NCBI GenBank assembly: GCA_017592775.1
Contig: JAGFNJ010000038.1
Location: 1 to 52,718, forward strand
Source: Candidatus Accumulibacter conexus
GTDB lineage: Bacteria > Pseudomonadota > Gammaproteobacteria > Burkholderiales > Rhodocyclaceae
Direction: 5' to 3'
Length of the DNA: 52,718 nt
The notes under the pieces were generated by a model. The model was given only the letters and a program-made list of their open reading frames with translations, was not told the origin of the DNA and did not search any database. Positions 1-52,718 of the stretch are shown one piece after another (position 1 is the stretch's first letter; every line of letters begins with the position of its first letter). Both the position numbers and the translations under genes were made by a program.

Positions 1-126
1 CACCTCCGCCACCTTCGATGCCGGCAACACCCCGGAGAAGATTCCCCTACTTCCCTGCGCAAACTGATGTCTCAGCTTGACCGCCTCTCGCCTCAGGCTT
101 TCCTGTTGTGCACTCGCCGCTTTCAC
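1..126 (-). CDS. N-terminal end of a probable IS4-type transposase (partial)
   Basis: A reading frame runs off the left edge. I start it at a GTG (complement of 124-126) because a strong GAGGAGG ribosome site lies just upstream on the minus strand. The 42 visible residues include LRHQFAQGSRGIFSGVLPAS, which resembles the N-terminus of IS4-like DDE transposases (an LRxxFAQ...LPF..VLP pattern). The match is from memory and the catalytic part is outside the window. It begins 26 bp after the last gene of the hsd operon, so the operon probably ends at an IS insertion. A non-transposase identity is possible. Confidence 0.45.
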   Translation of the reverse strand, partial: MKAASAQQESLRREAVKLRHQFAQGSRGIFSGVLPASKVAEV

Positions 127-152
127 TCTGATCCACCTCCTCAACGGATGTC

Positions 153-467
153 CTACCAAGAAACCTCGTGGCAGGAGCTTACTTCCATTAATTCGGTAAT
201 GACAATAGGGTAACGTAGCGCCATGACGGGCAAGAACGGCATGGCGGATTGGCGTCCTTCAGCCCTGGCTTCGAGCAGATCGAGCACGAAACCGATGGGC
301 AGGTCTGGATTGTCTGCGATCACCTGCCGGGCAGAGGGCAACCGTCTGATTCGGTCGAGCAAGTCGACCAGCAAGGTGGTCACGAGTGCATCCGGGTCGA
401 CATTGGCAAACAGGCGATTGAACTCCTCGGCCAATTCGTCCGGTACATCAACGTTCAGCGTGGCCAT
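153..467 (-). CDS. Hypothetical 104-aa protein, last small gene of the hsd operon
   Basis: It begins MATLNVDVPDELAEEF, a pattern shared by many small antitoxin-like proteins (short strand followed by helices). No catalytic motif is visible and I cannot name a family. It starts 6 bp after the DUF2442 stop, so it is probably co-transcribed with the restriction-modification genes. The last residues (about 85-104) look unlike the acidic helical body. They may come from sequence of the neighbouring insertion element, which would make this a 3'-truncated gene. Role in a toxin-antitoxin pair is only a guess. Confidence 0.5.
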   Translation of the reverse strand: MATLNVDVPDELAEEFNRLFANVDPDALVTTLLVDLLDRIRRLPSARQVIADNPDLPIGFVLDLLEARAEGRQSAMPFLPVMALRYPIVITELMEVSSCHEVSW

Positions 468-473
468 GGCGAA

Positions 474-728
474 TCAGGTCGCCTCGGCGTGCGCGACCGG
501 CTTCGATTCCAGGTAGAGCGTGTCGTAACTCAGGTCGACTTCACCCGGCCATTCGACGGAGCCGGCCACCACCTTGGCAAGACCGAACAGGCCGGGGTGC
601 CGGATGCGCGTGAATACACCCTTTTCGAGGTAAGGCGCAGCATCGAAAATCCGGGTTTCGCCGTTTTCGAAGTACAGCAACAAACGATAGTCCGGCAGTG
701 GGGTCAGGTCTTTGACGTAAGGGTTCAT
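474..728 (-). CDS. DUF2442 family protein (second copy)
   Basis: An 84-aa protein starting at MNPYVKDLTPLPDYRL. A longer upstream frame exists, but the first 39 residues overlap the preceding gene and are Arg-rich, so I use the ATG at 728. The pattern of a small beta domain (YRLLLYFENGETRIFDAAPYL ... PGLF ... VEWPGEVDLSYDTLY) is typical of DUF2442. Members occur next to DUF4160 genes in many genomes and are suspected toxin-antitoxin or nucleic-acid-related proteins, but the function is unproven. It lies 7 bp behind another DUF2442 gene in the same operon. Confidence 0.75.
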   Translation of the reverse strand: MNPYVKDLTPLPDYRLLLYFENGETRIFDAAPYLEKGVFTRIRHPGLFGLAKVVAGSVEWPGEVDLSYDTLYLESKPVAHAEAT

Positions 729-735
729 GGCTGTT

Positions 736-1035
736 CTACGCCGCAGACTCCCCGGTATAGCCCCAAGCTTCGAATTGCGGGAGTAGTTTCGGGTCATCCT
801 TGAATGCCTGGAAATACACATATTCCGGCGCAAGGTCGGCGCCATTTGGCCAGACGATGGTTTTCAGCTCGCCATCCACCCTGACCTGGCGAAATTGCTC
901 GATGTCCTTCAGTGGCAGAAATACCCCCTGACCCAGTGCATCGGCAAGATCGGCAACGCCGGAACGACCGTTGTCGAAAGTGACGGCCAGTTTGTAATCG
1001 TCCAGATATTCGACAGCGGTGATGTGCAGGATCAT
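736..1035 (-). CDS. DUF2442 family protein (first copy)
   Basis: A 99-aa protein, MILHITAVEYLDDYKLAVTF..., with the DUF2442 core: a variable strand, FDNGRSGVADLADAL, then VDGELKTIVWPNGADLAPEYVY. It starts 4 bp after the DUF4160 stop. The DUF4160-DUF2442 arrangement recurs in many bacteria and is often listed as a putative toxin-antitoxin-like pair. That function is inferred from context and has not been shown. The paralogue immediately downstream shares the same architecture but little sequence, so it is not a recent duplication. Confidence 0.8.
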   Translation of the reverse strand: MILHITAVEYLDDYKLAVTFDNGRSGVADLADALGQGVFLPLKDIEQFRQVRVDGELKTIVWPNGADLAPEYVYFQAFKDDPKLLPQFEAWGYTGESAA

Positions 1036-1039
1036 GGTC

Positions 1040-1297
1040 TTACTCCAGCGGCTCGATAGGCTTGGGCATTTGCGCCTGACGGCACAGTTCCCAGTCGTTC
1101 ATCAATTCTACCTTGTGCAATTCACGCCATTCGAGCACATGACGAAGCGCGCGCGGTGGAAATTTTCCTTCAACAATGCCGGTTTCGATCTCGACCGTGA
1201 TTTCGAATTCGCCATATTTCGCATGAAAGTGGGGTGGCGCATGGTCGTTCCAGAGCATCGTAATCACGATGCCGAGAAACCGGCTGATGATGGGCAT
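1040..1297 (-). CDS. DUF4160 family protein
   Basis: An 85-aa protein containing the family hallmark: IVITMLWNDHAPPHFHAKYG (His-rich segment), then EITVEIETGIVEGKFPPRAL and an LxEWRELHKVELMNDW helix. DUF4160 is a short domain of unknown function commonly paired with DUF2442. The gene begins 2 bp after the hsdM stop codon, so translation is probably coupled to hsdM. It occupies the position where a specificity subunit (hsdS) normally sits in this type of operon. Confidence 0.85.
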   Translation of the reverse strand: MPIISRFLGIVITMLWNDHAPPHFHAKYGEFEITVEIETGIVEGKFPPRALRHVLEWRELHKVELMNDWELCRQAQMPKPIEPLE

Positions 1298-1299
1298 GG

Positions 1300-2757
1300 T
1301 CAGTTTTCTCCTTGCAGGGCGGCGGCCAGTACGCCCTTCAGTTTAGCCCGCGTCTCGCCAATTTTCGCTTGCAGGGCGACATATTCGGCGAGCAACGTTT
1401 CCGGATCATGCACCACAGCATCCGGGCTGTGGGGATTCTTGATGTCGAGGTTGTAGTTGCGCGCCTTGATGTCGGCGGCGCTGACCTTCCAGGCGAATTC
1501 GTTCTCGACCCGGTTGTTCCACCAGGCCTTCTCGGCTGCGAACTCCTCGATGCGCATGGGCTTGGTCTTGTTGTAGCTCTTCACGCCTGGCGGGTAGGGG
1601 TGTTCGTAGAACCAGACGTCCCGTGTCGGCGTGCCCTTGGTGAAGAAGAGCAGGTTGGTCCTGATGCCGGTGTAGGGGTTGAAGACGCCGTTGGGCAGGC
1701 GGACGATGGTGTGCAGGTTGCAGGTTTCGAGCAGTTGCTCCTTGATGCGCGTCTTGATGCCTTCGCCGAACAGCGTGCCGTCGGGCAGCACCAGCGCGGC
1801 GCGGCCGCCGTCCTTGAGCAGGTGCATGATGAGGACGAGGAAGAGGTCGGCGGTTTCGCGGGTGCGGAAGGTGGCGGGGAAGTTGCTCTCGATGCCGTCT
1901 TCTTCCATGCCGCCGAAGGGCGGGTTGGTGACGATGACATCGACGCGGTCGCGCGGGCCGTAGTCGCGCAGCGGGCGGGCGAGGGTGTTGTCGTGGCGGA
2001 CGTTGGTCGGCACGTCCAGCCCGTGCAGGATCATGTTGGTGGTGCACAGCAGGTGCGGCAGCGGCTTCTTCTCGACGCCGTTGATGCAGCGCTGCAGGAG
2101 TTGCTCGTCTTCGACCGTCCTGACGTGTTGCTTGCGTACGTGTTCGATGGCGCAGGTGAGGAAGCCGCCGGTGCCGCAGGCGGGGTCGAGGATTTTCTCG
2201 CCCAATCGGGGGGCGACCGCATCGACCATGAATTGGGTGACCGGACGCGGCGTGTAATACTCGCCGGCGTTGCCGGCATTCTGCAGGTCGCGCAGGATCT
2301 GTTCGTAGAGGTCGCCGAAGAGGTGACGGTCCTGCGCCTTGTTGAAGTCGACGCCGGCGACGATCCTGTTGATCACCTGGCGCATCAGGTGGCCGGACTT
2401 CATGTAGTTGTAGGCATCCTCGAAGACGCTGCGGATGACGAAGCCGCGCCGGTCGGCATGCGCCGGCTGCAGGTTCTTGAGGGTGGGGAAGAGCCGGATG
2501 TTGATGAAGTCGAGCAGCTCGTCGCCGGTCATGCCCTCGGGGTCGGCCGCCCAGTTGCGCCACCGCAGCCGCTCGGGGATCGGCGAACGGTAGTCGCCAT
2601 CATTCGCTTCGAGCAGCTCGTACTCGGTTTCCTTGTCGTCGTAGATCTTGAGGAAGAACATCCAGACGAGCTGGCCGATGCGCTGCGCGTCGCCATCGAC
2701 GCCAACATCCTTGCGCATGATGTCCTGGATGGATTTGATGGTGGTGGAGAGGGACAT
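1300..2757 (-). CDS. hsdM: Type I restriction-modification DNA methyltransferase subunit HsdM
   Basis: A 485-aa N6-adenine methyltransferase. The N-terminal HsdM helical domain (about 1-130) is followed by the SAM-binding Rossmann domain, with motif I DPACGTGGF at about 191-199 and the catalytic NPPF tetrad at about 278-281. It would methylate target adenines as part of an HsdM2S complex and support HsdR in the restriction complex. Both catalytic motifs are intact and the length is normal for this clade. It is preceded by a 160-aa gene and hsdR, and followed 2 bp later by DUF4160. No HsdS subunit is found in the window, so specificity must come from elsewhere or has been lost. Confidence 0.95.
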   Translation of the reverse strand: MSLSTTIKSIQDIMRKDVGVDGDAQRIGQLVWMFFLKIYDDKETEYELLEANDGDYRSPIPERLRWRNWAADPEGMTGDELLDFINIRLFPTLKNLQPAHADRRGFVIRSVFEDAYNYMKSGHLMRQVINRIVAGVDFNKAQDRHLFGDLYEQILRDLQNAGNAGEYYTPRPVTQFMVDAVAPRLGEKILDPACGTGGFLTCAIEHVRKQHVRTVEDEQLLQRCINGVEKKPLPHLLCTTNMILHGLDVPTNVRHDNTLARPLRDYGPRDRVDVIVTNPPFGGMEEDGIESNFPATFRTRETADLFLVLIMHLLKDGGRAALVLPDGTLFGEGIKTRIKEQLLETCNLHTIVRLPNGVFNPYTGIRTNLLFFTKGTPTRDVWFYEHPYPPGVKSYNKTKPMRIEEFAAEKAWWNNRVENEFAWKVSAADIKARNYNLDIKNPHSPDAVVHDPETLLAEYVALQAKIGETRAKLKGVLAAALQGEN

Positions 2758-2767
2758 GAGCCAGGGC

Positions 2768-3250
2768 TCAGGACGTGGCGGAACGCTGCGGTGGCGCCGA
2801 AATCGCCGCTGCCGTCACATGCACCTTGTTGCCGACAAGCTGCAGGTCACACGAAACAATGAAGCGCTTGTCGTCGGGAAACATGAGGCGCTTTTTTTCG
2901 ATCAGCCGCAGAAGCTCTGCCTGCGCCGCCGCCGCACCACCCGGGTCGGTTTTTCGAGCGAAGTCGCCAAGATTCTTCAGCGTATTCGCCTGCTCTTCCA
3001 GGGGCAACAGGCTGACATTCCATGCAAGAACGATTGCCTTCGCCCGATGGCGGTATTCGTCCAGCGACGCATCCTCACCGACTTCGCTGTCGAGGATTTT
3101 GCTGATGCCGTTGGAAATCTTCTGCTCCTGCGGCAAATCGCTGCGAATCACCAGTGGATGATCGACCCCCCATGCCTTCAGTCTCGATTGTGTGGCATTC
3201 AACAATTCCCTTGTCCGCGCTGCGACCTTGCGACGACTGGCTTTCCCCAT
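2768..3250 (-). CDS. Hypothetical protein between hsdR and hsdM
   Basis: A 160-aa soluble protein with a basic N-terminus (MGKASRRKVAARTRELL), mainly helical, and a C-terminal strand region (RFIVSCDLQLVGNKVHVTAAA). There are no membrane segments, cysteine motifs or recognisable catalytic residues, and I do not recognise the family. It starts 18 bp after the hsdR stop and ends 10 bp before hsdM, so it is firmly inside the restriction-modification operon. A role in regulating or assembling the complex is possible but unsupported. Confidence 0.65.
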   Translation of the reverse strand: MGKASRRKVAARTRELLNATQSRLKAWGVDHPLVIRSDLPQEQKISNGISKILDSEVGEDASLDEYRHRAKAIVLAWNVSLLPLEEQANTLKNLGDFARKTDPGGAAAAQAELLRLIEKKRLMFPDDKRFIVSCDLQLVGNKVHVTAAAISAPPQRSATS

Positions 3251-3268
3251 GCTGCTGCTTCCTTTTCC

Positions 3269-5632
3269 CTATGCGTAAAGTTGCTGTTCAAGTTCCTGAA
3301 CGGCCTTGAGGTAGCCGGACTTGCCGCCAAAGGCGGCAACCAGTTCCGGCGCGGTCCCCAGCCTGGAAAATGGATCAAGCGTCAGAATCTTGATGTCTTC
3401 GATGCTCTCGATGCCGGTGTCGGCGTACTTGACGAGCAGGGCGTCGAGGACGGCGCGGGCCTGGTCGCCATACCTGGTGAAGACGTCGCGCTTCCTGAGC
3501 TGTTCGGCGCGCTCCTTGCGCGACAGCGGCGGGCGGTCGAAGGCGACGTGGCAGATCAGGTCGAAGGGGTCGAAAGCCTTGCCCTGTTTCTTGCCGACTT
3601 CCTCGGCCAGTGCTTCGAGGAGCACGCCCTGGGTTTCGAGTTCGTCGATGACTGCCTTCTTGCGCTCGGCGCCGGTCCAGCGGCGCAGGAAATCATCGAC
3701 CGAGGCGTACTCCTTGCGCACGGCCTTGCGCGTGTAGTCCTTGAGCGACTCGGTGATCAGCTTGCCGTCCGGGCCGTAGTACTGGACGCGCTCGGCGACC
3801 ACGTAGACGGTGACCTCGCCGCCGACGACGTACTTGATGCGCTTTTCGCCCCGAGGTTGGGGAGGGAATGGCGGCTCGGGGGGAGTTTCGCCGGGCGGAA
3901 TGTCATCGTCAGCGGGGGGAGGGTCCGGCGGAACAGGAGGGTCATCACCCTTGGGTTCATGGATTTGCTCGGCGGGGCCGTCGAAATCCGGGTCGGCAAA
4001 CAGCTCCGTGGCCTTCTTGAAGTCCATGATGGTGAACCAGTACTTGTCGAAGTCCTCGTTGATGCGGGTGCCGCGGCCGATGATCTGCTTGAATTCGGTC
4101 ATCGACTGGATGCGCTGGTCGAGGACGATGAGCTTGCAGGTCTGCGCGTCGACGCCGGTGGTCATCAGCTTGCTGGTGGTGGCGATGACCGGGTAGCGGC
4201 TCTCCGGGTCGATGAAGTTGTCGAGTTCGGCCTTGCCTTCCTGTTCGTCGCCGGTGATGCGCATGACGTACTTGCGGTTCTCGGCGATGCGCTCGGGGTT
4301 GAGGTTGGTCAGCGCCTGGCGCATGCGCTCGGCGTGGTCGATGTCCTCGCAGAAGACGATGGTCTTGGCGAAGGGGTCGGTGGCCTTGAGGAATTCGGTG
4401 ATCTTGCCGGCGACGAGTTCGGTGCGCTTCTCCAGCACGAGGCTGCGGTCGAAGTCCTTCTGGTTGTAGATGCGGTCTTCGATCAGCTTGCCGTGCCTGT
4501 CGGTCTGCCCCTGGCTGGGCCGCCAGCCCTGCAGGTCCTTGTCGATGTCGATGCGCACGACCTTGTAGGGGGCGAGGAAGCCGTCGTCGATGCCCTGGCG
4601 CAGCGAGTAGGTGTAAACCGGCTCGCCGAAGTAGTGGATGTTGGAGACGTCCTTCGTTTCCTTGGGCGTGGCGGTCAGGCCGATATGGGTGGCGCCGGAG
4701 AAGTAATCGAGAATCTCGCGCCACGCCGAGTCTTCGGCGGCGCTGCCGCGATGGCATTCGTCGATGACGATCAGGTCGAAGAAATCGGGCGAGAACTGCT
4801 TGTAGATGTTCTTTTCTTCTTCATTGCCGGTGACCGCCTGATAGAGCGACAGGTAGATCTCGAAGGCCTTGTTGGCCTGCCGGTTGACGATTTTGGTCAT
4901 CGCCTGGCCGAAGGGCTTGAAGTCGTTGGTGCGGGCCTGGTCAGCGAGGATGTTGCGGTCGACGAGGAAAAGGATGCGTTTTCTGGCTTTCGACTTCCAC
5001 AGCCGCCAGATGATCTGGAAGGCGGTGTAGGTCTTGCCGGTGCCGGTGGCCATGACCAGCAGGATGCGCTGCTGTCCGCGGGCGATGGCTTCGATCGTCC
5101 GGTTGATGGCGTTGATCTGGTAATAGCGCGCGGTCTTGCCACTGCCGTCGTCGTAGTAGGGCGTCTCGACCGTGACCCGCTTTTCGGGGCCGGCGATGCC
5201 CTTCCAGGCGCAGTAGCGTTGCCAGAGCTCGTCTGGCGTCGGGAAAGCGTCGATCGCCATTTGCTGCTCGATGGGGGCGTGTTGGCCGGTGCGGTCGTGC
5301 ACGAGGAAAGCGTCGCCGTTGCTGCTGATGGCGAAGGGGAGGTCGAGCGTCTCAGCGTAACCCAGCACCTGCTGCATGCCGTCGCCGACGCTATGGTTGT
5401 TGTCCTTGGCCTCGATGACGGCGATGGGCAGGTTGGGGGCGTAGTAGAGGATGTAGTCGGCCCGCTTCTGCTTGCCCCGCGTGTGCAGCTTGCCGCGCAC
5501 GATGACGCGGCCCTTGGTGAAGCTTACTTCTTCACGCACCTGAGTGGCGAAGTCCCAGCCTGCCCGCTGCAGGGCAGGGGTGATGTACTGGGTGCAGATG
5601 TCGCGCTCGGAGAGGCTTTTCTTGTTGGGCAC
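3269..5632 (-). CDS. hsdR: Type I restriction endonuclease/translocase subunit HsdR
   Basis: A 787-aa motor-nuclease subunit. The N-terminal HsdR nuclease domain has a PD-(D/E)xK pattern: Asp59, then Glu74-x-Lys76 in AVIEAKDNN. The SF2 helicase domain has Walker A ATGTGKT (about 195-201), a DECH box (about 291-294), the SAT-like GLTATP motif and the late motif [11 protein letters not shown] Pro-rich linker (about 560-595) precedes an EcoEI-type C-terminal domain. The start codon is GTG. It is the first gene of the operon. All nuclease and motor motifs look intact, so the subunit should be functional if a specificity subunit exists. Confidence 0.95.
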
Positions 5633-5822
5633 GGAAGAGCGGCTGAAGCGCGGGTGACTGCGTGAATGCCCATGTTACTGCGGCATCGCGCGGGATGATA
5701 GTCCGGCACCCGCCACCGACTCGCCGTTCCGCTGCCAAACTCGGATGCCTGTTGGCGACCGTCCTATTGATCTGTCTCGTCGTTGATGTGCAAGTCGCGT
5801 CAGCGACTCGCGAATCGGGGGA

Positions 5823-5870
5823 AACGGTCATGACTTTCATCATCAGGGGTGTGCGCAAGTCATGACCGTT
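5823..5870. repeat. Perfect 14-bp inverted repeat with 20-nt loop
   Basis: AACGGTCATGACTT (5823-5836) and its exact complement AAGTCATGACCGTT (5857-5870) flank a 20-nt loop. The arms contain the palindrome GTCATGAC. The site lies in the 280-bp gap between the start of hsdR (about 190 bp away) and the end of the VTT-reductase gene (43 bp away). No T-run follows on either strand, so a standard intrinsic terminator is unlikely. It could be a paired operator or an RNA hairpin. The rest of the 5633-5912 gap holds nothing else I can call. Confidence 0.7.
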
Positions 5871-5912
5871 CGCTCCATCGCGGCCTGCTCGCGACGATTT
5901 CTTCACAAGCTC

Positions 5913-8063
5913 TCAGCCGCCGCCCCGCCGCCAGGTGTGCCAGCGTTCGACCCAGCGCAGCAGCTCTGCCGGCGCGTGCGCCTTCTTCCAGACGCCGGCG
6001 ACGTACTTGTTCGCCTCGGCGAGCGTCGGGTAGATGTGGATCGTGCCGAGGATGCGGTTGAGCCCGATTCCCTGCTTCATCGCCAGGACGTATTCGGCGA
6101 TGAGGTCGCCGGCGTGCTCGCCGACGATCGTCACGCCGAGGATGCGGTCCTTGCCGGGAACGGTCAGCACCTTGATGAAGCCATGTGCCTCGCCGTCGGC
6201 GATCGCGCGGTCGAGGTCGTCGATGTCGTAGCGCGAGACCTCGTAGGCGATTCCGCGCTCCTTCGCCTCCTGCTCGTTGAGGCCGACGCGGGCGACCTCG
6301 GGCTCGACGAAGGTCGACCACGGGATCACCGAGTAGTCGGCGCGGAACTTGCGAAACGGCGCGAAGAGGGCGTTGACTGCGGCGTACCACGCCTGGTGCG
6401 CGGCGGTGTGGGTGAACTGGAACGGCCCGGCGACGTCGCCGGCGGCATAGATGTTCGGGTAGCGCGTCTGCAGGAATTCGTTGATCGCGACCGTGCGCTC
6501 ACCCGGGATGCCGAGTTCCTCGAGGCCGTAGCCGCTGAGGTTGCCGACGCGGCCGAGCGCCACCAGCAAGCCGTCGAAGGGGATGCGGACCGCGCTGCCG
6601 GCATGTTCGGCGACCAGGATCTTCTCGCCCTGCTCGATGACGAACTCCTTCGCCTGGTGCTCGAGCAGCAGCCGCACGCCCTCGGCGCGAAAGCGTTCGG
6701 CGACCATCGCCGACACCTCGGGATCCTCGCGCGGCATGATGCGCGGACCACGCTCGACCTGCGTCACCTGCGCGCCGAGGCGGGCGAAGGTCTGCGTCAA
6801 CTCGGAGCCGATCGGCCCGCCGCCGAGAACGAGCAGGCGGCGCGGCAACTGGCGCAGGTCCCAGACGGTATCCGATGTCAGGTAACCGACCGCATCGATC
6901 CCCGGCAGCGGTGGCACGAAGGGCCGCGCACCGGTGGCGATGACGATGCTGCGCGTGCTGAGCGTCTGCGTCGTGCCGTCGTGGCGGCTGATCTCGACCT
7001 GCCACGGCGAGACGATTCGCGCCGAGCCCTCGACCACATCGACGCCGAGCTGGCTGTAGCGCTCGACCGAGTCGTGCGGCTCGACGGTACGGATGATCCG
7101 CTGCACACGTTCCATCACCTCGGCGAAGTCGAAGCGTGCTGTGGCCTCGGCAATGCCGAACTCGCGCGCGCGGGCGATGTGCGACAGCAGCTTGGCCGAA
7201 CGGATCAGCGCTTTCGACGGCACGCAGCCGGTGTTCAGGCAGTCGCCGCCCATGCGGTGCTTCTCGACCAGGGTCACCCTGGCCTTGACGGCAGCGGCGA
7301 TGTAGGAAGTGACGAGGCCGGCGCTGCCGGCGCCGATGACCACCAGGTTGCGGTCGAAGCGCGGCGGTCTCTGCCAGCCGGCGTAGACCTTGCGCGCCTG
7401 CCCCGCGTCGACGATCTTGCGCGCCAGCAGGGGAAACAGACCAAGCAGCGCGAACGAGGCGAGCAGGCCGGGCGAGACGATGCCGGCCAGTGAATCGATG
7501 CGCGCCAGTTGCGTGCCGGCATTGACGTACACGACGGTGCCGGCGAGCATGCCGACCTGACTGACCCAGTAGAAGGTGCGCGCCTTCATCGCCGTCAGTC
7601 CGAGCAGCAGATTGACCAGGAAGAAGGGGAAGACCGGGATCAGCCGCAGCGTGAACAGATAGAACGGACCGTCCCGCCGGATGCCTTCATCCACCGCCTT
7701 GAGGCGTTCGCCGAAGCGCCCGCCGACCCAGTCGCGGAGCAGGAAGCGCGCGGCGAGAAAGGCCAGCGTGGCACCGATCGACGAGGCAAAGGAGACGATG
7801 ACGGTGCCCCAGAGCACGCCGAAGATGGCGCCACCGGCGAGGGTCATCAGCGCGGCGCCGGGCAGCGACAGCGCGGTGACCGCGACGTAGGCGAGGAGAT
7901 AGAGGCCGGCAACCTGCCACGGGTGCTGCCGATGGTAATCGCCGAGCGCCGCCTGCTGCGCCTTCAGCGCATCGAGGCTGAGATACTGGCCGAGTCCGAG
8001 CTGGAAGTAGGCGACGACGGCGACGGCGATGACGGCGAGGATGACGATCTTCTTGCTGTTCAT
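5913..8063 (-). CDS. VTT-domain membrane protein fused to a MerA/Lpd-like flavin disulfide reductase
   Basis: A 716-aa protein. I start at the ATG at 8063 because AGGA lies 6 nt upstream; an ATG two codons earlier is possible. Residues 1-215 carry several membrane segments of the VTT (TVP38/TMEM64, SNARE-associated) type. Residues about 238-716 form a class I pyridine-nucleotide disulfide reductase, with FAD motif VVIGAGSAGL (241-250), redox pair C275-LNTG-C280, NAD motif LGGGPIGSEL, AAGDVAGPFQFTH, and a C-terminal dimer segment with HIYPTLAE. It probably reduces a disulfide or quinone-like substrate at the inner membrane. The N-terminal metal-binding domain of mercuric reductase is absent. 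Such fusions are known in proteobacteria, but their substrate is not established. Confidence 0.9.
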   Translation of the reverse strand: MNSKKIVILAVIAVAVVAYFQLGLGQYLSLDALKAQQAALGDYHRQHPWQVAGLYLLAYVAVTALSLPGAALMTLAGGAIFGVLWGTVIVSFASSIGATLAFLAARFLLRDWVGGRFGERLKAVDEGIRRDGPFYLFTLRLIPVFPFFLVNLLLGLTAMKARTFYWVSQVGMLAGTVVYVNAGTQLARIDSLAGIVSPGLLASFALLGLFPLLARKIVDAGQARKVYAGWQRPPRFDRNLVVIGAGSAGLVTSYIAAAVKARVTLVEKHRMGGDCLNTGCVPSKALIRSAKLLSHIARAREFGIAEATARFDFAEVMERVQRIIRTVEPHDSVERYSQLGVDVVEGSARIVSPWQVEISRHDGTTQTLSTRSIVIATGARPFVPPLPGIDAVGYLTSDTVWDLRQLPRRLLVLGGGPIGSELTQTFARLGAQVTQVERGPRIMPREDPEVSAMVAERFRAEGVRLLLEHQAKEFVIEQGEKILVAEHAGSAVRIPFDGLLVALGRVGNLSGYGLEELGIPGERTVAINEFLQTRYPNIYAAGDVAGPFQFTHTAAHQAWYAAVNALFAPFRKFRADYSVIPWSTFVEPEVARVGLNEQEAKERGIAYEVSRYDIDDLDRAIADGEAHGFIKVLTVPGKDRILGVTIVGEHAGDLIAEYVLAMKQGIGLNRILGTIHIYPTLAEANKYVAGVWKKAHAPAELLRWVERWHTWRRGGG

Positions 8064-8272
8064 GCTCATTCCTGGGCTGTGGTTGCGTGCGCTGGGGCGT
8101 GCCCGGCGGTGCCGGTATTGTCGGTGCTGATGATGTTTCGTCGCTGTCGTCGGCGAGAACTTACGCGCCATCGGGGCGCGGCCGCGGGCGCCCCGGTCGT
8201 TGCGACACCGCCCGACCGACCGGCGGGCGCCGCGGCGATGGTTGCGGCGCTGCGGCAGCGACTGCCGCAGCT

Positions 8273-8965
8273 TCAGGCCAGAGCCCGGTCGACCGCCGCC
8301 TGCGCGTGGATCGCGGCGGTGTCGAACAGAGGCAGCGGAGAATCGTTGGCACCGACGAGCAGCGCGATCTCGGTGCAGCCGAGGATGACCGCCTGCGCCC
8401 CCTGCGCTGCCAGCTCGTCGATCACCTTGCGGTAGAGTTCGCGCGACTCGTGGCGGATGATGCCGCGGCAGAGTTCGTCGTAGATGATGCGATGGACGGC
8501 GGCACGCGCGGCGGCGGCGGGAACGACGACGCGCAGGCCGTGGTGCTGTTGCAGGCGGTCGCGGTAGAAGGCTTCCTCCATCGTGAAGCGGGTGCCGAGC
8601 AGGCCGACGGTGTGGTGGCCCGAATCCGCGACCGCCGTCGCCGTCGCGTCGGCGATGTGCAGCAGGGGGATCGTCACCGCCGCTTCGATTTCGGCGGCGA
8701 CACGGTGCATGGTGTTGGTGCACAGCAGCAGGAAGTCGGCCCCGGCCGCCTGCAGCGCGACCGCGGTCCGCGCCAGCAGGGCGCCGGCGGCATCCCAGTC
8801 GCCTGTCTCCTGCAGCCGCTCGACGTCGTGGAAATCGACGCTGTAGAGGATCAGCTTCGCCGAGTGCAGGCCGCCGAGACGGGCGCGGACCTCCTCGTTG
8901 ATCTGCCGGTAGTAGGGCAGCGTCGATTCCCAGCTCATGCCGCCGATGAGGCCGATCGTCTTCAT
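8273..8965 (-). CDS. Aspartate/glutamate racemase family protein
   Basis: A 230-aa cofactor-independent amino-acid racemase. It starts at MKTIGLIGGMSWESTLPYYR, the family N-terminus; the longer upstream frame is Arg/Ala-rich and overlaps the neighbouring gene. The two catalytic cysteines are visible in LLLCTNTMH and VILGCTEIAL. The expected reaction is interconversion of L- and D-aspartate (or a related substrate) through Cys-based deprotonation. Its start lies 40 bp from the FAD-oxidoreductase stop on the same strand, so the two may form an operon. About 210 bp without a gene separate it from the VTT-reductase downstream. Confidence 0.92.
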   Translation of the reverse strand: MKTIGLIGGMSWESTLPYYRQINEEVRARLGGLHSAKLILYSVDFHDVERLQETGDWDAAGALLARTAVALQAAGADFLLLCTNTMHRVAAEIEAAVTIPLLHIADATATAVADSGHHTVGLLGTRFTMEEAFYRDRLQQHHGLRVVVPAAAARAAVHRIIYDELCRGIIRHESRELYRKVIDELAAQGAQAVILGCTEIALLVGANDSPLPLFDTAAIHAQAAVDRALA

Positions 8966-9005
8966 CGCCCGCACCCGAATTGCCTGGCTGCGTCGGCCGG
9001 CGGCT

Positions 9006-10208
9006 TCACGCGCTTCCTCCGGGCAGATCGGCGAAGAGACGCATGAAGCGGCGGTCGATCCAGTCCTTCCAGTGCCAGACCCAGCGTCCGGCGGCAGAGA
9101 AGGCGCCGCGCGAGGCGACGGCACAGCGGTCGCCGGTGCTGATCAGCGCCAGCCAGCGGCGCTGCGGGCGGAAGTGGATGAGCGTGCCGCCGGCGACGGC
9201 GCGGCGCAGGTTGCCGGCCAGCGGCTGGCCCATGCGGACGGCGAAGACGCCCGCCTTCTCGCGCGGATGGTCGATCATCGACGCGCAGTCACCGGCAGCG
9301 AAGATGCGCGTTTCGTCCGCCACCTGCAGCGTCTCGCCGACGCGCAGGAAACCGTCGTCATCGACCGCCAGGCCGCTGTCGCGCAGCCACGCTGCGCCGC
9401 CGGCGCGGGTCACCCAGACCACCTCGTCGGCGGCCAGCCGCTCGGCGCCGTTCGTCCCCTGCCACTGCAGCCAGCCGGCACCGGCGTCATCGACGGTAGC
9501 GGCGAGGTGCAGTTGCACGCCACGCGCCGTCAGCACGCGGCGAAACTGGTGCCGCACGGCGCGCGAGTGCGTCGCCAGGATGTCCGTGTCGCGCGTCAGC
9601 AGGTGCCAGCGCAGCCGTTCGGGGTCGGCGTGCAGCTGCGCGAACTCCTGCCGCAGGCGGTGCTGCATGGCGAGCAGCAGCTCGACGCCGGCGGCACCGC
9701 CGCCGACGACGGCGATCGTCAGCGGTTGTGCCGCCGCGTCGCCGGCAGCGGCGAGCAGCCGCGCACGTTGCAGCAGCGCCAGCCAGCGCTCGTTGAAGCC
9801 GCTGATCGGCTTCACCGGGACGACGTGCATGCTGCCTTCGGCGCCGAGGTCGATGCGCGGCGTCGAGCCGACGTTGATCGACAGCAGATCCCATGACAGG
9901 CTGCGGCCGCTGCGGCAGTGCGCCAGGCGGGCGCCGCGATCGATGCCGGTCACCTCGTCGGCGACGAAGCGGGCGCCGGCGAAGGCCGCCAGCCGCGGCA
10001 GGTCGATGTGCACCTGGTCGAAGTCGTAATGCCCGGCGACGTAGCCGGGCAGCATGCCGGAGTAGGGGGTGCGGGCGGAGCTCGAGACGACCGTCAGGCG
10101 GGCGCCGGCAAGCGGCTGCAACCCGAGTTCGCGCAGGACGATGACGTGGCTGTGGCCGCCGCCGACGAGCAGGATCTCGCCTGGGCGGCCGGATTCGGAG
10201 GAGGGCAT
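9006..10208 (-). CDS. FAD-dependent pyridine-nucleotide oxidoreductase (SelD N-terminal-domain type)
   Basis: A 400-aa flavoprotein starting at MPSSESGRPGEILLVGGGHS. The N-terminal FAD-binding segment is LLVGGGHSHVIVL, the NAD(P) motif is IAVVGGGAAGVELLLAMQHRL (about 170-190), and the C-terminal FAD motif is TRIFAAGDCASM. It resembles the stand-alone form of the domain found fused ahead of selenide-water dikinase (SelD) in some bacteria and is related to NDH-2 enzymes. No selD gene is present in the window, so a role in selenium metabolism is not supported here. The upstream frame to 10487 is a non-genic extension. Confidence 0.85.
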   Translation of the reverse strand: MPSSESGRPGEILLVGGGHSHVIVLRELGLQPLAGARLTVVSSSARTPYSGMLPGYVAGHYDFDQVHIDLPRLAAFAGARFVADEVTGIDRGARLAHCRSGRSLSWDLLSINVGSTPRIDLGAEGSMHVVPVKPISGFNERWLALLQRARLLAAAGDAAAQPLTIAVVGGGAAGVELLLAMQHRLRQEFAQLHADPERLRWHLLTRDTDILATHSRAVRHQFRRVLTARGVQLHLAATVDDAGAGWLQWQGTNGAERLAADEVVWVTRAGGAAWLRDSGLAVDDDGFLRVGETLQVADETRIFAAGDCASMIDHPREKAGVFAVRMGQPLAGNLRRAVAGGTLIHFRPQRRWLALISTGDRCAVASRGAFSAAGRWVWHWKDWIDRRFMRLFADLPGGSA

Positions 10209-10422
10209 GGCTTGCAGGCTGGGCAGTTTCCGGGCGCGAGGTCGACGAGTGTAGCGAAAGCGTGGCCGCGTGCGCGGCGCGTTGTAAGGAAAGAGCCGGC
10301 GCGGGCGACGAAACGGTAGCAAACGGCACGAGAATGGCGCCAAGTGGCACCATTTGCGCTGCAGCGTGGTCGAAGAGGCCTGGGCTGCAGAGCCTGTCCT
10401 GCCCAAATGGAGAAGAAAAACG

Positions 10423-10926
10423 ATGAACCGCAGACAACTGATCACCGGCGCCGGCGCCCTGTTTGGCCTCGGCATGCTGCCCTTCACCGTTGCCGGCGGC
10501 GCCGGGCGCAGCTTCCCGCTGCAAAAGACCAGCGCCGAATGGAAGCAGCTCGTGTCGCCGGCGGCCTACCAGGTGCTGTTCGAGGAGGGCACCGAGCGCG
10601 CCGGCAGCAGTCCGCTGAACGACGAGAAGCGTGCCGGCACCTACGTCTGCGCCGCCTGTTCCAACCCACTGTTCGACAGCGCCAGCAAGTACGACAGCGG
10701 TACCGGCTGGCCGAGCTTCTGGCAGCCGCTGCCGGGTGCGCTCGGCACCTCGACCGACTACAAGCTGATCTACCCGCGCACCGAGTACCACTGCGCGCGT
10801 TGCGGTGGCCACCAGGGTCACGTCTTCAACGACGGCCCGCCACCGACCGGCAAGCGCTACTGCAACAACGGCGTCGCGCTCGCCTTCGTCCCGAAGGGAA
10901 CGCCGCTGCCGGCGCTGCGGACATGA
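10423..10926 (+). CDS. msrB: Peptide-methionine (R)-S-oxide reductase MsrB, probably exported
   Basis: A 167-aa protein starting at MNRRQLITGAGALFGLGMLP, a twin-arginine-like or Sec signal peptide ahead of the MsrB domain. Zinc-binding CxxC pairs are CAAC and CARC. The FWQPL and GHVFNDGP segments and the catalytic cysteine in RYCNNGVALAF are present (RYCxN is the family signature). It repairs oxidised methionine residues, here probably in the periplasm. A GGAG ribosome site lies about 10 nt upstream. The gene is divergent from the FAD-oxidoreductase and upstream of a VTT membrane protein, suggesting a redox or envelope-maintenance neighbourhood. Confidence 0.93.
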   Translation: MNRRQLITGAGALFGLGMLPFTVAGGAGRSFPLQKTSAEWKQLVSPAAYQVLFEEGTERAGSSPLNDEKRAGTYVCAACSNPLFDSASKYDSGTGWPSFWQPLPGALGTSTDYKLIYPRTEYHCARCGGHQGHVFNDGPPPTGKRYCNNGVALAFVPKGTPLPALRT

Positions 10927-11056
10927 GCCAGAGCCGCTGCCGGTGGCGCGAAGCGTGCCGCGCGGCCGGCGGCGGTTGCACGGCCCGTCCGGCGCTGCAG
11001 TCGGCCGCTGCCGCCGACTCCCGCAGCCGGCGCGCACGGTTGCCGGCGACGCCGCG

Positions 11057-11650
11057 ATGACTGCTGGCCAGCGCGGCAGCGCGCTGCTCGTGCGGCACGG
11101 CCGCCTGCTTGCCGTCTTCGCCTTCCTGACGCTGCTCGCCGCCGGCTTCGCGCTGCTCGGGGCCGGCGAGCATTTCAGCGTCGAGGCGATCCGGCAACGC
11201 CTGCTGCTGCACCCGGTGTGGGGCTTCCTGATCTTCGTCGGCCTGTTCGCCCTCGGCAACCTGCTGCAGGTTCCCGGCTGGCTCTTCCTGGCGGCGGCGG
11301 TGGTGGCGCTCGGACCGGCGACCGGCGGCGTGCTCACGTACCTCGCCGCCGCCACCGCCTGCGCCACGACCTTCCTCGTCGTCCGCCGGATCGGCGGCAA
11401 CGCGCTGCGCGAATTCCACCAGCCGTGGGCGCGGCAGCTCTTCGCGCAGCTCGATTCCTCGCCTGAGCTGGCGGTCGCCGGTCTGCGCCTGATGTTCCAG
11501 ACGATGCCGGCGCTCAACGTCGCCCTTGGCCTGTCGGGAATCCCGTTTCGCGCCTACCTCAGCGGCACGCTGCTCGGCCTGCCATTGCCGATCGCCGTCT
11601 ATTGCCTGTTCTTCGACCAGGTCGGCCGCATCCTCGGTAGCGGCAGCTGA
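11057..11650 (+). CDS. TVP38/TMEM64 (VTT domain) family membrane protein
   Basis: A 197-aa integral membrane protein. It has a first membrane helix (about 15-35), then the VTT core: FLIFVGLFALGNLLQVPGWLF, an Ala-rich helix, the RRIGGNALREFHQ segment, and LMFQTMPALNVALGLSGIPFRAYL. These proteins belong to the DedA/VTT superfamily of lipid-scramblase or transporter-like folds; the bacterial function is not settled. It is 130 bp downstream of msrB on the same strand. It is the second VTT domain in the region and is more divergent from the one fused to the flavoprotein than a recent duplicate would be. Confidence 0.88.
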   Translation: MTAGQRGSALLVRHGRLLAVFAFLTLLAAGFALLGAGEHFSVEAIRQRLLLHPVWGFLIFVGLFALGNLLQVPGWLFLAAAVVALGPATGGVLTYLAAATACATTFLVVRRIGGNALREFHQPWARQLFAQLDSSPELAVAGLRLMFQTMPALNVALGLSGIPFRAYLSGTLLGLPLPIAVYCLFFDQVGRILGSGS

Positions 11651-11716
11651 GGCCCTTGCCGCTGCGGTGCGCCACGCCAGCGGCTGGCTCACGGCCGCTG
11701 TCCGCTTCAATCCATG

Positions 11717-11950
11717 CTACCGGGCGGCTTCGATCAACTCGATATCCTTTTTCAGCAGCTCGTTGACGAGTTGGCCAACGTCGACGCCGCGGGCGCGGGC
11801 GCAGACAAGCAGATAGGCTTCCACGTCGGCTTCCAGATACACCGGTAGATTCAAACGGGTCTGGGGTCGGTGGAACTGGCCACGCCGCCCATGCGAAAAA
11901 TCGATCTCGGCGGGGAGGTCTTCATCATGTTGATCGGTCTGATCGTTCAT
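11717..11950 (-). CDS. BrnA/CopG-like antitoxin, apparently orphan
   Basis: A 77-aa protein starting at MNDQTDQHDEDLPAEIDFSH. The body shows an IDFSxGxRGxF motif and a ribbon-helix-helix-like LNLPVYLEADVEAYLLVCAR segment ending in NELLKKDIELIE. This resembles BrnA-type and CopG-like antitoxins, which repress their own operon and neutralise an RNase toxin. No toxin gene is found on either side: the frame upstream (11951-12085) has no toxin motif. It may be an orphan or a remnant of a module. The 170 bp between this gene and the metallophosphoesterase hold no other gene. Confidence 0.7.
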   Translation of the reverse strand: MNDQTDQHDEDLPAEIDFSHGRRGQFHRPQTRLNLPVYLEADVEAYLLVCARARGVDVGQLVNELLKKDIELIEAAR

Positions 11951-12123
11951 GGCGTTCAGTTGGGCTGAGGAACGAAGCCCGACAACCGGAGCGAACCCGG
12001 CGAACCGGGAAGCCGCCGAGCCGTCGGTGCCCTGATCGTGTCGGTCTGCGGCTGACCGTGACGCGATGACACTCGCCACGGCCATTTCTGGAGATCACCT
12101 GGGGCCGTTGCCGCTCGTCCCGG

Positions 12124-13080
12124 CTACACCGGCGGCTGGCAGGCAGGCGGCATCGCCTGCTGCCGGCTGAACGGTGGCCCGTTGCGGATGCGCGCGAAGT
12201 ACGACAACCAGGCAGCCGAACCAGGTGGCCAGTTGGCGAGAAACTGCTCCTGCCAGCGCCCGCCGTCGAAGACGATCGGCAGCGCGTCGACATGCAGTCC
12301 GGCCGCACGCAGGCCGTAGAGCGTCGGGTGCGGCGACGGCGAGAGGGCAATCCGGGTCAGCAGCCCGTCCTGCTCGCCGGCGAAATTGGGCATCCCCGCC
12401 GCGCCGTTGTTGATGACGACGCGCGGCTGGCGGCCGTCGCCGAACGAGCGCAGCGCCGGCAGGCAGGTGTGCGTGCTGGCGAAGACATCGACCGCGGCGG
12501 CGGTGAATGCCTGGTCGATCCACTGCCGGTTGTTCGCGTCGTCGAGCGCGGCGGCAGCGAAGCGCCAGCCGGCGAGCGAGTCGGCGTCGCCATGAACGAC
12601 GGCGGCCGCCGCCTCACCGACACGGTAGCGGGCGAACATCGGCAGCTTCGCCAGTGCCCCGACGATCGCCGGATGGCGTGTGGCGGTCGCCTGCAGGCGG
12701 GCGTGGATGCGGTTCGAGCGCTCGACGACCGCGTCGTCGACCGATTCCGGATAAGCGCAGCCACAGCCGGCGCCAGCCTGCGGTGCGACGAGTTCGGCCT
12801 CGACGTTGCCGACGATCGCGTCGTTGGCGAGCACCACCTCATTGATCGCGACGAAGCTGGCTTCGTCGACGTTGAACCAGTTGAAGTCGCCGTTGAAACA
12901 GAGAGCGGCGCTACCCCGTTCGGCGGCGAACAGGGCGCTGACGCGCGCCAGCGCCGGCAGGTTGCCGTACAGGCCGCCGACGACATAGAGGGTGTCGACC
13001 ACCCGCTCGGGCGCACGCGCGAGTGCGGCGGCGCCGTAGCGGTAGGCCAGCGGGCAGACGCGGCCGGCAGTCTTCGTCAT
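12124..13080 (-). CDS. Calcineurin-like metallophosphoesterase
   Basis: A 318-aa protein with metallophosphoesterase signatures in degenerate form: a GGLYGNLPALARV segment (equivalent to GDxHGN), FNGDFNWF (GDxx), IVGNVEAEL (GNxE-like), AVVHGDADS (HGD) and FASTHTC (GHTH-like). These are the metal ligands expected for a phosphodiesterase or phosphatase. The substrate cannot be predicted. The first motif lacks the usual Asp-x-His (GLYGN instead of GDIHGN), so activity or metal content may be altered. Its ATG overlaps the stop of the truncated ATPase frame upstream (TCAT at 13077-13080), suggesting translational coupling. Confidence 0.75.
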   Translation of the reverse strand: MTKTAGRVCPLAYRYGAAALARAPERVVDTLYVVGGLYGNLPALARVSALFAAERGSAALCFNGDFNWFNVDEASFVAINEVVLANDAIVGNVEAELVAPQAGAGCGCAYPESVDDAVVERSNRIHARLQATATRHPAIVGALAKLPMFARYRVGEAAAAVVHGDADSLAGWRFAAAALDDANNRQWIDQAFTAAAVDVFASTHTCLPALRSFGDGRQPRVVINNGAAGMPNFAGEQDGLLTRIALSPSPHPTLYGLRAAGLHVDALPIVFDGGRWQEQFLANWPPGSAAWLSYFARIRNGPPFSRQQAMPPACQPPV

Positions 13081-13451
13081 TGCTCGCGGCGCGAGGCGCC
13101 GGTCGATGAAGCCGTTCCGGCGAGCTTCGCTGCGCGCCCGGCGCGCCGGCTACAGTCAATCAGACCGCGCGACACCGGAAACAGACCAGGCGCGGGGCGC
13201 CCCTCGTCCGGGATCACCAGCTTGTCGAGATGATCGCTCAGGTGGATTGCGGCCGGGTCGAGTCGCGCGCGGTCACGTTCCAACTCGAGGTCGAGATCGA
13301 TCGCATCCCCGGTGGCCGCCAGCGCGAGCGTCGTCTTGCCTGTGTCGCGCGGTCCGACCAGCGCCACGGCGGGAGTGTACGCCGGGGCATCGCGAAGTGC
13401 CGAGGAGAGAATGCGCTCGATCATGGTTGCCATTGTGGAGTCATGTTCCAT
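13077..13451 (-). pseudogene. Truncated AAA ATPase (N-terminal half of the archaeal-ATPase/DUF4143 type)
   Basis: About 124 residues from MEHDSTMATMIERIL, with a Walker A (VGPRDTGKTTLALA), a DLDLELERDRARLDP segment and LVIPDEGRPAPGLFPVSRGL. That last stretch corresponds to the usual LVIIDEIQ..PxLFPVLRxLID region, here with the Walker B acidic pair changed. Full-length relatives of about 380-400 aa continue with sensor motifs and DUF4143. This frame ends soon after LIDCSRRAGR, so I call it a remnant. It may start at the ATG at 13433 instead. The stop overlaps the start of the metallophosphoesterase. Confidence 0.65.
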
Positions 13452-13807
13452 GCTCCGCAATGATGCCGGCGCCTGCGGCGTACAGCTTCGGCTGCGGCTG
13501 CGGCGGCGTTGCGGCATGCGTCGCAGTTGCGCCCGTCGCCTGGCGGAAAGTCTGTCCGCAGACTGCTGCTCCCGCGCGAACGGCCATGATGTCCAGGCGG
13601 GTGCAGTTGCCATCACGGACCCGGCGTGACGGCCGCCGGCGCAGCCGCGCCGCTCGCTGCCGCCGTGCCGGACAAGGATGGGAGATCCGACACGCCACTG
13701 CCGCAGATCCTCCGGGTGGCTCGCGGCAGTGACCCGATGCCTGTGACACCTCAGCCAGCAGGCTTGCTGCGTTGACCATTCTCCCAAGACGGGAGATGCT
13801 CTGCGTG
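13452..13807. other. Gene-poor spacer
   Basis: A 356-bp stretch between the truncated ATPase and higB. Open frames here are short, Arg/Ala-rich and lack a ribosome site. I see no RNA gene, repeat or recognisable protein motif. It probably contains the promoter of higBA at its right end, but no convincing -35/-10 pair can be read. Confidence 0.5.
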
Positions 13808-14206
13808 ATGAGGGTCATTGCCAAGAGCAGCCTGCAGAAGTTCTGGGAGCGCCCGGGTTGCGCCGATGCGCGAGGCCCGCTTCAAAGTGGGTACGAAGAG
13901 GCACTCGGAGCGAAGTGGCGCACACCACAGGACATCAAGGATCAGTTCGCCAGCGCGAGCATCTGCGGCAACAACCGCGTGGTATTCAACGTGGGCGGCA
14001 ACAAGTACCGGCTCGTGGTGGAAGTGCAGTATCAGGCGGGGATTGTCTGGGTGATGTTCGTCGGGACGCATGCACAGTACGACCGCATCGACGTGGAGAG
14101 CGTGAATGACTATTGGGCCGATCCGAAACGACGACGACCTGAAGGAAGTGTTCCGCAGTCTGGAGACGGTTTTCCAGGCCGAGGAGGGCACGCTGCAGGC
14201 CGATGA
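13808..14206 (+). CDS. higB: HigB-type mRNA interferase toxin, with unusual C-terminal extension
   Basis: A 132-aa frame starting at MRVIAKSSLQKFWER. The RelE-fold HigB pattern is clear: W-RTPQDIK, ASICGNNRVVFNVGGNKYRLVV, and WVMFVGTHAQYDRID. The toxin cleaves mRNA on the ribosome and is neutralised by HigA. Relatives normally stop shortly after the YDxID motif (about 95-105 aa). Here the frame continues about 30 residues (Pro/Arg/Gly-rich) and overlaps higA by 101 nt. This suggests a small frameshift at the 3' end. The catalytic core appears complete. Confidence 0.85.
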   Translation: MRVIAKSSLQKFWERPGCADARGPLQSGYEEALGAKWRTPQDIKDQFASASICGNNRVVFNVGGNKYRLVVEVQYQAGIVWVMFVGTHAQYDRIDVESVNDYWADPKRRRPEGSVPQSGDGFPGRGGHAAGR

Positions 14207-14465
14207 ACGCGACGTTCTGGTGACCTTGGTCGAGGCCTACGAGAACAAGCGCTGCGACTTCGGGCCCGCAGACCCGGTGGCGGCGATCAAGTTCCGCATG
14301 GAACAAGAGGGGCTGACGCCTCGTGACCTGGAGCCTTTCATCGGTTCGAGTGGGCGGGTGTCCGAGGTCCTGAACCGCAAGCGGCCACTCAGCCTGCGGA
14401 TGGTCAAACGGCTGCACGACGGGCTGAAGATTCCGTACGAGAGCCTGCTCGCCGAGGGTTCCTGA
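14106..14465 (+). CDS. higA: HigA-type antitoxin (XRE helix-turn-helix)
   Basis: A 119-aa antitoxin. The N-terminal part (about 1-60) is helical and acidic and contains ERDVLVTLVEAYENKR, typical of HigA proteins that pair with this HigB class. The C-terminal HTH is IKFRMEQEGLTPRDLEPFIG, followed by SSGRVSEVLNRKRPLSLRMV. It binds HigB and the operon promoter. The toxin gene precedes the antitoxin gene, the usual higBA order. Its ATG lies inside the 3' extension of higB, in another frame. Confidence 0.92.
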   Translation: MTIGPIRNDDDLKEVFRSLETVFQAEEGTLQADERDVLVTLVEAYENKRCDFGPADPVAAIKFRMEQEGLTPRDLEPFIGSSGRVSEVLNRKRPLSLRMVKRLHDGLKIPYESLLAEGS

Positions 14466-14722
14466 CTCCGCCACAGTTCTCGATTTCCTCCTCTTCTTGC
14501 TGCGTCGGCATCGACCATTCCGGGGCAGAAATCACGCGCAGGGGCCAGAGCCCAATTTCGCGAGGTCGAGCGTGGGTTCAGCGACCCATTGGCCGGCTCC
14601 GGCCAGCAGGGCGAACCGGCTTTCCTGCGCTGCAGGCGCGACTCACTTGGCCTGGCTGGTCGCGAGCGTGCGTGGGCGTCCTCCTTGCGGCCAGTCAGGG
14701 AACCTGCAGGAAAGGTACGCCC

Positions 14723-14812
14723 ATGAGCACTGCAATCCTTGCCAGCAAAGGCCAGATTGCCGTCCCAGCCGCTCTGCGAACGGCGCTGGGCGTTGGCGCT
14801 GGAGACCGCGAG
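14723..14812 (+). pseudogene. AbrB/MazE-type antitoxin N-terminal fragment
   Basis: An AGGAAAGG ribosome site 7 nt upstream leads to MSTAILASKGQIAVPAALRT, followed by ALGVGAGDR. This is the SpoVT/AbrB swapped-hairpin DNA-binding start (SKGQIxxPxxxRxxLGxxxGD). After GDR the expected VEF... strand is missing and the frame continues to 15115 with unrelated low-complexity sequence that runs into the phnC 3' end. It is therefore a truncated antitoxin remnant. No partner toxin (PIN or MazF) is found. The rest of 14466-15015 contains nothing else that I can support. Confidence 0.65.
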
Positions 14813-15015
14813 GAGTCCGACGAGATTGCCGCCGTGCGCCGGGACCCGAGCGACTCCGCCGCTGGCGCCGCAGGTGGCATGTGGGGATCAGTCTGGTGGG
14901 CCCTTGCACCTCAGCAAGCGGCCTCTCCCTCACCAGCGGATCGGGTGTGCATACTGGGACTGTCGCGCCGAAGCGGCAAGCGGGCGGCTGGAAGCGCCCT
15001 ACTGCTCGCATCGCA

Positions 15016-15891
15016 TCACGAACCGGGCGCCATTCCGGCCGCCGCAGCCGCTCCGGTCGGCACGGCTGCCGTCGCGTCGGCTGCGGGCAGTGGTCGCGGC
15101 AGCGCCGGCGCGTGATAGAGCCTGGCGAGTTCGTCGTCGCCGACCGCCGCCAGCGGCAGGTCGAAGGCGATGCGGCCATGGGCGAGGCCGATGACGCGCT
15201 CGCAGAGCTGCGGCAGCAGGGCAGGGCTGTGTACGACGCTGAGCAGCGTCACGCCGGCATCCGCGCCGGCCGCGTTCGCCAGCAGCGCGCAGACTTCGCC
15301 GGCCGCCGCCGGATCGAGCGCCGCCGTCGGCTCGTCGGCGAGGATCAGCCGTGGCCGTTGCAGCAGCAGGCGGGCGATCGCCACCTTCTGTCGCTCGCCA
15401 CCCGAGAGGCGATCGGCGCGCGTCGCGCAGCGATCGCCGAGGCCGACTGCGTGCAGCGCCTGGCGGGCGGCGGCGACCTCGTCCGCGGCAAAGCAGCGTG
15501 TCCAACTGCGCCAGCCGCCGACCCTGCCGAGGCAGCCGACGAGGACGTTGTCGAGCGCCGACAGGCGGGCGACGAGGTGCAGCCCCTGCATCACCTGCCC
15601 GACGTCGCGGCGCAGCGTCCGCAGATCGGTCGCCGACGGCGGTGGCAGCCGCTGCCCGAGGACGCTGACGACCCCATCGCCGCGGGTGACGAAGCCGCTG
15701 AGGAGTTTCAGCAGCGTCGACTTGCCGGCGCCGTTGTGGCCGACGATGGCGACCCGCTCGCCGGCTGTGATGGCGAGCGAATCGATCGCCAGCAGCGTCC
15801 GCCCGCCGGCCGTGCAGCGGACGCCGCGCAACTCGATGACCGGCGACCCGTGGTTGCCGGCAGCGGCAGCGATGGCGACGGAGCTGTTCAT
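15016..15891 (-). CDS. phnC: Phosphonate/phosphite-type ABC transporter ATP-binding protein
   Basis: A 291-aa ABC ATPase. Walker A is GHNGAGKST, followed by a Q-loop (VGQVMQG), the signature LSGGERQKVAIARLLL, Walker B LILADEPTAALDP and the switch His in LSVVHSP. The sequence LVARLSALDNVLVG resembles PhnC proteins. It energises uptake of phosphonates, phosphite or phosphate esters. It overlaps the permease gene by ATGA (15888-15891). The C-terminus (about 255-291) is Ala/Pro-rich and probably not part of the core fold. Only the transporter is present here, so the substrate cannot be fixed. Confidence 0.88.
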   Translation of the reverse strand: MNSSVAIAAAAGNHGSPVIELRGVRCTAGGRTLLAIDSLAITAGERVAIVGHNGAGKSTLLKLLSGFVTRGDGVVSVLGQRLPPPSATDLRTLRRDVGQVMQGLHLVARLSALDNVLVGCLGRVGGWRSWTRCFAADEVAAARQALHAVGLGDRCATRADRLSGGERQKVAIARLLLQRPRLILADEPTAALDPAAAGEVCALLANAAGADAGVTLLSVVHSPALLPQLCERVIGLAHGRIAFDLPLAAVGDDELARLYHAPALPRPLPAADATAAVPTGAAAAAGMAPGS

Positions 15892-16784
15892 TGCAGTTCC
15901 TGCCTGATCCGCCGGCTGAGCGCGTCGAAGGAGGCGACCAGCAGGACGACGACGAGCAGGATCGTCGACAGCCGCCCCCACTGGAAGAGCGCGGTCGCTT
16001 CGCTGATCAGCAGGCCGAGGCCGCCGGCGCCGACGATGCCGAGGATGGTCGAATCGCGGATGTTGAACTCCCAGACGTAGAGGTGGCTGGAGACGAACTG
16101 TGGCAGCACCGACGGCCAGACGGCGTTGAAGAAGACCTGCAGCGGGCTGGCGCCGACGCCGCAGACGGCATCGATCGCCGCCATGTCGAGGCTCTCGATC
16201 GACTCGGCGAAGAGCTTGCCGTAGGTGCCCGACGAGTGCAGCGCGATGGCGAGGATGCCGGCGCTCGGTCCGAGGCCGACGATGCCGACGAGGACGAGGC
16301 CGAAGACCAGCGTGTGGATCGATCGCATGCCGTCGAGCACGGCCTTGGCGAGCCAGGCGGCGGCGCGCGGCGCGCCGAGGTTGCGCGCCGTCAGCAGCGC
16401 CAGCGGCAGGCCGAGCAGGGCGCCGAGCAGCGAGCCGAGGGTGGCGATGCGGAAGGTCGTCCAGCTCGCCTGCGCGAGTTCGCCGAGGAAAGCCGCCTCG
16501 ACGCTGCGCCGGTCCTCGACGCGCAGCAGGCTGCCATCGTCGCTGCGGTACTCGAGTCGCGGGTTGCCGAACCAGAGATCGAGGAAGCTTGGCGAGGCGA
16601 ACTCGGCGAAGGTCTTCTGCAGGTTGGCGAGCGGGTTGCGGCCGCCGCTGAGGTCGCCGCTGGCGGCCAAGCTCCACAGGCAGACGGCGATCAGTAGCAG
16701 GTAGCCCAGTCCGAGCGCGAGAAAACCCAGTCGGCCGCCGTCGGCGCGGCCGACCGTCGGCGCCATGTCGGCCACCCGGCTCAT
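15888..16784 (-). CDS. phnE: Phosphonate/phosphite-type ABC transporter permease
   Basis: A 298-aa inner-membrane permease. After one N-terminal helix (about 19-41) there is a soluble insert (about 42-100), then the BPD-transport domain with five or six helices from ELAQASWTTFRIATLGSLLG onward. The EAA-like loop is ESIESLDMAAIDAVCGVGAS, followed by the PhnE-typical YVWEFNIRDSTILGIVGAGG. It forms the channel for the PhnD-delivered ligand. The gene overlaps both neighbours by ATGA, so phnD-phnE-phnC are translationally coupled. Confidence 0.92.
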   Translation of the reverse strand: MSRVADMAPTVGRADGGRLGFLALGLGYLLLIAVCLWSLAASGDLSGGRNPLANLQKTFAEFASPSFLDLWFGNPRLEYRSDDGSLLRVEDRRSVEAAFLGELAQASWTTFRIATLGSLLGALLGLPLALLTARNLGAPRAAAWLAKAVLDGMRSIHTLVFGLVLVGIVGLGPSAGILAIALHSSGTYGKLFAESIESLDMAAIDAVCGVGASPLQVFFNAVWPSVLPQFVSSHLYVWEFNIRDSTILGIVGAGGLGLLISEATALFQWGRLSTILLVVVLLVASFDALSRRIRQELQ

Positions 16785-17659
16785 CGGGCGCGCAGCTTGC
16801 CGGTCGCCAGTCCGGCGTCGCGGATCGGTTTGTAGAAGGCGTTGTCGCTGGTGACAAAGCCGGTGTAGTGTGCCGGTAGCAGCTTCGGCTGCGTCTTCAG
16901 CGCCGGCCCGACGTCGGCCAGCGCGTCGCGCAGCCGGCGGACGAAGGCGGCGTCGCGCGCCAGGCTGCTGTTCACGGCGACGGCGTCGTTCGGCAGCGGT
17001 GGCGAGGTCCAGATGATCTTCGAATCCTCGGCGCGGATCAGCCCCTGCTCGATCATCGCGTTGCGGTTGCGGTTGTAGTCGGCGCCAGCATCGAGCACGC
17101 GCTCGCTGACCTGTTTCTCGATCGCCTGGTGCGCGGTGTGCAGGACGCGGCCGAAGTGGCGCGCCGGATCGATTCCCTGCTGCATGAAATGGTGCAGCGG
17201 GATCAGGTAGCCGGAGGTCGATCCTTTGTCACCGAAGGCGAAGGTGCGGCCCTTGAGGTCGGCCAGCGAGGTGATTCCCGATGCCGGATGGGTGATGATG
17301 ATCGCGAAGTACTCCGGTTTGCCGTCGTAGAGGATGGTGGCGACGGCCTGCGCGCCAGCCTCATGGTTGGCGAGGACGTAGCCCCAGGGTCCGAGCAGGG
17401 CGATGTCGGTCTCGCCGTTGGCGAGCGACTTGGCGAGCCCTTCCCAGCTATCGACGGTGCGCAGCTCGACCGGCCGCGCCAGCCGTTGCGCCAGGAACTC
17501 GGCGAGCGGCCGGTAGGTGGCGTCGTTCTTCTCGCGGTCGGGCTGGAAGAGGCCGACGCCGAAACGCAGTGGCGGCTCGGCGGCATGCAGCGGCGCGACC
17601 AGGCCGGCGAGCAGGAGGAGGGTGACGGACAATCGTTGCAGCAGGGTACGGCGGTGCAT
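16781..17659 (-). CDS. phnD: Phosphate/phosphite/phosphonate ABC transporter substrate-binding protein
   Basis: A 292-aa periplasmic binding protein. The signal peptide is MHRRTLLQRLSVTLLLLAGL...LHAAE (cleavage near residue 27). The mature part has PhnD-family features: RFGVGLFQPDREKN, YRPLAEFLAQRL, DIALLGPWGYVLA, and FAFGDKGSTSGYLIPLHHF, whose Ser/Thr-rich loop binds the oxyanion. It is the first gene of the phnDEC operon. The true start is taken at 17659, ahead of the signal peptide; the long upstream frame is not genic. No C-P lyase, phosphonatase or phosphite dehydrogenase gene is present in the window. Confidence 0.92.
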   Translation of the reverse strand: MHRRTLLQRLSVTLLLLAGLVAPLHAAEPPLRFGVGLFQPDREKNDATYRPLAEFLAQRLARPVELRTVDSWEGLAKSLANGETDIALLGPWGYVLANHEAGAQAVATILYDGKPEYFAIIITHPASGITSLADLKGRTFAFGDKGSTSGYLIPLHHFMQQGIDPARHFGRVLHTAHQAIEKQVSERVLDAGADYNRNRNAMIEQGLIRAEDSKIIWTSPPLPNDAVAVNSSLARDAAFVRRLRDALADVGPALKTQPKLLPAHYTGFVTSDNAFYKPIRDAGLATGKLRAR

Positions 17660-17981
17660 GCGGCGTGCTCCAGGGCAGGTGGGTCGGGATGGTAGCCGAT
17701 TGGTCGCCGGCCGGGGCGAAAGCTTACGGGCGCTCGGCGCCTGCGGCGCCGCCTCGCGGCAGGCGCCGCGAAGTGGCGTCCGGTTGGCACGGCGGCAGCC
17801 AGCACAGCGCGGCAACGGAGTAGAATCGGCCTTGGCCGGCGACTGCCGGGCAGGCGCCGGCCGGCGGCAGCCACTGCCGGTGCGCCAGGCTGCGAGGAGG
17901 AGAGCGCGTGACCAGCCATGACCAGACGATGATCCACCGCACGCTGCGGGGTGTCCGCCCGCAGCGCCGGCGCTGCGGCAG
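17660..17981. other. Divergent intergenic region
   Basis: A 322-bp region between divergent phnD and the DUF4239 gene, so it must hold both promoters. I cannot read a convincing promoter or Pho box by eye. Open frames across it are fragments without motifs. Confidence 0.4.
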
Positions 17982-18725
17982 ATGAACCCCTTCGTCATCG
18001 CTCCCCTCGTTGCGCTGGCGGTGCTCGGCGGTGCGCTCGCCGGCACCCTCCTGCGCGACCGGCTGCCCGGCCGCCATCTCGACGAGGACACGAAATGGAT
18101 GGTGCGCATCGGCATCGGCTTCCTGTCAACACTGGCGGCGCTGCTGATGAGCCTGATCATTTCCTCGAAGATGCAGTCTTTCGACGCCGTTTCACGCGAG
18201 ATCGAGGCGGCGGCGGCACAGATCATGCAGCTCGACGCCAACCTGCGCGAACTCGGTCCGGCAGGCGACCCGGCCCGTGCCCGCTTGCACGCGCTGGTTT
18301 CGGCCGAGATCGCCCGCCTGTGGGAGCATCGCGCGTTGCCGGAGGGCGGTGGCCGTGGCTGCCACGAGCTGGAGAAGATGCTGCGCGCGCTGTCGCCAGC
18401 CGGTACGGCAGAGCAGGCGGCACTGGCGCGGGCGCTGCAGCTCACCGGCAATCTGGCGCAGGCAGGCGGTGTCGTGAGCAGCCAGAGCAGCAGCACGACG
18501 ACGATCCCGCTGCTCACCGTGCTGCTCCTCTGGCTGGTGATCATCTGCTTCGGCATCAACCTCTTCGCAGCGGTCAGCCGGACGATCATGGCGGTCAACC
18601 TGCTGGTGGCGCTGTCGATCGCGGCAGCGATCTTCCTGATCCTCGAGATGGATCAGCCCTATCACGGGGTGATCGGCGTTTCCGATGCTCCGCTGCGCGC
18701 CGTCCTGCAGCAACTGGCGCCATGA
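17982..18725 (+). CDS. DUF4239 (bestrophin-like) membrane protein
   Basis: A 247-aa membrane protein. It has an N-terminal helix (about 5-22), the conserved HLDEDTKWMVRIGIGFLSTLAALLMSLIISS segment, a long soluble helical middle (about 68-160), then two helices around IPLLTVLLLWLVIICFGINL and TIMAVNLLVALSIAAAIFLI, and a C-terminal MDQPYHGVIGVS motif. This is the architecture of DUF4239 proteins, annotated as bestrophin-like; transport activity is unproven. It ends 22 bp before the PqiA-like gene on the same strand, so it may be the first gene of the pqi operon. Confidence 0.85.
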   Translation: MNPFVIAPLVALAVLGGALAGTLLRDRLPGRHLDEDTKWMVRIGIGFLSTLAALLMSLIISSKMQSFDAVSREIEAAAAQIMQLDANLRELGPAGDPARARLHALVSAEIARLWEHRALPEGGGRGCHELEKMLRALSPAGTAEQAALARALQLTGNLAQAGGVVSSQSSSTTTIPLLTVLLLWLVIICFGINLFAAVSRTIMAVNLLVALSIAAAIFLILEMDQPYHGVIGVSDAPLRAVLQQLAP

Positions 18726-18747
18726 CGACCAGCGGGAGAGCCGACTG

Positions 18748-19446
18748 ATGGCGCCCGCCGGCCGGCCGGCGACGACCGGGGCCGCCGTCGCTGATGCCGC
18801 GGTCGCCGACCGCGGACTGGTGGCCTGCCCCGACTGCGACCTGCTGCAGCGGCTGCCGCTGGTGCCGCTGCGCCAAACGGCGCGCTGCGCGCGCTGCCGG
18901 GCGCCGCTCTGGCGACACAAGCCGGACTCGCTCGAGCGGACGCTGGCGCTGGCGCTGGCCGCCGCCATCCTGCTGCTGATCGCCAACGTGGTGCCGATGC
19001 TCGGCCTTTCGGTTGCCGGCCGCGAGGCGTTCACGACCGTCGTCGGCGGCGTCGTCGCGATGTGGCGCGAGGGCAGCCAGGTGGTGGCGATGCTCGTCCT
19101 CTTCGCCGCCGTCATCGCGCCGGCAGTCGAGATTGCCTGCCTGCTGCTGGTGGTGCTGGCCGTTCGCCGGCCGCCGGCGCCGCACTGGGTGGCGACGCTG
19201 TTGCATGGCTACGAGTTCGTCCGTGAATGGAGCATGATCGAGATCATGCTGCTCGGCGTGCTTGTCGCGCTGATCAAGATTGCCGAGCTGGCGACGGTCA
19301 TTCCCGGGTTGGCGCTGTTCGTCCTCGGTTCTCTGGTCTTCCTGCTGGCGGCGATGGCAGCGACCTTCGATCCGCGTCTCGCCTGGGAGCGGATCGAATG
19401 GGCCGCCGGCAGCGACCAGGGCGGCGGCGCCAGGGCGCTGCGATGA
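18748..19446 (+). CDS. pqiA: PqiA-like membrane protein, first half-protein
   Basis: A 232-aa protein. Near the N-terminus a rubredoxin-like zinc ribbon (CPDCDLLQRLPLVPL then CARC) precedes a four-helix PqiA domain with ANVVPMLGLSVAGREAFTTV, YEFVREWSMIEIMLLGVLVALIK and MAATFDPRLAWERIE. In E. coli one PqiA polypeptide carries two such units; here each unit is a separate gene. PqiA is the inner-membrane partner of the PqiB tunnel, which is involved in lipid movement between the envelope membranes and in stress resistance. The start at 18748 is chosen because the upstream frame overlaps the DUF4239 gene. Confidence 0.88.
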   Translation: MAPAGRPATTGAAVADAAVADRGLVACPDCDLLQRLPLVPLRQTARCARCRAPLWRHKPDSLERTLALALAAAILLLIANVVPMLGLSVAGREAFTTVVGGVVAMWREGSQVVAMLVLFAAVIAPAVEIACLLLVVLAVRRPPAPHWVATLLHGYEFVREWSMIEIMLLGVLVALIKIAELATVIPGLALFVLGSLVFLLAAMAATFDPRLAWERIEWAAGSDQGGGARALR

Positions 19447-20087
19447 GCACTGCCGGGTTCGTCAGCGCGCGCGCGCTCGGGCTCGCCGGTTGCGAGGCCT
19501 GCGGCCTCGTCGTCCGGCTGCCGGCGGCCGGCGGCGTCGACCACTGTCCGCGCTGCGGCGAGCGGCTGCACAGCCGGCGGCCGGCGAGCATCGAGCGCAG
19601 CTGGGCGCTGGCGATCACCGCGCTGGTCCTCTACGTGCCCGCCAACCTGCTGCCGGTGATGACCACCAACACGCCGCTCGGCGCCGTCAGCGACACGATC
19701 ATGCAGGGCGTCGTCGAACTCTGGTCGCCGACGTCGTGGCCACTGGCGATCGTCGTCTTCGTCGCCAGCGTCACCATCCCGCTCGGCAAGCTGATCGCGC
19801 TCGCCTACCTGCTGCTGACGGTGCAGCGCGGTTCGGTGCGGTCGAACGCACAGCGCGTCCGCCTGTATCGCCTGCTGAGGTTCATCGGCCGCTGGTCGAT
19901 GCTCGACGTCTTCGTCGACACCTTCGTCGTCGCGCTGATCCAGTTGCGGCCGCTGATGTGGGTCGAGCCGGGCGCAGGCGTCATCTTCTTCGCCGGCGTC
20001 GTCGTCGTGACGATGCTGGCGGTGAACAGTTTCGACCCGCGGCTGATCTGGGATCTGCCGCAACAGGAGAGGCACGGAGATGGCTGA
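19443..20087 (+). CDS. pqiA: PqiA-like membrane protein, second half-protein
   Basis: A 214-aa protein with its own zinc ribbon (CEACGLVVRLPAAGGVDHCPRCG) and a four-helix PqiA domain. Key segments are ANLLPVMTTNTPLGAVSDTI, SVTIPLGKLIALAYLLLTVQ, RFIGRWSMLDVFVDTFVVAL and AVNSFDPRLIWDL. It overlaps the first half-gene by ATGA and the PqiB gene by 8 bp, so the products are likely made in fixed ratio and assemble as a heteromer equivalent to E. coli PqiA. Confidence 0.9.
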   Translation: MSTAGFVSARALGLAGCEACGLVVRLPAAGGVDHCPRCGERLHSRRPASIERSWALAITALVLYVPANLLPVMTTNTPLGAVSDTIMQGVVELWSPTSWPLAIVVFVASVTIPLGKLIALAYLLLTVQRGSVRSNAQRVRLYRLLRFIGRWSMLDVFVDTFVVALIQLRPLMWVEPGAGVIFFAGVVVVTMLAVNSFDPRLIWDLPQQERHGDG

Positions 20088-21765
20088 ACGAGAGGCGGCG
20101 CCGCAGGTTGCCGAGCTGCCGCTGGCGGAGGTGACGGCGCGCAAGCGCAGCCGTCTGTCGGCGGTGTGGATCATCCCGATCATCGCTGCCCTGCTCGGTG
20201 GCTGGATCGCCGTGCAGAAGCTGCTCGCCGAGGGACCGACGATCGAGATCAGCTTCGCCTCGGCGGATGGCCTCGAGGCCGGCAAGACGACGGTGAAGTA
20301 CAACGGTGTCGACGTCGGCCGCATCGAATCGCTGCGCGTCGCGCCGGATCGGCAACGGATTCTCGCCAGCGTGCAGATGGCGCCGGCGGCGCGCGACTGG
20401 CTGGTCGAAGGCACGGCCTTCTGGGTCGTCAGTGCGCGCATCGCGGCCGGCGGCGTCAGCGGCCTCGGAACCCTGCTTTCGGGTTCGTACATCGGCATGC
20501 AGATCGGCACGGGCAGCGAGCGGGTGCGCTCGTTCACGGCGCTGGCGGTGCCGCCGGTGGTCGCCGCCAATGCGCCAGGGCGTTATTTCCGGCTGACCGC
20601 GGCCAACCTCGGCTCGCTCGACTTCGGTACGCCGATCTACTTCCGGCGCCTGCAGGTCGGCCAGGTGGCGTCGTACAAGCTCGACGACGATGGCCGCGGG
20701 CTGACGATCCGGGTCTTCGTCAACGCTCCCTACGATCGCTACGTCAAGAACGAGACACGCTTCTGGCAGGCAAGCGGACTCGACGTCTCGCTCAACGCCG
20801 ACGGCCTCGACGTGCGGACCGAGTCGCTGACCTCGATCCTGATTGGCGGCCTGGCCTTCGATACGCCGGCGGACGACGCCGATGCCGAGCCGGCGGCGGC
20901 CGACACGACCTTCGATCTCTTCGGCGACCAGGTGTCGGCCATGAAGGCGCCGGAGCGCGGCTCGATCCGCTATGTCCTGCACTTTGACGAGTCGGTGCGC
21001 GGGCTGGCGGTCGGTGCGCCGATGACCTTCCTCGGCATGCCGGTCGGCGAGGTCGTTTCGATCCGGCTGGAAGCGGATCGGCGGAAGAAGGACGTCTCGG
21101 TGCGCGCGCGCGTTCTGGTGGCGGCGTATCCGCAGCGCTTCCTCGACGTACTTGCCGATCCGCAGGTGCTCACTGGCGGCAGCAAGACGATCACCCCGGC
21201 GGTGCGGCACGCATTGATGGACGGGCTGGTGGCGCGCGGCCTGCGGGCGCAGTTGCAGACCGGCAGCCTGCTCACCGGCCAGCTCTACGTCGCGCTCACC
21301 TACGTGCCGCAGGCGCCGAAGGCGAAGATCGACTGGCAGAGCGATCCGCCGGTCTTCCCGTCGGTCAAGGGCAGTTTCACCGACATCGAGGCGCGCCTGA
21401 CGAACATCCTGGCGAAGATCGAAGGGATGCCGCTCGAGGCGATCGGCAGGGATCTGCAGCAGTCGCTGGCGACGCTGGCGAAAACGCTGCAGGATGTCGA
21501 TGCGCTGGTGAAGCGCTGGGATGGCGAGCTGACGCCGGAGCTGGCGAGCACCATCGCCGAGACGCGGCGAACGCTGGCGGCAGCCGAACGCACCTTCGAC
21601 GGCGCCGGCAAGGCGGTCGCGCCCGACTCGCAGATGATGACCGAGTTGCAGGCGACCGTCGTCGAGGTCCGGCGCGCGGCGCAGTCGATCCGCGTCCTGG
21701 CCGACTATCTCGAGCGTCATCCGGAGGCGCTGCTGCGGGGCAAGAGCAAGGAGACACAGGAATGA
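20080..21765 (+). CDS. pqiB: PqiB-type MCE-domain intermembrane transport protein
   Basis: A 561-aa protein with one N-terminal membrane anchor (SAVWIIPIIAALLGGWIAVQ, about 27-46) and then three MCE/MlaD domains. Their starts show as IEISFASADGLEAGKTTVKYNGVDVG (about 52), YFRLTAANLGSLDFGTPIYFRRLQVG (about 167) and HFDESVRGLAVGAPMTFLGMPVGEV (about 305). A C-terminal helical region (about 425-561) would form the needle-like channel. The length is close to E. coli PqiB. MCE rings form a hydrophobic tunnel between inner and outer membranes. The 3' end overlaps pqiC by ATGA. Confidence 0.95.
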   Translation: MAEREAAPQVAELPLAEVTARKRSRLSAVWIIPIIAALLGGWIAVQKLLAEGPTIEISFASADGLEAGKTTVKYNGVDVGRIESLRVAPDRQRILASVQMAPAARDWLVEGTAFWVVSARIAAGGVSGLGTLLSGSYIGMQIGTGSERVRSFTALAVPPVVAANAPGRYFRLTAANLGSLDFGTPIYFRRLQVGQVASYKLDDDGRGLTIRVFVNAPYDRYVKNETRFWQASGLDVSLNADGLDVRTESLTSILIGGLAFDTPADDADAEPAAADTTFDLFGDQVSAMKAPERGSIRYVLHFDESVRGLAVGAPMTFLGMPVGEVVSIRLEADRRKKDVSVRARVLVAAYPQRFLDVLADPQVLTGGSKTITPAVRHALMDGLVARGLRAQLQTGSLLTGQLYVALTYVPQAPKAKIDWQSDPPVFPSVKGSFTDIEARLTNILAKIEGMPLEAIGRDLQQSLATLAKTLQDVDALVKRWDGELTPELASTIAETRRTLAAAERTFDGAGKAVAPDSQMMTELQATVVEVRRAAQSIRVLADYLERHPEALLRGKSKETQE

Positions 21766-22370
21766 TCGGAGCGCATGCAGGAGGAATCGTCGGCCTGGTT
21801 CTGGCCCTGTCGCTGGCGCTGACGGGTTGCGCGTCGCCGCCAGCCCGCTTCTACGCGCTGGCGGCGACGGCCGTTCCCGACACGGCGAGTCCGCCGTTGC
21901 GCGACGCGGTGGCGGTCGACAGCGTCGCCGTGCCGGCAGCGGTGGACCGGCCACAGTTCGTCGTCCACAGGGGCGCCAACCGGGTGTTCGTCGACGAGTT
22001 CAACCGCTGGGCGGCGCCGCTGTCGAGCAGCATCGCACGCACGCTGGCGGACGACCTGGCGATCCTGCTCGGCACGCCGCGAGTCGTCAGCGGGCCGCTG
22101 GCCGAGAGCTTCGACCCGGCGTACCGGGTCAGCGTCGATATCCAGCGCTTCGACTCGGTCCGCGGCCAGGGGAGCGTCCTCGACGCCGTCTGGGTGGTCC
22201 GCAGCACGGCGGCCGGCGGTACGGCGACAAGCGGCCGCAGCACGCTGCGTGAAGCGGCGCCGGCAGGCGAGGGCGGCGACTACGACGCACTGGCGGCGGC
22301 GCACAGCCGGGCGATTGCCGCGCTCGCGCGCGACATCGCGGCGGCGATCCGCGCCCGGGGCGGGCGCTGA
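21762..22370 (+). CDS. pqiC: PqiC-type outer-membrane lipoprotein (ABC-transporter auxiliary lipoprotein family)
   Basis: A 202-aa lipoprotein with signal peptide and lipobox LALTGC (Cys about 23). The body matches the PqiC/DUF330 family: RFYALAA near the start, VDSVAVPAAVDRPQFVVHRG, FVDEFNRWAAPLSSSIARTLADDL, and a C-terminal AAAHSRAIAALARDIAAAI helix. It is expected to sit at the outer membrane and dock PqiB. It is the last gene of the pqi operon and overlaps pqiB by 4 bp. The 151 bp after it hold the start region of the YgiQ gene. Confidence 0.9.
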   Translation: MIGAHAGGIVGLVLALSLALTGCASPPARFYALAATAVPDTASPPLRDAVAVDSVAVPAAVDRPQFVVHRGANRVFVDEFNRWAAPLSSSIARTLADDLAILLGTPRVVSGPLAESFDPAYRVSVDIQRFDSVRGQGSVLDAVWVVRSTAAGGTATSGRSTLREAAPAGEGGDYDALAAAHSRAIAALARDIAAAIRARGGR

Positions 22371-22521
22371 GCGGCGTCTGCAGGGCGCTGTCGGCCGCGC
22401 TGTCGGCCGTCTCCACCGCAGTGCCGGCGGTCAATGCCGTTGCCGCTGGTCACCGCCGCTGATTGCGGGCGCGGCGGGTCCTGCCGGCGGGCGGTGGCGC
22501 TTGCTGTAGAATCGCCGCCCC

Positions 22522-24729
<2,208 letters not shown>

Positions 24730-24907
24730 AGACTTGTTCCCGGGACAGTACACTGAATTGCCCGATCTCCGCCGTTCCCTGACGGCGGGTCCAACTGTGC
24801 GCCGGTCGCCAACGCACCAGCGTCGGTTCCCGGTGGTCCGATGCGGCAGAGCTTGAGTTCCGCTTCACGGACGGCGCTGGCGAGCATTCGCCGACAGCGA
24901 AGCGGAG

Positions 24908-25606
24908 TCAGGCTGCGGCGCGAATTCCCGGTACGTCCACGATCTCGATGGCAGACGCCGGTGGCTTTTCGACGGCACGAACCAGCGCCTGCGTCATCTG
25001 TTCCAGACTGACCAGCCCGAGCCGCTCGGCTGCCGGGTGCCAGCGCGGAACGCACGCGGCAAGGGCGTAGAGTGGCGTCAGGATGATCGGCCAGCGATGC
25101 CCCGGGCCAACGACGTACCAGGGACGCAGGATGGTCGCGCGCACGCCGCTCACGGCGACCGCCGCCTCGCCGGCGGCCCGGGCGGCGAGGTAGGCGCGCA
25201 TCACGGGCGCCGGCTGCGCGACGCTGACGTAGACCAGGTGGGCGATGCCCGTCCGCGACGCCGCGCTGGCCGCGGCGCGGATCGACGCCAGATCGACCGC
25301 CTCGAATTCCGCTGCCTTGGCCGGATTGGGGTGCGCCGTACCGACCAGATGAACCAGGGTGTCACCGGGTTGCAGGGCGGTGGCGATCGACTCGCTGTCG
25401 AGCGCGTTGCCGATGATGACCTCGGCGCCTGTGGCGGCGCGCCCGGCGGCGGCGCTGCGCACGAGGAGCCGGACGCGGTGTCCGCGCGCCAGAAGTCGTT
25501 CCGCGAGGTGCGTCCCCAGATAGCCGGTGCCGCCGGTCAACACCACGGCGCCAGTCGGCGCAGCCACTGGGGTGGCGGTCGCCGGTGCGGCCTGTGCGCA
25601 AGTCAT
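24908..25606 (-). CDS. NAD(P)-binding epimerase/dehydratase-like protein (atypical SDR)
   Basis: A 232-aa protein. A GGAGG ribosome site 8-9 nt upstream fixes the start at MTCAQAAPATATPVAAPTGA. The nucleotide-binding motif is VVLTGGTGYLGTHLAERLL (about 21-39), then DTLVHLVGTAHPNP and LVYVSVAQPAP in the positions of the SDR core, and ATILRPWYVVGPGH near the active site. A YxxxK dyad is not obvious, so it is probably an atypical SDR (NmrA/NDUFA9-like) that may not be a classical dehydrogenase. The substrate is unknown. It is on the same strand as the serine dehydratase but separated by 223 bp. Confidence 0.85.
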   Translation of the reverse strand: MTCAQAAPATATPVAAPTGAVVLTGGTGYLGTHLAERLLARGHRVRLLVRSAAAGRAATGAEVIIGNALDSESIATALQPGDTLVHLVGTAHPNPAKAAEFEAVDLASIRAAASAASRTGIAHLVYVSVAQPAPVMRAYLAARAAGEAAVAVSGVRATILRPWYVVGPGHRWPIILTPLYALAACVPRWHPAAERLGLVSLEQMTQALVRAVEKPPASAIEIVDVPGIRAAA

Positions 25607-25829
25607 CTGCCGATCCTCCGTCGGTGCGTGGGTCCGGGGCAACGGTCGCCGGTTGCGAGCGACGGCCCCCATGCCACTTACGTGGCAGAGCGGCGGCCGG
25701 ATGCAGAGCGCCGTGCCGAAGCCGGCAGCGCCCGCCGTGCGGCGCGCTCACGTCGTCCGGGCCGGCTGCTCAAGGGCCGGTCGACCGGCGATCGGCGGTG
25801 CACAGCAGGCCGCACTGCGGTCGCTGCGC

Positions 25830-27068
25830 TCAACTGCCCATGCCGTGGAAACTCCTGGCGTCCTTCCTGCGCAGGGCGTGGACCCGCGCCAGGCCACCGC
25901 GTGCGGTCTCGCGGTAACTCGCCTTGAGGTCGCGACCCGTCTCCCACATCGTACGGACCACCTCGTCGAAAGAGACGATGTGGTGGCCGTCCGAGAGCAG
26001 GGCGTAGGCCGCGCAGTCGACAGCGCGGACGGCGGCGATGGCATTGCGTTCGATGCAGGGAATCTGCACATAGCCGCCGATCGGGTCGCAGGTCAGTCCG
26101 AGATGATGTTCCAGTCCCATCTCCGCCGCATACTCGATCTGCCGTACCGAACCCCCCAGGAGTTGCGCGGCGGCGCCGGCGGCCATCGCGCAGGCCGTTC
26201 CGACTTCGCCCTGGCAGCCGACTTCGGCTCCCGAGATCGACGCGTTGCGCTTGACGATGTTGCCGATCATCCCGGCCGTCGCCAGCGCGCGGTGAATCTT
26301 CCCGTCCGGCAGCCGCGCATTCCGTTGCAGGAAGAAGAGGACCGCGGGCAACACGCCGCAGGCACCGCAGGTCGGCGCCGTCACCACCTCGCCGCCGGCG
26401 GCATTCTCTTCCGACACCGCCAGTGCGTAGGCGAACTGCAGAGCGGTCTGGCCGAAGTAGCCCGCGAGGCTCTGCGCGCGGGCGTGATAGGCCGAAGCCT
26501 TGCGTGGCACGTGCAGTGTCCCGGGCAAACGCCCTTCGGCGTTCAGGCCGGCCGCCATCGTCCGCTGCATGCTTTCCCAGACGCTGGCCAGGTGGGACCA
26601 GATCGCCGGCCCTTCGTGGCGGTCGACGATCTCCCAGATGCACAGGCCTTCGCGTTCGGTCTCGTCAAGAACCGCGTCCATGCCGGCATGCGGATAGACC
26701 TCGCCGCCGCCGTCGGGCTGCCCGTCCTCGTCGAGCAGGGCGCCGCCGCCAACGGAGTACACGACGCGCGCCGCCAGCACGCCGCCGCCGGCGTCGAGTG
26801 CCTCGAACTGCATCCCGTTGGGGTGACGCGGCAACGACAGGGCGGGCAGCCAGACGATGTCGACCGGCGTCGGCGAGAACGGTGCGCTGACCGCCAGATC
26901 GGTCAGGTGGCCCCGGCCGGTGGCGGCAAGCGTGCCGTAGAGCGTGACGCGCACGCGTGCCGCCGTCGGGTTGGCGGCCTTGAACGCCGCGGCGGCAAAG
27001 CGCGGCCCCATGGTGTGGCTGCTCGAGGGGCCGAGGCCGATGCGAAAGAGCTCGTGCAGGGATTTCAT
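25830..27068 (-). CDS. sdaA: L-serine dehydratase (iron-sulfur type, alpha and beta domains fused)
   Basis: A 412-aa enzyme that deaminates L-serine to pyruvate and ammonia. The beta domain begins MKSLHELFRIGLGPSSSHTM (substrate-binding SSSHT), with GHLTDLAV after it. The alpha domain contains VTAPTCGACGVLPAV, SGAEVGCQGEVGTACAMAAG, and LTCDPIGGYVQIPCIERNA, whose cysteines ligate the 4Fe-4S cluster. The length is somewhat below the usual 450 or so, because the beta domain is short. No cofactor other than the cluster is needed. The gene is followed by a 223-bp spacer. Confidence 0.95.
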   Translation of the reverse strand: MKSLHELFRIGLGPSSSHTMGPRFAAAAFKAANPTAARVRVTLYGTLAATGRGHLTDLAVSAPFSPTPVDIVWLPALSLPRHPNGMQFEALDAGGGVLAARVVYSVGGGALLDEDGQPDGGGEVYPHAGMDAVLDETEREGLCIWEIVDRHEGPAIWSHLASVWESMQRTMAAGLNAEGRLPGTLHVPRKASAYHARAQSLAGYFGQTALQFAYALAVSEENAAGGEVVTAPTCGACGVLPAVLFFLQRNARLPDGKIHRALATAGMIGNIVKRNASISGAEVGCQGEVGTACAMAAGAAAQLLGGSVRQIEYAAEMGLEHHLGLTCDPIGGYVQIPCIERNAIAAVRAVDCAAYALLSDGHHIVSFDEVVRTMWETGRDLKASYRETARGGLARVHALRRKDARSFHGMGS

Positions 27069-27419
27069 CGGCTTGCTCCGCTTCTCCCGAGTCCTGCGAA
27101 ATCGTCAATGGCTCCCGACCAGCAAAGTGCTGCCTGCCGCTGGCCGTGCTCGCCGCCGTGCCCTGCGTCCGCCTGGAGTTCGTCGATCCCCCGGTTAATG
27201 GCGACTGTCGCCGTGGGTCGCAGTCGGGGTACGCCTGCCTCCACCGCCAGTCCCCACCAGTGTGTCCTTGCGCACGGCTGGAAGTTCAAGCGGTGCGAGG
27301 AATCCGGCTGGGCGGCTCGCCCTGGCACTACGGATTGCCCACCGTTGCGTCGGCGCCATGGTCAGCACCATGCCTCACTTCCTGTCCGGCCCGAGAAATC
27401 GTCTGATGCAGAAGATGGC
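27069..27419. other. Intergenic region without recognisable feature
   Basis: A 351-bp gap between the cytochrome c gene and sdaA, both on the minus strand. Only short frames without motifs or ribosome sites are present. It must contain the sdaA promoter, but none is readable with confidence. Confidence 0.45.
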
Positions 27420-28427
27420 TCACGGCGCCAATGATGCGAGATAGGCCGCCAGCGCGACCATGTCCTCGGCGGTCAACTTCGCGACCGTGGGCCGCATCAG
27501 AGCGCTCAGGCTACCCGCCCGCGTGCCGGCCTTGAAGTCATGGAGTTGCCGCACCACGTAGCTCGGCGATCGGCCGGCAATCGAGGGTATTGGTCCGACG
27601 CCTTTGAGCTCGGGACCGTGACAGGTGGCACACGCGACGGTTTTGCCGTTACCACCGGTCCTCGCCAGCGCCTCGCCTCGTGCAATGCTTCCAGCCGGGG
27701 CGTACGCGATGAATGGCGAACGTGCATCACGAAGTTCGAATCGCTCCGCATCTACCGGTACCTCGACGATGCGCTGACCGATCAGCTCTTTCTCGCCAGA
27801 GGTCAACGCGACATAGTGGTTTCGATTCAGACGGGGCATCGGCACAACATCAGTTTCGATGACCGTGATGAGGGCTTTGGGCTTCAACCGGGAAAAATAG
27901 TCGGCTGCCACTTGCATCTCTTCTTCCGTGAGCGCTTTCGCGTTTGCCAGCATCAGCAGAACCGGACCCCTGGCTGGACCGGACGCCTTCCTGGCGCCGC
28001 TCTTGAAGTCCGCAAGCTGCTGCAGGATATAGGCGGCCGGCAGTCCAGCGAGGCTCGCGTTTTCAGGCCCACCGGTCCCCTCTGTACGGTGACACGACCC
28101 GCAAGCACGGACAGCGGGCTTTCGACCGCGAGCCACGATTTCCGGCATTGGAGGGTGATCATCCGGATGCCAGTCGGGCGCGAAATACAGATCCCGCGCC
28201 TGCGCCATCGAGAAAGTTGCCGAGCTGCCTGGCACCCGCCGCGGCTCATCATCTCCGGGAGGCAGCTCGACATTCGGATCCCAAGGATAGGCCCATGCGG
28301 GAAACGCCGTGTCCGCGGCGGTGGGGGTGCCCGAGACGCCACCGCGCCCTTCTGCGGAGGTCGGAAGGTTGGTCAGGGCGAGCGTGAAGAACAGTGCAGA
28401 TACAGAGATTGCCTTGCCAATCCTCAT
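27420..28427 (-). CDS. Diheme c-type cytochrome (periplasmic)
   Basis: A 335-aa exported protein starting at MRIGKAISVSALFFTLALTN with a Sec signal peptide cleaved near SAEG. Two heme-binding sites are visible: RACGSCHRTEGTGGPE (about residue 110) and VACATCHGPELKGVGP (about residue 255). Each is followed by a distal Met-containing helix (for example SALMRPTVAKLTAEDMVALAAYL). The layout is that of tandem class I cytochrome c domains used as electron carriers or dehydrogenase subunits. No partner oxidoreductase lies next to it. It borders the integron cassette array on its 5' side. Confidence 0.93.
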   Translation of the reverse strand: MRIGKAISVSALFFTLALTNLPTSAEGRGGVSGTPTAADTAFPAWAYPWDPNVELPPGDDEPRRVPGSSATFSMAQARDLYFAPDWHPDDHPPMPEIVARGRKPAVRACGSCHRTEGTGGPENASLAGLPAAYILQQLADFKSGARKASGPARGPVLLMLANAKALTEEEMQVAADYFSRLKPKALITVIETDVVPMPRLNRNHYVALTSGEKELIGQRIVEVPVDAERFELRDARSPFIAYAPAGSIARGEALARTGGNGKTVACATCHGPELKGVGPIPSIAGRSPSYVVRQLHDFKAGTRAGSLSALMRPTVAKLTAEDMVALAAYLASLAP

Positions 28428-28524
28428 CTGGGCACCCCTTGCGCAGGTTGTTTCGTCGAATCGCATTCTTGCACGCGACACAGTCTCAATGCGTCAAGGC
28501 ACTCAGGTCACCACACCCGATGAC

Positions 28525-28584
28525 GCGCAACGTTGGACATGAGGGGCCGCCGATAGGCGGTCCCTCTCGATGGAAGGGTTGGGC
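28525..28584 (-). repeat. attC recombination site of the DUF4145 cassette (60 bp)
   Basis: Read on the minus strand, the site opens with the R'' core GCCCAAC and ends with the R' core GTTGCGC (consensus RYYYAAC ... GTTRRRY, one mismatch). Between them is an imperfect palindrome centred on GGGACCGCCTATCGGCGGCCC. It follows the stop codon of the cassette gene by 9 bp. It is the last attC of the array; no further site is seen towards the cytochrome gene. Confidence 0.85.
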
Positions 28585-28593
28585 GTCTGCACG

Positions 28594-29184
28594 TTATGAT
28601 TTACGTCCGCGTTCGACTCGAGCGGGAAGTACGAATAAGAACTGTGCAAGCGCATTCGCAAACTCGATCGCCTTTGTTGCGTCCGCTGCACTCGGCAATG
28701 CAGCTCCTTCATCCGCGTGTCGCTGGTCGTTTGCATCCAGTCTTATTTCGTGAGCCCATGCGGCCATTTCCGCGGTAATTAAATGATCTTTGGCAGCCGC
28801 TTCAATTCTGGAATTTAGAGTGCCATCCTTTAGGCCCTTGGCTTTAAGCATGGCATCAACTGAACTGGCTGTAAGCATTACTGCTCCCGCAGGAGCATGA
28901 AGGCTGGCTACGGCCTGTGATAAAAATTCGCGAGCTCTCTCGGGAAGTTCTTCTGCAATCTCAATTGGCGTCGGCCATATCCTAACGATGGCATTGGCAT
29001 GACTTCCTGGCGAAACAGCCATGATCATTCCACCGCACGTATTACACCGATAAACGGACCATGCAGTCGCATTCTGATCTGCATGATTTTTCGATGCGGC
29101 TGGTCCCCAATGGCGATGCATATGCGGCTTCGCCACATTGCAGTGCGGGCAACGCTCTAGCGGAAGCTGATTACCTTGGAGCAT
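28594..29184 (-). CDS. DUF4145 domain protein (gene cassette)
   Basis: A 196-aa protein. An N-terminal zinc ribbon (CPHCNVAKPHMH ... YRCNTCGG) is followed by the helical DUF4145 segment: LPERAREFLSQAVASLHAPAGAVMLTASSVDAMLK, HLITAEMAAWAHEIRLDANDQRH, and AIEFANALAQFLF. DUF4145 is common in type I restriction loci and defence islands, but its activity is not established. It is bracketed by attC sites at 28525-28584 and 29216-29275, so it is the last mobile cassette in the array. Confidence 0.85.
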   Translation of the reverse strand: MLQGNQLPLERCPHCNVAKPHMHRHWGPAASKNHADQNATAWSVYRCNTCGGMIMAVSPGSHANAIVRIWPTPIEIAEELPERAREFLSQAVASLHAPAGAVMLTASSVDAMLKAKGLKDGTLNSRIEAAAKDHLITAEMAAWAHEIRLDANDQRHADEGAALPSAADATKAIEFANALAQFLFVLPARVERGRKS

Positions 29185-29215
29185 AAAATCCTCGAAAAAG
29201 TAGATTGATTAAGAC

Positions 29216-29275
29216 GCCCAACGCCTGAGTTAAGCCGCGCCGCGAAGCGGCGTCGGCTTGAATGAATTGTTAGGC
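29216..29275 (-). repeat. attC recombination site of the VOC cassette (60 bp)
   Basis: On the minus strand the cores are GCCTAAC and GTTGGGC, both perfect to the RYYYAAC/GTTRRRY consensus. The centre forms a near-perfect cruciform around GCCGACGCCGCTTCGCGGCG. Size, core sequences and hairpin closely resemble the classical 59-base elements of aadA-type resistance cassettes in mobile integrons. This is the clearest attC in the window. It begins 9 bp after the VOC stop codon. Confidence 0.95.
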
Positions 29276-29284
29276 CAGAGACTT

Positions 29285-29749
29285 CTAGGTACGAACCGCC
29301 GCTTCGATTTCGGCGATGTCGATCTTCTTTTGCTTCATCATCGCCGCGATCGCCTTGGCAGACACCTTCTTGTCGGCCCTTAATGTCAATTCTGTCAGCC
29401 GCCTCGGGAAAACCTGCCACGACACCCCGTAGCGATCCTTGAGCCAGCCGCAGTGGCTCTCCTCCCCGCCATTTGTGGTTAGCGCTGCCCAAAGCCTATC
29501 GGTCTCTGCCTGATCGTCCGTCTCGACCGAAATCGACACTGCCTCGGTTAGGGTGAACATCGGTCCTGCATCGAGTATCTGATACGGCACCCCGCCCAGC
29601 GTGAAGTCGATTAGCCAGGAAGCGCCATCTCCGGAGATATCGAAGGTCGCTTCGATCCGGCTTCCCGGAATCAGAGCGCAATAAAACTCTGCGGCCTCAC
29701 GACCGCGACCGTCACGGAACCAGAGGCATGTACGTATGGAACTGGTCAT
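29285..29749 (-). CDS. VOC superfamily (PhnB/3-dmu-9_3-mt type) protein (gene cassette)
   Basis: A 154-aa protein of the vicinal-oxygen-chelate fold: TCLWFRDGRGREAAEFYCAL, GASWLIDFTLGGVPYQILDAG, AVSISVETDDQAETDRLWAAL, and the family signature CGWLKDRYGVSWQVFP. Function among such proteins varies (resistance, dioxygenase, epimerase) and this subgroup has no assigned activity. The C-terminal AKAIAAMMKQKKIDIAEIEAA helix is typical of the subgroup. It is carried as an integron cassette with its own attC immediately 3'. Confidence 0.9.
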   Translation of the reverse strand: MTSSIRTCLWFRDGRGREAAEFYCALIPGSRIEATFDISGDGASWLIDFTLGGVPYQILDAGPMFTLTEAVSISVETDDQAETDRLWAALTTNGGEESHCGWLKDRYGVSWQVFPRRLTELTLRADKKVSAKAIAAMMKQKKIDIAEIEAAVRT

Positions 29750-29794
29750 CTTGTCGCTCCTCGTGTGAGCAGGTTAATGCAGCAGTTTTGCGCG

Positions 29795-29872
29795 GCCTAA
29801 CGTTTGAGTTCACCCGCAGCTGGAAGCGGGCGAAGCCCGCTGGAGGCTGTCGGGTGCAACGAAGGGTTAGCG
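29795..29872 (-). repeat. attC recombination site (78 bp), probably of the serine-protease cassette
   Basis: Minus-strand cores are CGCTAAC (R'') and GTTAGGC (R'). Internal arms pair through GCGGGCTTCGCCCGC. It lies upstream of the VOC cassette and is separated from the protease gene (stop at 31517) by the IS110 element. The simplest reading is that this is the protease cassette's attC, displaced by insertion of IS110 between gene and attC. Confidence 0.85.
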
Positions 29873-31516
29873 AAGTAATCGGGCCGCGGCCGCAAATCGT
29901 CCCGAAGAAACACGAGGTGAGCGGTGTGTGGCCAGGTGGAATGCGGCGCTACGGAAGACCGATGCAGCAATGGTGTGAATTGCCCGCGGGTTGGCGTGGT
30001 CCTGGGTGACGTCATCGACATTGGTGAATGGGTCCTGCGGTTCGCAGCCACCGGATCGATATCCCGATTGAGAGAGTGAGCAAGACGACGCACCCGAGGT
30101 AGCGCCACATTCCGCAACGAATGATGGAGCAAGCCATGGCGCAACGCAATCGCAGCATGAGTGCCAAGCTCGGCAAAGGCCGCGCCGCACTGACCCTCAC
30201 CCACCCCAATGCGGCCGGTGTCGACATCGGCAGCGCCTCGCATTGCGTCGCTGTGCCGCCCGACCGGGATGATGAGCCGGTGCGCGAATTCAAGAGCTTC
30301 ACCGCGGACCTCGAACGCCTGGCCGACTGGCTCAAGGACTGTGGCGTGGACACCGTGGCCATCGAATCGACCGGTATCTACTGGATCCCGCTGTTCGAGC
30401 TTCTGGACGCCCGCGGTTTCACGGTGTTGCTGGTCAATGCCCGGCATGTGAAGAATGTCTCCGGGCGCAAGTCCGACGTGCTGGATTGCCAATGGCTGCA
30501 ACAGCTGATGACCTATGGTTTGCTGCGGGGTGCCTTCCGCCCTGCCGACGGCGTCTGCGCGCTGCGTTCGCTGTCGCGCCAGCGTGAGATGCTGCTGCGA
30601 AGCCAGGGCCGCCATGTTCAGCACATGCAGAAGGCGCTGACACAGATGAACATCCAGCTCGCCAACGTGATCTCGGATGTCGTTGGCGAAACGGGTCAGA
30701 AGATCCTGCGCGCCATCGTTGGCGGCGAGCGCGACGGCCAAGTGCTGGCGGCGATGAAGAATGCGCGCATCCGGGCCAGCCGGGAGGAGATCGCCAAGAG
30801 CCTGCAAGGCAACTGGCGCGCCGAACACCTGTTCGCGCTCAAGCAGGCGCTGGCCCTGTTCGACTTCATCGGCACCCAGCTGACCGAGTGCGATGCCGAG
30901 ATCGAAGCCCAGATGAAGCGGCTGCAGGTTCACGACGCCGAGCCGGACAAGGCCAAGCGTCGCGGCTGCGCCCGCAACGCGCCGAAGTTCAATCTGCGCG
31001 AGTTGATGTTCAAGATGTGCGGCGTCGATCTCACCCGCATCGATGGCATCGACATCACAACGGCGCTGACGGTGATCTCCGAAGTCGGGCCGGACATGTC
31101 ACGCTTTCCGACGGTCAAGCATTTCGCCGCTTGGCTGGGCTTGTGCCCAGGGACCAGGATCACCGGCAGCAAAGTGATCAGCGGCAAGACCAGGCGGGTC
31201 GCCAATCGAGCCGCCCAGGCCTTGCGTCTCGCCGCTGCCGCCCTGCGCACCAGCCAGTCGGCTCTGGGCGCCTACTTCCGCCGCATGTGCGCGCGCATGG
31301 ACAAGCCCAAGGCCGTCACCGCCGCCGCCCATAAGCTCGCTCGCCTGATCTACACCCTGCTGACCAAGGGCGAGGAATACACCGACCAAGGCCAGGACTA
31401 CTTCGAGGAACGCTACCGCGAACGAGTCGTCCGACAACTCTCCCAGCGCGCCGAAAAACTCGGCCTGAAACTCATCACCATTCCACAAACCGCGTGAACG
31501 AACCATTACCAATCAA
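29873..31516 (+). mobile_element. IS110-family element inserted in the cassette array (approximate limits)
   Basis: The element is placed between an intact attC core (ending 29872) and the protease stop codon (31517). It contains a complete transposase gene on the plus strand and about 250 bp of noncoding DNA 5' of it (29873-30120). IS110 elements have no typical terminal inverted repeats, so I cannot fix the ends. In IS110-group elements the 5' noncoding end encodes a bridge RNA that guides target choice; the 29873-30120 segment is where it would be. Some of that segment could instead be cassette DNA. Short minus-strand frames in it have no supportable product. Confidence 0.7.
30136..31497 (+). 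CDS. IS110-family transposase
   Basis: A recombinase of about 453 aa. I choose the ATG at 30136 because GGAG lies 6 nt upstream; an ATG at 30121 is also in frame. The N-terminal RuvC-like DEDD domain has AGVDIGSASHCVAV (Asp), DTVAIESTGIYWI (Glu) and GRKSDVLDCQWLQ (Asp pair). The C-terminal Tnp20 domain has SEVGPDMSRFPTVKHFAAWL and the ISGKTRRVANRAAQALRLAA segment with the nearby Ser nucleophile. The gene appears intact. It is oriented opposite to the cassette genes. Confidence 0.95.
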   Translation: MAQRNRSMSAKLGKGRAALTLTHPNAAGVDIGSASHCVAVPPDRDDEPVREFKSFTADLERLADWLKDCGVDTVAIESTGIYWIPLFELLDARGFTVLLVNARHVKNVSGRKSDVLDCQWLQQLMTYGLLRGAFRPADGVCALRSLSRQREMLLRSQGRHVQHMQKALTQMNIQLANVISDVVGETGQKILRAIVGGERDGQVLAAMKNARIRASREEIAKSLQGNWRAEHLFALKQALALFDFIGTQLTECDAEIEAQMKRLQVHDAEPDKAKRRGCARNAPKFNLRELMFKMCGVDLTRIDGIDITTALTVISEVGPDMSRFPTVKHFAAWLGLCPGTRITGSKVISGKTRRVANRAAQALRLAAAALRTSQSALGAYFRRMCARMDKPKAVTAAAHKLARLIYTLLTKGEEYTDQGQDYFEERYRERVVRQLSQRAEKLGLKLITIPQTA

Positions 31517-32542
31517 TCACTTGGGGTGTGTTTCTTGAGAGCCCTCAGCGGGCGCATTGCCAGTAGGCTCAACGGCTGGTGGCTGCGGCTGAGGTACGGC
31601 AGCAAATTGAGGTAACCCCATGGGCGGCAACCCTGAAGGCGCGGCCATCATGACTTGTTGTGCCTGGAGTATGAATGCCATCCCATTCTGGTTCTCGATG
31701 ATCTTGAATGCTGGCGTGCTTGAGAGAGTGTGGAAATAGATGTGATGGACCGACAGAACTTTGTCCTGCAATTTCTGATCAGACTCAAGGTCGAAAACTG
31801 TCAGGCCGATCTCTTTACACTTGGCGGCGGACAAGTGACGGTTGTGCGCCAGATTGACGGAGTGATCACCAAGTTCCCTAAGTATCGAAGCGGCAACGTC
31901 GTCTCGATTTGTTGCGGATGACAGCATGTTCCTCTTTAGCCAAGCATCAACCAGCGAGGTAGACCACTCCACAGCCTTCTTGCACTCGCCGATGAAGGCA
32001 GGCGGATATTTCGCGATGACCGCTTGCCACACAGGAACCGTACGTGGATCGTTGACGATCTCGTTGTAGGCACGGTCAAACTCCTCAATGACTCCGTGGG
32101 CGGGAATATTTCCGAATTGGGGGTCGATCGGGCCAAGGGAAGACTGCTTTCCCATCCAGATTTCTTTACAGGAACAAGCAATCATGGTTCCGGCGGACAT
32201 TGCCATCTGCGGAACAAAACAGCGGATGTCTCCTTGGAATTTGCTCCAGAGATAGTCAACGATGGATTCGGTTGCGGCCGTGTCGCCACCAGGAGTGTGC
32301 AGGATGAGATCAAGCCCTTTAGACACTTCTAGTCCGTTGATCGTGGTCATTAGGCCATTCTTGTCGTTATCGTTAACTGCGGCCATCATGCCCAGATCCG
32401 GCTTCTGTAGCCAGCCGCTGTAGTAGCAGATTACGTTCCTCTTGGTGTACCGAGCAAGATCAGCAATGTATTTGCGGCGGAGGATATCGAATGGGCTGCC
32501 GAGTTGCCCAATTTCCTTGACGAGTTCCGACCAGTTAGGCAC
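31517..32542 (-). CDS. ClpP-like serine protease (SDH_sah family), integron cassette gene
   Basis: A 341-aa protein. I start at the GTG at 32542 because AAGGAGG lies 6 nt upstream, rather than at the longer ATG at 32578. It resembles serine dehydrogenase proteinases (ClpP/crotonase fold): GLDLILHTPGGDTAATESIV (oxyanion Gly-Gly), VPQMAMSAGTMIACSCKEI with the nucleophile Ser in MSAG, and SSLGPIDPQFG. The C-terminus (about 300-341) is Pro/Gln-rich and disordered. A catalytic His is likely further along, but I cannot assign it. It overlaps a 60-aa gene by 8 bp, so the pair forms a two-gene cassette. The substrate is unknown. Confidence 0.85.
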   Translation of the reverse strand: MPNWSELVKEIGQLGSPFDILRRKYIADLARYTKRNVICYYSGWLQKPDLGMMAAVNDNDKNGLMTTINGLEVSKGLDLILHTPGGDTAATESIVDYLWSKFQGDIRCFVPQMAMSAGTMIACSCKEIWMGKQSSLGPIDPQFGNIPAHGVIEEFDRAYNEIVNDPRTVPVWQAVIAKYPPAFIGECKKAVEWSTSLVDAWLKRNMLSSATNRDDVAASILRELGDHSVNLAHNRHLSAAKCKEIGLTVFDLESDQKLQDKVLSVHHIYFHTLSSTPAFKIIENQNGMAFILQAQQVMMAAPSGLPPMGLPQFAAVPQPQPPAVEPTGNAPAEGSQETHPK

Positions 32543-32717
32543 TGCGTTCCTCCTTATCGATGACCATGCGGTTGCCATCTTGAACGACCACTGTCTCGAC
32601 CACTACGCGGCGCTGCTGCACCGTTGATAGTGAAGCAAGCTTGGTCAGTTGAACGAGCTTGGTGCGAGTGTCTTCTGTCAAACCAAACAGCGAGTACTTC
32701 TGTTCAATATCGGTCAT
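32535..32717 (-). CDS. 60-aa protein coupled to the ClpP-like protease
   Basis: A small protein starting at MTDIEQKYSLFGLTEDTRTK, with GGAGG 9 nt upstream. It is mostly helical and ends with a hairpin-like VVVETVVVQDGNRMVIDKEE. I do not recognise a family. Its stop codon lies inside the protease gene (8-bp overlap), so translation is coupled. It could be an adaptor, inhibitor or substrate of the protease. It is the first gene of the cassette, just downstream of the attC at 32739. Confidence 0.7.
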   Translation of the reverse strand: MTDIEQKYSLFGLTEDTRTKLVQLTKLASLSTVQQRRVVVETVVVQDGNRMVIDKEERSA

Positions 32718-32738
32718 GAGGCTGAACCTCCATGTGAG

Positions 32739-32819
32739 GGCTAACGTTTAGCTTGAGGGGCAGGGCGAAAGCTGGCGAAGCCGGCTTTTGCCCTGTCCCA
32801 CTCGAAGCGCGAGTTAGAA
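32739..32819 (-). repeat. attC recombination site of the STAND NTPase cassette (81 bp)
   Basis: Minus-strand cores are TTCTAAC (R'') and GTTAGCC (R'). Long complementary arms run through GGGACAGGGC and its partner GCCCTGCCCC. The NTPase stop codon (TAA, complement of 32814-32816) lies inside the R'' core, the usual economy of integron cassettes. Confidence 0.9.
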
Positions 32820-34880
32820 CTGAGGTGGATTCGGGTTTGTTCGAAGATATTGTTCAACTGACAGAATCACAGTGGGAGAAACGGTGCCACTTCTGATTTT
32901 TTGCCATGACACCTCATGCTTGTCCAATACATCACTATCTATGAAGTACAAGTTGCCCCTTTCATAGAGAGCGCCAATCGAGTTTAGATATCCAAGGGCG
33001 TGGCGGGCTGTTGGGCTTTGACCAACCACATGCTTGACTATAAGGTCTCGATACCGACCGTATTCTTCACGTCGGTCTTTCCTGAACCAGCCAAGGATTC
33101 GCGCAACCACGTGTAGGGTTGTATTTGCGTCTACTACGGACTTTGCTACAGCCGACTCGGATGAGTAGTGAGTCCAGGGAAAACTTGTCGAGTGCGGCCA
33201 ACTCACGGTCAGTAAATCATCTGATGTGGTCTCGATTCGTAAAATGGCAGGCCAAGTCGCAGACTCCGCCTCAAGGTGTGAAGCATTTTTCTTTGTGGAT
33301 CGAACGCGAATATGATTGCTTTCTAGCCGAATCTCCTTGGCAATTACCTCACTTTCTGTGACTTCAAATTCCTGGTCGCGGTTACCAAGACGAAGTGTCC
33401 CATCGAATACAATATGTGCGTTGTTGAGGTGTCGATTAAAAATGATTGTCTCAGTGCGGGGGGCTCTAAATACTAGATGTTCCCCTAGAGGGTCTGATTC
33501 ATCACTAGAAATTTCCACTGAAATTCTGCTTGCGTCATCTGCGCTGACATACAGGTAGAGGCTACTTTGACTCGTGACTGCCCCTGCGTTGGCAGATTCA
33601 TAGAGGATTTCAATGTCGTCCGAATTAGCCTCACCCACGCCTCTTGTGGCATACACGCCTGCGAAAATCGGGGTAAATAGGGGCCGATTCGTGTCAATCC
33701 AGATTTCGCAAGCAAGGCGCGCATCTGATGAAAGAAGACCATTAGCGAGGATGTAGTCTCTGAAGGCCGGACCAGCAAACTCATTACCGTTTAGGAAAGG
33801 ATGCTGAGGTAGAAATCCTCGGATCATATCTGACAGCGTGCGCGCGACATCTGCCTGGATGGTGGCAGGAATCGCATAGGCGGCACTGGTATCTCCCACC
33901 ATGAGGCTAAGTATCCTGTTTTGCTGATCATCTCCTGTGTAGATAGCGTTTCTTACAGAATCCACTGTGTCAGGTGCGAAGCGCTGTTTGGCTGCCTCAA
34001 TAAGTTTCGACTGCTCGCGATTAAGTATGATTGATAAGATATTAGAAACGATTGACGAGTATCTTGAGCCGGTCTGCTGAAATGATAGCGTGTAAGGATT
34101 GTCAGAGTCGGAAATTAACCGTGCAATGGTTTGTAATACCGGCGCGTACCCAAAAAATCTTTCCTGTTCATTGGACCGCCAGTCATCCAGACTGGCAATT
34201 GGTTGCTCATCGAATATGGACATCGAGATGGCTTCGATGGCTTTGCGTTCAATTATTTTCTGATTTTTGGTGAGGAATTCTGCGCCTTTATGGTGCTTGA
34301 CCTGGGCCAGGATAAACTTAGTGGCAGCTGATTTGCTAAAGAAACCAATCTTAGCAGTTGAAAACATTCTGTTCTCAGAGAGGAGTTCGCTAAGTGCCAC
34401 CTCTAGTAGTTCAGCTGTATCTCGACGTGCCAGAAAAACCACAGAAGCTGGAATTGCTTCGCTTGTGTAGGTGATAACATCCTTTATAAAGCTTTGCACA
34501 CCGCTCCAGCCGCTATGTAGTTCCGCCTCATCTAGAGCATCGAATACAAGGGTGGTATGCCCTTTTCTTATCGAATCAAGAAAGTCGGTAAGCTGCTGCG
34601 GGCCTACCGCCTCAATAATGCTGCCGATAAACGTATTACTACCGAGGCGCAGCTTGGCTAAATCCCACAGCATTGCATTTTTAGTGTTCGAAAGATACTT
34701 CCCGAACGCGCTTTTACCAACCGCTCCCGGCGCAGAGATTATCAAGTATGGGCTTGATCGAAGCTCGTTTTTGTTTTCAATTAAATATTGCGGGTCTATA
34801 TATTCTTGTGACGATCGTTGCTCTATGAATGCAACTGTATTGAATTGCCAATTACGGCCACTTGGTATGATCTCTAGCAT
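32814..34880 (-). CDS. STAND-like P-loop NTPase, 688 aa, carried as an integron cassette
   Basis: A P-loop NTPase with Walker A SAPGAVGKS (about 49-57), Walker B TLVFDALDEAE (about 109-119), and a VVFLARRDTAELLE sensor-like segment (about 147). After the NTPase module (about 1-390) comes a beta-rich middle region (about 430-590) and a winged-helix-like C-terminus (about 600-688). No known sensor repeats are recognisable. The domain order resembles STAND/NACHT-like ATPases that act as antiviral sensors, but the sequence belongs to no family I can name. It is more AT-rich than the flanking chromosome and bracketed by attC sites, indicating recent transfer. At about 2.1 kb it is unusually large for a cassette. 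Confidence 0.8.
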   Translation of the reverse strand: MLEIIPSGRNWQFNTVAFIEQRSSQEYIDPQYLIENKNELRSSPYLIISAPGAVGKSAFGKYLSNTKNAMLWDLAKLRLGSNTFIGSIIEAVGPQQLTDFLDSIRKGHTTLVFDALDEAELHSGWSGVQSFIKDVITYTSEAIPASVVFLARRDTAELLEVALSELLSENRMFSTAKIGFFSKSAATKFILAQVKHHKGAEFLTKNQKIIERKAIEAISMSIFDEQPIASLDDWRSNEQERFFGYAPVLQTIARLISDSDNPYTLSFQQTGSRYSSIVSNILSIILNREQSKLIEAAKQRFAPDTVDSVRNAIYTGDDQQNRILSLMVGDTSAAYAIPATIQADVARTLSDMIRGFLPQHPFLNGNEFAGPAFRDYILANGLLSSDARLACEIWIDTNRPLFTPIFAGVYATRGVGEANSDDIEILYESANAGAVTSQSSLYLYVSADDASRISVEISSDESDPLGEHLVFRAPRTETIIFNRHLNNAHIVFDGTLRLGNRDQEFEVTESEVIAKEIRLESNHIRVRSTKKNASHLEAESATWPAILRIETTSDDLLTVSWPHSTSFPWTHYSSESAVAKSVVDANTTLHVVARILGWFRKDRREEYGRYRDLIVKHVVGQSPTARHALGYLNSIGALYERGNLYFIDSDVLDKHEVSWQKIRSGTVSPTVILSVEQYLRTNPNPPQF

Positions 34881-34916
34881 GTTTCTGGCCTCGGAGTGGG
34901 GAGTGGGTTAGTTCAG

Positions 34917-35000
34917 TTCTAACGAATAGCGTTTATCTGCCGCGCCGAAAGCGTCCGGCCTTGCCGCTGGCGCATCCGCGGCAGATAAACGTCGTTGGAC
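34917..35000 (-). repeat. attC recombination site (84 bp) of a cassette interrupted by the IS91-type element
   Basis: Minus-strand cores are GTCCAAC (R'', perfect) and GTTAGAA (R', last base off). Arms pair through GTTTATCTGCCGCG and CGCGGCAGATAAAC, a 14-bp perfect match. The cassette gene that should lie 5' of it (35001 onwards) is not recognisable; the IS91-type element occupies that position. Confidence 0.9.
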
Positions 35001-35263
35001 TGAAGCGCCTCGACGGCGGTACTCATGGGGATTGTAAGCGTCCGGTGCCGCCGGTCAAGTCACGGGCAAGACCCAGACGGCTGGGCCCGAGGCAGACGGC
35101 GGGCGTACCGCGCTCGCCGGCAGGTAACTGCAACGAACCAGACACTCCCACCGACGGCGAGCAGCGCGGAAATGGAGCCCTCGACGAGCCGGTGACGCGC
35201 CACCCCCTGGCAGCCGGCACCGCCATCGCCCACAGCAAGTCCCTTGCCACGCCTTGGTGCTTC

Positions 35264-36421
35264 TCATGGCGGGCCACGAACCGAGGCGCCCTGCGGCATC
35301 GCCTGACGCAGCGGCGGAATCACCGCCGTCGGCACGAACCGACCCGCGCCGCAGTGCGGACAGCGCGCCCACGCGGCGCGTCCGACGCGCTGCAGGAACT
35401 CCTCCACCGTCGCCGTGACCAGCGGATCGGGCGCCGGCACCGACAACGCCTGCCGTGCCAGCGCCAGCTTCGTTGCCTTCGCTGCCGGCGCCAGCAGGCC
35501 ATAGTGCCGAATCCGCTTGAAACCGCCCGGCAACACGTGCAGCAGGAAGCGCTCGATGAACTCCGCGGGCGGCAACCGGAGCACGCGTTTGCCCGGCGTC
35601 GCGCGCACCCGGAAGCGCACTGCGGTCTCGTCCATGCCGACGAGACGCTCGTTCGAGATCGCCACGCGATGCGTGTAGCGAGCGAGGTACTCGAGCACCT
35701 GCTCCGGCCCACCGAGCGGCTGTTTCGCGTAGACCACCCAGTCGTGCCGCAGCAACTGCTGGCGCAGGGCGCGCCAGACCTTCTCGCCGGCGAGCGCTTC
35801 GGCCAACGGCTGGCCGGCGCCTCGGGCCTCGCCCAGCGCCGCGATGAACTGGCCGCGGAAGACCCGCGACAGCGCCTTGACCGGAAACAGGAAGCCGCGC
35901 TTCGGCGACTTCCACTCCCCGGCGGGGGTCAGCGCCCCGCCGGCGACCAGGGCGTGCACATGCACGTGCCGCCCGAGGTCCTGCTTCCAGGTATGCAGCA
36001 CCAGCGAGAACGCCAGCTTGCCGCCCAGCCAGCGCGGATTGGCGCCGAACTCGCCGAGGGTGGCCGAGGAGGCGGCAAAAAGCATCTCGTAGATCACCCG
36101 CGAGCGCTGACCGATCAGCGCGTGCAGCGCATGCGGCAGGGTGAACACCAGATGGAAGTACGGCACCGGCAACAGCTCCTGGCGCCGTTTCGCCAGCCAC
36201 TCCTCCCTGGCTCGGGTCTGGCACTGCGGGCAGTGGCGGTTGCGGCACGAGTGATGGACGTGTCGCGTCACACCGCAGCAGTCGCAGGTCTCGACGTGGC
36301 CGCCGAGTACGGCCGTGCGACAGGCGACGATCGCCCGCCAGACCTTCGCCTTGGCCGACGACAGGACGTGGCTGGCGAGGTACGCCGGCCCGTGCCGGCG
36401 GAAGATCTCGGCCAGCGTCAC
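35264..36421 (-). CDS. IS91-family transposase
   Basis: A 385-aa rolling-circle transposase. The N-terminal zinc-binding domain is CDCCGVTRHVHHSCRNRHCPQC, the HUH motif is LGRHVHVHALVAGGAL, and the catalytic Tyr region is VLEYLARYTHRVAISNERLV. A second zinc ribbon (ARCPHCG) is at the C-terminus. It resembles the IS801/IS1294-type branch. It starts 10 bp after the stop of the tyrosine-recombinase frame, so both are probably one transcription unit. The gene looks intact. Confidence 0.95.
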   Translation of the reverse strand: MTLAEIFRRHGPAYLASHVLSSAKAKVWRAIVACRTAVLGGHVETCDCCGVTRHVHHSCRNRHCPQCQTRAREEWLAKRRQELLPVPYFHLVFTLPHALHALIGQRSRVIYEMLFAASSATLGEFGANPRWLGGKLAFSLVLHTWKQDLGRHVHVHALVAGGALTPAGEWKSPKRGFLFPVKALSRVFRGQFIAALGEARGAGQPLAEALAGEKVWRALRQQLLRHDWVVYAKQPLGGPEQVLEYLARYTHRVAISNERLVGMDETAVRFRVRATPGKRVLRLPPAEFIERFLLHVLPGGFKRIRHYGLLAPAAKATKLALARQALSVPAPDPLVTATVEEFLQRVGRAAWARCPHCGAGRFVPTAVIPPLRQAMPQGASVRGPP

Positions 36422-36431
36422 CGGCGCCGAC

Positions 36432-37288
36432 TCAAGTCAGCGGAGCAAGCAGTTCCAGCGGCGAGGTGTTGCCGGTCAGTTTCGAGCGTGCCAGATGCAG
36501 GTAGCGCGCGGTCGTCGACAGATGATCATGGCCGAGGAGCCGGCCGATGCTGTAGAGATCGACGCCGCCTTCGAGCAGGTGCGTGGCGAAGGCGTGGCGA
36601 AGACCGTGGATGCCGCCTTCCGGGGCGATGCCGGCGGCGTTGCGCGCCGCGTAGTAGATCCGCTGCGCGGTCTGGATCTCCATCGGGCCGCTGCCGGTGC
36701 GGTTGCCGAACAACCACCGCTGCGGCCGGGTGTCGCGCCAGTACGTCCGCAGGGCCGCGAGCAGACGCGGCGACAGCAGCGTGTAGCGATCCTTGCCGCC
36801 CTTGCCGTGGCACACACCTTGAGGCACATGCGATCGGCGGCGCTCTCGATGTCACGGACCTGCAGGCGGCACACTTCGGACACCCGCAAGCCGGCGGCGT
36901 AGGTGGTCATCAGCAGCGTTCGCCCGCGCAGCGTTCGCGCCGCGTCGATCAGGCGCGCGACCTCTTCGCGCGAGAGGATCTGCGGCAGGCGTTTGGGCAC
37001 CTTCGCCATCGGGATGTCGAAACCGGCTTCCGCACGACCGAGCACCCGCCGATAGAGGAAGCGCAGCGCACACGATGCCTGGTTGACACTGGCGTAGGCG
37101 AGCTTGCGGTCGCGAATCAGGTGCAGCAGGTACGCCTGCACCTCCTCGACCCGCAGCTCGGCCGGCGACCGATGATAGAACACCGCCAGATCCGCCACCG
37201 CGCCGATATAGGCTTCCTGCGTCCGTGCCGCCAGTCCACGCAGGCACATCGCGTTGCTCATTCGTTCACGCAGCTCACTCATGACCAT
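36432..37288 (-). pseudogene. Tyrosine recombinase of the IS91-type element, frameshifted
   Basis: The N-terminal frame (from 37288; an ATG at 37282 has the better ribosome site) covers the core-binding domain and catalytic Arg box YAAGLRVSEVCRLQVRDIES. It shifts out of frame at a (CA)3 run (36811-36818). The other frame resumes with HGKGGKDRYTLLSP and carries HGLRHAFATHLLEGG, LLGHDHLSTTARYLH, so the full R-H-R-H-Y set is present across the two frames. Removing two bases would restore one protein of about 285 aa. The shift is either a recent mutation or an expression-control device. It starts beside an inverted repeat (37291-37335). Confidence 0.85.
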
Positions 37289-37290
37289 CT

Positions 37291-37335
37291 CCTCGATTGC
37301 TGCGGGGACGTCCCCCGCAGCGAGGAGGATCGAGG
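37291..37335. repeat. Nested inverted repeat upstream of the tyrosine recombinase
   Basis: The outer arms are CCTCGAT (37291-37297) and ATCGAGG (37329-37335). The inner arms are GCTGCGGGG (37299-37307) and CCCCGCAGC (37313-37321), with a 5-nt loop. This gives a strong hairpin directly before the recombinase start. It may be the terminal hairpin of the IS91-type element or a translation-control structure. Confidence 0.65.
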
Positions 37336-37453
37336 ATTAACGAGTGAGTTGGGAAAGGGGGCGTCGAGCCCTCGACCGCGAGAACGAAAGCTCGAGCCGA
37401 AAGAGGGCGGAGACCGACGCGCCGGGGGGCCTACTCCAGCGCGCAGCGCTTTA

Positions 37454-37525
37454 GTTCAACGTTCAAGGTCAGGGGCGCTGCGCGACGCTTTATCGCGCAG
37501 CGTCCCCTGCACCGCAGGGTTAGCC
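37454..37525 (-). repeat. attC recombination site of the zinc-ribbon-repeat cassette (72 bp)
   Basis: Minus-strand cores are GGCTAAC (R'') and GTTGAAC (R', perfect). Arms pair through GGGGACGCTGCGCG and CGCGCAGCGCCCC. It starts 25 bp beyond the stop codon of the cassette gene. Confidence 0.88.
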
Positions 37526-37550
37526 CTCTTTCTGGAATTGGAAGGCGATT

Positions 37551-38882
37551 TCATTTGTCTTTGTCTTTATCGGTATCCGCGACAATGTTGCGGAAGATAA
37601 AGCCCTTGTCGCGAATGCGCGTGACGGTCTTCTCCTTATTCCCTCCATCCCGACGCCTCGTCTCCGCGACTTTCTCTGGAAAGATGATGCCTCTCTCCTC
37701 CATCTTTGTGCGGTGCGTATGCTTCCCGCTCTTGGCATCAAAGGTATCCGCAGTCCGTTTGGTAAATATAAATCCCTCTTCACCTTCCTTTGTCTTCGAG
37801 AAGCGCTGCCCAGTCTTCGGATCGATGGCAACGGCGATTCGATCTACAAAAATCAATCCCTCAGTATCCATCTTTACTTCAGCCACAACGTCACCGGTCC
37901 GTTTGTTTCGGACAATTGCGACTTTGTCGGTAAATATGATTCCTCGTTGCTCAATCTTGGTTTCGAGAGCAAATGGGAACTGATCTCGCAACGCCCCAAT
38001 CGCCCCCTTGATCAGCAGAGAATCATGCTTGCACTCTTCGCACCGACGCGGAAGCTGCCAGCCTTTTTCTCTACATTTCAGTTGAGTCGAGGTCGAAACC
38101 GTAAATGACTTCCCGCACTGAGAACACGGCACCTGCTTTGGTGCGAACGCGGCTACGCACTCCTTGTGTGAACGTGGCGGCTTTTCCCAGGCCCGATGAA
38201 TCTTCATTGCTCGGCCGCAGATGTCGCAGGGTTTCTCATACCAAGCGCATTCTTCGTGATAGTCGGGCGGCGAAGGCCACTGTCGATTTATCTTGATCGA
38301 ACGGCCGCAGTACTTGCACGGTCTTTCATACCAAAGAGCATCGCGCTTAGCTTTGCAGCTTTTGCATATCTTTGGAGGCGAGTCCCAGTCCCGGTGCACT
38401 TCCATAGGCGTGCCGCAGTCACCACATCGGACTTCATACCACTTCGCAGCGCGCTTCTCCTTGCAGGCTTTACAAACTCGCGGCGCCGGCTGCCAATCTC
38501 GATGTACGCGCATCGTAGTACGGCAATCCTCGCACCTTCGTTCGTACCACTGAGCGTCACTCGCAGCCTTGCACGCCTTACAAATCTTTGGCGGGTTATC
38601 CCAGTCGCGATGGACCTGCATAGAACATCCGCAGTCAGCGCATCGCACCTCGTACCACTGCGCTGCTTTGGTTTCCTTGCAGGATTTGCAGATACGTGGC
38701 GGATTGTCCCAATCACGGTGCACACTGATCGACGTACCACATTCTTCGCACCGGACTTCATACCACTGGGCTGCGCGCTCTGCTTTGCATGACTTACAGA
38801 TGCGCGGTGGATTGTCCCAGTCCTCATGGGCGTGGATCTCGGTGCCGCAATCTTCGCAGCTAATCGTGTACCAACCGGGCAT
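37551..38882 (-). CDS. Protein of tandem zinc ribbons plus a second C-terminal repeat array (gene cassette)
   Basis: A 443-aa protein built of repeats. Residues about 4-215 hold six or seven units of about 36 aa, each with WYExRCxxCG, VHRDWDNPP and ICKxCK, i.e. two CxxC pairs for a zinc ribbon. The last two units are degenerate (YHEEC, SHKEC). A further ribbon with CSQCG and CEEC ends near 290. Residues about 305-443 hold five units of about 28 aa with the core RGIIFxDKVA and a TG turn. Spacing suggests a modular nucleic-acid- or protein-binding scaffold. No enzyme motif is seen, and I do not know a named family. It is bracketed by attC sites. Confidence 0.8.
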   Translation of the reverse strand: MPGWYTISCEDCGTEIHAHEDWDNPPRICKSCKAERAAQWYEVRCEECGTSISVHRDWDNPPRICKSCKETKAAQWYEVRCADCGCSMQVHRDWDNPPKICKACKAASDAQWYERRCEDCRTTMRVHRDWQPAPRVCKACKEKRAAKWYEVRCGDCGTPMEVHRDWDSPPKICKSCKAKRDALWYERPCKYCGRSIKINRQWPSPPDYHEECAWYEKPCDICGRAMKIHRAWEKPPRSHKECVAAFAPKQVPCSQCGKSFTVSTSTQLKCREKGWQLPRRCEECKHDSLLIKGAIGALRDQFPFALETKIEQRGIIFTDKVAIVRNKRTGDVVAEVKMDTEGLIFVDRIAVAIDPKTGQRFSKTKEGEEGFIFTKRTADTFDAKSGKHTHRTKMEERGIIFPEKVAETRRRDGGNKEKTVTRIRDKGFIFRNIVADTDKDKDK

Positions 38883-38895
38883 ATGCGGTATGGAG

Positions 38896-38967
38896 GTCTA
38901 ACGCAGAGCTAAGGGGCAAGACAAATGCGCAGCATTTGGCTTGTCCCGCTTGAGCGCCATGTTAGGG
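38896..38967 (-). repeat. attC recombination site of the DUF3644 cassette (72 bp)
   Basis: Minus-strand cores are CCCTAAC (R'') and GTTAGAC (R', perfect). Arms pair through CGGGACAAGCC and GGGGCAAGAC with a hairpin over AAATGCTGCGCATTT. The stop codon of the DUF3644 gene (38962) is inside the R'' core. Confidence 0.9.
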
Positions 38968-39948
38968 CTTTTTCCTACGTTCATAATATTTATCAAACTC
39001 TTGGAATATATTTGGATTAAAAAATCGCTGCTTTGAGCTGTTGGGATTGTTTGGATTTAGCAACCTGACAAGGCAATATTTGTTCTCTTTTTCGATCTCG
39101 CTGCGCAGTTTATGGTATTGACGATTTTCAAGGAAGTTTGAATATCGCCTTCTCATTGCATCTGTTAGATCTCGATATGTTAATGGGTAATTCTTTGTCA
39201 CGTCTTCTTCGCGCAATGCGACTGATGGTGCAGTTGGATCATTCGTCCACTTGAATTCAAGTGCTTCAGCTTTATTACCCCTAACTAGCCTCGTTTCCAG
39301 TCTTAGCGCTACGTGTTGAGTTGATATTTCCTCTAATGCTGCATCTTCTTGCTGGAGATTGTCTAGATATTTGAGAAGGCGTGTGACTTGCTCTGGGTAT
39401 AAGGCATCGACAGCAGGCTGAACTGCTTCAAAGCCGTGATAAAAGGAAATTGGCATTAGAAAAAAATTGTAACGAGTCAAGTCTAACTGAAACCACTCCA
39501 TACCCAGTTGCACATAGTTTCTCAAGGCAGCGGTGCCAATTTCAAGAATTCTTCTACCAAAATATATGTCTTTGTTTATGAAGTGGGCGGAATTATCCCT
39601 GATTTCAATTAAAGCTTGTATATTGTCATGGCACGGTTTGTCCAAACCTGAGTCGGCATCCTCAAGCAACCTTGCTGATAAAAAATGAACTCCATGGGTA
39701 ACTGGATTCTTACTTCGACTTAGTTTGTACTTTGTGCCATCAGGGCTCTCGGTATCAACGATATATAGCGTAGAAACATCTTCATTTCTGTCAGCCAACC
39801 ATTTTGCTTTGAGCAACAACTCCCAGGCGTTTACCATGAGAAGAGAAAAAGCTTCTTCTCGGTATGAAAAGTCAGGCTTGTTGTATATCTCTATTGCAGA
39901 GATGGCAGCACTAATCGACTTTTCCGATAAGTCTTTGCTTATGCTCAT
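38962..39948 (-). CDS. DUF3644 domain protein (gene cassette)
   Basis: A 328-aa, visibly AT-rich gene. The N-terminal DUF3644 segment is recognisable by YNKPDFSYREEAFSLLMVNAWELLLKAKWL and the later NIQALIEIRDNSAHFI (an RDxxxH-type motif reminiscent of HEPN-like helical domains). The C-terminal part (about 230-328) is basic and includes NNPNSSKQRFFNP. DUF3644 proteins are often found near restriction or other defence genes; their activity is unproven. It is the first cassette recognised from the right end of the array. Confidence 0.85.
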   Translation of the reverse strand: MSISKDLSEKSISAAISAIEIYNKPDFSYREEAFSLLMVNAWELLLKAKWLADRNEDVSTLYIVDTESPDGTKYKLSRSKNPVTHGVHFLSARLLEDADSGLDKPCHDNIQALIEIRDNSAHFINKDIYFGRRILEIGTAALRNYVQLGMEWFQLDLTRYNFFLMPISFYHGFEAVQPAVDALYPEQVTRLLKYLDNLQQEDAALEEISTQHVALRLETRLVRGNKAEALEFKWTNDPTAPSVALREEDVTKNYPLTYRDLTDAMRRRYSNFLENRQYHKLRSEIEKENKYCLVRLLNPNNPNSSKQRFFNPNIFQEFDKYYERRKKP

Positions 39949-39961
39949 GGATTACCTTTAG

Positions 39962-39968
39962 CCCTAAC
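39962..39968 (-). repeat. Solitary integron core site (attI-like or half attC)
   Basis: CCCTAAC on the plus strand (GTTAGGG on the minus strand), 13 bp upstream of the DUF3644 start. It has the position and sequence of a cassette boundary core. The following sequence begins like the other sites (AACGTTTAG...) but no complementary arm or second core is found within about 150 bp. It could be a truncated attC or a relic attI. Confidence 0.5.
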
Positions 39969-40382
39969 GTTTAGTGAACACCAAATCCGGTGCAGATCCG
40001 GCCGACCCGAGGGGCGTTCGCTGGTGCAGCCTGCGCCGCGAGCCGGTGCATAACCCCGAGTCTCCAGCGCAACGGTCTGATGAACAACGACTTTCTTCCA
40101 TCAACACCCCGAGACGTTGCGCGGTAGACACCATGGTCAGCGGAATATGCACCAGACGCGACCGGGGACGACCCCTCGCAGTCGCGGCGGAGCCGGCACC
40201 CGTCGAGGGAAAAACCTCTTTGCCGACGCCAGCTTAGTCACCGGGGCGCGGGTTGTCCAGAGACTCGAGCCGTTGGCGCGGAGCACTTGCCCCAGCGGTC
40301 TACGCGCCATCGAGAATGGCGCGCCCGGTCGTCGGGTGCTTCCATTCCCGTAACGACCCGGACCGTAGCCCACCGCAGCGCC
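39969..40382. other. Spacer between cassette array and ettA; no integrase gene
   Basis: A 414-bp GC-rich stretch. An integron integrase gene would be expected near here if this were the attI side, but no frame has tyrosine-recombinase motifs. The short open frames (for example 39974-40237) lack ribosome sites and family resemblance. The array thus lacks an adjacent intI in this window. Confidence 0.6.
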
Positions 40383-42047
<1,665 letters not shown>

Positions 42048-42326
42048 GGCTGTCGATCGGAAGTCGGGAACGGGTTGCGGGAGACCGGCGGCAGTGCCGG
42101 TGGCGAAGGCGCGAGTTTACCCGAGTCTGCCGCTGCGCGTTGCAGGCGATGGATTGCCCTGCCGCGCTGATGCCGGGCGAGGGGGCGATTGACAGCGCTC
42201 GCAGCCGCCGGGCATACTCGGGCTGTTGCGCCGATCCGGGCATCGACGGCCGTCGATCCCGCCGCCGCATGCCAGCCGCAGCGTCCTGCAAGCCGGCGAG
42301 GCGGCAGCGCTGAAGGCAAATCCCGC

Positions 42327-43175
42327 ATGACATCCTGTATCCATCCACCAGCAGTCGCAATCGCGCGTGCAGTCCGGGCCGTCGGTCGCCGGCGCCAGGG
42401 CTGGCGGGCCGCGCTCTGCGGCGTGTTGCTGGTGCTGCTGCATGGCTTGTTGCCGGCAGGCGCCGCCGCCAGCATCTGGGGCTACGTCGACGAGCAGGGG
42501 ATCGCGCACTTCGCGGCCGAACAACTCGATTCGCGTTACAAGCTCTTCCTGCAGGGCGACGCCGCGCGCACGTCGCTGTCGGCACTGAGCGGGCCAGGCA
42601 AGCCGGAGCTGCTGCGCTACCTGTCGCAGCATCCCAACCTGAAGAAGTTCGAACCGCTGATCAAGCGCGCGAGCGACGAGTTCGCCGTCGATGCCGCGCT
42701 GCTGAAGGCCGTGATGGCTGCCGAATCCGCCTTCAATCCAGACGCCGTCTCGCCCAAGGGCGCCATCGGGCTGATGCAGGTGATGCCGGCGACCGCCGGG
42801 CAGTACGGCCTGCAGGGCGATCGGCAGCAGAGCCTGGAGGAAAAGCTGGCCGATCCGAAGACCAACATCCGCATCGGCGCGCGCTACCTGCGCGATCTCG
42901 GCAAGCTGTTCCCGAACGAGCCGCAACTGGTTCTGGCCGCGTACAACGCCGGTCAGGGAGCCGTGCAGCAGCACCGCAACAAGGTGCCCCCGTACCCGGA
43001 GACGATGAACTACGTCCAGCTCGTGACGCAGTTTCATCAGCTCTATCAGGGCAACACGCTCACCCGCAAGGCGGCACCGTCGTCGGTCTTCACCCGTTCG
43101 GCTGCCGGCGGCCAGCGCATCTACATGAAGCTGCCCGGGCGGCGCGACGTTCCCGAAGCGGCTCCGGCGCGCTGA
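42327..43175 (+). CDS. Lytic murein transglycosylase (DUF4124 + SLT domain)
   Basis: A 282-aa exported enzyme starting at MTSCIHPPAVAIARAVRAVG with a late signal peptide (WRAALCGVLLVLLHGLLPAGAAA). A DUF4124-like segment, SIWGYVDEQGIAHFA, precedes the SLT domain. The catalytic Glu is in AVMAAESAFNPDAVSPKGA, followed by GLMQVMPATA, NIRIGARYLRDL and LVLAAYNAGQGAV. It cleaves peptidoglycan between N-acetylmuramic acid and N-acetylglucosamine, forming 1,6-anhydro ends. The start was chosen at 42327; the frame further upstream lacks a signal. 280 bp separate it from divergent ettA. Confidence 0.93.
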   Translation: MTSCIHPPAVAIARAVRAVGRRRQGWRAALCGVLLVLLHGLLPAGAAASIWGYVDEQGIAHFAAEQLDSRYKLFLQGDAARTSLSALSGPGKPELLRYLSQHPNLKKFEPLIKRASDEFAVDAALLKAVMAAESAFNPDAVSPKGAIGLMQVMPATAGQYGLQGDRQQSLEEKLADPKTNIRIGARYLRDLGKLFPNEPQLVLAAYNAGQGAVQQHRNKVPPYPETMNYVQLVTQFHQLYQGNTLTRKAAPSSVFTRSAAGGQRIYMKLPGRRDVPEAAPAR

Positions 43176-43244
43176 TGCCGACCTGCCGTCGCCGCGCCGT
43201 CGTTTGTCGGCTCGCACGCATGCCTTGCCACCGGACCGCGTAGC

Positions 43245-43940
43245 GTGACGCCTGTGCGGTGCCTGCCGTTGCTCCTGCTGCTCGCGGCCTCGGCATGCGG
43301 CGTCCCCGGTCTCGAGCCGGAGCGCGATGCCCACCGCTCGCACGACTGCCGGTCCGGGGACGTTCGCGTCGACGGCGGAACGACCGAAGACACCCTGGCT
43401 GTGTGCGCCGCGGCGCGTTCCGTTTCCGGATTCTTCCGCAACATCGGCTTGTCGCGAACTGCGGCCATCACCGTGCTTCTGGTCGACAGGATGCCGTCGG
43501 AGAACGGTGACAACGTGCTCGGCTGCTTCAACGCTGCAGACACGCAGGTCAAGGTACTGTCCTGGCGGGCGGCCAGCGACCGCGGACGCTGGCTGGGCCA
43601 GAGCATCGACCGGACCCTTTACCACAGCCTGGTGGCGCACGAGATCGCCCACGCCCTGGCGTGGTGCAATGCTCCGGGCAACACCCTCAGCGTGCGCGCC
43701 AGTGAGTACGTGGCCTACGTCGTCATGTTCGCGACGATGGAATCCGGGCGCCGGGAAGCCATCCTGGCCGATGCTCCAGGCGTCAGCTTCGACCGTGAGG
43801 GCGAAATCTCCGACACCTTTTACTACCTGGCGCCGTCCCGGTTCGGGGTTGCTGCCTATCGGCACTACCTGCGCCCGGAGAACGGAGCGCGGTTTCTTCG
43901 CGCCGTGTTGAGCGGGGCTGCGCTGCCAGCGGTCGACTAG
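43245..43940 (+). CDS. Putative secreted lipoprotein with HExxH motif
   Basis: A 231-aa protein with GTG start. The signal peptide and lipobox LLAASAC put the lipid-modified Cys at about residue 18. The region LYHSLVAHEIAHALAWCNAP has the HExxH zinc-metallopeptidase signature (HEIAH), and ASEYVAYVVMFATM follows with a possible third ligand Glu. This suggests a small periplasmic metallopeptidase, but no named family is certain (it resembles DUF6639). Upstream ribosome site is weak. It lies 69 bp after the transglycosylase. Confidence 0.7.
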   Translation: MTPVRCLPLLLLLAASACGVPGLEPERDAHRSHDCRSGDVRVDGGTTEDTLAVCAAARSVSGFFRNIGLSRTAAITVLLVDRMPSENGDNVLGCFNAADTQVKVLSWRAASDRGRWLGQSIDRTLYHSLVAHEIAHALAWCNAPGNTLSVRASEYVAYVVMFATMESGRREAILADAPGVSFDREGEISDTFYYLAPSRFGVAAYRHYLRPENGARFLRAVLSGAALPAVD

Positions 43941-44165
43941 CCGAGCGCCCGACTTTCCCCCCCACCCCCGAGCACCGCCGAGACTTGCCGCAGCGATGCG
44001 TGTTCAGGCAGCCGCCGCCGGCATCTCGCAGGCGCCTGAACCGGTGCCACCGCAATCGAGCGACCGCCGGGCAACGCAATGGCGTTCCGGGCGCCGAGGT
44101 CGCCGTCTGTCGGAACGGCGTGCTGCGGCGGTACAATGTCCGCCTTCCCCACGAGAGAAACGATC

Positions 44166-44999
44166 ATGAAAGCTGAGCATCGCGTCGATCCCGCCGCTGC
44201 ACCGAGCAGCCCTTCGTTCCAGCAGCCACCCCACCGTCTGCGCGGTACCGCCGTCCGCTGCCTGGCGGCAGCGCTGCTGCTCGCCGGCTGCGCCAGCCCG
44301 GCGACCAACGTCACGGTCAGCGACCCGGCGCGCATCACGCGCAGCGGCTTCCTCACCGACTACAAGGCGCTGGCACCGTCGCCGGGGGCCGAGGGCACCC
44401 TCTGCTGGCGGCAGCCCGGGCTCGACCTCAAGGCCTACGACAAGGTGCTGATCAACCGCATCGTCGTCACCCTCAAGGCCGACCAGCAACAGGGGATCGA
44501 TCCGACCGAGCTGAAGGCGCTCGTCGACTACTTCCACGCCTCGCTGGTCAAGGCGCTGAAGCCGCAGATGCAGGTCGTCGAGCAGCCGGGTCCGGGGGTC
44601 ATCGTGCTGCGCATCGCACTGACCAACCTGGTGCCGACGCAGGTCAGCCGCAGCCTGATGGGAACGGCGATCCCTTACGCCTTCACCGCCGAACTGGCCT
44701 CCGGTCCGGCCAGCGGCAGGCCGGCCGGGTCGACGCCGTACCTCGGCGAGACGGGGATGGAGATCCAGTTCACCGACGGCGCGACGAACCAGATCCTCGC
44801 CGAATGCGCCGACGCGCAGATCGGCCGCAAGTACGCGGCGGCGGTCGAGGAGGGTGCCGAGGGTGCGACCGACACCTGGGTCAAGGGTTACATGAACTCG
44901 TTCCAGGCCTGGGCGTACGCGCAGAACGCCTTCGACAAGTGGGCGAAGCTGATCGCCGATCGCTTTGCCGTGCTGCGTGGCGTCAAGCCGGCGCAGTAG
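44166..44999 (+). CDS. DUF3313 family lipoprotein
   Basis: A 277-aa lipoprotein. After a long N-region, the lipobox AALLLAGC gives Cys at about 40. The mature part matches DUF3313: RSGFLTDYKALAPSPGAEG, AYDKVLINRIVVTLKADQQQGIDPTELKALVDYFHASLVKAL, and YLGETGMEIQFTDGATNQIL. The function is unknown; members are outer-membrane lipoproteins. The ATG at 44166 was chosen because the longer frame lacks a signal. The next gene starts 31 bp after it, so it may be co-transcribed with the thiolase operon. Confidence 0.88.
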   Translation: MKAEHRVDPAAAPSSPSFQQPPHRLRGTAVRCLAAALLLAGCASPATNVTVSDPARITRSGFLTDYKALAPSPGAEGTLCWRQPGLDLKAYDKVLINRIVVTLKADQQQGIDPTELKALVDYFHASLVKALKPQMQVVEQPGPGVIVLRIALTNLVPTQVSRSLMGTAIPYAFTAELASGPASGRPAGSTPYLGETGMEIQFTDGATNQILAECADAQIGRKYAAAVEEGAEGATDTWVKGYMNSFQAWAYAQNAFDKWAKLIADRFAVLRGVKPAQ

Positions 45000-45030
45000 C
45001 CGCGGCGCAGGAAACCGGAAGGAGCAGGCG

Positions 45031-46218
45031 ATGCAGGGAAAAGCGGTGGTGGCGGGTGTCGGCGCGATACCCTTCGGCAAGCCGGGGGCGACCGAGAGCT
45101 ATGATCTGATGGCCGCGGCGGCGACGCGGCGGGCGCTCGCCGATGCCGGCCTGGGTTATGAAGACGTGCAGCAGGCGATCGTCGGCTACGTCTATGGCGA
45201 TTCGACCTCTGGCCAGCGCGCGCTCTACGGCGTCGGCATGAGTGGCATCCCGATCGTCAATGTCAACAACAACTGTTCGACCGGATCGACCGCGCTCTTC
45301 CTGGCGCGGCAACTGGTCGAGTCCGGCGTGCTGGACTGCGTCCTCGCGCTCGGCTTCGAGCAGATGCGGCCCGGCGCGCTGACCGAGCACTGGAGCGACC
45401 GGCCGTCGCCCTTCGCGCGTTTCGACGAACTCTGCGCCGAGATCGCTCCCTACCCGGTGCCGCTGGCGCTGCGCTACTTCGGCGGCGCCGGCGTCGAATA
45501 CATGCAGCGCCACGGCGCGACGGCGAGCCTCTTCGCGCGCGTGCGCGCCAAAGCCAGCCGGCACGCCGCGCACAACCCCGGCGCGCTGCTGCGCAAGGTG
45601 GTGACCGAGGAAGAGGTGCTGGCGGCGCCGCTGATCTGTGCCGAGGCCGGCATGACGCGGCTGATGGCCTGCCCGCCGACCTGCGGCGCGGCGGCGGCGA
45701 TCGTCGTCTCGCCCGCCTTTGCCGCCCGCCGCAATCTCGACCGGCGGGTGGTGATCGCCGCACAGGCGATGACCACCGACCGCCCGGGAACCTTCGACAA
45801 GCGCAGCATGCTGGCGCTGGTCGGCGCCGACATGAGCCGCGAGGCCGCCGACCTCGTCTACGAGCAGGCGGGGATCGGTCCCGGCGACATCGACGTCGTC
45901 GAGCTGCACGACTGCTTCGCCCAGAACGAGGTCATCAGCTACGAGGCGCTGCGCCTGTGCCCGGAGGGTGGCGCCGAGCAATTCGTCGCCGACGGCGACA
46001 ACAGCTACGGCGGCAGGGTGGTGACGAACCCCTCGGGCGGCCTGCTGTGCAAGGGGCATCCGCTCGGCGCCACCGGGCTCGCGCAGTGCGCCGAACTGGT
46101 CGAGCAGTTGCGCGGCGAAGCCGGCGAACGGCAGGTGGCGGGCGCCCGCATCGCGCTGCAGCACAATCTCGGGCTCGGCGGCGCCTGCGTCGTGACGCTC
46201 TACCAGCGGGCTGCCTGA
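45031..46218 (+). CDS. Thiolase / lipid-transfer-protein (SCP-X type) acetyl-CoA acyltransferase
   Basis: A 395-aa thiolase-fold enzyme starting behind GGAAGGAG. The reactive Cys is in VNVNNNCSTGSTALFLA (about residue 85-100). The second conserved region VELHDCFAQNEVISYEAL and the C-terminal GGLLCKGHPLGATGLAQCAEL (GHPxGATG) complete the site. It lacks the exact C-terminal GCG loop of biosynthetic thiolases and belongs to the SCP-X/DitF-like group that often acts in branched-chain or cyclic acyl-CoA breakdown. It is followed by an SDR and an acyl-CoA dehydrogenase on the same strand. Confidence 0.88.
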   Translation: MQGKAVVAGVGAIPFGKPGATESYDLMAAAATRRALADAGLGYEDVQQAIVGYVYGDSTSGQRALYGVGMSGIPIVNVNNNCSTGSTALFLARQLVESGVLDCVLALGFEQMRPGALTEHWSDRPSPFARFDELCAEIAPYPVPLALRYFGGAGVEYMQRHGATASLFARVRAKASRHAAHNPGALLRKVVTEEEVLAAPLICAEAGMTRLMACPPTCGAAAAIVVSPAFAARRNLDRRVVIAAQAMTTDRPGTFDKRSMLALVGADMSREAADLVYEQAGIGPGDIDVVELHDCFAQNEVISYEALRLCPEGGAEQFVADGDNSYGGRVVTNPSGGLLCKGHPLGATGLAQCAELVEQLRGEAGERQVAGARIALQHNLGLGGACVVTLYQRAA

Positions 46219-46317
46219 GCCGCCGCAGGGCAACGACGTGGCAGCCCGGCGGCGGGACGCAGCGCGCCCCCCCGGTGACCGTCGCCGGAGGCGGTTTCAA
46301 TCGACAGGGAGCAATTC

Positions 46318-47142
46318 ATGGCAAAACTCGCAGGCAAGGTGGCGATCGTCAGCGGTTCCGGCCGCGGCATCGGTCGCGCGGTGGCGCTCAAGCTGGCGGC
46401 GGAGGGCGCGCATGTGGTGGTCAATGATGTCGACACCGCACCGGCTGCGGAGACCGTCAACGACATCGTCGCTGCCGGCGGCCAGGCGGTCGCCTGCGTC
46501 GGCAGCGTCACCGCCGCCGATTTCGCCGAGCGCTTCGTGCAGACGGCGCTCAGCCAGTTCGGCGGCCTCGACATCATCATCAACAACGCCGGTTACACCT
46601 GGGACAACGTTGTCCAGAAGATGAGCGACGAGCAATGGCAGGCGATGCTCGACGTCCATCTGACGGCGCCCTTCCGCATCCTGCGCGCGGCGGCCGACTT
46701 CTTCCGCGCCGCCGCCAAGAGCGAGAGCGACAGCGGCCAGGAAACCTTCCGCAAGGTGGTCAATGTGTCGTCGATCGCCGGGGTCGGCGGCAACGCCGGG
46801 CAGGCCAACTACGCCGCCGCCAAGGCCGGCATCGTCGGCCTGACGCGCACGCTGGCGAAGGAATGGGGGCGCTATCGCGTGAACGTGAACTGCGTCGCCT
46901 TCGGTCTGATCAACACGCGGCTGACGAGTGCCGCCGCCGGCGACGCGGTGCTCGACATCGAGGGCCGGCAGATCAAGGCCGGCGTCAATCCCGACCTGCT
47001 GAAACAGATGGCGGCGATGATCCCGCTCGGCCGTGGCGGCACGCCGGAAGAGGCGGCGGGCGCCATCGTCATGCTCTGCTACCCGGAAGCCAACTACGTC
47101 TCCGGCGAGCTGCTCGTCTGCGGCGGCGGCTTCCGCATCTAG
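46318..47142 (+). CDS. Short-chain dehydrogenase/reductase (FabG-like)
   Basis: A 274-aa classical SDR. The cofactor motif is VSGSGRGIGRAVAL (about 11-24), NNAGYTWDN follows, the catalytic Ser is in NVSSIAGVGGNAG, and the YxxxK pair is in NYAAAKAGIVG. The C-terminus ends YVSGELLVCGGGFRI, the usual SDR end. It probably oxidises or reduces a 3-hydroxyacyl-CoA in the pathway with the thiolase and dehydrogenase around it. It starts 99 bp after the thiolase and ends 16 bp before the acyl-CoA dehydrogenase start. Confidence 0.92.
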   Translation: MAKLAGKVAIVSGSGRGIGRAVALKLAAEGAHVVVNDVDTAPAAETVNDIVAAGGQAVACVGSVTAADFAERFVQTALSQFGGLDIIINNAGYTWDNVVQKMSDEQWQAMLDVHLTAPFRILRAAADFFRAAAKSESDSGQETFRKVVNVSSIAGVGGNAGQANYAAAKAGIVGLTRTLAKEWGRYRVNVNCVAFGLINTRLTSAAAGDAVLDIEGRQIKAGVNPDLLKQMAAMIPLGRGGTPEEAAGAIVMLCYPEANYVSGELLVCGGGFRI

Positions 47143-47158
47143 TCGCGCGCGAACTCCG

Positions 47159-48304
47159 ATGGCGATCGCCCGTACCCTCTTCGACGACGGCCACCGGCAG
47201 TATGCGGCGGCGCTCGACCGCTTCATCGCGCTCGAGGTGGCGCCACACTACGAGCGCTTTGAAGAGCAGGGCTTCGTCGACCGCGAACTGTGGCTGCGCG
47301 CCGCCGCCGCCGGCTTCCTCTGCTCGTCGCTGCCCGAGGAGTACGGCGGCGCCGCCGCCGACAAGCTGTACAGCGTCGTCCTCTTCGAGCAACTCGCGCG
47401 CAACGCGGTGCAGAACCTGCTCGGCTGGTCGCTGCATTCGGAGATCGTCGCCCCCTACCTGCTGCACTACGGCAGCGCGGCGATCCGCCAGCAGTACCTG
47501 CCGCGAATGGCGAGCGGCGAGCTGATCGGTGCCATCGCCATGACCGAGCCCGGCGCCGGCTCCGACCTGCAGGGGCTGCGCACGACGGCGCTGCGCGACG
47601 GCGGGCACTACGTCCTCAACGGCGGCAAGACCTTCATCACCAACGGCTCGCTCTGCGACCTCGTCGTCGTCGTCGCCAAGACCGATCCGGCCGCCGCCGG
47701 CAAGGGGATCAGCCTGCTGCTGGTCGACATGCGCTGGCCCGGCTGCAGTCGCGGGCGGCGGTTGAAGAAGATCGGCATGCGCGCGCAGGACACCGGCGAA
47801 CTCTTCTTCGACGACGTGCGGGTGCCGCTCGACCACCTGCTCGGCGACGAGAACGGCGGCTTCGCCCACCTGATGAACGAGCTGCCGTGGGAGCGGCTGC
47901 AGATCGCCATCACGGCCGTCGCGCAGGCGGAAGCGGCGATCGAATGGACCAGCCGCTACTGCCGCGAACGCCAGGCCTTCGGGCAGGAAATCATGCAGTT
48001 CCAGAACACCCGCTTCACGCTCGCCGAGGCGCTGACCGAGGTGCAGGTGGCGCGCGTCTTCGTCGACCACTGCATCGAACTCTTCGTCCGCGGCGAACTC
48101 GACGCGACGGCGGCGTCGATGGCCAAATACTGGTGCACCGACCTGCAGTGCAAGGTGCTCGACGCCTGCCTGCAACTGCACGGCGGCAACGGCTGCATGC
48201 TCGACTACCCGATCGCCCGCGCCTGGACCGACGCCCGCGCCGCGCGCATCTACGGCGGCAGCAACGAGATCATGAAGGAGCTGATCGCCCGGCAGTTGCC
48301 GTGA
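47159..48304 (+). CDS. Acyl-CoA dehydrogenase
   Basis: A 381-aa flavoenzyme. N-terminal helical domain with LPEEYGGAAADKLYSVVLFEQLAR, then FAD/substrate region IAMTEPGAGSDLQGLRTTAL, NGGKTFITNGSLCDL, and a C-terminal helical domain ending RIYGGSNEIMKELIARQLP. The YEG Glu used by medium-chain enzymes is replaced by YGG, so the catalytic base is likely at the alternative long-chain/isovaleryl-type position. It introduces the alpha-beta double bond in an acyl-CoA. It is the third enzyme of the thiolase-SDR-dehydrogenase operon. Confidence 0.93.
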   Translation: MAIARTLFDDGHRQYAAALDRFIALEVAPHYERFEEQGFVDRELWLRAAAAGFLCSSLPEEYGGAAADKLYSVVLFEQLARNAVQNLLGWSLHSEIVAPYLLHYGSAAIRQQYLPRMASGELIGAIAMTEPGAGSDLQGLRTTALRDGGHYVLNGGKTFITNGSLCDLVVVVAKTDPAAAGKGISLLLVDMRWPGCSRGRRLKKIGMRAQDTGELFFDDVRVPLDHLLGDENGGFAHLMNELPWERLQIAITAVAQAEAAIEWTSRYCRERQAFGQEIMQFQNTRFTLAEALTEVQVARVFVDHCIELFVRGELDATAASMAKYWCTDLQCKVLDACLQLHGGNGCMLDYPIARAWTDARAARIYGGSNEIMKELIARQLP

Positions 48305-48394
48305 GGCGTTGGGTGCGGGGGGCTGGGTGCTACGGGGTGCGTAGCGGGGCAGAGTGGTGCAGCCGGTGCCGTGGCGCTGGAGGACGGGGGAACT

Positions 48395-51322
48395 ATGAGT
48401 GAACAGGGGCAGGGACAAATCGAGGGGCTTCGGCAGGCGTTGGCGGCAGGGTTCATAGATGCCGCAACCTTTGAGGCAGCCGCAGCCGCGATCGCGGCCG
48501 GCACTCCCCTGACCGACGCGAGCGGGGCCAAACGGGTCGGGGGGCAATCGCTGCCCGCGGCGCCACTTGCCTCCGGCGTGCGGCAGGGCGAGGTCACGGG
48601 TAGTGGCGCCTTGGCGCAGGGCAACGGCGACGCGCTCAGCAGCGCGGTCAAGATCGACGGGGACAACAGCGGCGCCATCGTCATCCACACCGAGATCGTT
48701 AACCACTACTGTCACGCCGCGGGCAGCGATCCTGCCGGCAAGCGCCTGATCGCCAGCCAAGTTGGCGCCTATCTCGCCTGGCTGCAAGAGCGCACGCAGA
48801 GCATCGAGCTGCGCGGAATTGAACGTGCGGGTTCGTCACCGGTGATAGTCTTGCCACTCGAGACGGCTTACGTACCGCTTCGCGCTCGAGTCTTGCCTTT
48901 GGCCGACCACGTGCATGGACGGTCTGCGGGGCGGCGCGAAACTATCGGGCGGCACGCGGGTCTGTCGGATTCGGTTCCTGTTGGCGGATACGACAGCAGC
49001 GAGTCGGACCTTCTGCTGAGCGAGGTTCTCGGCTACGGTAATCGCGTCGCGATCATTGGGGGGCCGGGTTCTGGTAAGACCACCGTGCTGCTTCATATGG
49101 CTTGGGCGCTGGCTTCCTCCCTGCTGGCCAGGGCACCCGAGCCGGCTCGATCGCGTCTCGGTTTGACGATGGCGCCGAACGAACTCCCGCTGCCGATTCT
49201 CGTGCCGCTTGCCTCGTTCGCCCGCTATCGCCGCCACTTGCCGGCGGATGCGCTGGCGCGCGAACGAACCTTGGCCCACTTCATCTCGTATCATCTAATT
49301 AGCAGGGAAGCGCCGTTCGACCTCCCGGCCGACTTCTTTGTTCGGCTGCTCCACGAGGGGCGAAACGTCCTCCTGCTGCTCGACGGGTTAGACGAAGTGG
49401 CGAACGAGGGCGAGCGTGCCGAAGTCCGTCAGGCCGTCGAGAATCTCGTCGGCGGCCGGCGCGCGATGCGCGTCGTCGTCACCTGCCGCACGATCGCCTG
49501 GCGCAGCGGCGGCACGGCGCTCGGAGGCGATTTCCGGCAGATCGACGTGCGGCCGCTCGACTACGACGAGCACGTCGCGCCAATGGTGCGGCAGGCATAC
49601 GCCTGCATCCACCCACAGGACAGCGTCCGCCGGCACGAACGCAGTGAAGACTTGCTCACCAGCATCCGCCGACTCGAGGCCGACCGCCGTCGGCGGCTTG
49701 GAGAGAGCGCACCGTTGCTGGTCGACAGCCCGCTGCTGGTGCGGCTGCTGCTGATCGTGCATCTCAACAACCGCACGCTACCCGAGCAGCGTGCCGATCT
49801 CTTCGACAAGGCGATCAACGCGCTGCTGCAGGTCGACTACGGCCATGACGAGAGCGACAAGCGCGAGTTGTCGCTCGACTGGACGTTGTACCGCGATATG
49901 GCGCAGCATCTTGCCTTCCACATGCACCAGCAGGGTGCCGACCAAGGGCGCGAGATCGAGGAGCCGGCTCTGCGTGCGATCGTCGAAACAGAACCGGAGT
50001 TTCAGCCACGCATCCAAGACTTCGTTCGTCAAGCAAGGCATCGGGGCAGTGTGCTAGAAGAGCGGGCTGGTGCCTATCGCTTCCTACATCTCGCCTTGCA
50101 GGAGTTCCTCGTTGCCCGCTACCTGAGCGAAGTCATCGGTCGCGACAGCCGCGACGCAATGCTCTCATTTCTCACCGGGCGATTTGATGACTCTTGGTGG
50201 CGTGAGCCGATTCTGCTACTTGCGGGCTATCAAGCGACACGGGCCGCGCGCTCAACTCGCGAGCTGCTGCGGGCTCTGACGGAAACCACTGGCGAGGCCA
50301 ACGCCCGATTCGCGGCAGTGGAGTTGGCGGCGACGGCGGCCACCGAGTGGCGTGATAGTGGCGAGCCACTGCGTGCCCATTGCGCCCATCGGATCGTCGC
50401 TCTCTTGAACGACCTCGATGCGCTCAGGAACTCAAGGCCGGCTGTTCGTGCCCGGGCAGGTGACCGGTTGGCCCAACTGGGCGACCCCCGTTTTGACGAG
50501 AATCGCTTCCATCTTCCGGCTGACGATATGCTGGGTTTCGTACGCATCGCGGCCGACCCGAACTTCATGATCGGCACACGTCGCAGAGACGTTCAGCGGC
50601 TCGTCAGGATCACTGGCTACGGCGTAGACGAGCGCGAGATCAGCGATCTGGCTACGCCAACTTCTGAGTTCTATGTCGCGCGCTATCCCGTAACGGTGGC
50701 GCAGTTTAGAGCTTTCGTTGAGGCAACCAGTTTTTCGATCGGCGAGATCAACGCGCTGGCCGACCCGGACAGTCGGCCCGTGCGCTGGGTGAACTGGCAC
50801 GAGGCTCAGGCTTGGTGCCATTGGCTTAACGGAGTCCTGGCGGCTTCGCCGGTACTCGCGGCCAGCCCGGTCGCCACACTCGTGCGCCAGCACAGGTGGC
50901 AAGTCGCACTGCCGAGCGAGTTGGAGTGGGAGAAAGCGGCAAGGGGCGGCTTGCTAGGGGCAGTTTTTCCGTGGGGCGACGACCTTGATCCGAACTGGGC
51001 CAACCAATTTGGTTCCGCGATCGGCGACACGTCGGTAGTTGGCTGCTTTCCCCCCAATCGCTTCGGCCTTTTCGACGTGGTTGGCAACGTTTGGGAGTGG
51101 ACCCGTAGCCTAGCTGCTCCATACTCATCCCTGTTGGCTGATGGGGGGCGCGAAGACTTGAAGACTGGCAACGGCGAGGACCGCGTCTTGCGAGGTGGCT
51201 CGTGGGACTTTCAGCGAGACATCGCTCGGTGCGGCGCGCGTAACTGGGAGCAACCCGAGGATCGGTACGACCACATCGGCTTTCGGATGGTGCTGCATTC
51301 TCCCCCGGTTCCTCCCCTTTGA
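48395..51322 (+). CDS. NACHT NTPase fused to a C-terminal FGE-sulfatase (C-type-lectin-fold) domain
   Basis: A 975-aa protein. The N-terminus (1-150) has a short helical segment and then a Gly/Ala-rich AVKIDGDNSGAIVIHTEIV region. The NACHT domain has Walker A GGPGSGKTT (about 222-230), Walker B LLLLDGLDEVA (about 326-336) and VVVTCRTIAWR. A helical region (about 430-700) leads into an FGE-sulfatase domain from about 725, with EFYVARYPVTVAQFRAFVEA, LPSELEWEKAARGG, FGLFDVVGNVWEWT and the terminal RVLRGGSWDFQRD...HIGFRMVL. In DGR-encoded relatives this last segment is the variable region. Expected role: a signalling or defence-type STAND protein whose lectin-fold tip binds ligand. Start chosen by the GGGGGAACT ribosome site. 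Confidence 0.92.
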   Translation: MSEQGQGQIEGLRQALAAGFIDAATFEAAAAAIAAGTPLTDASGAKRVGGQSLPAAPLASGVRQGEVTGSGALAQGNGDALSSAVKIDGDNSGAIVIHTEIVNHYCHAAGSDPAGKRLIASQVGAYLAWLQERTQSIELRGIERAGSSPVIVLPLETAYVPLRARVLPLADHVHGRSAGRRETIGRHAGLSDSVPVGGYDSSESDLLLSEVLGYGNRVAIIGGPGSGKTTVLLHMAWALASSLLARAPEPARSRLGLTMAPNELPLPILVPLASFARYRRHLPADALARERTLAHFISYHLISREAPFDLPADFFVRLLHEGRNVLLLLDGLDEVANEGERAEVRQAVENLVGGRRAMRVVVTCRTIAWRSGGTALGGDFRQIDVRPLDYDEHVAPMVRQAYACIHPQDSVRRHERSEDLLTSIRRLEADRRRRLGESAPLLVDSPLLVRLLLIVHLNNRTLPEQRADLFDKAINALLQVDYGHDESDKRELSLDWTLYRDMAQHLAFHMHQQGADQGREIEEPALRAIVETEPEFQPRIQDFVRQARHRGSVLEERAGAYRFLHLALQEFLVARYLSEVIGRDSRDAMLSFLTGRFDDSWWREPILLLAGYQATRAARSTRELLRALTETTGEANARFAAVELAATAATEWRDSGEPLRAHCAHRIVALLNDLDALRNSRPAVRARAGDRLAQLGDPRFDENRFHLPADDMLGFVRIAADPNFMIGTRRRDVQRLVRITGYGVDEREISDLATPTSEFYVARYPVTVAQFRAFVEATSFSIGEINALADPDSRPVRWVNWHEAQAWCHWLNGVLAASPVLAASPVATLVRQHRWQVALPSELEWEKAARGGLLGAVFPWGDDLDPNWANQFGSAIGDTSVVGCFPPNRFGLFDVVGNVWEWTRSLAAPYSSLLADGGREDLKTGNGEDRVLRGGSWDFQRDIARCGARNWEQPEDRYDHIGFRMVLHSPPVPPL
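51188..51292 (+). repeat. Variable-region-like 3' end of the NACHT-FGE gene
   Basis: These 105 bp encode LRGGSWDFQRDIARCGARNW and the rest up to GFRMV. They align without gaps to the template-like sequence at 52326-52430 on the minus strand. By hand count 10 of the 24 adenines of the template-like copy are replaced here, all at codon positions 1 or 2. Of the 81 other bases 23 differ, mostly at third positions. So amino-acid changes concentrate at template adenines, but this copy was not made directly from that template. Confidence 0.65.
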
Positions 51323-51388
51323 TCCCTGTCTTCTGTGAACTCGGTCGCTTCGGGTCCCCGACTCTGCGCGATTCACGGGTGCGCAATT

Positions 51389-51437
51389 CCAATTCGGGGG
51401 ACAGTTCAATTCCCAATTCGGGGGCAGCATACTCAAT
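51389..51437 (+). repeat. Pair of short direct repeats (AATTCGGGGG-CAG type)
   Basis: CCAATTCGGGGGACAG (51389-51404) and CCAATTCGGGGGCAG (51413-51427) are followed by TTCAATTC and CATACTCAATC. The pattern recalls the dispersed GGGGACAG-TATACT-AATTC sequences seen around small IS200-like REP-associated transposase genes. No such gene is present here. The 51323-51519 interval holds nothing else identifiable. Confidence 0.5.
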
Positions 51438-51519
51438 CCCGTGGGGGCACGTTCGACGCGTTCCGGGTACGCAACCTCAGCGTTAGCGGCGCCGGTGTGC
51501 GTTTCGCTGCAGTGCCGCC

Positions 51520-51712
51520 GAGGCGGTCAAGATCGATGGTGGCCACGCCGGCGCCATGATCCACACGCAGATCGTCAAGAACTACTACGATCTCGCGGGC
51601 AGCGATCCAGCTGACAAGGGCCTGATCGTCGGTCACCTGGGCGCCTATCTCGGCTGCCTTCAGGGAGGCACGCAGAGCGTCGAGCTGCGCGGAAACGAGC
51701 GTTCGGGCGCGC
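51520..51712 (+). pseudogene. Remnant of a second NACHT-FGE-type gene (N-terminal segment)
   Basis: In-frame similarity to the intact gene: EAVKIDGGHAGAMIHTQIVK and then GSDPADKGLIVGHLGAYLGC, TQSVELRGNERSG, matching AVKIDGDNSGAIVIHTEIVN, GSDPAGKRLIASQVGAYLAW, TQSIELRGIERAG of the NACHT-FGE protein (about residues 84-146). One codon is deleted. Beyond about 51712 similarity stops and a 17-bp tandem repeat follows. Neither the NACHT nor the FGE domain is present in this copy. Confidence 0.75.
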
Positions 51713-51790
51713 TCGCGGCTCAGCCTGAGGCTGGCGCCGCCGACGCGCAGCTCAACAAGCTGCGGCTCTACCTGCGCCTGGCACGGCAGT

Positions 51791-51858
51791 GGGATTGGCT
51801 GGGCAGTGGGATTGGCTGGGCAGTGGGATTGGCTGGGCAGTGGGATTGGCTGGGCAGT
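51791..51858 (+). repeat. 17-bp tandem repeat, four perfect copies
   Basis: The unit GGGATTGGCTGGGCAGT is repeated four times without change, with a partial GGCAGT before it. As 17 is not a multiple of three, each copy shifts the reading frame, so the stretch is not a coding repeat in a conserved protein. It lies between the NACHT-FGE remnant and the template-like repeat. The next 470 bp (51859-52325) have no supportable gene. Confidence 0.95.
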
Positions 51859-52325
51859 GGTCAGTACGAGCACGCGAGCCGCATCGTCGCCGGGATTGGC
51901 CGCCTGCTCGGCGGCTGGATTCGCCAGACCGCGTCCGGTCGCAGCGGCAGCGGCGCTGCCCGCGGCGATCGCGCGGGCGATGAGTCTGATCGGCGGCTGC
52001 GCCGGCGATGCCGCGCTGCTCGCTGCAATCGTCGCGCGGCTTCGTGCGCCGGGTCGGGGCGGGTACGGCGGGCTTGCTGGCCTGGCCGTACCCGTGCTTC
52101 TCTATGCGCCCGGCGCGGGCAATGCCCCGCTGTCGCCCTGCCTTGCGGCCTGCGCGCGGACCAGACGGGTCTGGCGCTGTTCTTCTTCCTTCGCCTCGGC
52201 CGGCAAAGCCGCTGTCGCGGGTCGGCCGGCATTTCCGGAACACGCGCGGCATGGTGATGCCCGCGCGCCGTTCCGCCAGGCGGCGGAACCAGAAGAAGGG
52301 GCGGAAGAACATGGGAAGAACGCAA

Positions 52326-52430
52326 CAGCACGCGAAAACCGATGTTGTCATTGCGGTTGTCCGGGTGATTCCTGTTGCGGATGCCACAGCGCGCATTGTC
52401 CCGGTGATTGTTCCACGAGCCGCCGCGCAC
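52326..52430 (-). repeat. Template-repeat-like sequence, Asn-codon-rich copy of the FGE variable end
   Basis: Read on the minus strand it encodes [20 protein letters not shown] followed by [16 protein letters not shown]. Eight AAC/AAT codons occupy positions that vary in lectin-fold DGR targets, and AAY codons are the hallmark of DGR template repeats, since adenine mutagenesis of AAY reaches many residues without stop codons. Flanking sequence reads GEV before and RSSHV after, but no FGE domain precedes it. It is therefore not the end of a gene in the window. No reverse transcriptase or avd-like gene is visible nearby. It could alternatively be a broken FGE gene end. Confidence 0.65.
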
Positions 52431-52492
52431 GACCTCTCCAGACTGCCTGGCCGGATGTCGCCACCCGGCGCGCGTAGACTACCAGAACGACC

Positions 52493-52523
52493 AAAAAAAA
52501 ACGGGCCGCGCTGCGCGCGCAGC
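52493..52523 (-). terminator. Possible intrinsic terminator of the right-edge gene
   Basis: On the minus strand a palindrome GCTGCGCGCGCAGC (52523-52510) is followed, after 8 nt, by nine T residues (52501-52493). The gap between stem and T-run is longer than ideal. It lies about 60 bp beyond the stop codon of the partial gene at the right edge and just before the template-like repeat. Confidence 0.4.
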
Positions 52524-52585
52524 AGTTCTCATTTCAGATTCCATGGTAGCGGGCGGTGAGGGTAGAGACTGTTGGAAGGGGTCAA

Positions 52586-52718
52586 TCAGCTGGTGTCTGG
52601 GGCGTTGGGAGCGAGGCGCTGCTGCATGAAGCGCATGAGGTGATCCCAGTCATCGAACGGCAGGTACTGTAGCAAGGCGCGCAGGTGTTCGAAGAAGGTA
52701 CGGCGGGAGGGCAGCAGG
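52586..52718 (-). CDS. C-terminal end of an unidentified protein, possibly a transposase (partial)
   Basis: An open frame enters from the right edge and ends with LRALLQYLPFDDWDHLMRFM, then QQRLAPNAPDTS and a TGA. The 43 visible residues have good amphipathic helical character. The ending is reminiscent of some IS transposase C-termini, but I cannot assign a family. It may be the end of an element that separates the template-like repeat from its reverse transcriptase. Confidence 0.4.
   Translation of the reverse strand, partial: LLPSRRTFFEHLRALLQYLPFDDWDHLMRFMQQRLAPNAPDTS

What the first reader, a model, noticed from the sequence alone, without database searches (positions are those of the whole stretch)
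48395..52430. NACHT-FGE protein with a template-repeat-like copy of its C-terminus on the opposite strand: possible remnant DGR
The last 105 bp of the FGE domain align gap-free with 52326-52430 (minus), where eight AAY (Asn) codons sit at the variable positions. By hand count all 10 adenine differences fall at codon positions 1-2, while 19 of 23 other differences are at third positions. This fits a DGR history followed by drift, or a template serving another target. The inverted orientation and missing reverse transcriptase are unusual. NACHT-FGE proteins diversified by DGRs may be adaptable immune-type receptors.
Basis: partly seen in the sequence, partly recalled or inferred. Interest (0 to 1): 0.82.

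Follow-up and report, generated by a model that had tools for sequence, protein, structure and literature searches.

The report
Orphan template of receptor-diversifying retroelement
A bacterium, probably a Candidatus Accumulibacter species, keeps the template and folded RNA of a retroelement that once rewrote the tip of a neighbouring immune-type receptor, but the reverse transcriptase that copies the template is gone from the locus.

Summary
The copy at 52326-52430(-) is a real DGR template repeat (TR), but the window's NACHT-FGE gene is not its current target. The genuine variable repeat (VR) is contig C30:233-366(-), the end of a second, convergent NACHT-FGE gene: 21 of 134 positions differ, 20 at template adenines. 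With adenines as wildcards, only this VR and the TR itself match in the genome. One insertion sequence in the VR-TR spacer appears to separate the contigs. Intact Accumulibacter relatives carry receptor, RT, antisense avd, TR, receptor; in the window the RT and the first half of avd are deleted, leaving an Avd tail fused to a NACHT fragment. The TR keeps a covariation-supported folded 3' RNA, also found beside TRs in 18 of 40 named loci tested, mostly Chloroflexota and Proteobacteria, without an Rfam match. Most likely: a recently disabled DGR with a frozen receptor; RT supplied in trans is not excluded. Degenerate NACHT-linked DGR loci are published (PMC10907252). New member of a known kind; the RNA is the freshest part.

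The parts
48395..51322 (+). First receptor: NACHT-FGE gene (975 aa), convergent with the TR; its end (51184-51317) is VR-like but not a current match
   Evidence: Pfam NACHT 38.1 and FGE 150.6 bits; best of 13 TRs still leaves 27 non-adenine differences
51523..51711 (+). Fragment of a NACHT gene N-terminus
   Evidence: tblastn of the window receptor, 61% over 64 aa, E 7e-14
51736..51984 (+). C-terminal remnant of avd, in one open frame (51556-52257) with the NACHT fragment
   Evidence: NF033474 28.4 bits (cut-off 80, so below it), positions 74-104; tblastn with the relative's Avd; DNA homology to the relative's TR-RT interval ends at 51736
51785..51860 (.). 17-bp tandem repeat, 4.5 copies, inside the avd remnant
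   Evidence: Tandem Repeats Finder
52052..52300 (-). Conserved folded RNA 3' of the TR (model R1 core 52108-52235)
   Evidence: Covariation on 11 loci; covariance model match 144.9 bits, window in the training set
52301..52434 (-). Template repeat (TR), 25 adenines
   Evidence: 20 of 21 differences to the VR at C30:233-366 are at TR adenines; whole-genome pattern search
52435..52520 (-). Remaining part of the VR-TR spacer
   Evidence: DNA homology to L085 and L086 up to about 52519
52521..52718 (.). End of an insertion sequence, cut by the contig end (start placed by eye)
   Evidence: 179-base query found at 11 places in the genome, itself included; terminal repeat agrees with the one at the start of C30

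Best explanation
The window end holds the template half of a diversity-generating retroelement. When complete, the minus-strand template repeat (52301-52434) and its folded 3' RNA would be transcribed, bound by RT and Avd, and copied with errors at adenines into cDNA that replaces the end of the convergent NACHT-FGE gene (now on contig C30), randomising up to 25 positions in the FGE/C-type-lectin tip of a STAND-type receptor. In this genome a deletion removed the RT and the first half of avd, and one insertion sequence landed between VR and TR. Template and RNA are intact, the receptor still bears the marks of past rewriting, and diversification has most likely stopped recently, leaving a frozen receptor. 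Shown here: TR, VR, adenine specificity, RNA covariation, RT missing from its place. Well supported: adjacency of C35 and C30. Inferred from known DGRs: transcription, RT-Avd docking, homing, receptor function. Inferred from absence: present inactivity.
For: VR-TR: 20 of 21 differences at adenines over 134 nt; 20 of 20 against the TR of relative G024, p 1.6e-19; only match in the genome with adenines as wildcards. Homing-type hairpin 58 nt after the C30 VR, as after receptors of G024, G003 and G016. Intact counterparts with RT and avd. TR unit 95.8% identical to G024 over 692 nt, homology stopping at 51736. Covarying RNA. No RT of this kind on C35. C35 and C30 flanks meet in the relative's spacer.
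Against: The genome is a draft of 102 contigs; an RT in an unassembled stretch is not excluded. TR and RNA show little decay (2 window-private differences in 383 columns against 13 in 274 on the avd side), which recent loss explains but continued use would too. The hairpin loop is GACT, not the published GRNA, and it lies farther from VR than the published 4-34 bp. No expression or read data were seen.
Confidence: 0.8

Rival explanations
1. The template is still in use: RT and Avd encoded elsewhere in the cell, or RT-positive variants in the population, copy it in trans, so the C30 receptor is still diversified.
For: Non-adenine positions of the VR still equal the TR except one. C26 carries an RT 67% identical to the cognate kind with no TR detected in the 14 kb taken. 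Trans action and population variants are reported for degenerate loci of Thiohalocapsa PB-PSB1 (PMC10907252 passages).
Against: The C26 RT aligns only from residue 32 of 353 on and the missing start was not found upstream; the RNA model does not hit that locus; no full avd was found by tblastn in the own-genome loci given; one non-adenine difference is a change private to the window TR.
Confidence: 0.2
2. One reading: the NACHT-FGE gene in the window is the template's own, drifted target.
For: 72 of 105 match, and all 10 adenine differences are at codon positions 1-2. In G024 and G003 the receptor at this position is a VR of the same TR (16 of 16 and 16 of 19 differences at adenines).
Against: 23 non-adenine differences, 19 at third positions; adenine share p 0.16; no hairpin after it in the stretches searched. 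An older ancestral target relation is possible; a current one is not.
Confidence: 0.04
3. Assembly artefact: the NACHT-avd junction at 51736 or the C35-C30 relation is false and the RT is present in the real genome.
For: Draft genome; a 17-bp repeat close to the junction; contig ends in repeated insertion sequences.
Against: The junction lies about 1 kb inside the contig; other genus loci show their own RT or avd truncations (L084, L087, L088, L094, L095, L097, L099).
Confidence: 0.07
4. An ordinary FGE gene fragment that is Asn-rich by chance.
For: Pfam FGE matches the copy weakly (27.1 bits over 35 aa).
Against: Adenine-only differences to the C30 VR (p 2e-15); the same TR, 98-99% identical with its flank, beside RT genes in relatives.
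Confidence: 0.01

Closest known systems
STAND/NACHT-linked cellular DGRs of multicellular bacteria (clade 5D), with 'degenerate' loci, in Thiohalocapsa PB-PSB1 (PMC10907252: section 5 and passages read)
   Same: NACHT-type receptors with a diversified C-terminal C-type-lectin tip, commonly two targets per locus; loci that lack key machinery; Accumulibacter is named there as having multiple related DGRs
   Different: There activity was measured in environmental reads and a class has a complete locus elsewhere; here no complete locus of this sublineage was found in the genome and activity was not measured. The passages read do not describe this locus or a TR-linked RNA family
Bordetella phage BPP-1 DGR (PMC12875486, PMC3240598, PMC8867640: passages read)
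   Same: TR, VR, RT, Avd, folded RNA 3' of the TR, hairpin after VR, adenine mutagenesis
   Different: avd is antisense between TR and RT in the relatives, not upstream of TR; hairpin loop GACT instead of GRNA and farther from VR; RT and most of avd lost in the window
Treponema denticola variable protein TvpA (PDB 2y3c)
   Same: Sequence match to the tip of the C30 receptor (query residues 196-283, E 1.9e-7)
   Different: Compared by sequence only; no NACHT part in the matched stretch

Membership tests
Diversity-generating retroelement (DGR) | TR-VR pair differing (almost) only at TR adenines | tested here: met
   20 of 21 over 134 nt; 20 of 20 against the relative's TR
Diversity-generating retroelement (DGR) | Cognate error-prone RT gene at the locus | tested here: not met
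   No RT in C35; present in relatives G024 and G003 at the expected place. So the window is a remnant, not a complete DGR
Diversity-generating retroelement (DGR) | Accessory gene avd | tested here: not met
   Only a C-terminal remnant, 28.4 bits, below the cut-off of 80; full-length in relatives, 101 bits
Diversity-generating retroelement (DGR) | FGE/C-type-lectin-fold variable protein with VR at its C-terminus | tested here: met
   C30 receptor: FGE 144.6 bits, TvpA match; fold not modelled
Diversity-generating retroelement (DGR) | Hairpin after VR (GC-rich 7-10-bp stem, 4-nt GRNA loop) | tested here: inconclusive
   8-bp GC-rich stem and 4-nt loop present, loop GACT, 58 nt after VR; consensus
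Diversity-generating retroelement (DGR) | Adenine-specific mutagenesis and homing observed | not testable with these tools
   Needs reads or an assay
DGR clade 5D of PMC10907252 | Placement of the RT in that clade | not tested
   The paper's reference RT set was not at hand; relatives of P0001 include records titled Anaerolineae, Nitrosomonas and Thiohalocapsa

The most novel reading that the evidence does not exclude
A template repeat plus its covarying docking RNA is a self-standing unit that can outlive its enzyme and be worked in trans. One RNA family shared across phyla, about 97-100 nt after the TR in most loci seen, is what this lineage's RT-Avd recognises, and Accumulibacter switches receptor repertoires between 'evolving' and 'frozen' by gain and loss of RT and avd alone.
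Probability: 0.2. Interest if true: 0.75.

Novelty: new member of a known kind. Interest (0 to 1): 0.5.

Why it matters
It is a dissected case of how a receptor-diversifying system decays, with intact (G024, G003), template-only (window) and fully lost (G016) states in one genus, so whether diversification goes on without a local RT can be tested from reads. The TR-linked RNA, without an Rfam match, gives a handle (model R1) for finding templates that have no RT beside them, and for testing what RT-Avd recognises outside the Bordetella phage system.

Tried and rejected
(1) The window NACHT-FGE gene as current target: rejected. (2) The C26 RT as a full trans partner: related (67%) but shortened at the N-terminus and without a TR found in 14 kb; kept as a weak rival. 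(3) A generic TR-VR scan took templates on the plus strand of each locus only; it found C63 and C73 pairs and could not by design find the window pair; targeted comparisons did. The motif searches can miss TRs and VRs: one search missed the second VR of L086, seen. (4) Rfam: nothing up to E 1 in 51300-52718. (5) PADLOC: nothing for the C30 receptor, weak helicase-type matches for the window receptor, not used; the gene before the C30 receptor matches PDC-S60 over part of its length. (6) Weak model hits at window 36312-36421 (21.1 bits, E 0.099) and L083:3867-4006 (21.8 bits, E 0.073) taken as chance. (7) Searches for orphan or degenerate TRs and for a conserved DGR RNA listed no paper that I recognised as reporting a covarying TR-linked RNA family across phyla; one search listed 20 of 107 papers. 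The paper on the BPP-1 RNA structure (PMC11995886) is not held, so precedence there is unchecked; [quoted passage not shown] (8) No structure was predicted.
Full report
OBSERVATION. For that pair the adenine share is not beyond chance (10 of 33, p 0.16). In the rest of the genome the picture changes: C30:258-362(-) matches the minus-strand copy at 85 of 105, with 19 of 20 differences at its adenines (p 2e-15). Over the 134-nt repeat it is 20 of 21; against the TR of relative G024 it is 20 of 20 (p 1.6e-19). Twenty of 25 template adenines are changed in the VR (to G 9, T 6, C 5), near what random replacement would give. A 99-nt pattern with adenines as wildcards and up to 3 mismatches finds only C30 and the TR itself in the 4.87-Mb assembly, both at 0 mismatches, and none with the reversed control.

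TARGET. The C30 VR ends a 961-aa ORF with NACHT (39.8 bits) and FGE (144.6 bits) domains. Its tip matches formylglycine-generating enzymes and the variable protein TvpA, 2y3c. An 8-bp GC-rich stem with a 4-nt loop lies 58 nt after it. The same hairpin follows both receptors of G024, G003 and G016 at 55-58 nt, and a like one (loop AACT) follows three receptors of G010; none was found after the window receptor. Published homing hairpins have 7-10-bp stems, 4-nt GRNA loops and lie 4-34 bp from VR (PMC3240598 passages), so loop and distance differ here.

CONTIGS. The last 179 bases of C35 are found at 11 places, itself included. The first about 130 bases of C30 are found at 13 places, itself included; a 14th match is to another part of the query. 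Against the intact relative L085, C30 runs to position 3101 and C35 starts at 3114 on the same strand, so their flanks overlap by a short duplication and meet in the VR-TR spacer. The terminal repeats agree at 15 of 16 letters by eye. In G016, one contig, the two receptors also lie convergent, about 6.5 kb apart, and the flank of the first is 97.6% identical to the window's over 330 nt.

INTACT COUNTERPARTS AND LOSS. G024:C66 has the length of the Ca. Accumulibacter iunctus record DDUX01000157.1 and an identical RT; other handles agree with Accumulibacter records in contig length. The window's genus is inferred from this and from the kinship labels. G024 and G003 carry receptor(+), RT(-), avd(+, antisense), TR(-), receptor(-). 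avd of G024 is NF033474 at 101 bits, cut-off 80. The window TR unit is 95.8% identical to G024 over 692 nt and homology ends at 51736. Beyond it lies a NACHT N-terminal fragment in one open frame with the Avd tail. RT homologues at E up to 1e-20 occur in 17 of 28 genus genomes, the RNA model at E up to 0.01 in 12 of 28. G016 has neither, yet its second receptor differs from the G024 TR at 18 positions, 17 of them adenines; its first at 25, 16 adenines. Partial RT or avd pieces are seen in L084, L087, L088, L094, L095, L097 and L099.

OTHER RTs. The genome has 7 RVT_1 matches. Four have the [LI]GxxxSQ motif taken as DGR-type (motif recalled): C63, C73, C26, C24. C73 has a clear TR with two VRs (13 of 13 and 13 of 14 differences at adenines); C63 has TRs with weaker pairs. 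C26 is nearest to this lineage, 67% from residue 32 on, lies between an nSTAND1-FGE and a TIR-NACHT-FGE gene, and no TR was found there.

RNA. The 3' flank of the TR (283 nt, 11 loci, mean column identity 87%) folds with z -3.0 in the window. On the consensus structure 98.0% of 989 cells pair. Fifteen of 90 pairs show a change on both sides (shuffles 8.3 +/- 1.8; 1 of 500 reaches it). The covariation score is 0.177 against 0.108 +/- 0.006 (0 of 500) and at most 0.049 when slid (one search counts 14 such pairs). A twelfth locus, L088, disrupted in this stretch, was in the first alignment and left out. A 128-nt model hit 18 of the 40 named loci given to it at E up to 0.1, 16 at E up to 0.01 (40 of 80 fetched were given; L139 among the 18 is the G020 locus used in training). 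It hit none of 16 own-genome or relative loci without this TR (L037-L047, L093, L096-L099). Of the 18, 16 have an Asn-rich RGGS-type TR 57-133 nt before it on the same strand, 10 of them at 96-100 nt; for L141 and L147 the motif search found none, and for L152 and L157 it overran. The hits include records titled Anaerolineae, Chloroflexi, Thiodictyon, Rhodanobacteraceae and Terriglobia; of five acidobacterial records given (L158, L159, L161, L162, L165) only L165 hit, and most gammaproteobacterial ones did not. Seven hits are below 40 bits and lean on their place beside a TR. On 29 distinct rows of the model-fitted alignment, which leans to the structure, 23 of 35 pairs have changes on both sides, covariation 0.304 against 0.117 +/- 0.008. 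The loci of the other DGR-type RTs of this genome do not have it. In Bordetella a spacer 3' of TR folds and recruits RT-Avd (PMC12875486 passages); that is the basis for the docking role here.

STATE. TR plus RNA carry 2 window-private differences in 383 columns, the avd side 13 in 274; in G024 2 and 9, in G003 7 and 10 (gap columns left out, 61 of them on the avd side). So the template unit has not visibly decayed; this fits recent loss and does not by itself show continued use. Thiohalocapsa PB-PSB1 has 'degenerate' loci, some explained by trans action and some by population variants with an intact RT (PMC10907252 passages and section 5); both remain open here.

VERDICT. It is ordinary in kind and unusually well resolved; the RNA shared across phyla is the part most worth following.

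Noticed in passing
L040 (G000:C73) 6264-9053: A second, complete-looking DGR: TR 7496-7603(+), RT 7729-8721(+), VRs at 6264-6371(+) and 8946-9053(-) with 13 of 13 and 13 of 14 differences at adenines.
   Followed up: partly
L038 and L039 (G000:C63): Two further TR-like repeats (6356-6462 - and 24832-24930 +) with weaker VR pairs, one beside an RT of DGR type.
   Followed up: partly
L041 (G000:C26:40000-54000): A DGR-type RT with a shortened start between an EAD8-nSTAND1-FGE gene and a TIR-NACHT-FGE gene, no TR found: the mirror image of the window's TR without RT.
   Followed up: partly
L094 6581-6965 and L095 6056-6443: In G026 and G021 a receptor end is followed directly by the TR-type 3' RNA, as if VR and TR had recombined; no RT of this kind found in either locus.
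   Followed up: partly
L096 (G016:C1:2416000-2434000): Complete genome with both convergent receptors but no TR, RNA or RT of this lineage found; unrelated genes lie between them.
   Followed up: partly
L101 (G000:C77:6699-9877): Next to another copy of the same insertion-sequence end lies an open frame that reads by eye like the start of a TIR-type protein.
   Followed up: no
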